Positions 1-64,000 of a stretch of DNA of 64,000 nt are shown one piece after another. The stretch comes from Rhizophagus irregularis. Lineage: Eukaryota; Glomeromycota; Glomeromycetes; Glomerales; Glomeraceae. The notes beneath the pieces were generated by a model. It was not told where the DNA came from and did not search any database. It saw only the letters and a program-made list of their open reading frames with translations. The position numbers were made by a program, and so were the translations under genes. The stretch spans positions 682,001 to 746,000 of the forward strand of contig NC_089458.1 of the NCBI RefSeq assembly GCF_026210795.1, read 5' to 3'. Each line of letters begins with the position of its first letter. Within the stretch, counting starts at the first letter, position 1.

Positions 1-1133
1 GGAGGATTACATTGATTATTTAAAAGCTATTCAAAAGAAAGGAACCAAATATAAAAAAACACAATATAGAAACTTCGCTCATAACCAGGGAAATCCCTTG
101 AAACAAGCCAAGCCCTAACTAGAAATATATATATATAAAAACTGACTAAAGACCCAACCGAATTTAGACAGTGAGTATTTTCTACTACACTGATAATTTG
201 TGGACAGATAATTTAAGATGAAAACCCGAATCATGTGACTTTTCGTCGACTACAATTTTGCTAAAAAAAGTTAAATTAATATAATGTTATTTTCACAAAT
301 TTATACAATTATCAAACTATTTCTATTAAGGTATAACTTCTAATAAAGGTTACAAAATTTTTAATTATAGTTGCTAATTCAGTACTAATTATTTTTGCAG
401 CAGTTAATATAGGAACTTTTTATTGTCAAAGATGTTATTTTATGCCTTTTTACTAACCAAATCATTAGAACTTTAGGAAAATTCATTTAGGAAAAATCTA
501 GAGTAAGACTAATATTATTAGTATTTTATAAATATTTGGCTAAACTTGCAAATGTAAAAAAATTAATAAATGAATAAAATGGCCAATATTAATACTATCA
601 ATATAATATTCAGCATTCAAATAAACTATAAATTATTAGATTTGATTACTGGATATCAAAAATACTTTTATTATTAACTATTTCAGCTTTTAAAAGATAA
701 AGTCAAATTAATTTTAATTATTTTAACCATTTTAAAAGTTGAAATTAACCTAATTTTGATTTCATATATAATCATAATATAAATATTATTATTATATATA
801 TACTGTAGAATAAATTTCTTTTAAATTATTAAAAACTATTGTTTAAATAGGTTTATTAGAATCCAAAAATATATATATAGGAATTAAATAATAAAAAATT
901 TTTTTACTTTAAGTTATACACAAAGACTTTTTATATAAGTAATATATATAATAAGTGATATTTAATATTAAAAATCCTACAAAAACATGCAAATAAAATT
1001 TAAATATTAAATTTATATTAATTATATAAACTCAAATACTAATATAAAAAAATAAAATTTAATTTTTAAAAATTTTCTTTAATTAATACTAAATATTACA
1101 ATATAATTAGCTAAATAATAAAACACAGGTTGA
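1..1133. other. AT-rich intergenic DNA, no gene seen
   Basis: No reading frame of note on either strand and no recognisable protein fragment. The sequence is dominated by A/T runs and short (TA)n tracts (for example near 130-138 and 870-880). The first 250 bases are slightly richer in G+C than the rest, but I could not assign them. Confidence 0.6.
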
Positions 1134-1620
1134 AAAGTAAAAAATCGGACATCAATCAGTCACCAATCGGTCACCAATCAGGTAGCTGGTTGGTGACCGA
1201 TTGGTGACTGATTGGCATTTTTGCCAAATATCATCACCAATCAGGCAGTTTGCTAACTTTTGATCCAGTGATCAGAAAAAGATGAAATATAGCTCATTGG
1301 AATTGTTTCAACAAGACGAATCTAATGGTAGTAAAATTGCATTTTTAGAATTAATAGTTAATAAAAAATAAAATATATATGAAATATTTTTATTTTTATA
1401 TTTTACTTAATTTCTCATTAGGTATTAATCCTAAAAATGCGATTTTACTACCATTAGATTCATCTTATCGGAGACATTCCAATGAGCCTATATTTCATTC
1501 TTTTTTGATCACTGGATTAAAGTTAGCAAACTGCCCTGATTGATGACGGTATTTGGCAAAATGCCAATCAGTCACCAACGGCGACGATTGATGCCTGATT
1601 TTTCACTTTTCGACCTGCGG
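1134..1620. mobile_element. Foldback element with long inverted arms
   Basis: The two halves are imperfect inverted copies of each other. The left arm (about 1134-1347) starts CACAGGTTGAAAAGT and the right arm (about 1432-1620) ends ACTTTTCGACCTGCGG, with an AT-rich centre between them. Matching blocks in the arms include TAATGGTAGTAAAAT, GTTTGCTAACTTTTGAT and their complements. The left arm also carries its own hairpin (about 1150-1216). There is no coding capacity, so it would be nonautonomous. A possible short duplication TAAAA flanks it, but this is weak in AT-rich DNA. The superfamily is not determined. Confidence 0.75.
1150..1216. repeat. Hairpin nested in the left arm of the foldback element
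   Basis: Two arms of about 25 bp, built from the repeated word CACCAATC/GATTGGTG, face each other across a loop of about a dozen bases around TCAGGTAGCTGG. Pairing is perfect apart from the outermost base. It is absent from the equivalent position in the right arm, so it arose in the left arm only or was lost from the right. Confidence 0.75.
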
Positions 1621-2208
1621 TAAAAGCGTTTTATTTCGATAATAAAATATTTATTAAATCCATGATTTTTAATTTTTTATGTAGTTTGTCTATATTAACA
1701 TTGCAAAAATTACATGTATAAATTTAATTTTAACAGCATAAAAAGAATATTTGACGTATATTACATACTGTAATCAAATAATAAATAAATATTTTTCAAA
1801 TTTAAAAATCTTTTATATATTAAATAAGATGTAAAAGTCATCTTTAATAAAAATTTTTCAATATATATCCAATTAGTATCCAATTTTAATAAAAATTGAC
1901 TCACAAAGACTTTAAAATATTTTGAATTTATGTGCAAAATTTCAGTATATATTATTATGTGGGATGGAGTAAAAATGTACTATTACTAAGGTTGCTTGGT
2001 TAAACTTATTTTAACTTTTAACAAAAGTCTAAACTTTAATTAGTAATAGTTTAAACTATGACAAAAGGTTTCAACAATAGCTAAATGTCTAAACTATGTC
2101 TAAACTTTCCAATTAATAAAATTTAAAATAAATAATTATTAATATATTATTATTATATATATTTAAATAAATTTTTTACAAATAAATATTATATAATTAT
2201 TAATAAAT
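1621..2208. other. AT-rich spacer, no gene seen
   Basis: No credible reading frame. Around 1990-2100 there are repeated words of the type GTCTAAACTT/TTTAAACTATG, which look like decayed tandem sequence. Nothing else stands out. Confidence 0.5.
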
Positions 2209-2409
2209 ATAGTTAGACTTCCATATAGTAACATTTTATATAATTACATCATATAAAATTTCTCCTTATAATCACATCTTTGGAAAAATCCAATTTATAT
2301 ACTTATTATATACAAAAACCTTTATATAATTACATTATAGTAAAAGTCTCTATATAGTTACCAATTTTTATAAAATCGATTAGATAACTATATAGAGATC
2401 TGACTGTAC
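2209..2409. mobile_element. Possible small TA-inserting MITE
   Basis: The left end (AGTTAGACTTCCATATAGTAAC) is partly complementary to the right end (AACTATATAGAGATCTGACTGTA). Such ends, flanked by TA, resemble those of Tc1/mariner-pogo-derived MITEs. The match is imperfect and the interior is plain AT-rich DNA, so this is a weak call. Confidence 0.35.
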
Positions 2410-2476
2410 TAATAATATATAAAAAGTAAAATTATAAAACTGGTTATTAATTAAACTTACTATATATTTTAATATA

Positions 2477-2755
2477 CACTGGTAAAAAAATGATTTATCC
2501 TACACATATCTTACACATATTGGGTACTTAAAATGTAGAAAATCATACACAAATAATACACATATCATACATATATCGGGTACTAATATATATATCATAC
2601 ATATATCAGGTACCTGATAGGTATACTATATATATAAGTACCCGATATGTGTATGATATGTGTATTATTTGTGTATGATTTTCTACATTTTGAGTACCCG
2701 ATATATGTAAGATATGTGTAGGATATGTGTAGGATAGACCATTTTTTTACCAGTG
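2477..2755. mobile_element. CACTG-ended palindromic MITE, copy 1
   Basis: The 279-bp element is almost entirely palindromic. It begins CACTGGTAAAAAAATG and ends with the complement CATTTTTTTACCAGTG. Internal words such as GTAGAAAATCATACACAAAT recur in inverted form in the second half. It is flanked by the 3-bp direct repeat ATA. A second copy lies at 17002-17282 with TAA as its 3-bp duplication. CACT-type ends with a 3-bp duplication are typical of CACTA/EnSpm-related elements; the PIF/Harbinger group also makes 3-bp duplications. No coding capacity. Confidence 0.8.
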
Positions 2756-2851
2756 ATATATAATGATTTAAATAATTAATATAATATATATTAAATTTTA
2801 TAATTGCAAAACTGGTTAAATTTATATTAAATTATATAATTTATTATAATA

Positions 2852-3118
2852 GGCAATTTCTATTTGTACACAGGGTGTTTAAACACAGGTCATATTAGTA
2901 TATTAAAAACGGCATTCAAAACCTTCTTTAATGCCTTAAGTAAACTTGCAAAGAAGGTGAAAATACATATATTTATCTATAATATAATAAGAATAAAAAG
3001 TAAAAGAGTATAATATCAGTAGCATTCAATTTCAAATTAAAAAACAAAAAATTAGTCTATTAAAAATTATATTTATATGACCCGTGTACAAATATCCCGT
3101 GTAAACTTAGAAATTTTC
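2852..3118 (+). mobile_element. 267-bp MITE, copy 1
   Basis: The ends are related inverted repeats of about 45 bp: one starts GGCAATTTCTATTTGTACAC, the other, read inward, starts GAAAATTTCTAAGTTTACAC. The direct repeat ATTATAATA flanks it on both sides (2843-2851 and 3119-3127). A copy of exactly the same length lies in opposite orientation at 31492-31758. The 8-9 bp duplication would fit hAT or Mutator-type insertion. It has no coding capacity. Confidence 0.85.
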
Positions 3119-3299
3119 ATTATAATAAATGGTAAACTTTATTAATTACTATGTAAAAATATGTCTAAACCTTTTACAGTTTTACCAGTTTTGTCAGTTT
3201 CACAGTTTCGCGAATTTTTAATTTTTTAATAAAATGTTTCAACTAGTTTCGATTTAAACAATTGTCTAAACTACTTACTTTGCTGAAACTTGGAGTTTA

Positions 3300-4110
3300 C
3301 AATTGATATTGATTAGATATCGCAATGATATCATTACGATATCATTACGATATTTTGATAAAAAATAGATTCGACGTCGTTAAGTTAGTCGTAACTGTAT
3401 TTAATCGACATTGATTAGTTCGATATCTCTGCGATATCACTGCGATCATTATGCGATGTAAATATTATCACGTAACCACATCGTAGTGATGTCGTATTAA
3501 CATTGAATTAATATTACAAAAATATTTGACATTTATTTGATATCGTAACCATGTCGTAGTGATATTGTATTAACATTGACAAAATATTTGACATTTTATT
3601 TGATATCGTAACCACATCGTAGTGATATCATATTAACATCGAATTAATATTGCAAAAATATTTGACATTTTATTTGATATCGTAACCACATCGTAGTGAT
3701 GTCGTATTAACATTGAATTAATATTACAAAATATTTGACATTTTATTTGATATCGTAACCAAATCGTAGTGATATCATATTAACATCGAATTAATATTGC
3801 AAAATATTTGACATTTTATTTGATATCATAACCACATCGTAGCCATATCGTAGTGATATCATATTAACATCGAATTAATATTGCAAAAATATTAAAAATA
3901 TTTTACATCTATTTGATATCGTAGCCACATCGTAGTGATGTCGTATTAACATTGAATTAATATTACAATTTTATTTGATATCGTAACTACATCATAATAA
4001 TATCATATTGATATCGAATTAATATTACAAAAAATGTTTTACATTTATTTAATATCGTAACCACATCGTAATGATATTATATTAACACCGAATTAACATC
4101 ACAAAAATAT
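3300..4110. repeat. GATATC/ATCG-rich tandem array
   Basis: A degenerate tandem array with a unit of roughly 60-90 bp, built around the words TTTGATATCGTAACCACATC, GTAGTGATATCATATTAAC and GAATTAATATTGCAAAAATA. At least seven units are readable between about 3470 and 4110. The left part (3300-3470) is a looser run of GATATC, CGATATC and TGCGATATC words. A related but distinct array lies at about 15.98-16.78 kb. Confidence 0.8.
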
Positions 4111-5421
4111 TTTTATTGTAATATATGTTTATTATTTATTATACATTAATAATAATAATTTTTTATTGGTGGATTATTATGGGTGAGTGGAGTACGTTTC
4201 TTTTCTTCCTTTTTTTTTTATTCTTTTCTTCTCTTTTTTATTCTTTTCTTCTCGTATGTGAGTGGATGGATATGTCATTTTCAATTTTAAAATATATATA
4301 TATATATATATAAAAAATAAAAAAAACAATCATGATTAATAAAATGTACTCTTTTTAAAATATATTTAAAATTTAATACATAACCTTGGGATAATAGTTA
4401 GAGCAGGTAATTCCGGGATTTTGTAAAGAATAATAAAAATGATAATATTTTTAAGTTAGTTCTTTCTTTAAATTTTTTTGAAAGTGTTTTGTTTCTTAAA
4501 ATCATAATATTGTAAAAAAATGCTGGTTGCTACGACTGACGGACAACGACAAATTGTCAGGCTACCCCCGGACAAAGTAATTGGAAGGCGGAAAATGCCA
4601 TAAATATCCAGCCCTATTTTACAACATTTTCTTCCAGGCTAAAGCAAATATTACAAAAGAAATTGCAAATATATTTAACAAGCAATAGATACATGGCCGT
4701 TGAAAAATATATTCACACTTCATATTGTAATACCACAGTCTAACAAAGAAATTGCAAATATATTTAACAAGCAATAGATACATGGCCGTTGAAAAATATA
4801 TTTACATTTATACCACAGTCTAACAAAAAAATACTCAAACCACAACATATTGTAAAAAAAATATGAAAAATACGCGTATATCCTATTTTCATACCTTGCT
4901 TAACAGCTCCACTATTTATTTAAAAAACGGCTTTTTTCTTTTTTGTATGTGGGTAGGTGGGTACATTTTTCCTTTCTTTTATTCTTTTCTTTCGTATGTG
5001 AGTGGCGGGTACATTTTCTTTTCTTTATTCTTGCTTTTATTCTTGCTTTTCGTATGTGGGTGTCTTACTATGTTGAATATATAAACTAAAGTATCCCAAA
5101 GTATTGTTAATATTGTAAAAAGATAATTAAAGTATACTTTAAAAAGAAAAAAGAAGAGACGAACTAAAATACCATAAAGTATTAATATAAAAGACAAAAG
5201 AAAAGCGTATTTTTGAAAATAAACAAAAAAATCTCATTAATAAATGCGAATTTTAGCTATTTTTAGATATCACATGCATGATATCACATGCATGTAATTA
5301 AAGTGATTTTAATTGGTTAATTTTAATTTATTATTACATCATGCATATGATTTTATTGGTTAAAATTTTATACGATACAAATTAAAATAATTATTTTATT
5401 ATATTTATATAATTAATATAA
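4111..5421. other. Gene-free repeat-rich spacer
   Basis: It contains a (TA)n tract near 4293-4312, a direct duplication of about 90 bp (4657-4829) and dispersed copies of a GTATGTGAGTGG word followed by CTTTTCTTT runs (near 4251, 4945, 4992 and 5048). A 14-bp tandem of ATATCACATGCATG lies at about 5268-5298. Short open frames here are pyrimidine-run artefacts; I see no gene. Confidence 0.6.
4657..4829. repeat. Two-copy direct repeat of about 90 bp
   Basis: Two neighbouring copies share blocks such as AAAGAAATTGCAAATATATT and AGATACATGGCCGTTGAAAA and the end ACCACAGTCTAACAAA. The second copy lacks a few bases near its end. It is a simple local tandem duplication. Confidence 0.8.
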
Positions 5422-8332
5422 TTATATGGCTGTAAAATAAAAATTATTTTTTATCCAAATTCTATTTGTAGTATCGTGATTTGGTAGTTGGCACCTTTCT
5501 GAATTACAATTATGAATAAAATGTACTTTTTGAACATTATCTATTACAGTAATTGGAAAAATACGTCTCCATTTATCTCCTGTGCTTGGAGACGGTAAAG
5601 TGGACATTTTAATACTGAATGTTCAACCATAAGTATCTTCAAACCAATCTACAACAATAAATGCATAATATTTGTTATTGTTACCCTTATGTTGAAAGAT
5701 ACCTTTCGATTATTGCATAAGATTCTTCATGATCTTCTTCATAAATTACGATAAAATCATCGAGATGTAGGTGAACTTTTGAAAGGATACCATTTTCTTC
5801 TTCAATCATATATGATGCAAATTTGTACCAACTAATTGAAGAGTTTATAAGTGCGCCTCCAATTCATATTCACATAAGATAAAAACAATTCAGTTTTAAA
5901 ATTATGTAAAGTTAAAAGAAGTTTATCGCGTTATACTTTGACATTCTTTTTTTAATGAAATATTGGAAATAAAGTTTACTGGAGATATAACTAAATTAAA
6001 AGATTAGTAAATATAAATATCAAACACGTACTATTATATGCAATAAAATACTTACTTTTTGTATCATCATCATCGTCTTGAACTTGTTCAGTTGCTTCAG
6101 TTGAATATTTATCTTCTCGTAACATACCAATTTAAAAATAATTGTCCAAAATTTGAATTTGTAAATCCAGTACAAGATCTATTAAATCTTGGATCAATAC
6201 CACCATCTGCTAAATGTCGAATTGCAAATAAAGTATTGTAACGCTTTAATAAATCTAAATCTATATTTTTGCAATTAGTTTTTGGTACCATCCCCTTAAA
6301 AATACGATGGACCATTTCTTTTATACCAACTTGGGTATTAATAAATGTTCCAAAGGGTTTTAACATGCATCAAAAGATGCATATTAACGTGTATGTTTGG
6401 TAAATTAACAAAATTTACAAAAACCTATAAAAAGTAAAATATTGTTAATTATTTGAAATTATTCCACATTTCAATATCAAATTTGTAACTATACCTTTGA
6501 AGGATTGAAAACTCTTCTTCAAGACATTGTTGCAATTCCTCATAGCTATCTGATGTAAATTTCTTGTTAAAAACCGCTTTCATAGTTTTTGCAATACGTA
6601 TCCAACAAGATATAATAATTTTTGAACTGAACTAACTCGAAATGCATCAATTCTTTTGTTCAATCATGGCTGTTTCATTACGTTTGATACTTGATTCTTT
6701 TAAAAACTGGTTTAACAAAAATGGCATAATCATAGCTAATCTAAGTAAATCCGACATCATAAAACTATTGTAGTGAGTAATCGGATTTGGTAAGCGAGAC
6801 CATCTTTTTGGGATTTCAAAATTTTTCCAAATTTCGATAAAATTATCTTCCTCCTGAAAATAATTCACAAGTTAATTTTAGTAGCCGCCCAATCTTTCCT
6901 GCAGTCGCATGATAAACATCCTACGGCGTCTGTAAAGTGTCTTTCTTTTTAATTTATCTAAAATACTAGGTAATAATCGTAAACCATATTCCGTACAAAG
7001 TTGATCTCTTAACGACATTATAGTCTCATAGAAATTTTTAAGATTTCTTCGTCTGTAATATGATGATAACGTAATGTTGTTACGATATCCTGATTGTGAG
7101 CACTCAATGATTCTTTAGTAGTTTTACAAGTACGACAACCCTTATTTGCATTATGTCTAAATTTATTTTTTAAAAAATTTTAATAGTTGTCATAAAATTA
7201 TATTATTATATTATTAACTAAGTTGAAAAAATACCTTAAGATTCTGTCATATCGTTACCTTGAGGTAAATCTGCCGTAACAACGCCTAAACCAGCAATTA
7301 TCCATGCATCTTGTCCTTGGACAGTCATCACCTTTCCTTTCTCTAATTCCTTCATTTCTGAAATGAATGGTATCATAAATTCGTCAAATTTTCCTCCAAA
7401 TGGGATAAACCCAATAACAAAATGGTTCTTTATTAGCTTTCTTTGATGTGCTGGCATATTTCCAAACTGTACATAAACACCACCTAGAGAATGGTATACA
7501 TTTCTAAATGTACCAAAATCATCATAATAAAGATCTAAAAACAGCTTATAGATTGGCATAGATGATGATGGTGGATTTCTAATAGAAATGTAATCAGATG
7601 GATGTAGGTATGAAAGCTTTACATTACGAAGGTGCCAACGGTCATTACATTTATAAATTATTTCACTAATCCGCAATGAACCATCAGGAATATTTTGATG
7701 TTGAAACATCATCAATATAGTTACTTTTTCTAAAATTTGAGAAGTCATTATAATTAAAAATCGTTCGTCTTGTAACCATACTTCACCGGTAATAGAACAA
7801 CGTTGTCTTGGTAACCCTTTTAAATTTCTGGGTAAATCACTATATTCCAAAATTTTTTGAATTCGTAACTGATAATATCCATCATGATTTTTTAAAATTG
7901 ATCTTAATCTTCCAAGTTTTTTTTGACCATTATCATCATGATAGTAAACAAAATCACCAGATCGGTACAATACTATTTATTAAAAATAAATAACTTTAAT
8001 AAATATTATCAATGATAATAAATTATAATTGTATCAAAGTGTATTAATTTATAACCTTCTGATATTAATATTTCGTGTTGTCCAAAAAGTGGGGATTCCC
8101 CCCATAAATTTCCATGCCAAAATTCTGATTTTTCTTCAGAATTAATGCCGGGTCCAAAATACATATGCTTCATTAGCATCGGATTATTAAGAACACGCCA
8201 TATAATTTCACTAATTGAGAGTTGATACGAAAGTTTTGATCCTCGTGAGGTTGATGGAGTTTTTTTGGTGAAATTTTAATAGACTTTGTTATTATTGGTA
8301 GGAGAGGAAGACGTTTTCTCCATGATTGGAAT

Positions 8333-9430
8333 AGGACCCCGAACAATATATATATAGGTCAGATAAAAAATTCAAAATTTACTAAGGTCAATAAGCAAAT
8401 ATTTTTCATGTCTGCTAAGCAAACTTTTATCTAACCCATAAATTTTTTACACTGCTAAGCAATTTATTTTATGACATATATATATTTATATATAATTTTT
8501 TTTATAAAATATGTATATAAAAAAAACTAAAAAAACAAAAATTTTTGAAATAAAGTATTGATAAAGCTATTATTATTTTTTTGTAATATTACAACTTATA
8601 AATGTTTCTTATTAATATTTCGTATATCTGTTCTGTGACTTCAGGGCGTAATTTAGGCACTTTAGTCAAAGGAAACATCCAAAACCTTCTTAAGTAAAGT
8701 TGTTCAGCAGGTTTGAATCTACTTACATATAAATTTTTATCACGATTGAATAGATATTTATGGATTTATTCATGTTTTTTGTAACGCCACCAATACGCGG
8801 AATTTTTATTTTTAAAATTTACTGTAAAATTTGTCAAAAAAAATATTTTTAAAAAATTTTCTAAGTAAAAATGAAATAACTTTTACTGATTATTACAAAA
8901 ATTATAGTGTAAAATTATAAAAAAACAGAAAAACACTTATTTTTCCCTTCCTACCCACCCGTTGCTCTCATTTTTAATATATATTTTTTTACTGTTACAC
9001 GGACGCGTATATGATTTATAATTTTAATGTTACGCGGACGCGTATTTGTTTTATCAAAAACACGTTACACAATCACGTCTAAAAATGATTCCTGTATTAC
9101 GTATACAATTAACTTATTCTTTGTATTAAAAATAGTAAATTTTTTTTACACAAACATGTTTATGACTTTGTTTACATATTTTATTAAATTTTTTTAATGT
9201 GAAAAATGTAAATATATATTATATTATATATATATATTAAAAAAATCTATCCTGCTACGCAAATATATATCTGACTATTAATAATTTAATACTCTGCTAC
9301 GCATAATTATATCTGACTATTTAAAAATTATGGTATCAAATAAGCAATAATAAATCTCACATAGGAAAAATTTTTATATGTTGGTTAAGCAAACTCAAAA
9401 CCTACCTTTATATATATTGTTCGGGGTCCT
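8333..9430. mobile_element. 1098-bp nonautonomous hAT-like element
   Basis: Inverted ends AGGACCCCGAACAATATATA and its complement are perfect for about 20 bp. Copies of a subterminal word GCTAAGCAA/GCTACGCAA lie near both ends (for example near 8412, 8453, 9253, 9296 and 9384), as expected for hAT transposase-binding repeats. The 8-bp duplication ATTGGAAT flanks it. The interior has no full transposase but carries a minus-strand coding fragment (8589-8800) and two copies of an ACGCGGACGCGTAT-like word near 9000-9050. It sits inside the Plavaka-like transposase gene and so is younger than that gene. Confidence 0.88.
8589..8800 (-). pseudogene. Coding fragment carried inside the hAT-like element
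   Basis: The minus frame reads YWWRYKKHE, then one TAA, then NRDKNLYVSRFKPAEQLY, LRRFWMFPLTKVPKLRPE and VTEQIYEILIRNIYKL, ending at a stop at 8589-8591. Amino-acid usage looks like genuine protein, unlike the surrounding AT-rich DNA. It is either a remnant of the element's own gene or a captured piece of a host gene. I do not recognise the family. Confidence 0.55.
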
Positions 9431-9651
9431 ATTGGAATCTTCGGATATTTTTTACCACATGGGTAGGTTCAAATTGAGAATTGTGAATGATATCGACAAG
9501 ATCTTCATATGCTTTTGTAGAAACATTATGTTTCTGAAGCCAGCAAAATAATGCCGTAGTTGTATAATTATCAAAGTACGGTGCAAATTGACCATTGCAG
9601 AACGGTATCTTGTCTTCATCTAACGCTTCAACGATTTGATGTATTTCTTCC

Positions 9652-9765
9652 TCTTCGTTATTACGTTCCTCTTCATCGTTATTACGTTCCTCTTCATCGT
9701 TATTACGTTCCTCTTCATCGTAATTACGTTCCTCTTCATCGTTATTACGTTCCTCTTCCACTTGA
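9652..9765 (-). repeat. 21-bp in-frame minisatellite (EERNNDE repeat)
   Basis: Five near-identical 21-bp units of the type TTCCTCTTCATCGTTATTACG lie in the N-terminal part of the Plavaka-like gene and encode EERNNDE repeats on the minus strand. The unit length is a multiple of three, so copy-number changes would keep the frame. The surrounding protein is also rich in Glu, Asp and Asn. Confidence 0.9.
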
Positions 9766-10175
9766 TTATTATTATCATCATTATTACCTTCATCCTCCTC
9801 CTCTTCGTCATTGTTTTCATTATTATCTTCCTCCTCTTCCTCCTCTTCATAATTGTATTCGTTATCACTTTCTTCTTCCTCTTCAGTATCAGATGAATTG
9901 ACATTATCTTGCGAAAATATCATCTCATCATTGTAGTCTTGAGGATTAATTGATCCATATGCATTATCGTCATCATTAATGTCTTGAAAACTTAAATCAT
10001 CTTTATGATCATACTGAAAGTCCATGTCATCGTTATCATTATCAGGTGAACGTACAGGCGAACGAATTGCCACTCTCTCGTCAGAATCTGTTGTCTCATT
10101 AGGTTTGCTGTAAGAAAACTGATTTCGAATTCGAATTGGCTCTATTGGCTTGTTGTGACTATATCGTCTTCTCAT

Positions 10176-10600
10176 CTTTATAACAATTTAAAATAATTCA
10201 AATTTAATTAGAATTTTATAAATTCAATTAGAACTAAATTTATTAAATACTATTAGTGTGTCGGCAAAAAAAAAAATGCAATTAAGTAATCAATTCGGTT
10301 AAATTACTGCCGATTTGGCTACACAAAATTTAGGGTCAATTATACCGGCTGTATATGGTTAATGACAATTGGTATGACAAATAATATTATCGAAAATAGT
10401 CATTTATTGAATGAAAATAAAATAAAATATATAATAATATAAAACATAATAATAAAATAAAATAAAACATATAATAATATAAACATAATAATAATTAAAT
10501 AAAATAAAACATATAATAAAATAAAACATATAATAATAAAATAAAATAAAACATAATATTAAAATAAAATAAAACATAATAATAAAATAAAATAAAATAT
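10176..10600. other. AT-rich spacer with an AAAAT microsatellite
   Basis: From about 10400 to 10600 the sequence is a degenerate array of AAAATAAAACATAATAAT-type words. Nearer the transposase start (10255-10325) is an imperfect inverted pair GTGTCGGCA / TGCCGATTTGGCTACAC. No gene is seen. Confidence 0.6.
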
Positions 10601-10601
10601 A

Positions 10602-11186
10602 TTAAAATAATAAAATAAAAAATAAAAAATCAATGACGTCGGTGAGAGCGCCTGCGCTCTCGGTGGTAGTAGGGGATCGGGAGCGAGAGCGCCTGCGCTC
10701 TCTATACTTGTATATCTTACGATCCATCCTATTTCTCTGGGCGGCCTGGACTAATGCTTAAAACAAAGCAAGTATTAATATAAATGCAATGAATTAATGA
10801 AAAAATCAGTTAAATAATAAATACTTACGCTCCACTCTCCAAAACTCGTCAGAGAGTTCCTGGTGGAATCTCTCGTCATGCAAAGTCAGGGTACGAGTGG
10901 GATATCCTTCAGGATTTCTGTTTATTAATCTCTCTAAATTCTCGTACCCCGACTTTAGCGCATTCCATTTCTCTCTACATTGTTTTCTAGTTGGCCTGAA
11001 TATGTGGTTGTTTCGTATATCACGAGCAATTCTACGCCATAATTGGTTTTGGTCATATAACCTCGTTGTGGTGAATAAGGGCTGAGCAGGGCCCGGACGA
11101 ACCGCTGAAGGAATGGGGTCAAAGCAGCGTCAATCGGGCCATTGAATGTATACTGGAAGATTTGCGTTTAAGTTTAATGCTGCCAT
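10602..11186 (-). pseudogene. Myb/SANT-like DNA-binding protein gene with one in-frame stop
   Basis: Exon 1 (10829-11186) opens with ATG and reads MAALNLNANLPVYIQWPD, then a TGA, then in the same frame PSAVRPGPAQPLFTTTRL and the conserved part QLWRRIARDIRNNHIF, RPTRKQCREKWNALKSGYEN, LERLINRNPEGYPT and LSDEFWRVE. The spaced Trp residues, the IA..I helix and the QC+EKWNALK helix are typical of Myb/SANT-like domains. A GTAAGT donor at 10828 leads to exon 2 (from about 10750 or 10756), which encodes a basic Arg/Ser-rich tail (RERRRSRSRSPTTT) ending at 10602. Without the TGA the product would be about 168-170 residues. It may be a pseudogene, a downstream start may be used, or the base may be a sequencing error. 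Confidence 0.6.
10645..10705. repeat. Two copies of an 18-bp near-palindrome
   Basis: GAGAGCGCCTGCGCTCTC occurs twice, about 42 bp apart, inside exon 2 of the SANT-like gene. Each copy has 8-bp self-complementary arms around a 2-base centre. This is among the most GC-rich sequence in the window. In the protein the copies fall in the Arg/Ser tail and beside it, in different frames. Confidence 0.85.
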
Positions 11187-11255
11187 TATTAAATATTATT
11201 AGTTTGATGGGGAAAATGTCAAGAAAAGGCTCTATATTTATAATAAATTTATTAT

Positions 11256-11655
11256 GATTTCTTTAAGTTTATTTTTACGATCTTGTCTAAATTTTTTAGT
11301 TCTAATGCAATCATCCTTAATTAATTTATTTAACATTGAATACACACATAATTTTTTTTTGATTTCTTTGAGTTTATTTTTACGATCTTGTCTAAATTTT
11401 TTAGTTCTAATGCAATCATCCTTAATTAATTTATTTAACAATGAATACGCACATAATTTTTTTTTGATTTCTTTGAGTTTATTTTTACGATCTTGTCTAG
11501 TTCTAATGCAATCATCTTTAATTAATTTATTTAACATTGAATACACACATATTTTTTTTTGATTTCTTTGAGTTTATTTTTACGATCTTGCCTAAATTTT
11601 TTAGTTCTAATGCAATCATCTTTAATTAATTTATTTAACATTGAATACACTCAAT
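11256..11655. repeat. 105-bp tandem repeat, four copies
   Basis: Units start at 11256, 11361, 11466 and 11561, giving periods of 105, 105 and 95. The third unit lacks about 10 bases of the TAAATTTTTTAG segment. Each unit contains ACGATCTTGTCTAAATTTT, TAGTTCTAATGCAATCATC and TTAATTTATTTAACATTGAA. Because 105 is a multiple of three, open frames run through the array on both strands. On the minus strand these give a Lys-rich repeat (LNKLIKDDCIRT and RQDRKNKLKEI). I see no evidence that it is a gene, but it lies just upstream of the SANT-like start. Confidence 0.9.
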
Positions 11656-12873
11656 TTTTTGATTTATCAATTTATTTTAAAAATATAATTATAGTAATAC
11701 TGCATTAATTAATATATATAAATAAAAATAAATAAACAAATTCTATTAATAAAAAATGAGTTAAAATGTTATCTTTATACTTTATAATTATAAAATATAA
11801 TATTTTAAATCACGCATGTCCTTCCTTGATTATATTTCATATTACACTGCGATGATATATTACAATTATACTGAATTTTAAGCTAACCTTAATTTACACC
11901 GTAAGGAACTTAATTTGATCTTAATTTACTCCGTTTTAGGAATATTATCGAACAATTAAACAAATGATTAGTTGCACATGACTTGTATTATTTGAATAGT
12001 TGATACTTTATATACCGATATTTGATTACACCAATATGTATTAAAACTCTTTCCTATCAGTAATTTCACAATTTCAATCAATATATCGGTATTTTTCAAA
12101 TATCGTTGTAAGTCGACTACTGTAGATCCCATCTATTTTTTATGTAATCAATCCAGAGGCTTACACTAAATAGATATGGCTTAGTTAGATAGGATCATCA
12201 CATGGTTCATTGGCTCAGTTATTTTTCCGTCAAGAGTTTATAAATTTTTTTTTCTTGCATGTCATCGTATCACACATAAAAATGGAAATTCAAAACGTAA
12301 TATTCCATTAATTTCTTCTCACTCCTTTTCTTCTACCGATCATTTTTCTTCTCACTCCTTTTCTTCTACCGATCATTTTTCTTCTCACCTTTCCATTATT
12401 TTTCTTCTCATTCCACGTATAGCCTGAAAAATATAATAAATTTGAAACCGTAAAATCGATTTGGGTAATCTTCCATGTAAAAAAAAATTTCACTGAATGA
12501 AATTTGATATTGTAATAATTTATTTATATTAATTAAATTTAATTTTTGATCTTCTAGAAATCATAATTTTTAGTTTTCCCATCTCCTGATATTTTTAACT
12601 GATCCTGCATTTTACACGATACACAATGATATTAAGATCATGTATATTTTCCAATTAAATACTACAATCATAATTACAATAGCTAAAATCTCAAAATTAT
12701 ATCATGATAACCTCGCCCTTTTTTTTGTTCATTCAATATTTATCATCTACTTTTTTGAGCAAGAAAGTTGCTCTACATTTTTTATTCATTCATATTTTCT
12801 CGATAAATATCACCTACTTTTAAACAAAAAGGTTGTTCCACTTTTTTTTTCGCTCATATTTTTTTTTTATATT
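11656..12873. other. Spacer upstream of the 12.9-kb orphan gene
   Basis: AT-rich DNA with no convincing gene. At 12315-12420 a pyrimidine-rich 34-bp unit of the type TTCTTCTCACTCCTTTTCTT is repeated about two and a half times. At 12715-12850 a diverged direct repeat (TTTTTTCATTCATATTT and ATCACCTACTTTT words) precedes the start codon of the next gene. Confidence 0.55.
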
Positions 12874-13903
12874 ATGACGACTAAACGTAAATTACCTAAT
12901 AAATCGTCTGATGATAATCAAGAAATGGAAGTTGAAGGAGGTATGTAGATATAACTCTTTTGTAAATTTATAGTAAGTTTTGCTTATATAGTTATATGTA
13001 AGAAGAATAATTAATAAATACCAAAAATATGTATAATAGGATCAAAAAGAAAACAAATTACGAAAAAAAGAAGAGATATTGACATTGAGAAAGCCAATCA
13101 GTTGATGAAAAAAAGTAAAAATAGTAATAAAGAAGCTGCCGAATCTGCTGATAAAGAAGTTATAGTAGTAAATGAAAAAAGAAGTAATGATGATGATGAT
13201 GATGATGATGATGAGAGTAAGACGGAAGATCATAAAAAACCCGAAGTATTTCAATCAAAGTCAAATTTAGAAATAGTTGCTTGGCTCGTCGACCATCCGG
13301 AAATTTTAAGATTGGCACTAGAAATGAACAATACGGATGTTGCTATCTCATCATCCAGTAAAATTACGGACGTAAGTATTAAATTAACATGATTTTATTA
13401 TGTCTAAATCTTTTAAATAATGTATTTTTAATATTTTAGGATAAAATTCGTCTATGGGACGAAAGTGTCAAGTGTCTTTTTTTACGTGCAAGAAGTCCGC
13501 GTGGTGAAGTTTTTGATGAGTTGATAACAAAAATTTTCAAAATAAAAATACATTTGAACGAAGCTAAAAGCTACCTCGAAAAAACCCGAAAATTTTTTAT
13601 CGATTTCAGAAATAAGTTTAACCAAATTATTTTAACTTCTGTAGAAGAATTTAAAGAAATAAGAAAAAACAGGTATTTATTTAATTGTTTCGTAGCTAAC
13701 CAAATAGTGCTGTTTGTATTAATTATTAATTTAATTATAGAGCATCTACTGGAAGTTTATCTCAAAAGGAACTTATAGATTACGTTGATGAAGAATTTGT
13801 CCAAAAGATTTTAAGCCGACAGCTTGTAGCTGTTAATATTTCAGAATTAACAAGAAATGGAGGATTCAATACCTTGGTTGATTTCGTAGTTAGAAACCTT
13901 TAA
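12874..13903 (+). CDS. Orphan nuclear-type protein gene, four exons
   Basis: The exons are 12874-12940, 13040-13371, 13440-13672 and 13741-13903, all with GT-AG borders. Together they give 795 nt, or 264 residues plus stop. The product starts MTTKRKLPNKSSDDNQEMEV, continues with basic clusters (SKRKQITKKRRDIDIEKAN) and an eight-Asp run, then a helical part (LEIVAWLVDHPEILRLALEM), and ends in VDEEFVQKILSRQLVAVNIS and FNTLVDFVVRNL. The basic clusters suggest a nuclear protein. I do not recognise the family. Directly after the stop another frame stays coding-like (ETFKVSWNGKNLSAVKELDN) up to a GTAAGT at about 14011. The present stop may therefore result from a one-base insertion near 13891. Confidence 0.65.
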
Positions 13904-15372
13904 GGTTTCGTGGAACGGAAAAAATTTGTCCGCCGTTAAAGAATTAGATAATATGACCAAAAAATTAATGATCCCTTCTAGGAGCGGAAATAAGATCGTT
14001 GATTCTTTATCGGTAAGTTATTTTATTTATACTGTACTGATACTTCATATCCTTTAATCATAGTTATTAATAATAATATTAAATTATACATAGTTATAAA
14101 TCTTAGCAAACGCTCTAATTTTTTTATAAAATTATGCATTTTATAACGATATTACATTGAATAAATTTAGTAAATTTTACAAGCAAACGATAATATGAAA
14201 CATCATTATTCTAAACATTATACCATAATGTCGAGTGATAATAATATAAAATAAAATGGATGTATAAAACTATAAAATGTTTGTCTAAGATATAACATTT
14301 TCAAGTTTAAAAAGTAATTGTTGTTTTGTTAAAAATGGAATGGTTATTATATGACGTTTCTTCTTTAGTATATACGGCCTAAATATCTCTATATATTTGA
14401 CGTTCTTATACAGATCAAAAAGAATACATTCGTGTAACATTTGCGTAAAGTAAGAACTTTAAAGTTTAAGCCAATTCTGACTGGTAATTTACAAAATAAC
14501 AAACACATTTCTTAAAAAAAATTCTGAATCAGAATACTTTTCCGGTTTCCATCTTCGATTCTGCAAAAAATTGAAAAGTTCAGGTGATAATTTAAGAAAT
14601 ATCCACCTATAAAGAGACTAAACAATTATCAGGTTGGTCAAGTTCGTGTAATACCAAATTTAATAAATTGTCTGATTAAATGATCGCGTATATTAAATGA
14701 TCGCGTATATTATAAGGCTATAAGGCCTATTAATTCCTAAAAAGTCAATTTAACCACTATTTTATTTAACCGCTATTTATTTGTACGTTTTTTTTTTTTG
14801 AAAAAAAAAAACTTTTTTCTGAAAGTAGAGTCTTCCTCCTATACCGTTTGCCGTCATGCATAGTGTGTTATAGTAAAAGGCGGACTTGAATTATATAGGT
14901 GTAAGCTTATGTTATATAGGCGTAAAGCTTATATAATTAACGCAACGAAAATCCTTTAATCAAAGGTTAAAATAGGCATGATGGGATATTCTCATATATC
15001 ATGAGCTCTGTCTGTTCAAAGTGTCATTTTATATATAATTAAGTAGGCTTAAGTCGTAAGTAATTTTTTTATAACATTGATTATTGGAGAATTAAGTGGC
15101 AAAAATAATTTTTAGTTTGTAAGACTTTTAACTCCATACCAACTTGTGTGTGTTTGGCGTGTAATTAATTTCCTAACCCTTAGACCCACTCGTGGGTTAG
15201 GTAGGTTGCTTTGCACTTCTTGCAGCCTACCTTATAATGGGTTTTAGGTCCACGTTTGCCCATTTAAAATTTATTAAACAGGATGTCATTCGTCCAAACA
15301 CATTGCAACGTTTGTTGATGAAGCTATAGTTGTCTAATAAAAGTTCGCTTTGCCAGGCAATTTATGGTGAAT
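13904..15372. other. Spacer after the orphan gene
   Basis: The first 110 bases look like a frame-shifted coding tail of the preceding gene. The rest has no credible gene. Short inverted repeats occur at 15172-15200 (CCTAACCC facing GGGTTAGG, enclosing ACCCACTCGTGGGT) and just after (GGTAGGTTGC facing GCAGCCTACC). Confidence 0.5.
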
Positions 15373-15678
15373 TCAATGGATCAAATTACAAACAACAATA
15401 ATGCAGTCATATGAGAATTCCAGGCCAAAGAATAAGGGTGAATTGTCAAAGTTGAGAATATATTTGTATTTTTTTTTTAAAGCCGTCATTCTCATGAACT
15501 TTTTCATTGTATCACCAAATTCAATGATTTTGGTAATGATGAAACTGCAGTTGTTTATAGGGGTTTCCCGCCAAACTTCTGAGGTGAATTTATGTCTGGT
15601 GTTTTCGAATATACTTATCCTTTTTGCAATAGAGTCGTAGCGAGTCTTCTTAAAGCGTACCTGTGACACCCCATCCAA
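15373..15678 (-). CDS. Unrecognised 101-codon open frame
   Basis: The frame starts MDGVSQVRFKKTRYDSIAKR and continues RISIFENTRHKFTSEVWRET. Coding-like residues extend upstream of the ATG (YLALDSATLPK) until a TGA. Composition is more protein-like than the local background, but the C-terminal third is poor. It may be a remnant of a repeated element rather than a cellular gene. I do not recognise it. Confidence 0.3.
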   Translation of the reverse strand: MDGVSQVRFKKTRYDSIAKRISIFENTRHKFTSEVWRETPINNCSFIITKIIEFGDTMKKFMRMTALKKKYKYILNFDNSPLFFGLEFSYDCIIVVCNLIH

Positions 15679-15979
15679 CTTGGGCAGTGTCGCTGAATCT
15701 AAAGCAAGGTACCCAGTTAATCCTCAACTTTGGGTTGATGAGTTATGATTCTGGAGTATTAAGGCATAATGTTTTGACTTACATCACCAATTTAACTCAT
15801 AATTCTAATTTATTGAATTAGTTTATTATAGATTTATTGATATTTTTTTTATCTGTTATATAATATTTAAACTAATGTATACTTTATCTGTAATTAAAAT
15901 TGTTATTGTAATAAATAACCGGTAACTTAATCTATTGAAATCAACTTTTAAATTAGATTACAAATTATTAAAATATTAT

Positions 15980-16780
15980 AAAACGATATTTGATTGATTT
16001 GATATTTTTAAAGGTAAATTCAATATTTATAGATAATATCATTTTGATATTATTATTTTGATACTGAATTAATATTATATCGATATTGCATTTATTAAAA
16101 AAAATCATTATTGTTATAACAATATCAAAATGATATCGTTTCATTATTTGTCAATATCGATTAGATAATTATAAAGTGATATCTTTATGATATTATATTG
16201 ACATTGACATAATATCAAAATGATATCATATTAATATCGTATTTACTTTCTATTTTTCATTATTGTTATAACAATATCGAAATGATATCAATTTGATGTT
16301 TCGTCAATATCGTTATGATGTCGATTAGATAATTATAAAGTGATATCTTTACGATATCATATTGATATTGAATTAATGTTAGAACGATATCATATTAATA
16401 TCGTATTTACTTTCTATTTTTCATTATTGTTATAACAATTAACAATATCGAAATAATATCAATTTGATGTTTCGTTAATATCGTTATAATGTCGATTAGA
16501 TAATTATAAAGTGATATCTTTACGATATCATATTGATATTGAATTAATGTTAGAACGATATCATATTAATATCGTATTTACTTCCCATTTTTCAAAAAAT
16601 TCATTGTTGTTATAACAATATTGAAATGATATCGATCTGATATTTTTTCAAACAAATATCTTTACGATATCATTTTGATATATTGAATTAATATTGAAAT
16701 GATATCATTGCGATATCATAATGATATCATTTGCAAATCGATATCGCCACGATATTTATTTAACATCATTATTATATCAA
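15980..16780. repeat. GATATC/ATTGATATTG palindrome-rich array
   Basis: Dense GATATC, ATATCGT and AACGATATCATATTAATATC words are arranged in two to three degenerate units of about 173 bp. Shared starts CTATTTTTCATTATTGTT lie near 16250 and 16423, and shared cores ATAATTATAAAGTGATATC near 16330 and 16505. The element is full of short palindromes. It is related in vocabulary, but not in unit, to the array at 3.3-4.1 kb. Confidence 0.75.
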
Positions 16781-16848
16781 TTCGGTATTGTTTAAAAATT
16801 CAAGGTTTCTGTAAAGTACTTAAAATATTTTTACATTAAAAGTTGAAA

Positions 16849-16993
16849 ATTGCTAAAGCTCACCAGCGGTGATTATCACCATACCAGCATTAAGATGCAC
16901 TTTTGGCCTGAATTAAAATTTAATAAAATACTGACCAGTATTATATCATAAATTCATTACTGGTGACCATCACTACTGGTGATATTTAGCAAT
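16849..16993 (+). mobile_element. 145-bp MITE (ACTGGTGA family), copy A
   Basis: The ends are inverted: ATTGCTAAAGCTCACCAGCG on the left and CTACTGGTGATATTTAGCAAT on the right. Diverged copies in the opposite orientation lie at 53165-53267 (partial) and 54758-54910. Shared core words include GTGCATTTTAATGCTGGTAT in those copies and its complement here. No coding capacity. Another MITE starts 8 bp downstream. Confidence 0.75.
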
Positions 16994-17001
16994 ACCCTTA
17001 A

Positions 17002-17282
17002 CACTGGTAAAAAAATGGTCTATCCTACATATATCCTACACATATCTTACATATATCAGGTACTCAAAATGTAGAAAATCATACACAAATAATACACATA
17101 TCATACACATATCGGGTACTTATATATATATAGTATACCTATTAGGTACCTGATATATGTATGATATATATATTAGTACCTGATATGTGTATGATATGTG
17201 TATTATTTGTGTATGATTTTCTACATTTTGAGTATCCAATATGTGTAAGATATGTGTAGGATAAATCATTTTTTTACCAGTG
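17002..17282. mobile_element. CACTG-ended palindromic MITE, copy 2
   Basis: This 281-bp element has the same ends and core as the one at 2477-2755 (CACTGGTAAAAAAATG and its complement, with the core word GAAAATCATACACAAATAAT). It is flanked by the 3-bp direct repeat TAA. The central asymmetrical part is inverted relative to copy 1. Confidence 0.82.
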
Positions 17283-17439
17283 TAAAAGTTTATAACAATT
17301 TATTAATTTTTAATTTATTAATTAAATAAAACAAATCCATACTATTTAAAATACTAAATATTTTTTTTTTTTGCAAGGTAGTGCAATTCATGAGTTTATT
17401 AGTTATATGAAATTACAGGATTGTCTGCTAAGTGTATAA

Positions 17440-17579
17440 CTAATCTATTAAAACTCTGAACCAGTTCCCCATCCTATAGATTGCTTCTGTGCCCTACCAT
17501 CACCAATATAAAATTCACCTATATCCTCCTATAGTAGCTATCAGATTATATAGGATCATTATTATCATATGGCTTCAGT
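17440..17579 (-). pseudogene. Downstream part of the gene split by the 9.3-kb element
   Basis: On the minus strand this flank reads (with stop codons) PYDNND, then in a clean stretch EFYIGDGRAQKQSIGW and GTGSEF before a stop near 17451. The upstream part of the same gene ends at 26888 with VVKAHTEA. The two parts abut the two copies of the 8-bp duplication GCTTCAGT, so they were contiguous before the insertion. The frame is degraded here. The protein family is unknown to me, but this type of C-terminal end fits Rhizophagus transposon-linked proteins. Confidence 0.55.
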
Positions 17580-20560
17580 AAGACCTGAAAAACTTCTAAT
17601 AGGGGTTACCGCCAAACATGATTCGAGGCTATAATTAATTTTCAAAAAGGTCACCGCCAAATTAATTAGTAAAAGTCACGTGTTGGTTCGCAACAATAAG
17701 AATTTTTTTGTGAAAATCTTTCCTTTCTTGGCCCTATTACTATATTTGAAATAGAAACATGTGAGTAAACAGCAAAACAACCAATCATATTATGGTTCGC
17801 ACTCCTTATACGCTGATCGGCTCATCTCACTAAATAAGTTTATGTGATGTTGACGAGTTGTACCACCCAAGATCGTGAGTTGTACCACTGGTGTACCACC
17901 CAAAAATGTGTGATAAAAAAAACTCCCACCAAAAAAGTACCAAAAACGCGTGAAAAAAAAAGAAATCCAATAACCGCACAGGACATAACCTTTTCGCTAT
18001 TGAAATCGCAAGTTCAGATCAGTTTTAGATCAGTTTCATTTTGAAATTAACAAAATTAAGAAATATTATAAAAAGTAGTCTTATACAAACCTTTATAAAT
18101 AGTTGCACTTAAAACGAAGTTTAGTCACATTTTATAAAAGAATTGCACCATGGTGAGTTAGCAATAATATAATTATTGTTAGATTTTTGCTAAATTTCTT
18201 ATAATTTATATAGGTCGCCAGAGTTTTTTGTCATGATTATCCTAATAATCCTTACATAGATGCCTTATACTCTATCGGAAATGTTCATTCAAGCGTATAG
18301 TAATAGCACTGATACTATCCACAAAATATTAAATACACGCAAAAAAGTAGTAGGAGCATCGTTCAATATCAAATTCCAGATGGATACATCATAGAAACGG
18401 AAGCTGCAAACAAAGCAATACGTTGTGAAACGAACTACATCCCGGTAAATAAAGTGAGTGATGATCTTAAACTAATAAGCGTAATTTGTTATCTGTTATA
18501 TAACAAAATCATTTATTAATGTGAACAAGGTTTTATACACTATAACATGGAAAGAAAGACGGGCAGAATATTCAATATCTAGTGAACGATCAGCAAGTGG
18601 GGCAATAAATGCTTTTTTAAAGGTAAATTTTTAGAAATTAGAAATTATTTAATGTATTAATTATTATGTCTAACTATAATTTCTAAAAATATTAAAAATG
18701 TAACATCTATTTTTATAGAGAATTAGCCGAGAAAATTCTAGACTTTCTGGGATACATGTTTTTGGATTAGATATTGAAATATTACATCAAGCACGAACTG
18801 AAGAATTAACTATAGCAAAAACTACTAATATTGACAAAAGAAAGCGACCCCTTAGTGAAGTATCAGTATCATAACAAAATAAACGATATGCATCATTTGG
18901 GAGAGATGCTCACAAGAAAATCAAACAGCTTATTTTACAACATCGGATGGTTTCAGAGTCCGGGGAGCCAATTCACTTACGTAATATGGAATTGGAATAT
19001 GAAGATCATATTATTAATATAAAATACAATCTATTATTAGATCATATAAAATTAGATGCCTATGTGCGTGCCTGTGATGAAGCTTTATTAGGACGTGATG
19101 GTTACCGAAGGCTTGCTGCTGTAGAAGCACGATTGACACGTGAATATCAAGTTGCACAAAGAAGAATAGAAATTACAAAATTAATCAATGAACAAATACC
19201 AATCGGAACAATTAATCTTAATAAAGAGGTTAATCAACTTGATGACGATGATGAACATCAAAGCAATCCTGATGGAATCATGGTTGATGAACAAGAAATT
19301 GGTAATGGTGTTTATCGATCTATTAGAAATCTTCTTCAAATATTTATTCCTATTTGGAATGAATCAAATCCTCCAATTCTTCAACCAGGAGATACAATTA
19401 ATTTGAAACTTGGTGGAAACGGTAGAAATGTGGGCCGCAAACAGAATCATGTGATGTTAACTATTTGTTTATTAAATGAAAAAGATGAAGTATTAAAACT
19501 AGATCATCAGTATAGGTAGTATTAATTTTGTAATTTTTTAGAACATTTATTAAATAATGAGAAATTAGTATTTGCCTTTTTATAGGTAAAGAAAAATATG
19601 AAACATTAGCTAAAGTTGGAAATCTATTTAAGTATCAGCTCCAAGATCTTCAAGAAAATGGAATATCTGTTGATGGTGTGCATTGGCCAATTGAATTATA
19701 TTTTTCTGGTGACTGGAAATTTACTATGTATAATATAATGGGATTAAATACACCAAATGCAAGATATTTTTGCCTATATTGTGATTGTGAAGCAAGTAAT
19801 CATTGGAATGTAGATTTATGTTGTTCAATTAATAAAAATACAAAGTGTAAGTGTAAACTTATTAAAATAATTTATGTTAAATTAATTATAAACATTATTT
19901 TAAATTAACAGGTCAAAAAAAACCACCTTTATTTCCTGCTATTAAGCAAGAAAATTACATTCCAGACGAATTACATCTATTATTACGTATTTCAGATGTG
20001 TTAATGGAATGTTTTTTTAATGATTTATTCAAAAAAAGGGAATTTGAACGAGAAATTAAAAATCAAATAGAACAAACCATGAAGTCAATTAAAGTTCATT
20101 TTGAATTTTTTAAATCAAGATCAAATAGTGGCAAGTGGGACTGGACCTCATTAATGGGACCTGACAAGAAAAAGGTTTTGCAACATTTCCCTATTGTTAA
20201 TTTTATTTCAGGAAAACGGGGTGTGACGGAAACATGTACTGTATGGATTCCTATGTATGTATGTATGGTGGTCAATGTATGGTATACGGTGTACTTTTCA
20301 TACATACATACTTTTTTATTAAATTATATAATTAGAGAAAACGTATGTATGTATGAAAATAAAATTTCACGTGACTATACATTGAATTCGGAAATTTTTA
20401 TAAAAAAAAATCCCTACTGACTACTTCACGTTTTTTATTTTTTTTTTAAAAAAAATTTTTTTTCATGTATTAGAACTGTAAACGCAATTTATATTTTCTT
20501 TATTATGATTTATAAACGTATTATTATAAATTTAACAAAAAAATCTAAATATATTTTTTT

Positions 20561-23500
20561 TTAACGTTTTTGTTGATTTTCTATTTCTAATGCTTCGGCT
20601 TTAGCTTCCATCATTCGTGCTTCAGCCTCAGCTACTCGTGCTTTAATTTCACGCTTCCTTAATATAATTTCCTTCTCTTTAAGTTCTAACTCGAGATTTT
20701 TTTTATGAATCTCTTTAGAAAATGTTTCTTCTTCATTGTCTGATAAAATATTTTCAGCTCTTTCATGATTTTCCTTTGATCTAATAGGTGTTCTACTATT
20801 AGAAGGTGATAATTTTCTTTTTTTTGATGACTTGGGTAATTTATCATTAAGAGATACTTTATTCTTTTGAATACGAGATGCTATATATTATAAAAAAATT
20901 TTAAAAATTTTTATAAATAAATAAATTAATTGATAAATAATGTTTTTACTTACTTTTGCGTACAATTGAATTTTGTAATCTCTTAACATCACTTTTGTCT
21001 CTATGAGTGTAAGGTACTCCATTTTTGTCATGAACTTCAATCGTTGTATAACACCTTGCATCGTACCTTTTTCCTCTTTAAATTATTTATAATTAATACA
21101 TAATATTCATAATATTAAATGTAATTTGGTAATTAAAAAAACTTAAACTAACTTTAAAATGGCTGATAATAACTTCAATTGCTTTCCTTCTCTGTTAGCC
21201 ATGGAATGGGCCGCTTCAGCATTATTAGTATCTGATCCACTTTTATTCCAAATCTCATGATCAACATTTGAAACGTATTTATTTAAGGAAGATAAAACAT
21301 ATGATTGTCGATAATAATTCAACCATTCTATAAGAAAAAACATTTTTAAAAATTTATATTAATTCTTTTAAACTTCTAAAATAAATAAATAATATACCTT
21401 TTATTCCTTCATCATTTGTATCTTCTATTTGTTGCAGAAGATCATGAACTTGTTCTTTACTAGTTGCATTAGGAATTTGTCGTATTAAATTTTTCGTGCT
21501 TATAGTAAATGTTTTATGAAATAAATTTCTAAAAAAAAAAATAAATTAATTAAATTAAAAGTAAAAGAGATAACTATTCAATAAATTTATAAATACCTTT
21601 CAAAGTGTACAAGGCATGTTTTCAAAATAAATGTCAAGTGTGTTTCCCAACTTTTTTCGTGATCCAAATCATGTAATGCTAATCCTAACTCCTTAGCCTG
21701 TGCAGCGTCCAGATCAGCCAGAATACATCCAATACCACTTCCATGAATATGTCGAAATTGAATAGATTGACCACTTACTTCACGAATTATTTGGAATAAA
21801 GATGAGAATAACCTATGATACCCTTCAGCAGTAAAAACATTAGTAAATATACGACAAAATGACAATACTTAAAAAAAAAAACCATGGTTAGTAACATCAT
21901 TAATGTATATCATTTATAATACATGATGGGATTAATTTAAATAAAAATTTCACTTACTCAGGTGATGTTTGGAATCATACGTGTTAATTTCAAATTCATT
22001 TATCTCTCCTTTTACTCGTTTAAAGCTGACATCAATTTGAAAATAATCAAGTGTAATTAATTTTTTAGCTTGATTATCAAGCATACAAGTAATAATTACT
22101 TGGCCATTATTTGAATAAAGATCTAAAAATAATAGTTATTATTAATGAGTAATTTAAATAAAATGCATAATAAAATTTTAAAAAATTTACCAATTTTGCG
22201 AACATAATTTATTAAATCTGATTTGGGATTTAATATATCATGATAAATTCCTATAACTCCTTGTCCAAAAGGATGCAAGGTCTTGTATGCTTTTCCTACT
22301 AAGTATCGTAATTTGTCTATATTATTGAGAGAGACGTGAACTTCTGCCAATGTTTCTTTATTAAAATAAGCACTGAGTAGATTTCCTATTAGTTTAATAT
22401 ATCAAAACTAAATTAATTATTAATTGATGATGATAAATAATAATCTTATTAATATTTTATACCTGACAATATTGATCTTGAAGTAACATTATCATCTTGT
22501 TGAATAGCTTGGGTAATTAAAGATTCTAAGTTATTCTTAATTCCAGAAGGAATCCTCTCAGGTGCTGGGGGTGGATGATTATGTGTTCCTACACATACAA
22601 GTGCTACAAAAGGACATTTGACAATATCATAAGGAATAAATTTGATAAAGCGCACTTGACAAGGTTTGTCAATTATTTCTCCACGGACAATAGTTCCATT
22701 ATGTGTATGTGGCGTATCTTAAAATAAAAGAGATTTAGTTATGATTTAAAATAAATTTAATAGTATAATTAAATTTAAATAATTACCACATTTTTTACGT
22801 TTACAACTTTTAGAAAGTATCATACTACACTTTACTGTATCTTGTACCTAAATAATTGAATAATTTTTAAATTTTAAAAATAGAAAGATATAAAATAAAT
22901 GGCTATCTGCAATTGCTTATAATTTCCAATTTGACAAAAAAAATAATAATGAGAAATAAATAATACTTACAGATGCAGAACCTGTGAATAGACTTTGAAG
23001 TAATGAAATATCAACTTCATCTTGTTTTATTTTGATATATCGATGCCACTTATCACCTTGTTTGTATTTGTTGCAACCGATAAAATATGATACAATATTT
23101 GTTTGATAATTAGTTATTCTTCCAATATGAGGTCCTCCATTGCATGGGATATTGTCTTTTTTGAAATTACAAGGAGTATCTTTTGCTGCCAAAAATAAAC
23201 TAGTAAAAATTTGGATTAGTAATTAAAATAAGTTTTATACATTTGAAATTAACAATAATTAGTAAACTTACGTATATGTCTTAGCTTCTTTAGTATTATT
23301 ATTATTTTGTTGTGTATAATGTTGAAAAATTTCAGAATCAAAATCAACACTACAGTGTTCTTGATTAACAAGTTCAGGATCAGTGAACTGACAAAACTTT
23401 ATTCCTTGGCATTTTCTTTGATTTTTTTTAACGGGTATTCCTCCAAAAAAGGGCATTCTTGAATATTTGTGGTACCGCCTGAACCATTTGTTGAATATTG

Positions 23501-23908
23501 AATCTACATTGTAATAAAAAGTATTTATAGTTAAAGATCTATAGCTTGTTGTTAAATTAAAGGTAAATAATATATACTTACATCTGAAAACGCGTCTGTA
23601 TGATTTTTCCATCCAGTTACATTGTAAACGGTTGCAACTCCTTCTGAAGATGTATCTGGATATTCTATAGGAACAGTTGTATATATAACTTTGGGAACTC
23701 GCAGTTGAGAAGTAAAGAAAGCTAATGTTTCTTCGCTTTCTAATTCGTTTTCGCTATCACTATTATTCTCTCTCTATTTTTGTTTATTAGCTTTTAATAA
23801 TTTTCTCTTTAATAAAATAATATAATTTGAATAACATTTACTTACCATTTTAATTAAGTCTTTCTCATTATAATCATCTATATCCGAAAGTTCAATAATC
23901 GAAGACAT
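20561..23908 (-). CDS. MULE transposase with WRKY/GCM1-like zinc finger
   Basis: About a dozen exons with GT-AG borders can be followed (for example 23846-23908, 23582-23773 and 23272-23503). The acidic start MSSIIELSDIDDYNEKDLIK leads to CQGIKFCQFTDPEL, a CNFKKDNIPCNGG plus FIGCNKYKQGDKWHRYI zinc-binding-like segment, and CPFVALVCVGTHNHPPPAP, a WRKY/GCM1- or FLYWCH-like Cys/His finger. The DDE-type core follows: YFQIDVSFKRVKGEINEF, ILSFCRIFTNVFTAEGYHRL, then FRHIHGSGIGCILADLDAAQ, with Asp residues in the expected blocks. The C-terminal part has NKSGSDTNNAEAAHSMANRE, a basic stretch and a Lys/Glu-rich coiled coil ending EALEIENQQKR at 20561. The full frame looks intact, so this copy may be autonomous. 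Superfamily assignment rests on motifs plus the 9-bp duplication. Confidence 0.75.
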
Positions 23909-25330
23909 TATGAAGCTTGCGATTAATCGAAGATTGATTATGTTTTAAAAAGTGTATTCTGAAAAAAACGCGTTACAAAATTTTTTAAAAAAATGAATGT
24001 TACGTGTTGTATGTACTAGTTCTATGAATTTAACTTAAAAAGCTAAATCATGGTTTAAAAAGATAAAAAAGGAATAAAAATTAGTTTTATTAATCGTTTT
24101 AACGTGAAAAAAATCCAATTATAGTTAAATAAAAAAATTCTCAATTAAAAAAATATACCATCAAAGTGCCTAATTACTATTTGAGATTCTGAAGATTCAA
24201 TTAACTCCCATCCCTAACAGATTGGACCACCCATTTGCAGGAAATTTTCATTTAAATTGTTAACTTGCGGGAAATTTTTCAATTATCTACATAAATTACT
24301 ATTTGATTAGATAGTTAATAAATCAGCAAACAAATACTTTCACACCCCCAAAAATATTTTTTCCTGAAACAGACATTTTCCGTAAGTAAATTATTTACTA
24401 ACCTTTTTCCCAGATCAAATTAAGTGCGAAAAATGTCAAAAATATTGGAAATTCATTTATTTATATTAGATCGATACAATAAAATCTGATCTCGTAACAC
24501 ATCAATGACGTCTTATCAATTAATGTAACTAAATTTAATATATTACTATATATATACAAGAATATATCGAAAAAAAAATTTTATTTAATACGCCAACAAT
24601 CTAATACAATAAAGGTAAATGAAATATTAATAATATTAATGACATCACTAAAAGAAATGATAACTTCTACATGTGCCTTCGAAATCTCTTATAAAAAGAA
24701 TCTTTTCTCTTCAATTACCATTAAAGAGGAATACATGCAATTCCTTAAAAATCCATAATGTTGCTGGAAGAAAAAACAACTTCTTACACTAAAAGTTACC
24801 CGAAAATTCTTTAAAACATTTGTTTCAAATTCCCAACAAATGACTTAAAATCGGAAAAACAGGAAAAAAGGCATTAATGTTTTTTCATAATGCCGTTAAC
24901 CACTTTATACCAACCCAAAGATGCTTACCTTAATAGTTCCGTTCCAAAGGAAACTCTGAACCCTAAAAAAATAAGGTGCTAGTCTTTTCAAAATGTCATT
25001 AACATCGTGTCATTACAACTACACATTTATTAAGAAGAAATAAAAAAAACGGGTTAATATCGTTTTTAAAAGTAAATTTAAATAAAACTCTTACCACTTA
25101 CCAGAAATCTGTTAAAAAAATAAAAAAATAAACATAGTTTCGTTTCAAAAAAATTTGAGAAAAAAAAGAGCCAAGTCACAATCATGTGAAAAAAATGTTG
25201 TTTATACAATCATACGGTCATACTTTATTTTCTGGTTCGAGATAAATATACATGTACGAAATCATTACCATACATAGCATACATGTAACAGTTTGTAACA
25301 CCATACATACATACATCGGTTTCCATACAA
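23909..25330. other. Noncoding part of the MULE
   Basis: Between the transposase start and the right end lies about 1.4 kb of AT-rich DNA without a gene. Around 24235-24275 there is a diverged direct repeat of GCAGGAAATTTTCA/GCGGGAAATTTTTCA. The last 100 bp carry CATACATA-rich words that mirror the left end. The promoter of the transposase gene should lie in this stretch. Confidence 0.55.
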
Positions 25331-25934
25331 TACTTGTTTTTTATATAATCAGGAAAACGTGGTGAAGAAATTCAAAAACTATGGCGTGATTTTTATGATT
25401 TATACTTAGTTTTGAGAAGTCCTAATCTAACATATTCAGAAATTGATAATTTCGAAAATAAAGCAAAGCAATGGATTAAATTGTTTTGTCGGCCAAGTCA
25501 GGGGCAAATGAACTCAGCATCACAAATACCGGGTTTATATAGAAAAGAGGATGTTACCCCTTATATGCATGTTTTTTCCCAGCACATTCCAGAATTTTTG
25601 CGAAATCTAAAGGAAAAAAATATGGGATTGCGGGTTTTTTCTACTTCAAGCATTGAAAAAAAAAACCATAATCAGGTATATCACTTTTATTTTTTTTTTT
25701 TAAATCATTTTGTTTGACTAATTACGTTATCTCTATTTTTATCTATAAATTTTAGGTTAGACTATTTTTTTGTGGAACAACTATGGGTGGTGGAACCAGA
25801 GGAAACCTGTAGTATATGATATTATGGAGTTTGAAAATCGTCAGTTATATTATTTAATAAATAATACGCCGCAAGAAATTCTGATGCGACATATTGATGC
25901 AGGGGACAAAGAAAACAAAGACTAAAAGTGGAAT

Positions 25935-26777
25935 TTACTTACTCTGATTCATATCTTGAAGTGGCCGAGGTAAAATGTAACGGAATTTCTTCTTAACAGG
26001 CTGTTTTAAATTGTTGGATAAAGATGATGTATCTTCTTGAAATATTGAAAATTGTGAATTTGGTGTAGGTGTTTGGTTTATGTTACTATAATAAAAAAAT
26101 TATGAATAAATGTAAATTTTAAAAAAAAAATAATAATAAACTCATTACTTTTCTTGAAATTCTCCAGAGTCTGTAATAAAATTACATGTCATTCTTCCTA
26201 ATGTGAACTTTCTATTATTCTCTAATAATACCGTCTGGCTCCATATAAATTTAACTTGATACGTATTTTCATAATCTTCAAGTAAGACATAACCTTTAGT
26301 ATTAGTTAGAGGATTTTGTCGGAAACTCCACTGATCATAGTGAAGTATTTGCTTAAGTCTGTTTTCTCCTGTTAACCCCCAAAATAACATTGATATTTAT
26401 GTTTAGCAGGACTGTATTTGAACTTTTCTTCATCTTTAAATAGATATACAAATATGTTTTCTGGAAATGTTTCGATTGAAAAGCGTTTTTTCCCAATGGC
26501 ATGTCGAGAAAAACCTAGTTTTTTTTTTAATAAGAATTATAAAGGAGTTTATGTATTGAGACATTTGTTCCGAAGTAGGACGAGGAAGAGAATAGAAATG
26601 GGGTATTGTTTTATTGTGCGAATGTTTATTTCTTTCATGAACGAATAATTTTTGATAAGTTGTAAAAGCTTTAAAACAAAGCTTACAGCAAATAGACAAC
26701 GGGTTTTCCATCAGGACGCGAAAAACTACTGTACAACGATTACTGAATAAATATCGTATAGTACATGCAATAATCAC
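25935..26777 (-). pseudogene. C2H2 zinc-finger gene of the 9.3-kb element, frame-shifted
   Basis: The minus strand encodes CKLCFKAFTTYQKLFVHE and RNKH, a C-x2-C-x12-H-x4-H finger, then IPHFYSLPRPTSEQMSQYIN. After a shift in the poly-A near 26520 comes FSRHAIGKKRFSIETFPENI and KFKYSPAKHKYQCYFGG. After a second shift near 26375 comes LTGENRLKQILHYDQWSFRQ and NNRKFTLGRMTCNFITDSGE. A short intron (about 26093-26147) leads to PNSQFSIFQEDTSSLSNNL and a basic end stopping at 25935-25937. The gene is convergent with the plus-strand gene, stop codons 9 bp apart. The role is unknown; a finger protein encoded by a transposon may bind DNA for transposition. Confidence 0.65.
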
Positions 26778-26888
26778 ATTGTTGATCTGTGTGACAAAAT
26801 TGAGGAGGAGTCAAATTGGCCCATATGTATTTTTTTTTGATTTTTTGGCGGTAACCTTTATATATAGTTTTCCAGGTCCTGCTTCAGT

Positions 26889-27665
26889 ATGTGCTTTCAC
26901 TACCCTCTAAACAAAAAGAAGAATTATATTTGTATTTGTACATTTTGATATTATTATATACCTTCCAAATTACCCTATTTCCTTCTCTGATAAATTGATC
27001 TATATATTGTCTAGTTTTTCCAAGAGCAATTGACCATTGTTCACTATGTTTAAGAATTTTCCTTCCCTTTAAGTCATATGTAGCACCATCTATTTGTTGA
27101 GTTGGGGTTCGTTCATATGTAATATGTTGATGTGCTGGTATTTTCTTCCTTAAGTCTTGCTTCTTAATTCCTTTTATGCGTTCCCATTCTGTTATTAAGT
27201 TGCATCGTGGTTGCCAAATAATTCTATAAAATTCATTAACAAATATTTCTAAAAGGAGGGTAGTAATTGTTAGTGTAGCTTTTTCTGACTTAACAATAAG
27301 CTTGATTTCTCTATATTTTTCTTTTAGAAAGAAATTCTTTATCATTAATTGTGCATGGGGAATAGGTAACTCTTGATTTGAATCTGTTGTATGAACAAAA
27401 AATTTTCTATTCCACAAAAGTAATTGTTGTGTGTCCTCTTGAAAATACTAAATATTTTTGAGTTATAATGATAAAATAAAAAGAATATATAAATGAAAAA
27501 AAATGAAATAAAAAAAATGAAGGGATTAAAAATAGAATAAAATGGAGTAAAAGAGAAGTGAAAAAAATAAAAAAAAATAAAAAAATAAAAAGAAGTAAAG
27601 AAAAAATAAAAAAATAAAAGAAATAAAGAGTAGTTAACTAGTTGTACAATTATTTTAAAAGCCAT
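26889..27665 (-). pseudogene. Upstream part of the gene split by the 9.3-kb element
   Basis: A possible first exon starts MAFKIIVQLVN (27665). An AT-rich intron precedes exon 2 (about 26962-27448): YFQEDTQQLLLWNRKFFVHT, HAQLMIKNFFLKEKYREIKL, LLLEIFVNEFYRIIWQPRCN and GKTRQYIDQFIREGNRVIWK. A further intron leads to RVVKAHTEA, where the frame runs into the inserted element. The continuation lies at about 17440-17579. Part 2 alone looks intact, which suggests that the insertion broke a gene that was then still open. The family is unrecognised, possibly another transposon-linked protein. Confidence 0.6.
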
Positions 27666-27869
27666 TATATCTAAATTGAATAAAACTTAAAGTGATTAAC
27701 TTATGTGATTTAACTTATTAATAAATTTTATATAATTATATAATTTTATTCAAATTTTTTTTTAAAAAATATAAATTATAAATACAATAAAAAATGAAAT
27801 ACATTAGTTGTCAAAAATATAAAAAAATTTATTATTATGCTCTAGATTTATATAAAGTGAAATGAATAA

Positions 27870-28050
27870 GGGAGCTTACAGATATTATGTAATTATTAAA
27901 GGGGGGAGGGAAATAACCAAAATCTTACATTACACTTAATAAAATATATAATTTATAAATATTATAATTTGATTGGTTATTAAATCTGACAAGGAGGAGG
28001 GGAAGTAAGTTTATATTAAACTGAATATTACGTAATATATGTAACTCCCC
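27870..28050 (+). mobile_element. Tourist-like MITE, copy 1
   Basis: The 181-bp element has inverted ends GGGAGCTTACAGATATTA and, inward from the right, GGGGAGTTACATATATTACG. TAA flanks it on both sides (27867-27869 and 28051-28053). Two further copies follow at 28208-28378 and 29992-30175, in the same orientation. Three-base TWA duplications are typical of PIF/Harbinger-derived Tourist MITEs. Shared core: TAATTTGATTGGTTATTAAA. Confidence 0.85.
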
Positions 28051-28207
28051 TAATAATACAATTAATTTTTTTTTTTAAAAAAAAAATATTGATGTAAAAT
28101 ATAAATTTTAGGAAGTAATATAACCTAAATTATTTAACCTAAAAAGCAAGTTAGTAAAACTTATCTAGGTTTATAATAATATTTCAAAAATTAGTTAAAT
28201 CACCTTA

Positions 28208-28378
28208 GAGAACTTACATATATTACGTAATTATTAAAGGGGAAGGAAGTAACTAAAATCTTACATTACACTTAATAAAATTATATGATTTATAAATATT
28301 ATAATTTGATTGGTTATTAAATCTGACAAGGAGTAAGTTTATATTAAACTAAATATTATGTAATATATGTAACTCCTC
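28208..28378 (+). mobile_element. Tourist-like MITE, copy 2
   Basis: Same family as copy 1, with start GAGAACTTACATATATTACG and the same core. It is flanked by TTA on both sides (28205-28207 and 28379-28381). It is slightly shorter because it lost bases in the GGGG-rich part and in the GGAGGAGGGGAAG segment. Confidence 0.85.
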
Positions 28379-28479
28379 TTAAATAAAAAATTATTAAATT
28401 ATTCTAAATGAAAATTAGTTATAATCTTTTAATATAAATACATTTGAAAATTTATTTATAAATAAAATATAGGGTTTAA

Positions 28480-28747
28480 AATTTAAACGCATCTGCATTT
28501 AAACGCACCCTCATGATATAAGTCAAAAATAAAGTTTTAAACTCCTTTTGTCATAGTAAGTAAAGTTGTAGAGGAGGCAAAAATATGCATATAACATAAG
28601 TTTATTTATAGGTGTATAAGGTATAAATTGCATTTATTTAAAAAAATCAGAAATTCGCCAGTATCACATGATAAAATGATCAACATTTTTATTATATAAA
28701 AATTTCCAAAAAAGGGGGTGCATTCAAAATGCAGGTGCGTTCAAATT
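28480..28747. mobile_element. TTAA-flanked MITE of 268 bp
   Basis: The left end reads AATTTAAACGCATCTGCATT and then TAAACGCACCC. The right end, inward, reads AATTTGAACGCACCTGCATT and then TTGAATGCACCC. TTAA lies immediately outside both ends, as for piggyBac-like insertions, although in AT-rich DNA this could be chance. No coding capacity. Confidence 0.7.
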
Positions 28748-29076
28748 TTAATTTCTAAAATATATTTATTTTATGAAAAATCTTTATACTTAATATATAC
28801 TTAAAAATTTATTATTATTATAGAAAAATCTAATATAATATGATGAAAAATTTAATATATTGCAGTATATTGTATTATAATATAACATAATTTCATATCA
28901 TATGAAAATTATATATAAATTTAAACCAATTCCTTTTTTATATCAATTAAATTTGTTTAATTTATAAATTTTTATAAAATAGTAATAGTATATCATTATA
29001 ATATAAAATTCATTATAATATGAATTATTTTATATATGCTATTTATATATTTTACTTTGTTAAATAATATGCAAGT

Positions 29077-29471
29077 TAAGGATGGTCAGTCAGTCTTTCG
29101 GTCCTGAACGGTCCTGCCCGGTCTTTGGAAAAGTTATAAGGAATGCACCCTTGAATTTTTAAGGCGCAGCAAGTATGGCTAAAGACCAATAAATGTCAAA
29201 ATTTGGCCTTTATACTTCTTTTTTTAAGACCAGCAGAGGCGAAATTGGAAAAAGACCGAAAAAAGCAAAAAATACTGATTTTGGCAAAATAAAAACCTGC
29301 CTAGCTCTAAATTGGGTGATTAGATCTAGACCAAAATTTACCACTTTTTGGTCTTTAATCAGTTCTGTTGTGCTACAAAAAATTGGAAGCACAGCCTTAT
29401 TACTTTTCCAAAAATTTCCTAAAGACCGATCAGGACCAATCAAAGACCACAGGACTGACTGACTATCTCTA
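29077..29471. mobile_element. 395-bp hAT-like MITE with TCAGTCAGTC ends
   Basis: The left end is TAAGGATGGTCAGTCAGTC; the right end, inward, is TAGAGATAGTCAGTCAGTC. The similarity extends inward through GGTCCTG and CGGTCTTT words for about 70 bp. The 8-bp direct repeat ATGCAAGT flanks it (29069-29076 and 29472-29479). TA-GAT ends with 8-bp duplications are hAT-like. Open frames on both strands inside it are by-products of its inverted structure and do not look like protein. Confidence 0.85.
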
Positions 29472-29479
29472 ATGCAAGT

Positions 29480-29988
29480 ATTTAAAATTTGATACAGTAA
29501 GATTTTTTTTATATGTTAAAATCTATTATATTAAAATTTGTTATCCTTTAAACCATAAGCAATTGCAAGCAAATTTACTTGCAATTTTACTAAAAATTCA
29601 GCTTTTATCTTATTTTATGAAAAATAAAGCAATTTTAATAAAATTTTTTTTCAAAATAATTTAAATTATATATTATGCAGTAATTATTATCATGTATTAA
29701 TTATATATTAAAAAATTGAAAACTACCCATTAGTTAAAAGTTGTATTTTAAAATAATTATATATAAAATTTTAAATAACTTTACCTTTAATTTTGATAAT
29801 TTTATTAATAATTAATTGTATCTATATAAAAACTTAATAGAATATATAAAATTTGATATAAGAAATAACTTTTATTAATATAATTTTTAATGTTAAATTA
29901 ACTTTATATAGAACTTTAATAAAAATTTTATTATGTATTCGAATTAAATATATATTCATAAAAATTAATTTTTTTATTCTTAATTTAT
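29480..29988. other. AT-rich spacer, no gene seen
   Basis: Nothing but A/T-rich DNA with short repeats of TTTATTAATAA type and a GCAATTGCAAGCAAATTTACTTGCAATT palindromic patch near 29560-29587. No gene fragment is recognised. Confidence 0.5.
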
Positions 29989-29991
29989 TTA

Positions 29992-30175
29992 GGGAGCTTA
30001 CAGATATTACGTAATTATCAAAGGGAGGGAAGGGGGTAACCAAAATCGTACGTTATACTTAATAAAATATATAATTTATAAATATTATAATTTGATTGGT
30101 TATTAAATCTGATAAAGGAAGGGAGGAGAGTAAGTTTATATTAAACTGAATATTACGTAATATATGTAACTTCCC
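29992..30175 (+). mobile_element. Tourist-like MITE, copy 3
   Basis: Third copy of the family at 27870 and 28208, with start GGGAGCTTACAGATATTACG and TTA duplications at 29989-29991 and 30176-30178. It carries the same core word TAATTTGATTGGTTATTAAA. Confidence 0.85.
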
Positions 30176-30178
30176 TTA

Positions 30179-31483
30179 TTATAATGCAAAATTTTTATAA
30201 TGAAAATAAAAAATTATAATAAATATTCAAAATAAAGAAAAAATATGATAAAAAAAGTTTGTATAAAAATTTTAATATTATTTTTATAGTGATCAGTTAC
30301 ATATCTAACTCATATAATTTATGACCAGAATGTAGATCAATTTGATTGCAAGATTATATGATGATCCAGTCAAAATTAAAGAATTTTTTATAGTATTATT
30401 TATTCTATACCTGCAATATGGTTTAAAAATTACAAACCAACTGTAAATGTATAATATATATTTTAATAAAATTTTAAGTATATTTTAAATATAAATATTT
30501 TTTATAAAATTAATTATAAAAAATAATTTATTTATTACATATGCAATATTATTACAATTATATGATATTATAATTTAATAAAATATTGTACATTATTTAA
30601 TATATCATTTATTATATATATTACAAAAGTTTAAATAAAAAATTTTCAAAAAGATACAATTCTTTTTTATTTTTTATTATAAAACAACTTATTATCAAAA
30701 TAAAAAAAAGTTTTTAATAAAGAAATACTAAAACTCTTTTTTATAAAATTTTTTTTAATTAAATATAAATATACTAGTTAAATCTATTTATTTGCTAAAT
30801 AAAGATAACTTTGAAATTTATATAATATGTATTTTTATTTAGTAAAATAACAAGAAATAAAAGTTAATTTAATATTTAATATATAGAATAAATAGAACTT
30901 AATAAAGAAAATAAAATTGAGATGAAGTTGAAAAGTCTTGACTTAACTAATCTTTAGAATCGTTAGTTAATGCATATTTTAATTTTTGAAAAATTAGGTA
31001 TATTTATATGGGATTAGAATTAGATTAGATTTAAAATATAAATTTAGAATTAGGATTAAGATATGAGATTAAAGTTAAGATAATGTTAAAATTAAAATAT
31101 GAAATTAAAGTTAGTTTAGATATAGAATTAAAAATATTTAAATAATTATATTGATTTAATTAATTTTATATTTAATTTAATTACAATAAATTAGATTTAT
31201 ACTAAATAAATAACATTCTATCTACCTATAAATATATCTCATAAGTAACAAATTATAATTATAAGAATTTTAATAATAATAAATAAATAAAATAATATAT
31301 ATATTTTATATATAACATTATTATTTATTATTTTACATTTGCCATTAGTTCATTATAGATTATTAACATTTTATATTTTTTATATTTTTTAGAATCATAA
31401 TATAACTGATAATATAATATAATATTAACAATTAAAAAGAAGAAAAACTTAAAAATGTTAAAAATAAATATTGATTTAAATAA
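30179..31483. other. Extremely AT-rich spacer, no gene seen
   Basis: Long stretches with almost no G or C. Near 31010-31140 there is a degenerate repeat of the kind ATTAGATTTAAAATATAAA / GAATTAGGATTAAGATATGA. No open frame or known repeat end was recognised. Confidence 0.55.
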
Positions 31484-31491
31484 TACTATAA

Positions 31492-31758
31492 GAAAATTTC
31501 TAAGTTTACACGGGGTGTTTGTACACAGGTCATATAAATATAATTTTTAATAGACTAATTTTTTGTTTTTTAATTTGAAATTGAATGCTACCGACATTAT
31601 ACTCTTTTACTTTTTATTCTTATTATATTACAGATAAATATATGTATTTTCACCTGCTCTGCAAGTTTACTTAAGGCATTAAAGGAGGTTTTGAATGCCG
31701 TTTTTAATCTACTAATATGACCCGTGTTTAAACACCTTGTGTACAAATAGAAATTGCC
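31492..31758 (-). mobile_element. 267-bp MITE, copy 2 (inverted)
   Basis: The reverse complement of the element at 2852-3118, with identical length and over most of its length near-identical sequence (shared words include CAAGTTTACTTAAGGCATTA and ACTCTTTTACTTTTTATTCT in this orientation). The direct repeat TACTATAA flanks it (31484-31491 and 31759-31766), giving a clear 8-bp duplication. Confidence 0.87.
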
Positions 31759-31766
31759 TACTATAA

Positions 31767-32949
31767 AATAATTAAATGAACATGTATATTAATAATATTA
31801 AAAATTCATTAGTACTATTTATAGTAAAAAGTGGTTTTCTAATAAACAATTAAAAACTTTTAATGAAAAAATAAAGTGGATATTAAAAGAATAAAAACAT
31901 ATTAATATTAATTATAAAAAAAAATGAAATATTGAAGTAAATAGTAAATACTAAAAAATATAAATGTAATATATATTATAAACTAGAATATTATGTTTCT
32001 AAATATTTTAATAAGAAAAATGCAAAGTATAATTAATTGTTTGATTAATAAATAATATATAATATATATAATATATAGATAATAATAGTATAAATAATAT
32101 ATATTTTTTATTTAAATAATCCTATATAGAATTCAATAATAAAATATTATTGTAAAATCAAATGATTTTATTAAAGCAATATATAATAATAATATTTATC
32201 ATTTTAGATAATAAATAAATTTTTTTTATAATTATAAAATCAAAAAATTTTTTATTATTAGTTATTTAATAATAAAAAATAAAAAACAAAATTTTTATTA
32301 ATAAAATTTATATTTTAAATTATATATATAATTTTATTTTATAAGAGTAATATATAAATAATTTAGATTTTTTAATAGTATTTATGAACAGAATTCTAAT
32401 TTAATAAATAAAAAAATAACAATTTAATTTAAAAAATTTCAGTAATTAATAAAATATATAAATATATCAATAAAATAATAATAATAGAAATAATAAAATA
32501 AAAAATTGCTAAAAATTTAAATCATATTTTTTTTTTAATTAATTTAATTTAAATCATATTTTTTTAATTTTAATTTGATTTTTAAATTCCATTTAATTTG
32601 CTAAATAATATTTTAAATATTTTTATATAATATAAAATAAATTCAAATTTACTAATCTTTTTTTTTCTAAAATAAGTATATATCTGAATTAATTTATTAA
32701 TAATCTATAAAATTAAAAAATTGTTTTTTTATTTAAAATAAATTTATATACACCAGATGACTATATAAAAACAAATAAAAAAATATATAGTTATATATAA
32801 AAAAAATAAAAATAAAAATAAAAATAAAATTAAAAATATAAAATGGGTTGATTTTTAAATAATTAATTAAAAATCAATACCTATAGAAATACAGTAAATA
32901 AAAATATTTCCAAAAAAATTAAATATTTAATAAAATACTGTGAAAAGAT
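31767..32949. other. AT-rich spacer downstream of the 33-kb gene
   Basis: No gene. Mostly A/T runs; AAAAATAAAAATAAAAATA around 32800-32830 and similar short tandem words. The 3-prime end of the 32950-34100 gene faces this region. Confidence 0.55.
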
Positions 32950-34100
32950 TTAAGATCCAGTCCATCTTCCACCTGCTGAAGATGCAGATGGTGGTTTACT
33001 AATTCTATTTGATCTGGTAGTATAAGTTTTAGCATGAATTCTTAGTTGTGAAGGATCATGATTTTTTACAATTCTTTTCTTTTTTCTTTCAGCATTATTT
33101 TGTTTCTTTGTGATTTTTCTTCTAGAATTCTTATTAGATAATTGAATAGGTTTTTTAATATTATTATCTTTAGATTTATTATTGCTGGATAATGAAACTG
33201 GTTTTTTAATATTATCATCTTTGGATTTATCATCTTTGGATTTATCATCTTTGAATTTATCATCTTTAAATTTATCATCCTTGAATTTATCATTGCTGGG
33301 TAATGAGATTAGTTTTTTAGTAACATCATCTTTGGATTTATCATTGCTGATTAATGAGATTGGTCTTTTAATATCATCATCCTTGGATTTATCATTGCTG
33401 GATAATGAGATTGGTTTTTTAATATCTTCAATAATTTTACCATTATTGAATAAATGGAATGGATTTTTAATATCTTGATTCTTGCTAGCCACAGAATTTG
33501 GTTCCAATAATTGTATTTTTTCTTTATCATATTTAAATTCTACTGCCAGACTCCTAACCCTGAAATCTTGCTTATTAGAATTGAAATTTAAGTCAGAGAT
33601 AGATGAATTTTTAGATAAAGTTGAGAAACCTAAAAAATGAACAATAAAATTATTATAATATCAAAACAAATCACACATTAATTTTTTAAACAAAAAATTC
33701 TTTTTTAAAAAGAAATTTTATCAAAGTGTAAAATAAATTTACCAGTATTTAAGCAATCATCATTTGAACTTTTGATTTGTGAGTTTGTTTTAATATTTGT
33801 ATTATGACCTGACTTAATTGGTTTAATCTTTTTTTGTTCAAGTTTCATAGTTTCATTATTGTCAGTTAAGTTTGTTGAATAGTTTGAAGTTGCTGATTTT
33901 CCAAACATTTCTCGATTATAATCAGAACAATTCGTAGAACATTTAGTATAATGAGAAGGTATTTCATGCTGAGTCAATTTATTTGAGTTATTAGTATTTT
34001 CAGAAATAAAAGCGGCATCGGCAAGTAGGTGTAAAGGATTTTGTGTCGTAGAGGTTAAAGAAAAAATTTCAATATCATAAAAATAATTTGTGTCTGCCAT
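32950..34100 (-). CDS. Low-complexity orphan protein, two exons
   Basis: Exon 1 is 33743-34100 and exon 2 is 32950-33629; the intron (33630-33742) has GT-AG borders. Together they give 345 residues plus stop. The start is MADTNYFYDIEIFSLTSTTQ. The middle is Ser/Asn/Lys-rich. Exon 2 has three to four repeats of the type DIKKPISLSSNDKSKDD and then five short KFKDD/KSKDD units. The C-terminus is basic (RRKITKKQNNAERKKKRIV) and ends SASSAGGRWTGS. No domain is recognised; most of the chain should be disordered, with a possible nuclear-targeting basic tail. The start is the first ATG after an AT-rich spacer and keeps one long frame. Confidence 0.7.
33066..33430 (-). repeat. In-frame repeats inside the orphan gene
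   Basis: Degenerate units of about 51-54 bp (encoding IKKPISLSSNDKSKDD-like blocks) and an internal run of 15-bp units (ATCATCTTTGGATTT type, encoding KFKDD/KSKDD). Both unit sizes are multiples of three. Confidence 0.8.
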
Positions 34101-36420
34101 TTTTGGGAAAAAAGCTTATCGATTGAAAAAAAAGGTATTTGATTAATAATTCCGAGTCCCCTTTTATAAAATCTACCCTATAAAAATGAGGTTTAAATAG
34201 ATTTAAAGTAATAATAGTTTTTTTACCCCAAAATTTGATTTATTGTATTTGATAAATAGTAACGTATATAGAAGTTGGTTGTACAAATTTTTTTGAATCG
34301 GCCAATCATTTACCTTTATTGAACTTGGTTAAAAATAATAATCAAATTTTTTTAAAAAGGACCTCAGAAATCATTATATTCACTTTGTTAAAAAATGCGA
34401 AACAAATTTATGCAACATTTCATCTTTATACGTAAATTTTATATTCGTATAACCTTTCAAATTTTATTAAAAAAGAAAAAAAACCTTGTTCAATGAAGCA
34501 ATCAATATATTTTTATCAATTAAATGATTTTTTACTACAAACACAATGAGTTATAACTTGCATTGTTAATCAAAACTTTTATGTCTTAGTGTCATTTCTT
34601 TATGAATGAAATGGCTAAAAAATATCATATGAAAATTTTCAAACGTAACATAATTGGGCGCAGTAGAAGTCAAAGGAGATACCGAATGTTCAGGATCGGC
34701 GACCTGTTTGTTTACAAAGTGCAGGATGTTGTTACCTTTCTAACACAAATAATGTATTTGTTTATTTATTAATCAAAGTTTAAAACTTATAAAAAAGTTC
34801 TCTCATCATAAATTAACAAGATCGATTTATGGCCTTTTCATCCCTCTTTTTCAATTGATGAACCTTATTCAAGATTATTTCCTCAATTCGTGAGTTTCAT
34901 ATATCAAATCAAATCCATCAAACTTTTTTTTTTTTTAAATAAAGATATGTATATGCTTTAATTTCATCATATAAAAGAAATCTCTTTGTCATTTAATACA
35001 AAGTATATGCTGTACAAGGGAAAATTGATGATTAGATATTTCATCCCAAAGATAGATGAGCTCATTCTTTTCAGCCATTAATTTATCTCACGTTTTACGA
35101 TATTACTGTGGGCGCAAGTTGATAAATATAATTTATCTTTGATCACGCATTTAAAGAAAGGGTTGGAACTTGGAATTCCTTCTTTGCACTTGTCTTTAGA
35201 ATGAGTTGAATTTTGTTAAATTTTAAAAAATTTTCTTAATATAGTTAATTTTTAATAAAAAGAAATATTTTTAGTATAATCAAGTATATTAAAGAAACGT
35301 GGTAAAAAAGTCCTCCAAAATGGTTTGTTTCACAAAGATTTATATGACATTTATGGTAAATAAAGAAATAGGATTCCCTAAATTCTAAATAATTATTTGG
35401 GGTATTCCTACCAAGTACCAAAATTTCACCCTTAAAAAAGTGTGACACTGATGATGTGACCCAAATCCCAAGTTAAGAATTTACGCTTGGTCCAACGTAA
35501 TTTGCGTAATAAATTGCAAATCTTCATGTGTAAATGGGGGCTCAGATCATATGTTATTTTCATTTTATAAATCTTGTATGATTTAAAATTATTATAATTA
35601 TTATTTATTATCTTTATTATAATTTTCAGAATAAAAAATAAATAATATAGTAATTGATATTTCAATCACACTTTATTCACTGGTGATTTTCTTCATTCTT
35701 GTTCCATGAGGAGGGGAACTTTTCCCTTTTTTTTATATATACCCTTTTTCCCAAATGCATATATCATTTCCTGAAGTCAATTTTGTCTGAATGCCCATTT
35801 AACTGGATCATTTCCTGAAACTTCAATTTTTAAAATGCCAATTTCCAGAATGAATTCCTGAAGTCCAATTTCTTGAATATTTTTTTTTTTTTAATTTATA
35901 ATTAACGAAAAAACCGGATTTTTATCAATTTTTTACATCATGGAAACACTAGGTCGTAATAAAAAATAGATAGTAAACCTTTATTTTGAAATTACATATA
36001 CGATTGATTTGTCCATAAATTTATGTAAGAGGTAAAAAGGTTATATAAATAGAAACCATAAATTAATTACGAGAGAAGCCAACTTAGTATTGATCTTGGT
36101 GGGTCAAGAGATTATTCTTGATATTATTAATAATATATGTTATCAAAGAAGCATAATACGACTTTATTAAGATCGATACTCTTTCAAGAGAGATAGATCA
36201 AGTAAAAAAACTCTGCCAATTAATCAATGATTTTGTCTTATTTTTTTTTCAAAAAAAAGGAGATATTGTAATAATTAGATTCTGTCTACCCTTTAAGTTA
36301 TTAAATACATGACCGTAAAGGAACTATTTGATTCATGGGAATGATTTTGTTGAAGAATTGCGTATTGATAATTGATAATTGATAGGATATTAAATTATTA
36401 TAACTTGATGCATTCTTCTC
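34101..36420. other. Gene-poor spacer
   Basis: No convincing gene. Around 35750-35880 the word TTTCCTGAAGTCAATTT recurs in degenerate form (four times TTTCCTGAA or TTCCTGAAG). Short frames on the minus strand near 35.2-35.7 kb are AT-rich and not protein-like. Confidence 0.5.
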
Positions 36421-36610
36421 ATTTGGAACATTTTAGCCTAACTGTACTGTGTTCACAATAAATTAGAGCGTATATATGCGTATATATAACTTTTACTATT
36501 TTATTTTAAGATTTAAACACCAATTACTGTACTGTGTGTGTATATATGCGTATATATTAACTTTTACTATTTTTATTTTTTATTTTAAGATTTATATAAT
36601 AAGACAACAC
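36421..36610. repeat. Two-copy direct repeat of about 85 bp
   Basis: CTGTACTGTG, then GTATATATGCGTATATAT, AACTTTTACTATTTT and TTTTAAGATTTA occur in the same order twice (about 36436-36520 and 36523-36600). A local tandem duplication with small length changes. Confidence 0.75.
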
Positions 36611-39420
36611 CACCAATTTACACTGATAATTATTAAACTACTGTTACATAACCATTAACAATATTATGGAATGATTTAACCTGAACTTTATTGCGAATTA
36701 TTATTATCTCTCCTTAAGATTCTTTGGCCATCATTATTCATGATATAAGGTGATCCTAATGATTTTTCATATTCAATCCTATATATAAAAATTCGGGCAA
36801 GTCAATATCTAATTGTATTCGCCTACCGTTTATCGAGGATTATAAACTTATAGTACTTCGGATATGAGGAAGCGGCTTTGATAGGTAAAATATTTGGGTT
36901 AATGAGAGTTAATTCCCGGGTAATTTGGATATGGTAGAGAACGGAGTTCAACATTCACCGCGTCCCAGAGATTAGGACGGTAAGACATACTATACAAAGA
37001 AAAAAAAAAGAAACGTCAGGTTTCATTGATTCATTTCATTCTTGCAACGAAAACAGTATCAGATCATACCATACAAATACAAGAAACAGATTATTCAAAG
37101 GAAATATAAGATTTACACATGACGAACGCTAAGAATTGCCGTATTGCACTGCTTAAAATACCTGAGTCCAAAAGCAAATGCTTAGTTTAAAACCAATATA
37201 TATAATACACCGAGTACAACTTCCACCCTGAAAGTACCAGAAGGATTGAAGATATGAAATTTAAATTTTGATTTATAATAGTCATTAAATATGCTGATTT
37301 TAAGGATCTATAGTTGATATATTGATACGGGTATCTTAAGTGGGGGAACTGGTACTCTCAAAGAGGGTATTTCAAGCAGTGCGATACGGTACACGAATCA
37401 CTCGAATTACTACACACACTACACGTTATTGAGCTTATGATGTGCTGTTATTTTTTAATATATAAGAGGGACGGTCTAGTTAACCATAAATGCTTTCTCC
37501 CCTTTACCTTTATCTATTATTCTCCCCACCTTATTGAAAAAACCTTACACAAAAAGAAATTAATTTAAAATCTATAGAATCTATTTTGACTCGGGTATTT
37601 CACTTTTACACAACACCAACAGAAAGAAGATTAATTATTTACGCGTTTTATTAATAATAAACTTTTATTGGATAGTGATCATTATTGTTATGTTATAAAT
37701 TCCCTTAAGAATCTAATAAAGATGATATTGTAAATACTATTTATATATTAAAATCAACAATATTATTATTACAGATAATGAAAATTCTTCACAAATAATC
37801 CGAATTTTGTGATCTTGGAAACTTTCTTTGAAAGGAGAACAAGAAATTTCGGTGATTTTTAATCATTCTTTGTGTTATCAAGTCACATCAAGTAATCAAG
37901 TAATCCAAATTATATAATGAGTTTTTTTATTTGTTATTTATTATAATTAATAATTCAGGTATTCAGGTTTATTCCAGTAAGTAAAAGAAGTTATATCTAA
38001 ATGTAGTATATAATTATTATTGTGAATTTATGATAATTGTTATATTAATAATTGTTATTTATTAACAATTGTTATTTTATTAATTCAGTCGGTTATTGAT
38101 TATATAATTTCCGGTGAATTTAATCTTTAGTGAAATTATATGGTCAGTTTATTTTAATAATAAAAGTTATTTTTAGAAAATTATAATGAAAAGGTTTCGT
38201 TGATAATATTGGCATTTGTGTTAACACTTATTTAGAACATTTTTTAGATGTTTTGTCGAATTCTAAATCATCCAATAATATGTATTGTAATTATTGATTA
38301 TAATTGGTTTAAAATCAAAAAACATGATTAAAAATAATAATTATAATTATTGATTATTTAATTTAAACTAAACTTAAAAAAGAATAAAAAAAAAACCAAA
38401 AAAAATTCTTTGTTATTATTAATTTATCGTTCTTAAACTATTTAGAATTAGTGTTGATTATTATTTTGATTATAAAATAACGAAAAATAAAATAAAAACT
38501 CTCCTTATATGATAGAACAAACGTAAGACATTATTACGAAAATCGTTTATTTTTGATACACGTTGATCGACGAAAAAAAAGTGTTTTTTTTTTGATACGT
38601 AAATCATTTTCAAATCAAACACATTTTTGGCGCTGCGCCATTTTTTCAAATACGTACATATTTACATATATATACGTATTTTGCACTACACGGATAACAC
38701 GGGCACTCCCAAGCCAAAAATACTTTTATAGAATAATTTTGTCATCTTAAATCACAGGATTTGATGAAATCAACAATATTAAAATAATAAATTTATTGTC
38801 TTTCATTATATTTATCATATGATTTTTCAAATCGGGGGGAGGCGTATTATAATAATAATTTAACAATTATAAGACCAAATATGTGATATGCATAGAAATT
38901 TCTAGATAATTGACTTTTTAAAAGGTGGATTTTTTGGTTATGAAATGATTATGAAATACTTCTTATTAAGATAATTAATCCCTATTTTTCACTTTAGGAA
39001 TGAAAATTATCTCATATAATTTTTAGAAATCGATGATATTGAATTCATTCTGCGATGATGTGATAATAACGAAAAAAATTTTTTTTTTTTAAAAAAGAAA
39101 ATATATATATCGATTTTTTTTTATTATTATCGTATTATTTATTAATATTTAATTTTCTTCCGATAAATTATATACAATATCATATATATATATACAAGAT
39201 ATAAAAATAAATTATTTTGTTTCTTTTTTTTAAAAAAAAAGTAAATAATAAGAGATTTTATTATAATATCTAATAGAAATTAGAGAGTATTTTGACTAAT
39301 TTCAAAAATTCAAATTAGTTATAGTTTTTTTTTATTACTCTTAACATATAAAGGAATTTTTAAATCGAATGTTCTTCCGTTCCCTCTTTTAGCTTTTTCG
39401 ACCAATCAAATCGTCGGGTT
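36611..39420. other. Gene-poor spacer, partly of balanced composition
   Basis: The part at 36780-37470 is less AT-rich than its surroundings and has no internal repeat, but I found no reading frame in it. It may be an untranslated or noncoding transcribed region, or simply unique DNA. The rest is AT-rich with T-run/A-run tracts (for example 39223-39240). No gene is called. Confidence 0.45.
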
Positions 39421-39423
39421 GTT

Positions 39424-39615
39424 TCACGCTCTTCCGGAATAACTTTCAACTGGGTAAATCACATGACATTTAGTAACACGAACATCTTCAAGTTTTTCCG
39501 GATTTTTTCTACCACAATAACGATAATTCAAGTAACTGCAATCTGCAACCTTACACGGATAAATGATATTGCAGATATTTAACATTTGATAAGATATAAA
39601 AATTTTTGAAACCAC
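39424..39615 (-). CDS. Unrecognised 63-codon Cys-containing open frame
   Basis: The frame reads MVSKIFISYQMLNICNIIYP, CKVADCSYLNYRYCGRK and RVTKCHVIYPVESYSGRA. Five Cys and a composition richer in G+C than the flanks make it more gene-like than most short frames nearby. There is no clear signal peptide and no neighbouring exon that I could join. It may be an exon of a larger gene or noise. Confidence 0.25.
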   Translation of the reverse strand: MVSKIFISYQMLNICNIIYPCKVADCSYLNYRYCGRKNPEKLEDVRVTKCHVIYPVESYSGRA

Positions 39616-40168
39616 TAATATTGAATTTTCTATATCTAGAAGTTAGGCTTTTTTTAATTCAAGATCGTGAAAAATGAATAAACAATCGAAAGATTTTTTC
39701 GATTTGTTTTAACCATCTTCTCTTAATATTTATTTAGCAACCATGCATGTTTTATATAAAGATCGTGGATTTAATATTTTCTCCATTAGTCTTACAAGGA
39801 ATGTGAATATTATAACCGCGATCTCCGAGTGACATTAACGAAAATCACTAACGCCCAAAGTGATAATTAAATGATATAAATAAAGAAATTCCTTTCTTTA
39901 TTTTACCCTCTCTACATATACTTTAGACATATGTATGCATGTATGTTGGGACTTGGGAGTTCTGATTGAATATTTATTAATACATTATATATAGTATATA
40001 CATTATTTTTTTTCTCTTCGAAAGTAATGTGTTGATCACGTGAGATTTCTTCACGTTCACGATGCCATATCCATTTATTCTATTAATTTAAATGTAATTT
40101 ATAGATCACCTTTTCCAATAACAATACTTTTTCTTTTCAACATTTATTACTGATCTAGTAGTATATAA

Positions 40169-40380
40169 ATGGGATATCATCTGAAGGATGATGACCCATT
40201 TATTTATAGACTGATCATTGTAAATTACATCTTGGATGTATTAATTTTATGTTATATCATCCCGGAAGTTACTAATTGGTCTGTCAGTCTATGTTTTATC
40301 ATCCCGGAAGTTACTAATTGGTCCGCCAGTTTATGTTTTATCATCCTGGATGTTACAACTACCAATTAGTAACTAGGTGA
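40169..40380. repeat. 45-bp tandem repeat, two to three copies
   Basis: ATCATCCCGGAAGTTACTAA followed by TTGGTC and a TCAGTCTATGTTTT-like end occurs twice exactly 45 bp apart (from about 40257 and 40302). A third, diverged unit follows, and a fragment in inverted orientation (ACCAATTAGTAAC) lies just after. The 45-bp period keeps a plus-strand frame open, but I do not take it as a gene. Confidence 0.8.
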
Positions 40381-40699
40381 TAATATACATGTTATACTTC
40401 AAAACTCTTAATTATACACCTCTTGAGAAACCAGTTTACTTATAATTTCATGTAACACTCTTGTTTTCATCTAATAAATCGAACATTGAAAAAAGTCACT
40501 AAGTTAATAAATTATTAAATGAGTTGGACTACTTGCTCAATTAATTGAATATATACCTCTACAATTGAATATATGTCCAATTAGACATTTTATATGTCCA
40601 AATTAATTAGACATTGTCCAAATTCAATATTGGATCATATAATTAAAAGGTCGTAGCTACATATGCGACCGATGTTCAACGTAAAAAAAATGAGTTATA

Positions 40700-41310
40700 T
40701 TTCAATTTGTTTATAATTGAAACGTTCATCTATAACATCAAGAATAGTCAGAAAACATTCGAAACACAAAAGAAAAATTCCTATAAAAAATTTATTCCGT
40801 GTTTTTTATTTTCCGTAAATGTATCCATATTCATGGAGTTTTTAAAGAAATTACGGATAAAATTCAGGGAAAATAAATTCAATGAGAAAATCTCGTAAAA
40901 GGAATCCTTACCTTTTTCATTTTTCATTTCATCTTTATATTCTTTTTCTTGCATGAGAATCGTGTAAAACCAATGTAAAACCAAAATTTTTGACACTACC
41001 TAATACCTACCCTTCCCAGCACATATGACAAATGAATCGCGTAAACCAAAAACTTATGACATATATATAATTCGAAAGTTTGAAATTCAAAATCGTAGAT
41101 TTTCTGAAAAGTTTAGTAAAAATTTTTGTATAGAGTTTTTAGAACCTGCTGAATTTTTCAAAAATCAGCATTGTATTTCCTTTAAAAGAAGAATTGCCGA
41201 ATTGAAATTACGGAATCACAAAATATGGATTTTACCATTTAAATATTTAACAAATCATCGAGACCAGAATTATAAATTTACGGATTACAAATTATCTACG
41301 GCATAACCAG
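40700..41310 (+). other. Two short open frames with Lys/Phe-rich products
   Basis: Plus-strand frames at 40707-40898 and 41025-41306 encode Lys-, Phe- and Asn-rich products (for example FEIQNRRFSEKFSKNFCIEF). No homology is recognised. The area is strewn with TTACGG/CCGTAA words (see findings), which argues for a repeat rather than a gene. Confidence 0.25.
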
Positions 41311-41439
41311 AAAAAAAATATTTACTTACTTTGTGTAATTTTTGTATTTTTGACATTAAATAATTACGACATTACGGCAAGTATAATTAAGGGAGTATCC
41401 CATATTTATTTAAACTGCACATAATTTGTACCCGTAAAT

Positions 41440-41810
41440 TTTAATACACGATCCAATTATATATTAGTTCATATCAATTATATGCTAATTTATATCAATT
41501 AATATATTATTTATATTATTTTCTATCAATTATACAGTATATTATTATCAATTATACAGTATATTATTTTATATCAATTGTATCAATTCCCTGTAAAAAA
41601 AGTCTATCCCGTAAAAGGCTACGGAATTAATAACCTTATATCACGGAATTTGTCGAATTGTTTACATTTATTTACATTTTCCTTGAATGGATCTGTGAAA
41701 GACTCATATTAGCCCATATTTACGGAGTTTGGATTAAATTTTCAATTATTCAATTGTATATTATAATAATTATATCAATTATACAGTATATTACATCAAT
41801 TATTAATTTT
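41440..41810. repeat. Degenerate TATCAATTATACAGTATATT repeat
   Basis: About eight imperfect copies of a 20-30 bp unit containing ATATCAATTATA and CAGTATATTAT, some separated by unrelated sequence at 41590-41750. Simple AT-rich minisatellite. Confidence 0.65.
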
Positions 41811-43986
41811 TATCCTGAGTAAAATTCTTTGAGACAATAGTTAATTATTTTCGTATTGAGATAAAAAAAAAAATCTTTACATCAAAAAAAAATAATAAAT
41901 ACTATGTACAATATACTTTTTAATAAAGGTTTGTTCTTTTTTATTTTTTCAAAAACAAAAAAAGAAACAAAAGAAACAAAAAAAAAACAAAAAAATTATT
42001 TATGGTAATATGACAAAGAATTTATTTTTTGTTATTTATGACAACTGATATTGTTTTTAAAAATCTTGTTCAAAAAAAAAAAACCAAGAAAATGATTTAA
42101 TAAAGAAATATTTTTTTTTTTTGAACAATCAAATTTATGACAATAATAAAAATCATTTATCCTTTTCTTATTGGCGATGCAAACTACGCAAAAAAAAAAA
42201 AAAAAAAAAGATCATGCATACTACTTTTAAAGTAATTTTCCGGTTTTTTTCTGATTTTTTTTTTAAGGATCAAAAATTCGTAACGGGAATTACGTAATCG
42301 ATCACAACCAAAATCATTCAAAATCATCTCACCCCTTTTTTACTTACTAAATTTGCTAACAATTACGGGAATTAATAATTAGTTACTTACGTTATGTTAC
42401 GTCATAAATAAAAATGGCTTGGTGATTTAAAAGAGATTAAAGAGATTAAAGGATTCGACAACAATCAAAATCTGATAACATTTTTATACGCGTTCTTTCA
42501 TTATGTATAAATTGAAATATATGTTTTATAATTATACATCATTTTAGTTATACAATTATACAATTTTTTTTAATTATTCAACTTTTAAATTATATATCAT
42601 TTTAATTATATATCATTTTATTATACAACTTTTAATTATATATCTTTTTAATTATAAATTTTTTTAATTATTCAACATTTTAATTATTCAACATTTTATT
42701 ATTCAACTTTTTAATTATTCAACTTTTTTATTATTCAACTTTTTTTATTATTCAACTTTTTAATTATTTAACTTTTTAATTATTCAACTTTTTATTATTC
42801 AACTTTTTAATTCTTCAACTTTTTAATTATACAACATTTAATTATAAACTTTTTTTGGAAAACAATTATCATAATTCCTGTAAATAAAATATTGTAAAAT
42901 GTCAACGAAATGTCAAAAAGTGTTAAAAGGCGTTTGAGTGCAGTGTAACACAATGGTGTGAAAAAAAAAGGTGGGGTAAACGGTTTGCCGATTAACCGAT
43001 TTTAATCATTGGGGAATTATGTAAATTATTTGCCAAAGTTAACATATTTATTCATTGTTCACCTACAAATTTTTTATAATTTTTTATGGGGAGCTCAAAA
43101 ATCATAAATGTTTCGGTCCGTTGATTATCAAAGAATATGTGTACATCCCATATTATTTTAAAACTTCAATGAACTTTAAATTATAACCAATCAAAATTAA
43201 ATACATACGACATAACTTACGGTAATATCTTAATATGTTACGGTTAGATTAATTGTGTTTCGTTTTTTTTTTCCCATCAAATCATCACTACAGTTTGTTG
43301 AAGATGATTGTTGTTACAATTGATTGTCCTTTTTGTTTTTGAGTGAGTTTGCGCTGAGTGAGTTTGCGCTTTAATTTAGTGATAAATTTCGATGATCATG
43401 AACGATAAAATTGTTTCAGACTTTTTAACGACCAAAATTAATTGTTAATTTCGACGATCGTATCGATAAAATTGAACCTGATCTATGGAACTTTCTTTAA
43501 CGAGATATATAAACAATCAATGAAATGCCCATAATTGCAAATATTCCATATTTGATAATTTTTCTTGTTTATCAATAATCATAATAACAATTATTATTAA
43601 TTATTATTTATTTTTATTTTTTTCAAACAACAAAGAAAAAATTTATTATTGTATAATTGTTGATTCGGCTTTTTTCCAATACGTCTCAAAATGTCCATTC
43701 ATAAAAATTTCAAAAGAAAAAAAAAATGATATCATTCTAAAGATCAAAAATGAAGATATAATAATTAGTTTGTTTTCTTTTTTTAAAAAAAAGAAATACA
43801 TTAAAAAAAAATACGTAAGAATTTTTTAAAATAGGAAATTAATAAATTACTGTTTTTTTTTTATTTGTATTGTTTTGTTTTTTTTTTTCAAATAAAAATC
43901 AAGAAAAGAAAGAAATTGTTAAACTGAAAACTGAAAATACCTCATATACTTATAGATATATATTGTAAGTATGTATATATATGTTG

Positions 43987-44017
<31 letters not shown>

Positions 44018-45112
44018 TTTCATTCATTTATTTATTTTATTTTATTTATTTATTTATTTATTTATCTTTTTTTTTTAAAAAAAAAATGATTTTGATTTAA
44101 AAATTCAACATTTATTGTTATTTATTTGTTTCACAATAAATATTACAAAAATATTAAAAAATATTGTTAAATGAGAAAAAAAAAAATAATAATTTTTTTT
44201 TTAGGGGATTATTTGGTTTAAAATTCATGAAAGTCACAACATATATATATTATAATCATTTGATGTTGGATATGCAGATTATAATTTAATTATTACACGT
44301 AAACATCACTTTACACCACCCCCTCATTTATCCTATATATTATGAAACATGAATTTCAAGTGTAAATAAATAAATAATAAAAATAGAATAAAGAAAGAAT
44401 AAAAAAAAAAATAACTAAACTTGAATCTTGAATTAATTTGAATTGTAGTACATTAAAAATATTTTAATATAAGGCGATTTTTTGTTTTTAAATACCCAAT
44501 TTTTTTTAAACACCCATTTTTTTTTTAAAAAAAAAATGATAGTATATTTCATATATTCAGTGTATTGATATTTTTCTGGTATATATCGTATTATATTAAG
44601 TTGATCTTTTACTAGTAATTATTTATTCATTCATTAGAATTTTTAATCATTAAACATATATTAAGTTACATTCATATCCTGATCAAAAATATATACATAT
44701 TTATATATATTATATTATAATAATAATAATATTATTATTATTGTATTATAAAAAAAAAATTTTTTTTTTTTCCCTTAATATCCTTCCATTTTAAGTATGT
44801 CGGGTATGAATCTTTTTATGTACTTAAAATACTCACAAAGAAATATAAAAGCAAATTCCAGATTGACATAATTTTTCCTTAAACAATATATATATACTTC
44901 ACTTGGTCCAAGCTTTTTTTCTTTACAATAAACTGATTGGTCGCGTGTTTTCCTTTTTTAATAATTACCTGAAAAAATTGTATATATATATGCACGTTTG
45001 TTAAACCAAAAAATTTTTCTTCACATCTAAAAAAAAAAAAAAAAAATTAATCATCAAATAATTTTTTTCATCTCTATTTCACTCTTTATTACAATTTTTA
45101 CCTCTATAAAAT
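41811..45112. other. Gene-free 5-prime region of the HMG-box gene
   Basis: 3.3 kb without a reading frame of note. It holds a TTATTCAACTTTTTAA minisatellite (about 42520-42855), (TA)n and (TTTA)n microsatellites (43980-44065) and repeated T-run/A-run tracts. Two are identical T10-A10 tracts followed by TGAT (44067-44086 and 44517-44536). A long promoter or untranslated leader is possible; the sequence alone does not show one. Confidence 0.55.
42520..42855. repeat. Minisatellite of AATTATTCAACTTTTT units
   Basis: About twenty imperfect units of 14-17 bp with the core TTATTCAACTTTTTA, grading on the left into ATTATACATCATTTTAATT-type units. On one strand it is almost free of G. Confidence 0.85.
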
Positions 45113-45748
45113 ATGAATTCCATGAACTTGAATTCATATACGATGCTTTCACCTCAATCTCCACCAATATATTCAATAATCGAACAAGTTTTATCCGAAT
45201 TAGACCCAACAGCATATTCTAAAATATTACGACAGGTTTCATTGCCGATTGAAAAATTAATCTGCCCTAAAAAAAAGTCTCGCAAAGGAAATATACCAAG
45301 ACCACAAAATTCCTTTGTAATTTATCGTCGTGATTTTATGGCCAAAGTAAAATTAAATTATGGTCATGAAATCTCTTCTAACCTACCTTTTGTATCAACA
45401 AAAGCAGCAAAATGGTGGAGTTCTGAGAACTCTGAGGTAAAAAATACTTATCAAATAATTGCCGATTTGGCAAGAAAAGTTCACATAAGAGTATACCCCA
45501 ATTACGTATTCAAACCAAAAAAACGCCCCAACAAATATACTATTAAAGATATTTTCTTTGAAGATATTCCTCCTCAACAACAAATGAACCAACCCATTCC
45601 ATCTCCTCCACTTTCAAATAGTTCAAATAGTAATAGCGATAATAATAATTCTCAACCGTTACCATCCATAAATCAATTATTATCAATTGCTGATGATAAT
45701 AATAATTATGACAGGCGTATGTGTCGTTCATTCCGTGGTCCATATTAA
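45113..45748 (+). CDS. HMG-box protein of the MATA-HMG type
   Basis: A single-exon frame of 211 codons. The HMG box lies at about residues 58-135: IPRPQNSFVIYRRDFMAKVK, then VSTKAAKWWSSENSEVKNTY and an ARKVHIRVYPNYVFKPKKR basic end. The RPxNSFxxYR start and the KAAKWW centre are hallmarks of the MATA/sex-type HMG boxes multiplied in Glomeromycotina. It should be a sequence-specific nuclear transcription factor. The N-terminus (55 residues) carries a short helical part; the C-terminus is Pro/Ser/Asn-rich and probably disordered. The first ATG (45113) was chosen because it gives the longest frame; ATGs at codons 4 and 11 are alternatives. An AAGGTAAGA word just after the stop could be a donor for another transcript form. 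Upstream and downstream are gene-free. Confidence 0.88.
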   Translation: MNSMNLNSYTMLSPQSPPIYSIIEQVLSELDPTAYSKILRQVSLPIEKLICPKKKSRKGNIPRPQNSFVIYRRDFMAKVKLNYGHEISSNLPFVSTKAAKWWSSENSEVKNTYQIIADLARKVHIRVYPNYVFKPKKRPNKYTIKDIFFEDIPPQQQMNQPIPSPPLSNSSNSNSDNNNSQPLPSINQLLSIADDNNNYDRRMCRSFRGPY

Positions 45749-46330
45749 TAATCATCATCTTGCTTAAGGTAAGATAAAAAAAAATACCACCGAATTTTTT
45801 ATATATTTCATATATTATACAAAGTCTTCAATAAGCAATAAGTTTTTTTTATATATTTTGGCAATTTTATTATTATTTAAGACATTCTTTTTTAAAAAAA
45901 AAGTTATTTCAATTATATATATGTATTTCATTTTTTATGCAAAATTATGTACAATTTTTTTTTTATCCTTTTCATCGTTCAAATAATACCTTTCGTTCTT
46001 TCGATATATTTAACTATCATTTTCGTTTTTTTTTTTAGTGAAAATCGATCGAAAAAAAAATTATTTTCTCTTTCGTTATATTATTTCGTTATCGAAAAAA
46101 AAGATTAGATTATTTTTTATGTTGATACAAGTTATATTATTATTTTTCGAATTTATATTGATTTTTTTTTTATCTATTTTTTTATTATTTTATATTCGTT
46201 TATATTTTGTTTTTTTTTATCATTTTTTATTATTGAAACTCAATTTAAACTCAATTTAAACTCAATTTAAATAAAGGGAAAAAAGATTCTTTTTCTTATA
46301 AAAATTTAAAATTTTTTTGAAAATTGTAAT
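45749..46330. other. Probable 3-prime region of the HMG-box gene
   Basis: AT-rich with T-runs and a T6-A9 tract at 45888-45902. Near 46235-46270 CTCAATTTAAA is repeated three times in tandem. No gene. Confidence 0.5.
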
Positions 46331-46675
46331 GAAAAGTATGGATTGTATGAGAAGTATGTTAATACTTTAATACTGTACCTAATTATGTTAATATTGTATC
46401 TAAGTACGATAATACTGTACATAAGTATGTCCAAGTATGTTAATACTGTACATAAGTATGTCCAAGTATGTTAATACAGTACTCCTAAGTATGCTAATAC
46501 TGTACCTAATTATGTTAATATTGTATCTAAGTACGATAATACTGTACATAAGTATGTCCAAGTATGTTAATACAGTACTCCCAAGTATGCTATGCTAATA
46601 CTGTACTCCTAAGTATGCTATGCTAATACTGTACTCCTAAGCATGTTAATACTGTACCTAAGTATGCCATTATAA
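46331..46675. repeat. AAGTATGTTAATACTGTACCT minisatellite
   Basis: About fifteen imperfect units of 20-24 bp with the core TATGTTAATACTGTAC. A higher-order copy of about 127 bp is visible: the series CTGTACCTAATTATGTTAAT, ATTGTATCTAAGTACGATAA and ACTGTACATAAGTATGTCCA appears near 46372 and again near 46500. Confidence 0.88.
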
Positions 46676-46859
46676 TTTTTTTGTTTTCATAAATCTGATA
46701 TGTGCATTTTATTTAGTTTTCTAATTTTTTTTTCCAATTTTACGAAATTTATTATAAATTTATTATGATATATTCTTTTATGTATTTCTTGGTCGCTAAA
46801 ATTGCGTTACGTGATTGTTTACTCAATTTTTTTTTGGACTATGTTAATACTATATTAAA

Positions 46860-47310
46860 TCTATATCGTATAGCTGATATCGGTTATTATCTAAGCGCGA
46901 ATATTAAGCGCGGATATTATGTGTGGATATTATTCGCGGATATTAAGCACGCACGGATATTAAACACGGATATTATGGATATTAATATTATGAGTGGATA
47001 AAGCGATATTAAGCACGGATATTATGGATATTATGAGTGAATAAAGCACGTACGGATATTAAGCACGGATATTATGGATATTATGAGTGGATATTAAGCA
47101 CGCACGGATATTATGGATATTATGGATATTATGAGTGGATAAAGACGCACGGATATTATGGATATTATGGATATTATGAGTGGATAAAGACGCACGGATA
47201 TTAAGCATTAATCACGGATATTAAGCGTAGATATTAAGCATTAGGCACATATTAAGCATGGATATTAAGCGTAGATATTGGCCGCAGATATTAACTCAGA
47301 TACTAGCGCA
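46860..47310. repeat. GCACGGATATTATGGATATTA minisatellite
   Basis: Degenerate tandem array of units made of CACGGATATT, ATGGATATTATGAGTGGATAA and AGC(A/G)C words, with unit lengths of about 12-60 bp. The array has many GATATT and CGGATATT words and is relatively G-rich on the plus strand. Confidence 0.85.
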
Positions 47311-49235
47311 GTAATTTTAAAGTTTATTACACGATTTGTTTATTAATTTCGGCCGAAATGTTTTTTTTTTTAAAAAAAATGAATATTATATATTTATCTA
47401 CAATACGAAAAAATAAATAAATTTTTGTTTCAATGAATAACAATGAACCATCTTTTTTCTTTTTTTCTTTTGTATTTTTTGTATTTTTCACTCCCTTACT
47501 CCCTCACCCTTTCACCCCCTCACTTCTTCACTGGTTCACTCCCTCACTTCTATCACCCAACTCTTCACTTCCCAACTTCACATTCCAACTTTATGTCCCA
47601 ACCCCACTTTCCTATCCCTCCCTATTTTTTTGAGTACCTACCTGTTTCGATCCTGTAAAACCTTATGTATGTAAATTATGTATTGTGAACTTTTGGTATT
47701 AAAAATGATCAAAACAAATAAATAAAAAAATTAATATTTATATTTACAATTTTATGATATTCTATCAAAAAAAAATTTTATTGGTGTGAATGAATTATGA
47801 TCGCCCATTTTCGATATACATGATTATTTATTTGATTGAAAATTTGAAATCAAAAAATCAGGGTACGAAAAGATCGCCGTGTAACACGGAAAATATGTTT
47901 TTGAACTAAAAGATCATCCGGCCAACATTTTAATAATTCTGACCAAAAAATGTTTGTAAATCGGGTCAAAGTTGAAAGTACGGGTAAGTACGGTAAGTTA
48001 GTTAGATCAAAATTGTAAATAAAATTCAAAGTTGTATTCTTTCGTTAAAATAATTTTAAAATTTGAAAAAATATATCAAATATATCATAAAGGAAAGAAA
48101 GAAATATTTATATATATATATATATATATATATGTATCCTAAAAGGAGATCAAATTTGTTTCATTTATTTGTTTAAGTTCAATGACTGTAACTTGTGTTA
48201 TTTTTTATTTTTTTTTTCCTTCAATGAGTTTTCAATTTGTTTCAATCGACAGAAAACTTTTCTAAAAATTTTTTTTTTTTTTCTGAAATCTTAAAGTAAA
48301 TCAGAAAAAAAACAACCAAGTTTTAAGACAAAGTATCTGCGATAATTGTGTTTTTAACAAAGACATTCCATGTATGTAGTTATAAAATCTGTGATAAGAA
48401 AAATAAAAACAATAAAATAAAAATAAAATAAAATTAATTACGGTAACAATTAATCGCGATAAAACGTAAAAAATTATCTATCAATTAATCCGATAACACA
48501 CTATCATTTACCTATCATTGTAATCAATCTTTGGATACAATAATAATACTGTATACGTTAATTTTGAATTATCTTATAGTAATATAAATATATATCTATC
48601 TATTATTTATTGAATATTATTTATTATTTATTATTTATTATTTATTATGATTCTATATGGAAATTTTCCATCTTCAAATAGGAATTGGACAAGTTATTGT
48701 TCGTTTGTATTATCAATATATACATATATATCTTATATATATTTGATATATACAGTAAAATATTATAAATATATTAATATATTGGGAAACATTACATGTA
48801 TTGTGTATCAAAGATTTTGAAATTATAATATAAATTATTTTAATCGTTATAAACTTGATGAGAAAAAAAAAACGTAAATTTACGCGATTTGGTAAATGTT
48901 ACAACATGGTTATAAAGAAAATTAATGGTTAAAAAAATTAAACGTTAATTATATCAATCTAAAATAGTCCGAATTATTGGGTAAAGATATTTGTATGTAA
49001 TGCATATTTTTAATATTTGTACTTTAGTTATACAACCCAGTAACTTGTTGATTTACCAAAACATTAATTTAATTAACTTATAATTTTAATATATATATTA
49101 ATATATATATATATATATATATAATATATATGTATGTATATAATTATAGACTCTACCCAAGATTATCCCTATTTTATACCTTTCATTACTTTTACCTACC
49201 TTAAGAGTTAAGACGCTTCACCGAATAATCACAAT
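47311..49235. other. Gene-free spacer with a C-rich pyrimidine tract
   Basis: It starts with a T11-A8 tract (47361-47379). A pyrimidine-rich, almost G-free tract with CTCACTCCCT/CTTCAC words lies at about 47450-47640. A (TA)n run lies at 48108-48132 and another at 49090-49125. No gene; short frames in the pyrimidine tract are low complexity. Confidence 0.55.
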
Positions 49236-49760
49236 ATGTATATCCGAATTTATTCTCTTACAATTGTAACGTTACCTTTTGATGGACAAGGAACATTTTA
49301 TTCGACAGGTTTAGGAGCATGCGGTGAATATAATAAGTAAATTGTTAATATTTTATATACCAATACGCAGATCTATCTCCGAAAGTTAAAATCTTCATTT
49401 CTTCCTCGAATGGTGCACAATTTGGTAACGGAGGTAATTCAAACAATAATTCAACTTGTGTATAAAAGGATCAAAAAGGAGTGTAACACTAAGTAAAAGA
49501 TAAGTATCCAACTTGCTCTTTTGGCAATGTGGATTTGTTCTCATGTAGTTGCCGATCTTGACAATGGCGGAGTACCTATTACTTGATCGTTTGAAAGAGA
49601 CGAAGGAGATGAAGGAGTTATACTAAAGGAGATGACACTAAAGGAGATGACACTAAAGGAGATGATCATACTAAAGGAGATGATACTAAAAGGGATTATA
49701 ACAAAGGGGATAATAATAAAGGAGGTAGTGATAAAGGGGATAAAGCCTCATAAAGGGGTA
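49236..49760 (+). pseudogene. Expansin-like (DPBB/RlpA-type) gene, broken
   Basis: The frame from an ATG at 49236 reads GQGTFYSTGLGACGEYN, the characteristic start of fungal double-psi beta-barrel (RlpA-like, barwin/expansin-related) secreted proteins. After a probable intron (49337-49370) come LSPKVKIFISSSNGAQFGNG. Further on, in shifted frames, are IKGSKRSVTLS, VKDKYPTCSFGNVDLFS and ADLDNGGVPIT, all blocks of the same fold; a stop sits where Trp would be expected. A Thr/Lys/Gly/Asp repeat tail (TKGDD units) follows, ending near 49750. At least three frame changes and one Cys-to-Tyr change (KDKYPTC) show that it is a pseudogene. It has no same-strand partner. Confidence 0.72.
49625..49745 (+). 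repeat. 15-bp tandem repeat (TKGDD units)
   Basis: Units of the type ACTAAAGGAGATGAC, eight to nine imperfect copies with period 15, one extended to 18. In the frame of the broken expansin-like gene they read TKGDD; in the longest open frame they read LKEMT. Confidence 0.85.
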
Positions 49761-49929
49761 ATATACATATACATATATGTATATATACATGTAGAAAAAG
49801 AGAATCCCGGTAAGAAGACAAATTCATCAAAGAAAGGATCGAAAGAAGACTTCATGTACTTGATTTTGTATTGTAATTGTAACTTTTTTTGTGACTTAAT
49901 AATTGTAACTTTATTTGTGACTTAATATT

Positions 49930-51480
49930 GTAAACTTTTTTGTGATTTAATATTGTAACCTTTTTTTGTGATTTAATAATTTATTTTATTAATAAATAAA
50001 TATATATATATATATTTATATTAATATCAACATAATAAATTCGGTATTAATTAAATTCACTGTTTTTTTTTTAAAAAAAAAAAAAATATTTAATTTTATT
50101 AATTTTATTATTTTATTTTGCCATTCTGTTTATTGTTTATATGGTTTTATAATAGACAAAGTTTTCCAAATTTTTCTTTGTTTATTTTTTCTTTGTAAAA
50201 AAAAATATAATTAAAAATTCTAGTTTACTAAATTTAATTTTTTTTTTTTTAAACAAAGGATGATGATATATATTCACAAAGGAAATTTATAAATTCCGTT
50301 TCAGTTAAGTTAAAAAAAAAAATATATAGTTCATTAATAATAAAAAAAAAATCTCGCATTGTACCCAAATTTTGATTTTGTATAAGAGATTTACCAAATA
50401 ATTATTATAAAAATAATCATTTGTTTGCATTAAAAAATTTTTGATGTACTTAACACATTTTTTTTTTCTTTTAGTTATTTATAGTAACAAAAATAATAAT
50501 ATATATTTTTTTGTCGAGATAATCACATTACATTATATCCAAATATTACATTATAATCCAAAAAAAAATATTATATATTTTTTTTTTCTAAATATCCCAA
50601 ATTTATCATTATCCGAAGTTTATCTAATCCCCTGATTCCGAGAATTTTTCAAATTTATTTAAATTATTTATATCCGAATTCCGAATATTTATAATTATTA
50701 TAATTATTATATATCCCAAAAAAAAATTTTTTTTTTTCGCAAAATTATTATATCCGAATTCCCAAACTTAAAATCAAAAAAAAATTTTCAGTTTTATCAA
50801 CAATATTTTTTTTTTTCGCAAAATTATTATATCCGAAAATTTCCAAATTTTATTGTATTAAAATAAATTTATTATATTAAAGTTATTAAATATTACTTTT
50901 ATATATAATTTATTTAATTACATTAATACAAATATATATATATATTGTACATATAATTTTTTTTAAATATTTATATTAAATACATTACATATTTTTTTCA
51001 ATCAGATCATTATCTTTTTTTGTTCCAATCGCTCAGAAATTTATTTCAGGAAATTCGGTTATAAATTATTTTTATATTATTGATTGAAGGTTTTCTACTA
51101 TATTCTTATCAACATTTTTAATGTATTAATGTCCGTTGAATGCTTAAACGGTAAATGTGTGGTGTAATGTGTGTTCAATTTTCGTTGATCGAATTACCGG
51201 ACGTAAATTTCCGATTTGGTTTCACAAAATATTGTTACAAAATCGGATATACACTATTATATCATATGCAAGGTAATATACCAAAAAACTCAAATAACAT
51301 AATGTAACACCTTTTCCCCTAAAAAAAAAAAAAAAAAAAAAGACAAAAAATCATTTTTAGGATCGATTGATCCTTTTTTCGTATTTGAAAATTTCGAAAA
51401 TCTATTTTTTTATTTAAAATTGTGATTAAATATGTTCCTTATTTTATTTACTGTATTTATTTATTTATTATTTTATTTAA
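49930..51480. other. AT-rich spacer, no gene seen
   Basis: It contains a T10-A14 tract (50063-50086), an approximate 80-bp direct repeat of the word TTTTTTCGCAAAATTATTAT with ATCCGAA (near 50730 and 50810), and an A-run of over 20 near 51320-51341. No coding sequence was recognised. Confidence 0.55.
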
Positions 51481-51499
51481 ATGAAATAATGATTATTAA

Positions 51500-51690
51500 T
51501 ATATACAACATGAATGTTACCAATGAAACCATTTATAATCGTAACATTAAATATTGAACCCATTTATAACATAATATTGAACCCATTTATAATCATAACA
51601 TAATATTGAACCATTTATAATAGTAAACCCATTTATAACATAATATTGAACCCATTTATAATAGTAACTAATTCAAATCCAAACCCGAAT
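51500..51690. repeat. AACCCATTTATAACATAATATTG repeat
   Basis: Five to six imperfect units of about 25-40 bp with the core CCCATTTATAA and TAATATTGAACC. Local minisatellite. Confidence 0.8.
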
Positions 51691-51714
51691 TTTAATGGAT
51701 CTTATCATTATTGT

Positions 51715-52520
51715 AACAGTGTAAACCCCCCCTGAAAAAAATAAAATTTTATCCATCTCGTGAATCCGATACCGGAAAAAACGTGGGACGGATCAACTTT
51801 TTTCACAATGCACATAAATAAATTAATATAACTTTATGTTTCCCAAAAAAAAAATGCCCATTCATACTTTTCTAGTATTTTTATGTGTTCAATTTCAAAA
51901 CCGAATTTATGGATCTTTATTATTCGACGGAATACATTTACTATTTATGGAATCAACGCGGAAGAGTGCGGATCAACTTTTTTTACAGAATTTAATGAAA
52001 GCACGTAATAAATAAAATAAATAAAATGATACTATTTCCTAAAAATAATATAAATTAAATAAATAAAAAATGCCCATTCATGACTGAAAGGTAAATTAAA
52101 AATACTTACTTTGTATTTGTATTCAAATTCAAACCCTAGATTTTTATTGATCCTACTATTGAAGTTCCCAAAAAATTCTACTCGTCCATGAACCTGATAC
52201 ATTTACATTTACGGAGACAACACAGAAGAGAAAATACGGTTCAACTTTTTCACTGATTGTAATGGAAACACGTAACAAATAAAAAATATAACTTTGTGTT
52301 TCAATAAATAAAATGTTCATTCACAATTGAAAAACAATAGACAAATTAAAAATACTTTTCTCGTGTTGTATTCAAATTCAAAACCAAGGATGTGAGAACC
52401 ATTTCACCCGTTCGTTATTATCACATATCAATTATCTGAATTTACACTTACTGGAAAAACATCACGGATCAACTTTTTTATGAAATACGTAAATGATACA
52501 AAATATATATTACATTACAA
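51715..52520. repeat. Degenerate tandem repeat of about 200-240 bp
   Basis: Four diverged units share, in order: GGATCAACTTTTTT, ACACGTAATAAATAAAAT-like, CTTTATGTTTCC-like, ATGCCCATTCAT, TTCAAATTCAAAACC-like and CTGATACATTTACGGA-like words. Units begin near 51790, 51970, 52230 and 52465. No gene. Confidence 0.65.
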
Positions 52521-53164
52521 GAATTATATTTGTCATATTTACCCTTAAATAATCAAACCATACCATCAGCACCAGCACGATCATCTCGTGACATGATGTT
52601 ACCAAAAATATGGATCGAAACATAATTAAAGATACTTTATTGAATTCAATTTTGAGTTACACCTGTTTCCCAAACTAAAAACATATTGTGAGCCGACATT
52701 ATGACATTATGACATAGTTAACTGACATAGTTAACTTTAGAAAATCTTCCGAGTTGAATGTGACAGCTCAATAATTAATAGTAGAAAGTGTTGTATAACA
52801 AAAATTAAAATATTTTATTATTTGCGGAATTGACCTCAATAATAATATTTATTATTTTTAAATTGTGTTTAATTGTTTAAACAAGATTTCAGAATTATTT
52901 TATCAAGAATTAAATATGGTCTATAATAATTATAATAATTTAGATTAATTAGATTGTTATGTTAAAATTTATTAAATTCTATATTGCTTAAAGTTGCAAA
53001 GTTGCTTTACAATCATTGCTTTTATTATTAATATTTTTAGTATTGAAATACTTTTTAACAAATTTAATATATGTAACTTCATTTTATTTATTATATTTAT
53101 TATCAGGAAAAATTTAGAATTTATATAGTAATAAAAATTATAATTTTGTATAAAAAAAAGAAAT
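52521..53164. other. AT-rich spacer, no gene seen
   Basis: Contains GACATTATGACATTATGACAT and a doubled GACATAGTTAACT word near 52700-52740. No gene recognised. Confidence 0.5.
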
Positions 53165-53267
53165 TTATGATGTAATGCTGGCCAGTGTTTTATTAGATTT
53201 TTAATTCTGGCCAAAAATATATCATAATACTGGTATGGTGATCATCACCACTGGTAAACTTAGCAAT
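53165..53267 (-). mobile_element. ACTGGTGA-family MITE, partial copy B
   Basis: The right end reads ACTGGTATGGTGATCATCAC and CACTGGTAAACTTAGCAAT, matching the family at 16849-16993 and 54758-54910 in inverted orientation. The left end is diverged or cut off at about TGATGTAATGCTGGCC. Confidence 0.6.
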
Positions 53268-53850
53268 TTTCTATTTTAAATATCATAAATTTTACATTTG
53301 CATTCCTACTATTAATTTTTAAAATACATGTAATTACAATTATTTATAACAACAAAATGTATCATTAAAAAAAATCTTTATTTAATTCAATATTTAATGT
53401 AATTGTACTAAAGTTTCCATATTAGTATTATGATGTACTTTTGAACAGAATAAAAAATCTAATAAATATTGGCAGTAATATATCATAAATTCACTGATAA
53501 TATTTAGTAATATCCTAATTATAAATAATAATTTTCTATAATAATATAAATTAATATAATTATATATATTAGATAAATTTTTAACTATAAAAAATAAGGA
53601 GATTTTATAATTTTTGAAAAATTAAATACTATTTTAATAGGATGTTTATTGGAATTAAATTTATATTTAAAAATTTTATGTAAATTAATTATTTGTAATA
53701 TATATATTATTAAACTAATAATAATTGTGATTTATTTATAAATTAATTACTAATTATATTAATTTAAAATACAATTACAATTTATATAGCATATAATTTA
53801 AAATTAAAGCTGCAATTCAAATTGTAAATTTAATATTATAATTATTATTA

Positions 53851-54486
53851 CAGTTATCACTGGATATAACAAACCTGCCATTCCAAGCGTTTTGGTTCAA
53901 TATATGGTGAATTCAATATATAATATTCATATTATATACTGAACTGTTCGGTATATGAATTTTATTTAATTAAATTATAGCAGCATATATTGTAATATTT
54001 AAAGTTCAGATAATTACTTACTATAATAGATAACACTATGTTTTATTTAAAATTTAGTTAAATCATCCTTACTTTTATCAATATTATCATTTATGGCTAT
54101 ATTTTATATGTTCAATATCACTACCACGATAATAACAAATATATTCCTTTAACAAATGTGAACAATGTTATGTATTTATTCAACTTTTTAAGTATTTACC
54201 AGCTATTCAAATGAAAATTTTATCTGATACTAACAGAAATAATTTTTTTGGTATATCTATTCTTTTATATTACTAATTAAAGTCACATGATAGTTCAGTA
54301 TACTAAATATATAACTGATATATTTAGGCTGGCTAAAATAAGTTTAGATGCGATATATAGTAATTTATTATGTGATTTCGTTATATCCAGTGTAATTAAT
54401 TATAAAAAAATCAGTTCTGTAAAACTTGGTTCAGTACAACAAATTTTCAGTACAAACAAATTCATTATTATAACCAGTAGTGACTG
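53851..54486. mobile_element. 636-bp TA-flanked element with CAGT ends
   Basis: The left end CAGTTATCACTGGATATAAC and the right end, inward, CAGTCACTACTGGTTATAAT are inverted repeats for about 22 bp, flanked by TA on both sides. This form is like Tc1/mariner-pogo elements. A possible internal remnant of a gene could not be recognised. The short plus frame at 54287-54499 lies inside and looks fortuitous. Confidence 0.6.
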
Positions 54487-54757
54487 TATATTAATTTAAA
54501 TTTTTGAATTTTACAAACTTGCTTCTTAAATTAAATAATTTGAGTTAAATCATTTTTCTAAAAATTTAATATTTTTGTAATTTTTTGCCAATATTTTGTT
54601 AATTTAAAATTTTATTAATTTTAAAAATTTTTTTAAAAAAAATTATTTGTACTATTATTCATTTTACTTTATAAAGATTTTATTTATTTGAATTTTATAT
54701 ATTTTTGATTATAATTATAATTTACATTTTTTTGAATATTTGAATAAAATTATGGAT

Positions 54758-54910
54758 ATTACTAAATATCATCAATGGTAACGGTCACTAGTAGTAAATT
54801 TATAATGTAATACTGGTTAGTGACTTAGTATTTTATTAAATTTTAATTCAAACCAAAAGTGCATTTTAATGCTGGTATGGTGACAATCACTGCTGGTGAA
54901 TTTTAGCAAT
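54758..54910 (-). mobile_element. ACTGGTGA-family MITE, copy C
   Basis: Inverted copy of the element at 16849-16993. Left end ATTACTAAATATCATCAATG, right end CTGCTGGTGAATTTTAGCAAT, core AAGTGCATTTTAATGCTGGT. Ends are more diverged than in copy A. Confidence 0.75.
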
Positions 54911-57487
54911 TTTCTAAAATTATAATTTAAAATATTTAATTTAATTTTAATAAAATATAATTTTTTTTAATTTAGTAACTATTTTTTTTTTAAAAATTTA
55001 AAAAATTATTTTTTATAAATATTTTATTATCCAATAATTTAATTTTAATAAATTATAAAGTTTAATAAAAGTTATAAATCAAAAAAAAAATTTATCAAAA
55101 TTGAATTTTTAACTTCAAAAAATAAGTTAATTTATTAAAAATATGCCTTATAATTTTGAAGTTTTATTTAAATTGAAATTAAATTATTTATTTTTTTTTA
55201 TTTAATATATTTTTATTATAAAATAAATTATATATATAATTTATATATTAAATTAAAATAATTAAAAAATATCAAAATTTTACTAGTAGTAATTATTATT
55301 ACATGATTTTTACTAGTTTGATTTTTAAATTTTATAAAATTAATATTAAATCTAGAAATGCTGAGCGAAACTTAAATATTTAGTCATTTGATGAAATTGA
55401 AATAGTTTAGACATTTAAAATTAAAAGATAAAATGCTGAAATTCAATATTTCATGGTATTTTTATGGATTTTTCATAAATTTCCATAGATTTTTAATTAT
55501 AATAATTACTTAAAAAAATAAATTTTTATTAAAATATAATATTTTTAAAAAGAATTTATAAAATTATTATAAATATAAATTAATTTTATATATTTTATAA
55601 TAAAACTATAATTTTATATAATTAAAATTAAAATTAAAAATTATTATTGTATAGTTTAGTCAAAGATGAAACTGAAACTAATTGGTGACGAAACCAAAAA
55701 TTTTTGGTAAAAAGAATTTAGGTAGGCATTGCTAATTAAATCAGTATATGAAATCTATTTGCAGAATTTGCAGAATGCAACCTAATTTTTAATTTTCACA
55801 AATTATACATAAAAAGTATTTGATTTAAATTTTATATACTGTATTAATCAATTACATATATTAAATAATTATTTTATATATAAATTTATAAAAAAAAAAT
55901 TTTTTTAAATCAAAAAGGCTGTTTTTTCAAATAATTTTTAAAAAAAATGTAATATTCTATTTTTTTTTACTTTTTTATTATATTATAGAATATACATCTA
56001 TTATTAATAAAAATAAGGTGCTTATAAGGTATATTTAGCTATTGCACTGTAAAGAGTAGAGATTGCATTTTTTCTTATAATATGCTAAATTGGCTATTAT
56101 ATTAATAAAAAATACTTGCTCCTTTTAAGGATAATTAAAAAAAAAAATAAGGAAAATATTAATAATAATATTTTTAATATTATTTAAGAAGATTTAAATA
56201 ATAAATTATTTTAAAATTTTTTTTTAAATTAATTACTAAAATATTAATTTTAATATTACTTTTACTTTTTGAAAAAAGCTGAAATATTTTTTAGAAAATA
56301 TGGATATTGTAATAATTTTTCTATAAATAAAAATAAATCCAATTAATTAATTATAAAAAAAATATTTACATGTAAATTTAATAGTAAATTAAATTAAAAT
56401 AAAAAAAAACTACTAAAAAATATCAGTACTTTAGTTTTTTAATATATAAATTTGATATTTTTAGAACATATTACAAATATTACTATTAGTTTATTTGCAA
56501 ATGAATATAATTATAAATATTATTTGTAAAAGAAATAATAAATAAAATTAAAATAATAATTAAGTATATAAAACTTTTAATTTAATACAATCTTTTAAAG
56601 ATATGATTTCTAAAAATTAATTATATAAATTTAGATTTTCTTAAATATAAACTTTATACTAATAATTATTTTATACAGGTCTTTTAAATAATTTTTAATA
56701 AATTATTCTTTAAATTAAATATCATAATATTATTAAATTAATTCATTTTTTGCTATTTATATAAAATATATAGTAAAAGTTTATTTTTAATTTATCATAT
56801 TTTCATTAGTGAATATAAATACAGTATATTTATTATTTTATCCTATTCTTTTTTGCCTTTTTCCATTTTAAAAAATGAGTAAATATTTTAAAAAAACTTT
56901 AAAGTTATTGAACTCAAAAAATAATAGTAGTATTATAAATAAATTAAAGAAAAATTTTCTTACTTGAAGAATATAAATCTTTCTAAAATATATAGTTTTT
57001 TAAACCCATTTATTTCTAAGAAATTATATAAATATTCTTTTCTAAATACTTTACAAAAATATGTTACTGAAGTAAAATCTCAAAATATTAAGAAAAACAT
57101 AAAATTATAGCTTTTTAAATTTGAAAAATTTATAAATGATATACAAATATAGATTTATTAACTCTTTATAATAAAAAAAGTCATTGTAATATTATAAAAA
57201 TTGCTTGTTTAAACTCTGTTAATGTAGATAATAGATGAACATTAGTATTTATTAATAAGATATACAAAAAAAAAACTAGTAAAAATATTACAGAATATAT
57301 GCAAAAAAACAATAGTATAAAATAATAAGAAGAAGATAAAGTTAATTTTAATAATGAATCTTATTGATCTTCAAGAAAAATGCTTTTTGAAATTCAAAAT
57401 ATTTCAATTCCTCTAAAATGTAAAAATAAAAACTTAGATTTAACTAAAAATAATAAACTTAAATTTGTTAAATATACCAATATTATA
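54911..57487. other. Very AT-rich spacer, no gene seen
   Basis: 2.6 kb with scarcely any G/C. Short Lys/Asn/Ile-rich frames near 56875-57110 (start MSKYFKKTLKLLNS) are interrupted by many stops and may be chance or a long-dead gene. No repeat ends recognised. Confidence 0.5.
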
Positions 57488-57656
57488 CATGCCACCTAAA
57501 TTATTTTGGGTTACCATAATTATAAGTAAAATCCCAAATTCAATTATGACATCCCAAATTATTTTAGCACTTTATATAGTAAATTATATATAAACTGAAT
57601 GAATTACGGCATCCCAAATTATAATTATAGCATCCCAAAATAATTTGGGTAGCATG
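57488..57656. mobile_element. 169-bp TA-flanked MITE with CATG ends
   Basis: The left end CATGCCACCTAAATTATTTT is complementary to the right end AAAATAATTTGGGTAGCATG for about 35-40 bp, with the word ATCCCAAATT repeated inside. TA lies on both sides (57486-57487 and 57657-57658). No coding capacity. Confidence 0.8.
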
Positions 57657-57749
57657 TATAACCAATATTACTATTAATATTATAAAAGAATAATTCTATT
57701 AGTATTTTTAGCATAATTTGTTATTTATTATTATACTATATACTGATAT

Positions 57750-57904
57750 AGTGAATTCTTGATATAGTGAATTTTTCAGACAACTATAATAAATTTCCTC
57801 TTGTTATAACGAATTAACCAATCAAATCTTTTAAAATCTTCACTATAGTTTTATAGTAAAGTTGAGAGCTGGAATCTAGGGTTCGTTATAACAAGAGTTG
57901 ACTG
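57750..57904 (-). mobile_element. Pogo-like MITE, end-truncated copy
   Basis: Inverted relative to the copy at 61891-62062. It has the end GTTCGTTATAACAAGAGTTGACTG and the internal words TTTTTCAGACAACTATAAT and CCAATCAAATCTTTTAAAAT. The other terminus lacks the outer CAGTCAAACC bases, so it is truncated or diverged there. Confidence 0.75.
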
Positions 57905-58307
57905 TAATAATTTTTTTAAATACTAAATTTGTTTAATATATTAAAATTTAAAATAATTTAATTTAAATATATAATTTAAAAAAAATGTAAATTATAATCA
58001 CATTGTTAGAAATGTGCTTTATAATATCCAAATAAATGAAATTTGTAAAAGTAAAATAAATAATAGTACAAATAATTTTTTTTTTTTGAAAGTTTTTTTA
58101 AAAAAAATAATTGGCAAAAAATCATGTATAAATTTTTAAAGAAGTAATTAATCCAGGTTATTTAATTTAAGAAGCAAATTAGCAAATTTATTTTGTATTT
58201 TTATTTTGATATAATTATTAAATGAAATTACTTTATAAATAAAAAAAATATAATTATAATTTTATTTAAAAAGAAATTTTTTATTTATTTAAACTATATA
58301 AATATAT

Positions 58308-59667
58308 TTATATTTGTTGATTCCATAAAATACAATCTTGAAATTTCACTTTTGTTCCTCCAAAAATATCTAATGCACTAAAAAAAAAAAATATATTTAA
58401 TAATTAAATTTATAATTAAAAAAAAGAATTATTACTATACCTTCCAAATGTTAAATCAATTTTTCCATTTGATAGTTGATTAACCATTTCAAGGTCTTCA
58501 ATAGCTACAAAATAATAATTTTTTAATATAAACTTATTATAATAATTTGATTAACAATTTATTACTTACAATTTGCACCACCTGCATATGTAGTTGGTAT
58601 AGTAATCCACTTTCCAAGATCTGATTTAAATTAATTATTTGTTAAGTACAATAGTAAAATAATTTAAAATTTATTTACATACATTCTACAAGTTCACTAT
58701 CAATTCCTTGGCATAAACCTTCTACATCTGCAGCATGTATCAAAAATTCACTAAAAAATATACATTATTATTATTTAACTATTTTGGCAAATAAAAATAA
58801 AGAATTATTATTTAAACCTGCAATAATTTGATAATAGTTCTAAGGATTCTAAAAATAAATTATAGTTCGATTAGATTACATAACATCTAGTAAATATAGG
58901 TCAGAATGAGAGTATATTAGGTTTAAGGTTAGGATCACTAAATTGTTACTTAAAAAAATTATTACCTTCATTTACTTCCATATCAGTCAAAGTTTGCCAT
59001 TTATTCATTGCAATAATCCATTTATTGTTTTTTTTACGACAACTATAAAAAAGACTAAATAAAATAATCAAAAAAAAAAAAATATTATTTTATTCAATTA
59101 CCTGATGTCAACAACAATCTTTTCTTTTCCAATTTTTGCTGATAAATCTTGTAATCTACTTAAGGAAAATTTAGCATCAGGAAAGAGATACGATGTAACA
59201 ATTATCTAAACAAAAAAAAATTTATTTAATATATTAGTATTTTATAAGGTACTATTAAACAAAATATTACTAACCTTTTCAGCACTAGCATTTAACCATT
59301 CTTCCGCGTTTTCTAAAGTAATGCCTCCACCAATTTGTAAACCGCCGGGCCAAGCCGCCAAACATTCTTTTGCCGCTTCATCATTTCCATGCCCAAGTTT
59401 GATTACATGAGCCCCGGTTAAATTATATTGCTTATATAAGTTAGCATAATAACTCGGTTTTTCACTAAAACAAAAATATAACAATGATTTTTTTTTTTTA
59501 TTAATACATTGGCTTTAAGGAAATATAAAATAAAGTTTACCTTGGTACCTTGACACAAAATTTGTTTTAAGTCCCGAAGGATTTGATTCATTTAAGGAAC
59601 CACCTACAATTTGTTTAACTTGTCCGTTATGTAAATCTATACATGGTCGAAATTTTGTTTTTGGCAT
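58308..59667 (-). CDS. HIS6: HIS6, ProFAR isomerase (histidine synthesis)
   Basis: Catalyses the fourth step of histidine synthesis: isomerisation of phosphoribosylformimino-AICAR phosphate (5-ProFAR to PRFAR), a cytosolic TIM-barrel enzyme. Nine exons: 59549-59667, 59275-59464, 59102-59205, 58966-59042, 58818-58848, 58683-58750, 58570-58620, 58441-58504 and 58308-58377. All have GT-AG borders and total 774 nt (257 residues plus stop), close to yeast His6 (261). Seen: [20 protein letters not shown] with the first catalytic Asp region at the N-terminus, [39 protein letters not shown] as first phosphate-binding part, KIVVDISCRK with the second Asp, [16 protein letters not shown] and TYAGGAN near the second phosphate site. 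Exon 5 has only 31 nt. No damage seen. Confidence 0.93.
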
Positions 59668-59918
59668 ATTTTTTGTTTAATTAATATTTTAGTGAAGTTA
59701 ACAAAAAAATCTTTTTATTGATAATCATTGTCGATAATCTTTGCACAGTCAGATGCTGTGCCTCAAATATCAGCTTAATACATAACTTTTTTCTTTTTTT
59801 TTGCATTTTTTATATTTAATATCTCTATATTTCGAAAATTAAAATATGAATCGAAATTCTATGTTATTTACATTCAAAAATTAAAACTGATTGAAACATG
59901 GAAAGCTAGAATCAAATA

Positions 59919-60611
59919 CTAAAAACAAAAGTTTTCTTCGTCTTCAATATAATTTGTCATATCCATAGGATCATCTATTTCGACATATTTCTCCCTGTTT
60001 AGTTTATTCGAAGTCAAAGGATATACTTGATTCAGACAACTCAGAGTTGCTTTTGCATGTTGCTTTGAATTTAACGAAAAAGTCGAATCAGAATTGAACA
60101 AATTTAAATCTGTTTTATGGATTCTTTTAGGAGACATCCCTAGCTCAGGTAAAGCTAAAGTTTCTTCAATTGAACATTCATTCGACAATGGCGGTATAAT
60201 CTTCCGAAATGTTTCTTTTGTTGGATATTCTGAACCTGATGTAAAGAGAGGACCTAATAAAGATAGAACCCCTTCGGGTCGTTGCTCATTCAAAGATGAA
60301 TTCTTGTTTGATCCAACTTTTGAATGAATGGTTTCGTTTGTTGAATATCCAGGACATAGAGTAGATAAATCTAGTTCGAATAAAGAAAGTGTAGTAGTTT
60401 CAGCTGGTCGTTGTTGAAAACATAATTCGTTTGAAACTACTTTTTTTGTTGGAGCCTCCGAATAACAGTTATCATAGATAGATTGGTTCCATTTTCTCTT
60501 TTTCACTTTAATTATTCTTGAATTTGACTGATAGAAGTCATTAAAATCTGAAGTATAAACTTCTTTATATTCCGGACCGGATGAATTTGACATGCTACAA
60601 AATGTATCCAT
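59919..60611 (-). CDS. Single-exon orphan protein upstream of HIS6
   Basis: A 230-codon frame starting MDTFCSMSNSSGPEYKEVYT. A basic cluster KVKKRKWN could direct it to the nucleus. Two related segments of about 45 residues follow one another (RPAETTTLSLFELDLSTLCP with STNETIHSK; RPEGVLSLLGPLFTSGSEYP with TKETFRK), suggesting an internal duplication. The C-terminus is acidic (DPMDMTNYIEDEENFCF). I do not recognise the family. It lies 251 bp upstream of HIS6 on the same strand, but with no sign of a shared transcript. Confidence 0.7.
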   Translation of the reverse strand: MDTFCSMSNSSGPEYKEVYTSDFNDFYQSNSRIIKVKKRKWNQSIYDNCYSEAPTKKVVSNELCFQQRPAETTTLSLFELDLSTLCPGYSTNETIHSKVGSNKNSSLNEQRPEGVLSLLGPLFTSGSEYPTKETFRKIIPPLSNECSIEETLALPELGMSPKRIHKTDLNLFNSDSTFSLNSKQHAKATLSCLNQVYPLTSNKLNREKYVEIDDPMDMTNYIEDEENFCF

Positions 60612-61890
60612 TGTAAATTTTTAAAGTTTGAACTGTTCAACGAAGTTCTATTATGTTGTGATTGAAATGAAATTTTGATCCGTTTAAATAAAAATAATAG
60701 AGTAATATGAGAAAAAAAATTTTGTTTTTACCCTTATCGATATCTGCAGTAAGTAATAATGTTGTGTAAGAAGAAAAAGCAATGAAAATTTGAATGGGAA
60801 CAAAATGTTCATTTATGCACAATTATGCACTGCTGCGGGTTTTAATTTGACTGCGCCTCCTATTTGCACTTGGGACTGGAGAAATAGAAATACGCCTACA
60901 TACCTACATACGTACAGTAATACTCAGCCTGCTTATGGAAAACTTTGGAAGATAGATTTTTGAGTAACAACTTAACAAAACCATTTTCGTAATTAATTTG
61001 CAGATTATAGTTAGATCCTTCCAAAACCCATTTTAAGATTCGTTTGACTCAAAGTTAGCGTTTAGTAAAAACAAACAATACATTTTTATTACATAAAGAA
61101 TCGACGGTAAACTTCCAACTTTGCTTTCCTTCTCATAATTTTGTATTAATCAAGTTTTGAAATTTAGCCAATCAAACAAAGAATAATATGTAAAGTGTTC
61201 ATTATGTATAACACGAGGAAAAAACTGGTGATACAATGTAACATATAATTATTCACATTTAAAATATTTAAAATTTGGCCTAAATTAAAGAATTTTCTTA
61301 TTTTCTTTAATTAAAGGCTGATCATTCTCATTATTACTTATTAATATTACAATTAATTGTATTTCTGTTATAAAGTAAACTTATTATAATTATATATTAT
61401 ATAACAATTAAATTAAAATTGAACTAAATATATACAGTCAACTTTAAGATTGCCTGCCTAAACTTCTCCAAAATTTTATGATTAGTTTCTTCAAGATTTT
61501 ACTATAGTTTTATTATAGCTTTGGCAAAATTTTGGTAGTTTTAGCATTTATAATAAGTTTTGTTAAGTTTTGCTTTTCTTTAGAGTTTTGCCAACTTTTT
61601 AATAAGACTTTTGTATAGTTTCAGTAAAGTTTCACTATTTTAGCATTTTGCCAATTGTTAAAATTCTCTAGTTTCTTCAGCAATCTTAGTCAACTCCTTT
61701 TATAATCACTTTAAAAAATACCATTTATTCTTTTTGTCTTTTAAGTCAGTTGACTTTTTTGTTATTTTTGATATTAACTTCAAAAATTTTTTCATAAGGT
61801 TTTTATCTGCAATCAATAGCCTGAAAGTATTATTATTATATATATTGATATTTGCAACTTTTTTTTAATTATTCTAAATATAACTGTATA
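60612..61890. other. Spacer upstream of the 60-kb gene
   Basis: No gene. The first 300 bases upstream of the start (to about 60920) are of more balanced composition and could hold the promoter. At 61470-61670 the word TAGTTTTGCCAA / AAGTTTTGC recurs in degenerate form. Confidence 0.5.
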
Positions 61891-62062
61891 CAGTCAACCC
61901 TTGTTATAATGAACCCTAAGTTCCAGACCTCAACTTCGCTATAGGGCTATAGTGAAGATTTTAAGAGATTTGATTGGTTAATTTGTTATAGCAAGGGGAA
62001 ATTTATTATAGTTGTCTGAAAAATTCACTATATCAAGGGTTCACTATATCAAGGTTTGACTG
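61891..62062 (+). mobile_element. Pogo-like MITE, full copy (172 bp)
   Basis: Ends CAGTCAACCCTTGTTATAAT and, inward from the right, CAGTCAAACCTTGATATAGT. TA flanks both sides (61889-61890 and 62063-62064). Such ends with a TA duplication are typical of Tc1/mariner-pogo-derived MITEs. Truncated relative at 57750-57904. Confidence 0.82.
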
Positions 62063-62336
62063 TACTTTTCTATAATTTAAAAAAAAAACTGCAAAAATTA
62101 TATGTATTAAAATTTTAAAAAATTATTTGTATAAATAGTGTTCTATAATATATAATACTTATTAGTATATTTTTTCTAGTATTTCTATTATTTTTTTTAC
62201 CTTTATGTGACTTGTATAATGTGATCAATTTTACTAATATATTTGTTTATTATTTACCTTATTATAATAAAATTCTCTTTTTTTTCTTTTTATATTCCTT
62301 TTTTTACATTAAAATAATATTTTAAAAGTTTATTAA

Positions 62337-62800
62337 GACATAATCTGCCTAAGAATTACAGAAAATCACTATATAAATTTGGGAAAAAAAATTAAAACCA
62401 AAAAAAGGCATTATCTTGTGATACAGTGATTGGATTTTAATGATTTTTTTTCGAGTTTATAGCTTTCGATGCACTTTTCAAAACAAAAAAAAAAGATATT
62501 CAAAATTGGACTGGTATATCACAATATAATCACAAAAATGATTTTTTCCAGGTAAATCTTCTGAAATTCCAGATAAATCTTCTGCTGCCCATAAAAAATT
62601 ATGGTTTCAATTATCTTGTGATATATCGGTCCAATTATAAATATCTTTTTTTTATTTTGAAAAGTAACTGTTACTACTTAATTAGCAAAGGAATTGTTGA
62701 AATCCAATCACTAGATCACGAGATAGTGCCTTTTTTTGGTTTTAATTTTTTTTTCTGAATTTATATAGTAATTTTCTGTAGTTCTTAGGCAGATTATGTC
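62337..62800. mobile_element. 464-bp TTAA-flanked MITE with long inverted ends
   Basis: The left end GACATAATCTGCCTAAGAAT and the right end ATTCTTAGGCAGATTATGTC-like sequence form inverted repeats of about 100 bp (through AAAACCAAAAAAAGGCA and TGATTGGATTT). TTAA lies directly outside on both sides. The interior holds a second, smaller inverted pair (GGACTGGTATATCACAA facing TTGTGATATATCGGTCC-like). No coding capacity. Confidence 0.8.
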
Positions 62801-64000
62801 TTAAATAATAAAAAAAATAAAAATTTTTTGAAAAACTTAAAGTATATAATATTTTTATAAAGTTGTAAATGATTTTTATTTACATTAAACATGTTTTTTT
62901 TAGAATTTATATTATTAATTTTAAAATGACAAATTTGAGTAGATTAAGTAATTATTTAATAACATAAAAATATTTATTTATTGATATTACTTAAATATTT
63001 ATCTATTTTTTTTAATAAAATTAATTATTTACATTTATTTTTAATTTTATAATTTTATAGCATAATTTTAAAATTTCAGTTAAATAAAATAGATTTAAAA
63101 AACTTAATAATACTATTTAGTAGATTTAAATATCAATTTTTATTAAAATATCTTGAATATTTGCAAAAATAAGTTTTGCTAACTTGTCTTTTAGGTTAAA
63201 TAATTTGAATTAAATCACTTTCCTAAAAATTTATATTTTTATATTTTACATGATTTTTTACTAATTATTTTTTTAAAAAATTTTTTTTAAAAAAAAATTA
63301 TTTGTGTTATTATTTATTTTATTTTACATAGATTTTATTTATTTGGACATTTCTTGATAATATTATTTATATTTAAAAATTTATTAATAGGTTAAATTGC
63401 AGATTAAATTACGCTAATTGCCAAAATCGCCTCATGGCAGCTTTGCGTTACTAATAAAATTTGGGGATAATAGCGATAATAAAAAAAAGCATTTTTTGCA
63501 TCGCGCGCGAAATAAGTTTCACCCATTTTACAAACAGAAATATCATAAAAACAATATTTTCTTTCATTTTACGACAAGTCATATTTGCCAAAAAATTTTA
63601 TAATTATATTTCTGTAACTGGTTTTCTTCAACTTTCACTTGTTTTTAATAATAAAAATATTTTAAAAAAGCTTTTTAAAACCAACTTTAGAAGCTAAAAA
63701 TTATAGGTTTTTATTGTAAATAATGCAATATAGTAAAATGAAATATTGAAATTTTGTATATTTTAAGGTGTAAATCTGACGCGCGCATAGTAAACTCATT
63801 ATTTTGCATACAAATGTATAACTTTTTTTTGCAAATTCGTTTTTTTCAAGTATTTTTTCAGTATATCATATGATTTTTTTTATAGTCAATATGTCATCTA
63901 TGAGATATCCGCTTTTTTGAAGTTTGTGTTACGCCTGAAATCGGCGAAATTGCTTTGAATTTTATTAGCTTAGCCAGTGCCGATTTTAGGCGGATCGGCA
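62801..64000. other. AT-rich right edge with a GC-rich inverted pair
   Basis: No convincing gene; the plus frames near 63.4-63.7 kb are Lys/His/Phe-rich and unrecognised. CG-rich islands stand out: GCATCGCGCGCGAAA (about 63498) and GACGCGCGCAT (about 63779). At the very edge CGCCTGAAATCGGC (63931-63944) faces GCCGATTTTAGGCG (63979-63992), with one mismatch. An element may begin here and continue beyond the window. Confidence 0.5.

What the first reader, a model, noticed from the sequence alone, without database searches (positions are those of the whole stretch)
17440..27665. Three-level nest: gene split by a transposon split by a MULE
Exact, non-AT-rich target duplications mark both insertions (GCTTCAGT at 17572/26881, AGGAAAACG at 20210/25351). 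Coding frames match across each break: GKR to GKRGEE for the inner insertion, and VVKAHTEA to the 17.4-17.6 kb fragment for the outer. This gives a clear relative order: interrupted gene, then the two-gene element, then the MULE.
Basis: seen in the sequence. Interest (0 to 1): 0.82.

Follow-up and report, generated by a model that had tools for sequence, protein, structure and literature searches.

The report
Four mobile elements stacked like dolls
One spot in a repeat-rich, probably fungal, genome holds four different jumping DNA elements that landed one inside another, and copies elsewhere in the same genome show the order; nesting itself is ordinary, but one layer is an unclassified element that seems to duplicate only a single base where it lands.

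Summary
The duplications are real, and the nest is deeper than described: four mobile elements, one inside another, in an older AT-rich repeat. (1) The "interrupted gene" is the 3' tail of a 5'-truncated LINE with its own 15-bp duplication. (2) GCTTCAGT was made by a 280-bp inverted-repeat element (MITE), not by the two-gene transposon; 8 of 8 fetched LINE copies are uninterrupted there. (3) The two-gene transposon lies inside the MITE; 9 of 9 fetched MITE copies lack it. (4) Its transposase gene holds a 5,132-bp element with 9-bp duplications, as have 5 of 5 other full copies; 10 of 12 fetched host copies are uninterrupted at this site, two do not reach it. The frame match holds at the inner break, not at the outer one. 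The nest is ordinary in kind. The middle transposon is less so: no Pfam match and an apparent one-base target duplication (9 of 10 end pairs; empty-site relatives for four insertions). A paper says PHIS transposons make none or 1-4 bp, so one base is not unheard of.

The parts
17283..17347 (.). left part of the old AT-rich repeat that was there first (continues at 27457-27628)
   Evidence: six fetched relatives (L062-L067, chosen from 11 listed places that span the junction) lack the LINE; search identities 69-78%
17348..17362 (.). LINE target-site duplication, left copy AAAATACTAAATATT
   Evidence: identical to 27442-27456; abuts the poly-T that marks the LINE 3' end
17363..17579 (-). 3' end of a 5'-truncated LINE, with its poly-A tail (poly-T on the plus strand) and 3' untranslated part
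   Evidence: 99.1, 96.8 and 96.4% to L058, L059, L060; homology starts at 17361-17363 in all three
17572..17579 (.). MITE target-site duplication, left copy GCTTCAGT
17580..17806 (.). left part of the 280-bp MITE, terminal inverted repeat at 17580-17616
   Evidence: 17582-17806 is 100% identical at three other genome places; nine uninterrupted copies aligned
17807..20218 (+). left part of the two-gene middle transposon (its first bases are altered relative to CATATGGGCTGATCG in other copies)
   Evidence: 97.5-99.0% to L021-L023, homology starting at 17812
18150..25925 (+). transposase-like gene of the middle element, several exons, broken by the inner element and, in this copy, also by a stop codon, a frame disruption and a change at the first candidate catalytic Asp
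   Evidence: ORFs compared with copy L021; candidate D/D/E positions in other copies
20210..20218 (.). target-site duplication of the inner element, left copy AGGAAAACG
20219..25350 (-). inner 5,132-bp element (Mutator-like by duplications and ends) with a multi-exon gene on the minus strand, about 20561-23908
   Evidence: four uninterrupted full copies (L033-L036) at 99.6-99.7%, and L038 in two pieces at 99.1-99.2%, with the same ends and their own 9-bp duplications
25351..25359 (.). target-site duplication of the inner element, right copy AGGAAAACG
25360..26827 (+). right part of the middle element, ending GCCCATATG
   Evidence: 98.5-99.3% to L021-L023
25935..26710 (-). second gene of the middle element, C2H2-finger-like protein on the minus strand
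   Evidence: zf-C2H2_4 E=0.007-0.008, below the curated cut-off
26828..26880 (.). right part of the MITE, terminal inverted repeat at 26844-26880
26881..26888 (.). MITE target-site duplication, right copy GCTTCAGT; also holds the TGA stop of the LINE frame
26881..27441 (-). C-terminal coding part of the LINE, cut on its 5' side at 27441
   Evidence: 98.6, 91.7 and 91.8% to L058-L060, ending at 27441-27442 in all three; the C2 copy (L061 and L058, overlapping) carries RVT_1 and RNase_H upstream
27442..27456 (.). LINE target-site duplication, right copy AAAATACTAAATATT
27457..27628 (.). right part of the old AT-rich repeat

Best explanation
Four successive transposition events built a stack at one place. 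An old AT-rich repeat received a 5'-truncated LINE copy by target-primed reverse transcription (15-bp duplication, poly-A tail). A 280-bp MITE, presumably moved in trans by another element's transposase, then inserted at the LINE's stop codon (8-bp duplication). A 3.9-kb two-gene inverted-repeat transposon then inserted into the MITE, duplicating apparently one base. Last, a 5.1-kb Mutator-like element inserted into that transposon's transposase gene (9-bp duplication). The order and junctions are shown by copies lacking each insertion in the same genome; the transposition mechanisms are inferred from anatomy and family knowledge.
For: Inner: 10 of 12 fetched relatives of the middle element are contiguous across the site; the other two (L024, L026) do not reach it. 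Five other full copies of the inner element have the same ends, each with its own 9-bp duplication. Middle in MITE: three copies at 97.5-99.3% begin and end at CATATGGGC/GCCCATATG with unrelated flanks; 9 of 9 fetched MITE copies are uninterrupted at that point. MITE in LINE: 8 of 8 fetched LINE copies are uninterrupted, the octamer present once (7 exact, L056 with one mismatch); of nine other MITE copies 7 have exact 8-bp duplications, L041 one mismatch, L044 none. LINE: 15-bp duplication, poly-T, 5' truncation; RVT_1 E=7e-7 and RNase_H E=2.1e-15 in the C2 copy. LINE in repeat: six fetched relatives contiguous across the site. Substitutions private to the window copy: LINE 3 of 701, MITE 1 of 265, middle 18 of 3,821, inner 8 of 5,087 comparable columns, lowest in the innermost.
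Against: The left end of the middle element is altered in the window, so that junction is certain only to a few bases. Relatives of the base repeat are only 69-78% alike, AT-rich, were picked because they span the junction, and carry about 20 bases after the site that the window lacks, so the LINE's empty site is the weakest of the four. Counts of private changes are small and the sets of compared copies differ. One MITE copy (L044) has no duplication. All evidence comes from one assembly; no reads or other strains were available.
Confidence: 0.95

Rival explanations
1. Three levels, as first read: a cellular gene split by the two-gene transposon (which made GCTTCAGT), split by a MULE.
For: Both duplications are exact, and the inner break does split a coding frame.
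Against: Close copies of the two-gene element start at 17812, not 17580, and lack the 17580-17806 and 26828-26880 stretches, which form a separate 280-bp repeat. The 'gene' has about 40 listed genome places, a poly-A end and RT/RNase H upstream, and its frame ends inside the duplication.
Confidence: 0.02
2. MITE plus two-gene element is one composite transposon that moved as a unit and made GCTTCAGT.
For: In the window they lie together between one pair of 8-bp duplications.
Against: 3 of 3 near-identical middle copies with both ends lack MITE ends, and 9 of 9 fetched MITE copies lack the middle element. Not every listed MITE place was fetched (nine of 42 rows).
Confidence: 0.01
3. Assembly artefact: repeats wrongly joined.
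For: All parts are repeats and no reads could be checked.
Against: Three exact duplications sit at junctions defined by other copies, and each layer has private changes.
Confidence: 0.02
4. For the middle element: it makes no duplication (as Spy elements), and the shared single base is coincidence or part of its end.
For: A single base matches by chance about 3 times in 10; the pair of ends on C27 does not share one base but three.
Against: 9 of 10 end pairs share exactly one base (about 2 in 10,000 by chance), the base differs between copies (A, T or G), and relatives of the empty site have the base once: 9 of 9 MITE copies, 13 of 13 units of the array around L028, L078 for L029 and three relatives for L021.
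Confidence: 0.1

Closest known systems
Nested transposable elements in repeat-rich genomes (fungal examples seen only in a search listing: PMC4522978, PMC5915480, PMC13041039)
   Same: Elements inserted into elements, order read from duplications and uninterrupted copies
   Different: Four resolved insertions of four element types at one site; nothing new in kind
Mutator-like elements (MULEs), named among recent expansions in Rhizophagus irregularis by PMC8647823 (passages read)
   Same: 9-bp duplications in 6 of 6 full copies including the window, inverted ends, shorter inverted-repeat relatives sharing the ends
   Different: No PF10551 match in the inner protein, though the same genome lists 150 matches elsewhere
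PHIS superfamily, including Spy (PMC4482050 and PMC10045372, passages read)
   Same: Inverted ends with very short duplications: Spy none, PHIS as a whole 'no TSDs or 1 bp to 4 bp'
   Different: Flanks of the middle element do not show the AAATTT target of Spy; no Pfam transposase match
Plavaka in CMCT (PMC12730594, passages read)
   Same: Short duplications (2 or 3 bp) and, in PlavakaB, ends beginning CAT
   Different: PlavakaB ends are CATCA..TGATG, here CATATG..CATATG; no Pfam match
Non-LTR retrotransposons (LINEs) with RNase H
   Same: 5' truncation, poly-A, 15-bp duplication, RT and RNase H in a longer copy
   Different: Nothing notable

Membership tests
LINE (non-LTR retrotransposon), outermost insertion | reverse transcriptase in the same family | tested here: met
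   RVT_1 E=7e-7, exactly at its cut-off (29.6 bits), in L061; RNase_H E=2.1e-15 in L058; the two loci overlap on C2, same strand
LINE (non-LTR retrotransposon), outermost insertion | poly-A 3' end, 5' truncation, target duplication | tested here: met
   poly-T at 17363-17372, truncation at 27441, 15-bp duplication
MITE with 8-bp duplications (hAT-, P- or KDZ-type) | short, non-coding, inverted ends, constant-length duplications | tested here: met
   278-283 bp in nine other copies; 7 of 9 exact 8-bp duplications, 1 with a mismatch, 1 none
MITE with 8-bp duplications (hAT-, P- or KDZ-type) | the transposase superfamily that moves it | not tested
   no autonomous partner was sought
Mutator-like element, innermost | target duplications of about 9 bp | tested here: met
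   window plus L033, L034, L035, L036, L038: 6 of 6
Mutator-like element, innermost | MULE transposase domain PF10551 | tested here: not met
   no match at E<=1 in the joined exon pieces; none of 150 listed genome matches lies in the six full copies, but only 150 of 407 candidates were scored
KDZ or Plavaka, middle element | Pfam transposase match | tested here: not met
   no Pfam family at E<=1 for the joined exons of copy L021; that Pfam holds KDZ and Plavaka models is recalled
KDZ or Plavaka, middle element | 8-bp (Zisupton) or 2-3-bp (Plavaka) duplications | tested here: not met
   one base shared in 9 of 10 end pairs; the C27 pair shares three
Spy/PHIS, middle element | Spy: no duplication and AAATTT target | tested here: not met
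   apparent one-base duplication, flanks not AAA|TTT
Spy/PHIS, middle element | PHIS transposase | tested here: inconclusive
   no Pfam match; no tree or fold comparison made
DDE/D cut-and-paste transposon in general, middle element | conserved D, D, E in an RNase H-like fold | tested here: inconclusive
   D1 and D2 candidates in 12 of 12 copies (L023 shows both D and R at D1), E candidate in 8 of 8 that cover it; the residues were picked by eye and the fold was not predicted

The most novel reading that the evidence does not exclude
[quoted passage not shown] The nest itself supplies one of its empty sites (the MITE).
Probability: 0.25. Interest if true: 0.55.

Novelty: new member of a known kind. 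Interest (0 to 1): 0.38.

Why it matters
It gives a fully ordered insertion history at one locus. The inner element's full copies are 99.45-99.98% alike, so it spread very recently. The part of wider interest is the middle element: a transposon without a recognised transposase family that apparently duplicates a single base would be an unusual case for how transposases cut their target.

Tried and rejected
Tried without result: Pfam on ten single pieces (one matched, weakly) and on joined exons of the middle and inner proteins; a viral-contig scan for relatives of the middle transposase (one pattern match, none confirmed); PF10551 genome search (the inner copies are not among the 150 listed).

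Paper searches. Nested elements: 'Rhizophagus irregularis, nested, KDZ' at two of three terms (no paper on nested elements among the 15 of 188 listed) and 'arbuscular mycorrhizal, nested transposable elements' (0 papers). One-base duplications: searches found 0 papers for the phrases tried; yet a passage of PMC10045372 says that PHIS elements make no or 1-4 bp duplications, so the idea is in print.

Considered and rejected: CATATG as a 6-bp target duplication of the middle element (the uninterrupted MITE has no CATATG at the site); an intron in the LINE frame before VVKAHTEA (the frame is open through it); the outer sequence as a cellular gene.

The organism is named by no call. The size (146.7 Mb in 32 contigs) and repeats suggest Rhizophagus irregularis or a close relative; this is recall, not a test.

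Full report
What was checked. Because words of 8-9 bases recur by chance, I looked for independent evidence of the junctions by finding copies of every part in the same genome (146.7 Mb, 32 contigs, unnamed).

Inner level. The stretch 18900-19520 has 30 listed matches in the genome, the window included. I fetched 12 other places. Ten run straight across the site: L021-L023 at 97.5-99.3% identity, L025 and L027-L032 in pieces at about 70-88%. The other two (L024, L026) end before it. The inserted 20219-25350 recurs elsewhere: of eight fetched places five carry the full element with exactly these ends (L033-L036 at 99.6-99.7%, L038 in two pieces at 99.1-99.2% around an extra insert of about 1.16 kb); L037, L039 and L040 are partial or diverged. 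All five full copies have their own 9-bp duplication: GTGTAACAG, CTTTTTTTG, GTAAGAAAG, ATTTTTTAT, AACCCTTGA.

Copies L021-L024 of the two-gene element begin at CATATGGGCTGATCG, not at the equivalent of 17580, and L021-L023 end at GCCCATATG, not at the equivalent of 26880; their flanks are unrelated. Diverged relatives keep these ends. The remaining stretches, 17580-17806 and 26828-26880, are the two halves of a 280-bp inverted-repeat element: 17582-17806 is found at 100% in three other places, and at 98-99% in more. I fetched nine of the 42 listed matches; all nine are uninterrupted where the middle element sits. Seven have exact 8-bp duplications, L041 has one mismatch and L044 none. So GCTTCAGT is the MITE's duplication.

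The middle element's own target duplication. In the window the base left of the element and the base right of it are both T, and the nine uninterrupted MITE copies have one T there (CACTCC-T-ATTTTTTTTT); the left end of the window copy is altered, so this alone is weak. I therefore searched the genome for both ends (28 left and 33 right matches) and read the flanks of the ten pairs that I could form on one strand of a contig: five known copies (L021, L022, L023, L028, L029) and five new pairs. Nine of ten share exactly one base (A five times, T twice, G twice); the C27 pair shares three bases instead. Three of the new pairs (C8, C29, C27) lie 13-16 kb apart, so their ends may not belong together; of the seven closer pairs all share one base. 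By chance nine or more of ten would be expected about twice in 10,000 (assuming 0.31 per pair). Relatives of the empty site agree: L028 lies in a 120-bp tandem array in which 13 of 13 units found by my pattern have A5 where L028 has A plus A5, and two units match the site with one A removed letter for letter over the 26 bases shown; for L029 the relative L078 (85% in the search) has a single G; for L021 three relatives (L079-L081) have AAA where L021 has AAAA across the two flanks. The A runs leave room for slippage; the G of L029 and the T of the MITE do not.

The interrupted 'gene'. The flanks 17380-17571 and 26889-27445 have 40 and 41 listed matches, the window included (only 40 candidates were scored in each). 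Eight fetched copies read straight through, seven with GCTTCAGT once and one (L056) with one mismatch. Homology to L058-L060 starts at a poly-T at 17361-17363 and stops at 27441-27442, while those copies go on. The 15 bases just left of the poly-T (17348-17362) recur at 27442-27456. In the C2 copy the same strand carries RNase_H (E=2.1e-15, L058) and RVT_1 (E=7e-7, exactly at its cut-off, L061) upstream; an endonuclease match is below cut-off (E=0.0057). This is a 5'-truncated LINE. Its open frame ends at a TGA within the MITE's duplication, so the MITE hit the stop codon.

Base level. A query of the joined LINE flanks found 11 places, besides the window's own, whose match spans the junction. 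Six were fetched (L062-L067) and are contiguous across it, though only 69-78% alike in the search, AT-rich, and with about 20 bases after the site that the window lacks. The base is an older, unclassified repeat, and this empty site is the weakest of the four.

Timing. Substitutions private to the window copy are 3 of 701 (LINE), 1 of 265 (MITE), 18 of 3,821 (middle) and 8 of 5,087 (inner) comparable columns. The innermost is lowest, as expected, but the two outer counts are too small to rank. The order rests on the nesting, not on these counts.

What the parts are. Inner: 9-bp duplications and inverted ends as in Mutator-like elements; the protein has D..F, C..H..R and E motifs that I recognise by eye from memory, but no PF10551 match, and none of the 150 listed PF10551 matches falls in its copies (407 candidates, 150 scored). 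It works like a Mutator-like element; membership by transposase is not shown. Middle: two genes; no Pfam match for the main protein, a weak C2H2 match for the second. Candidate D/D/E residues and a CxxC recur in the copies (D1 and D2 in 12 of 12, L023 ambiguous at D1; CxxC in 10 of 12; E in 8 of 8 that cover it). The window copy is disabled in several ways besides the insertion: a stop codon, a frame disruption and a change at D1.

Literature. [quoted passage not shown] passages of PMC11075540 report a newly seen superfamily (Transib) and new families including Plavaka and MULE. I could not compare sequences with their libraries, so the middle element may already be among their families. Spy elements lack duplications but prefer AAATTT (PMC4482050, passages); PHIS as a whole is said to make none or 1-4 bp (PMC10045372, passages); PlavakaB makes 2-3 bp with ends CATCA..TGATG (PMC12730594, passages). 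Nested elements in fungi appear in the search listing (not read). That the genome is Rhizophagus is recall.

Verdict. The nest is real, deeper than reported, and ordinary in kind. The middle element, with its apparent one-base duplication and unrecognised transposase, is the part that deserves further work.

Noticed in passing
window 16998-17286: A near-perfect palindrome (119-base arms, 89% complementary, no spacer) just left of the stack; its last 46-49 bases recur at 98-100% at many genome places, so it is probably a foldback element next to or inside the base repeat.
   Followed up: partly
window 27869-28395: Two copies of a segment about 337 bases apart (84-96% alike); parts of 27861-28110 and 28428-28700 are repeated in the genome.
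   Followed up: no
L038 2742-3900: A copy of the inner element that itself carries an insert of about 1.16 kb: a further nest.
   Followed up: no
G000:C21:2033885-2035892: Another MITE copy seems to hold a 1.77-kb insert, with about 10 query bases repeated on both sides.
   Followed up: no
G000:C25:1811739-1811928 and similar places: Short inverted-repeat elements share about 60-75 bases of the inner element's end on both strands: probable non-autonomous relatives.
   Followed up: no
L025, L027, L029; G000:C8:893635-907221: Other copies of the middle element have gaps in their match, or ends 13.6 kb apart, that suggest inserts of their own.
   Followed up: no
G000:C2:2993233-2995253: Both ends of the middle element only 2.0 kb apart, probably a shortened, non-autonomous copy.
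   Followed up: no
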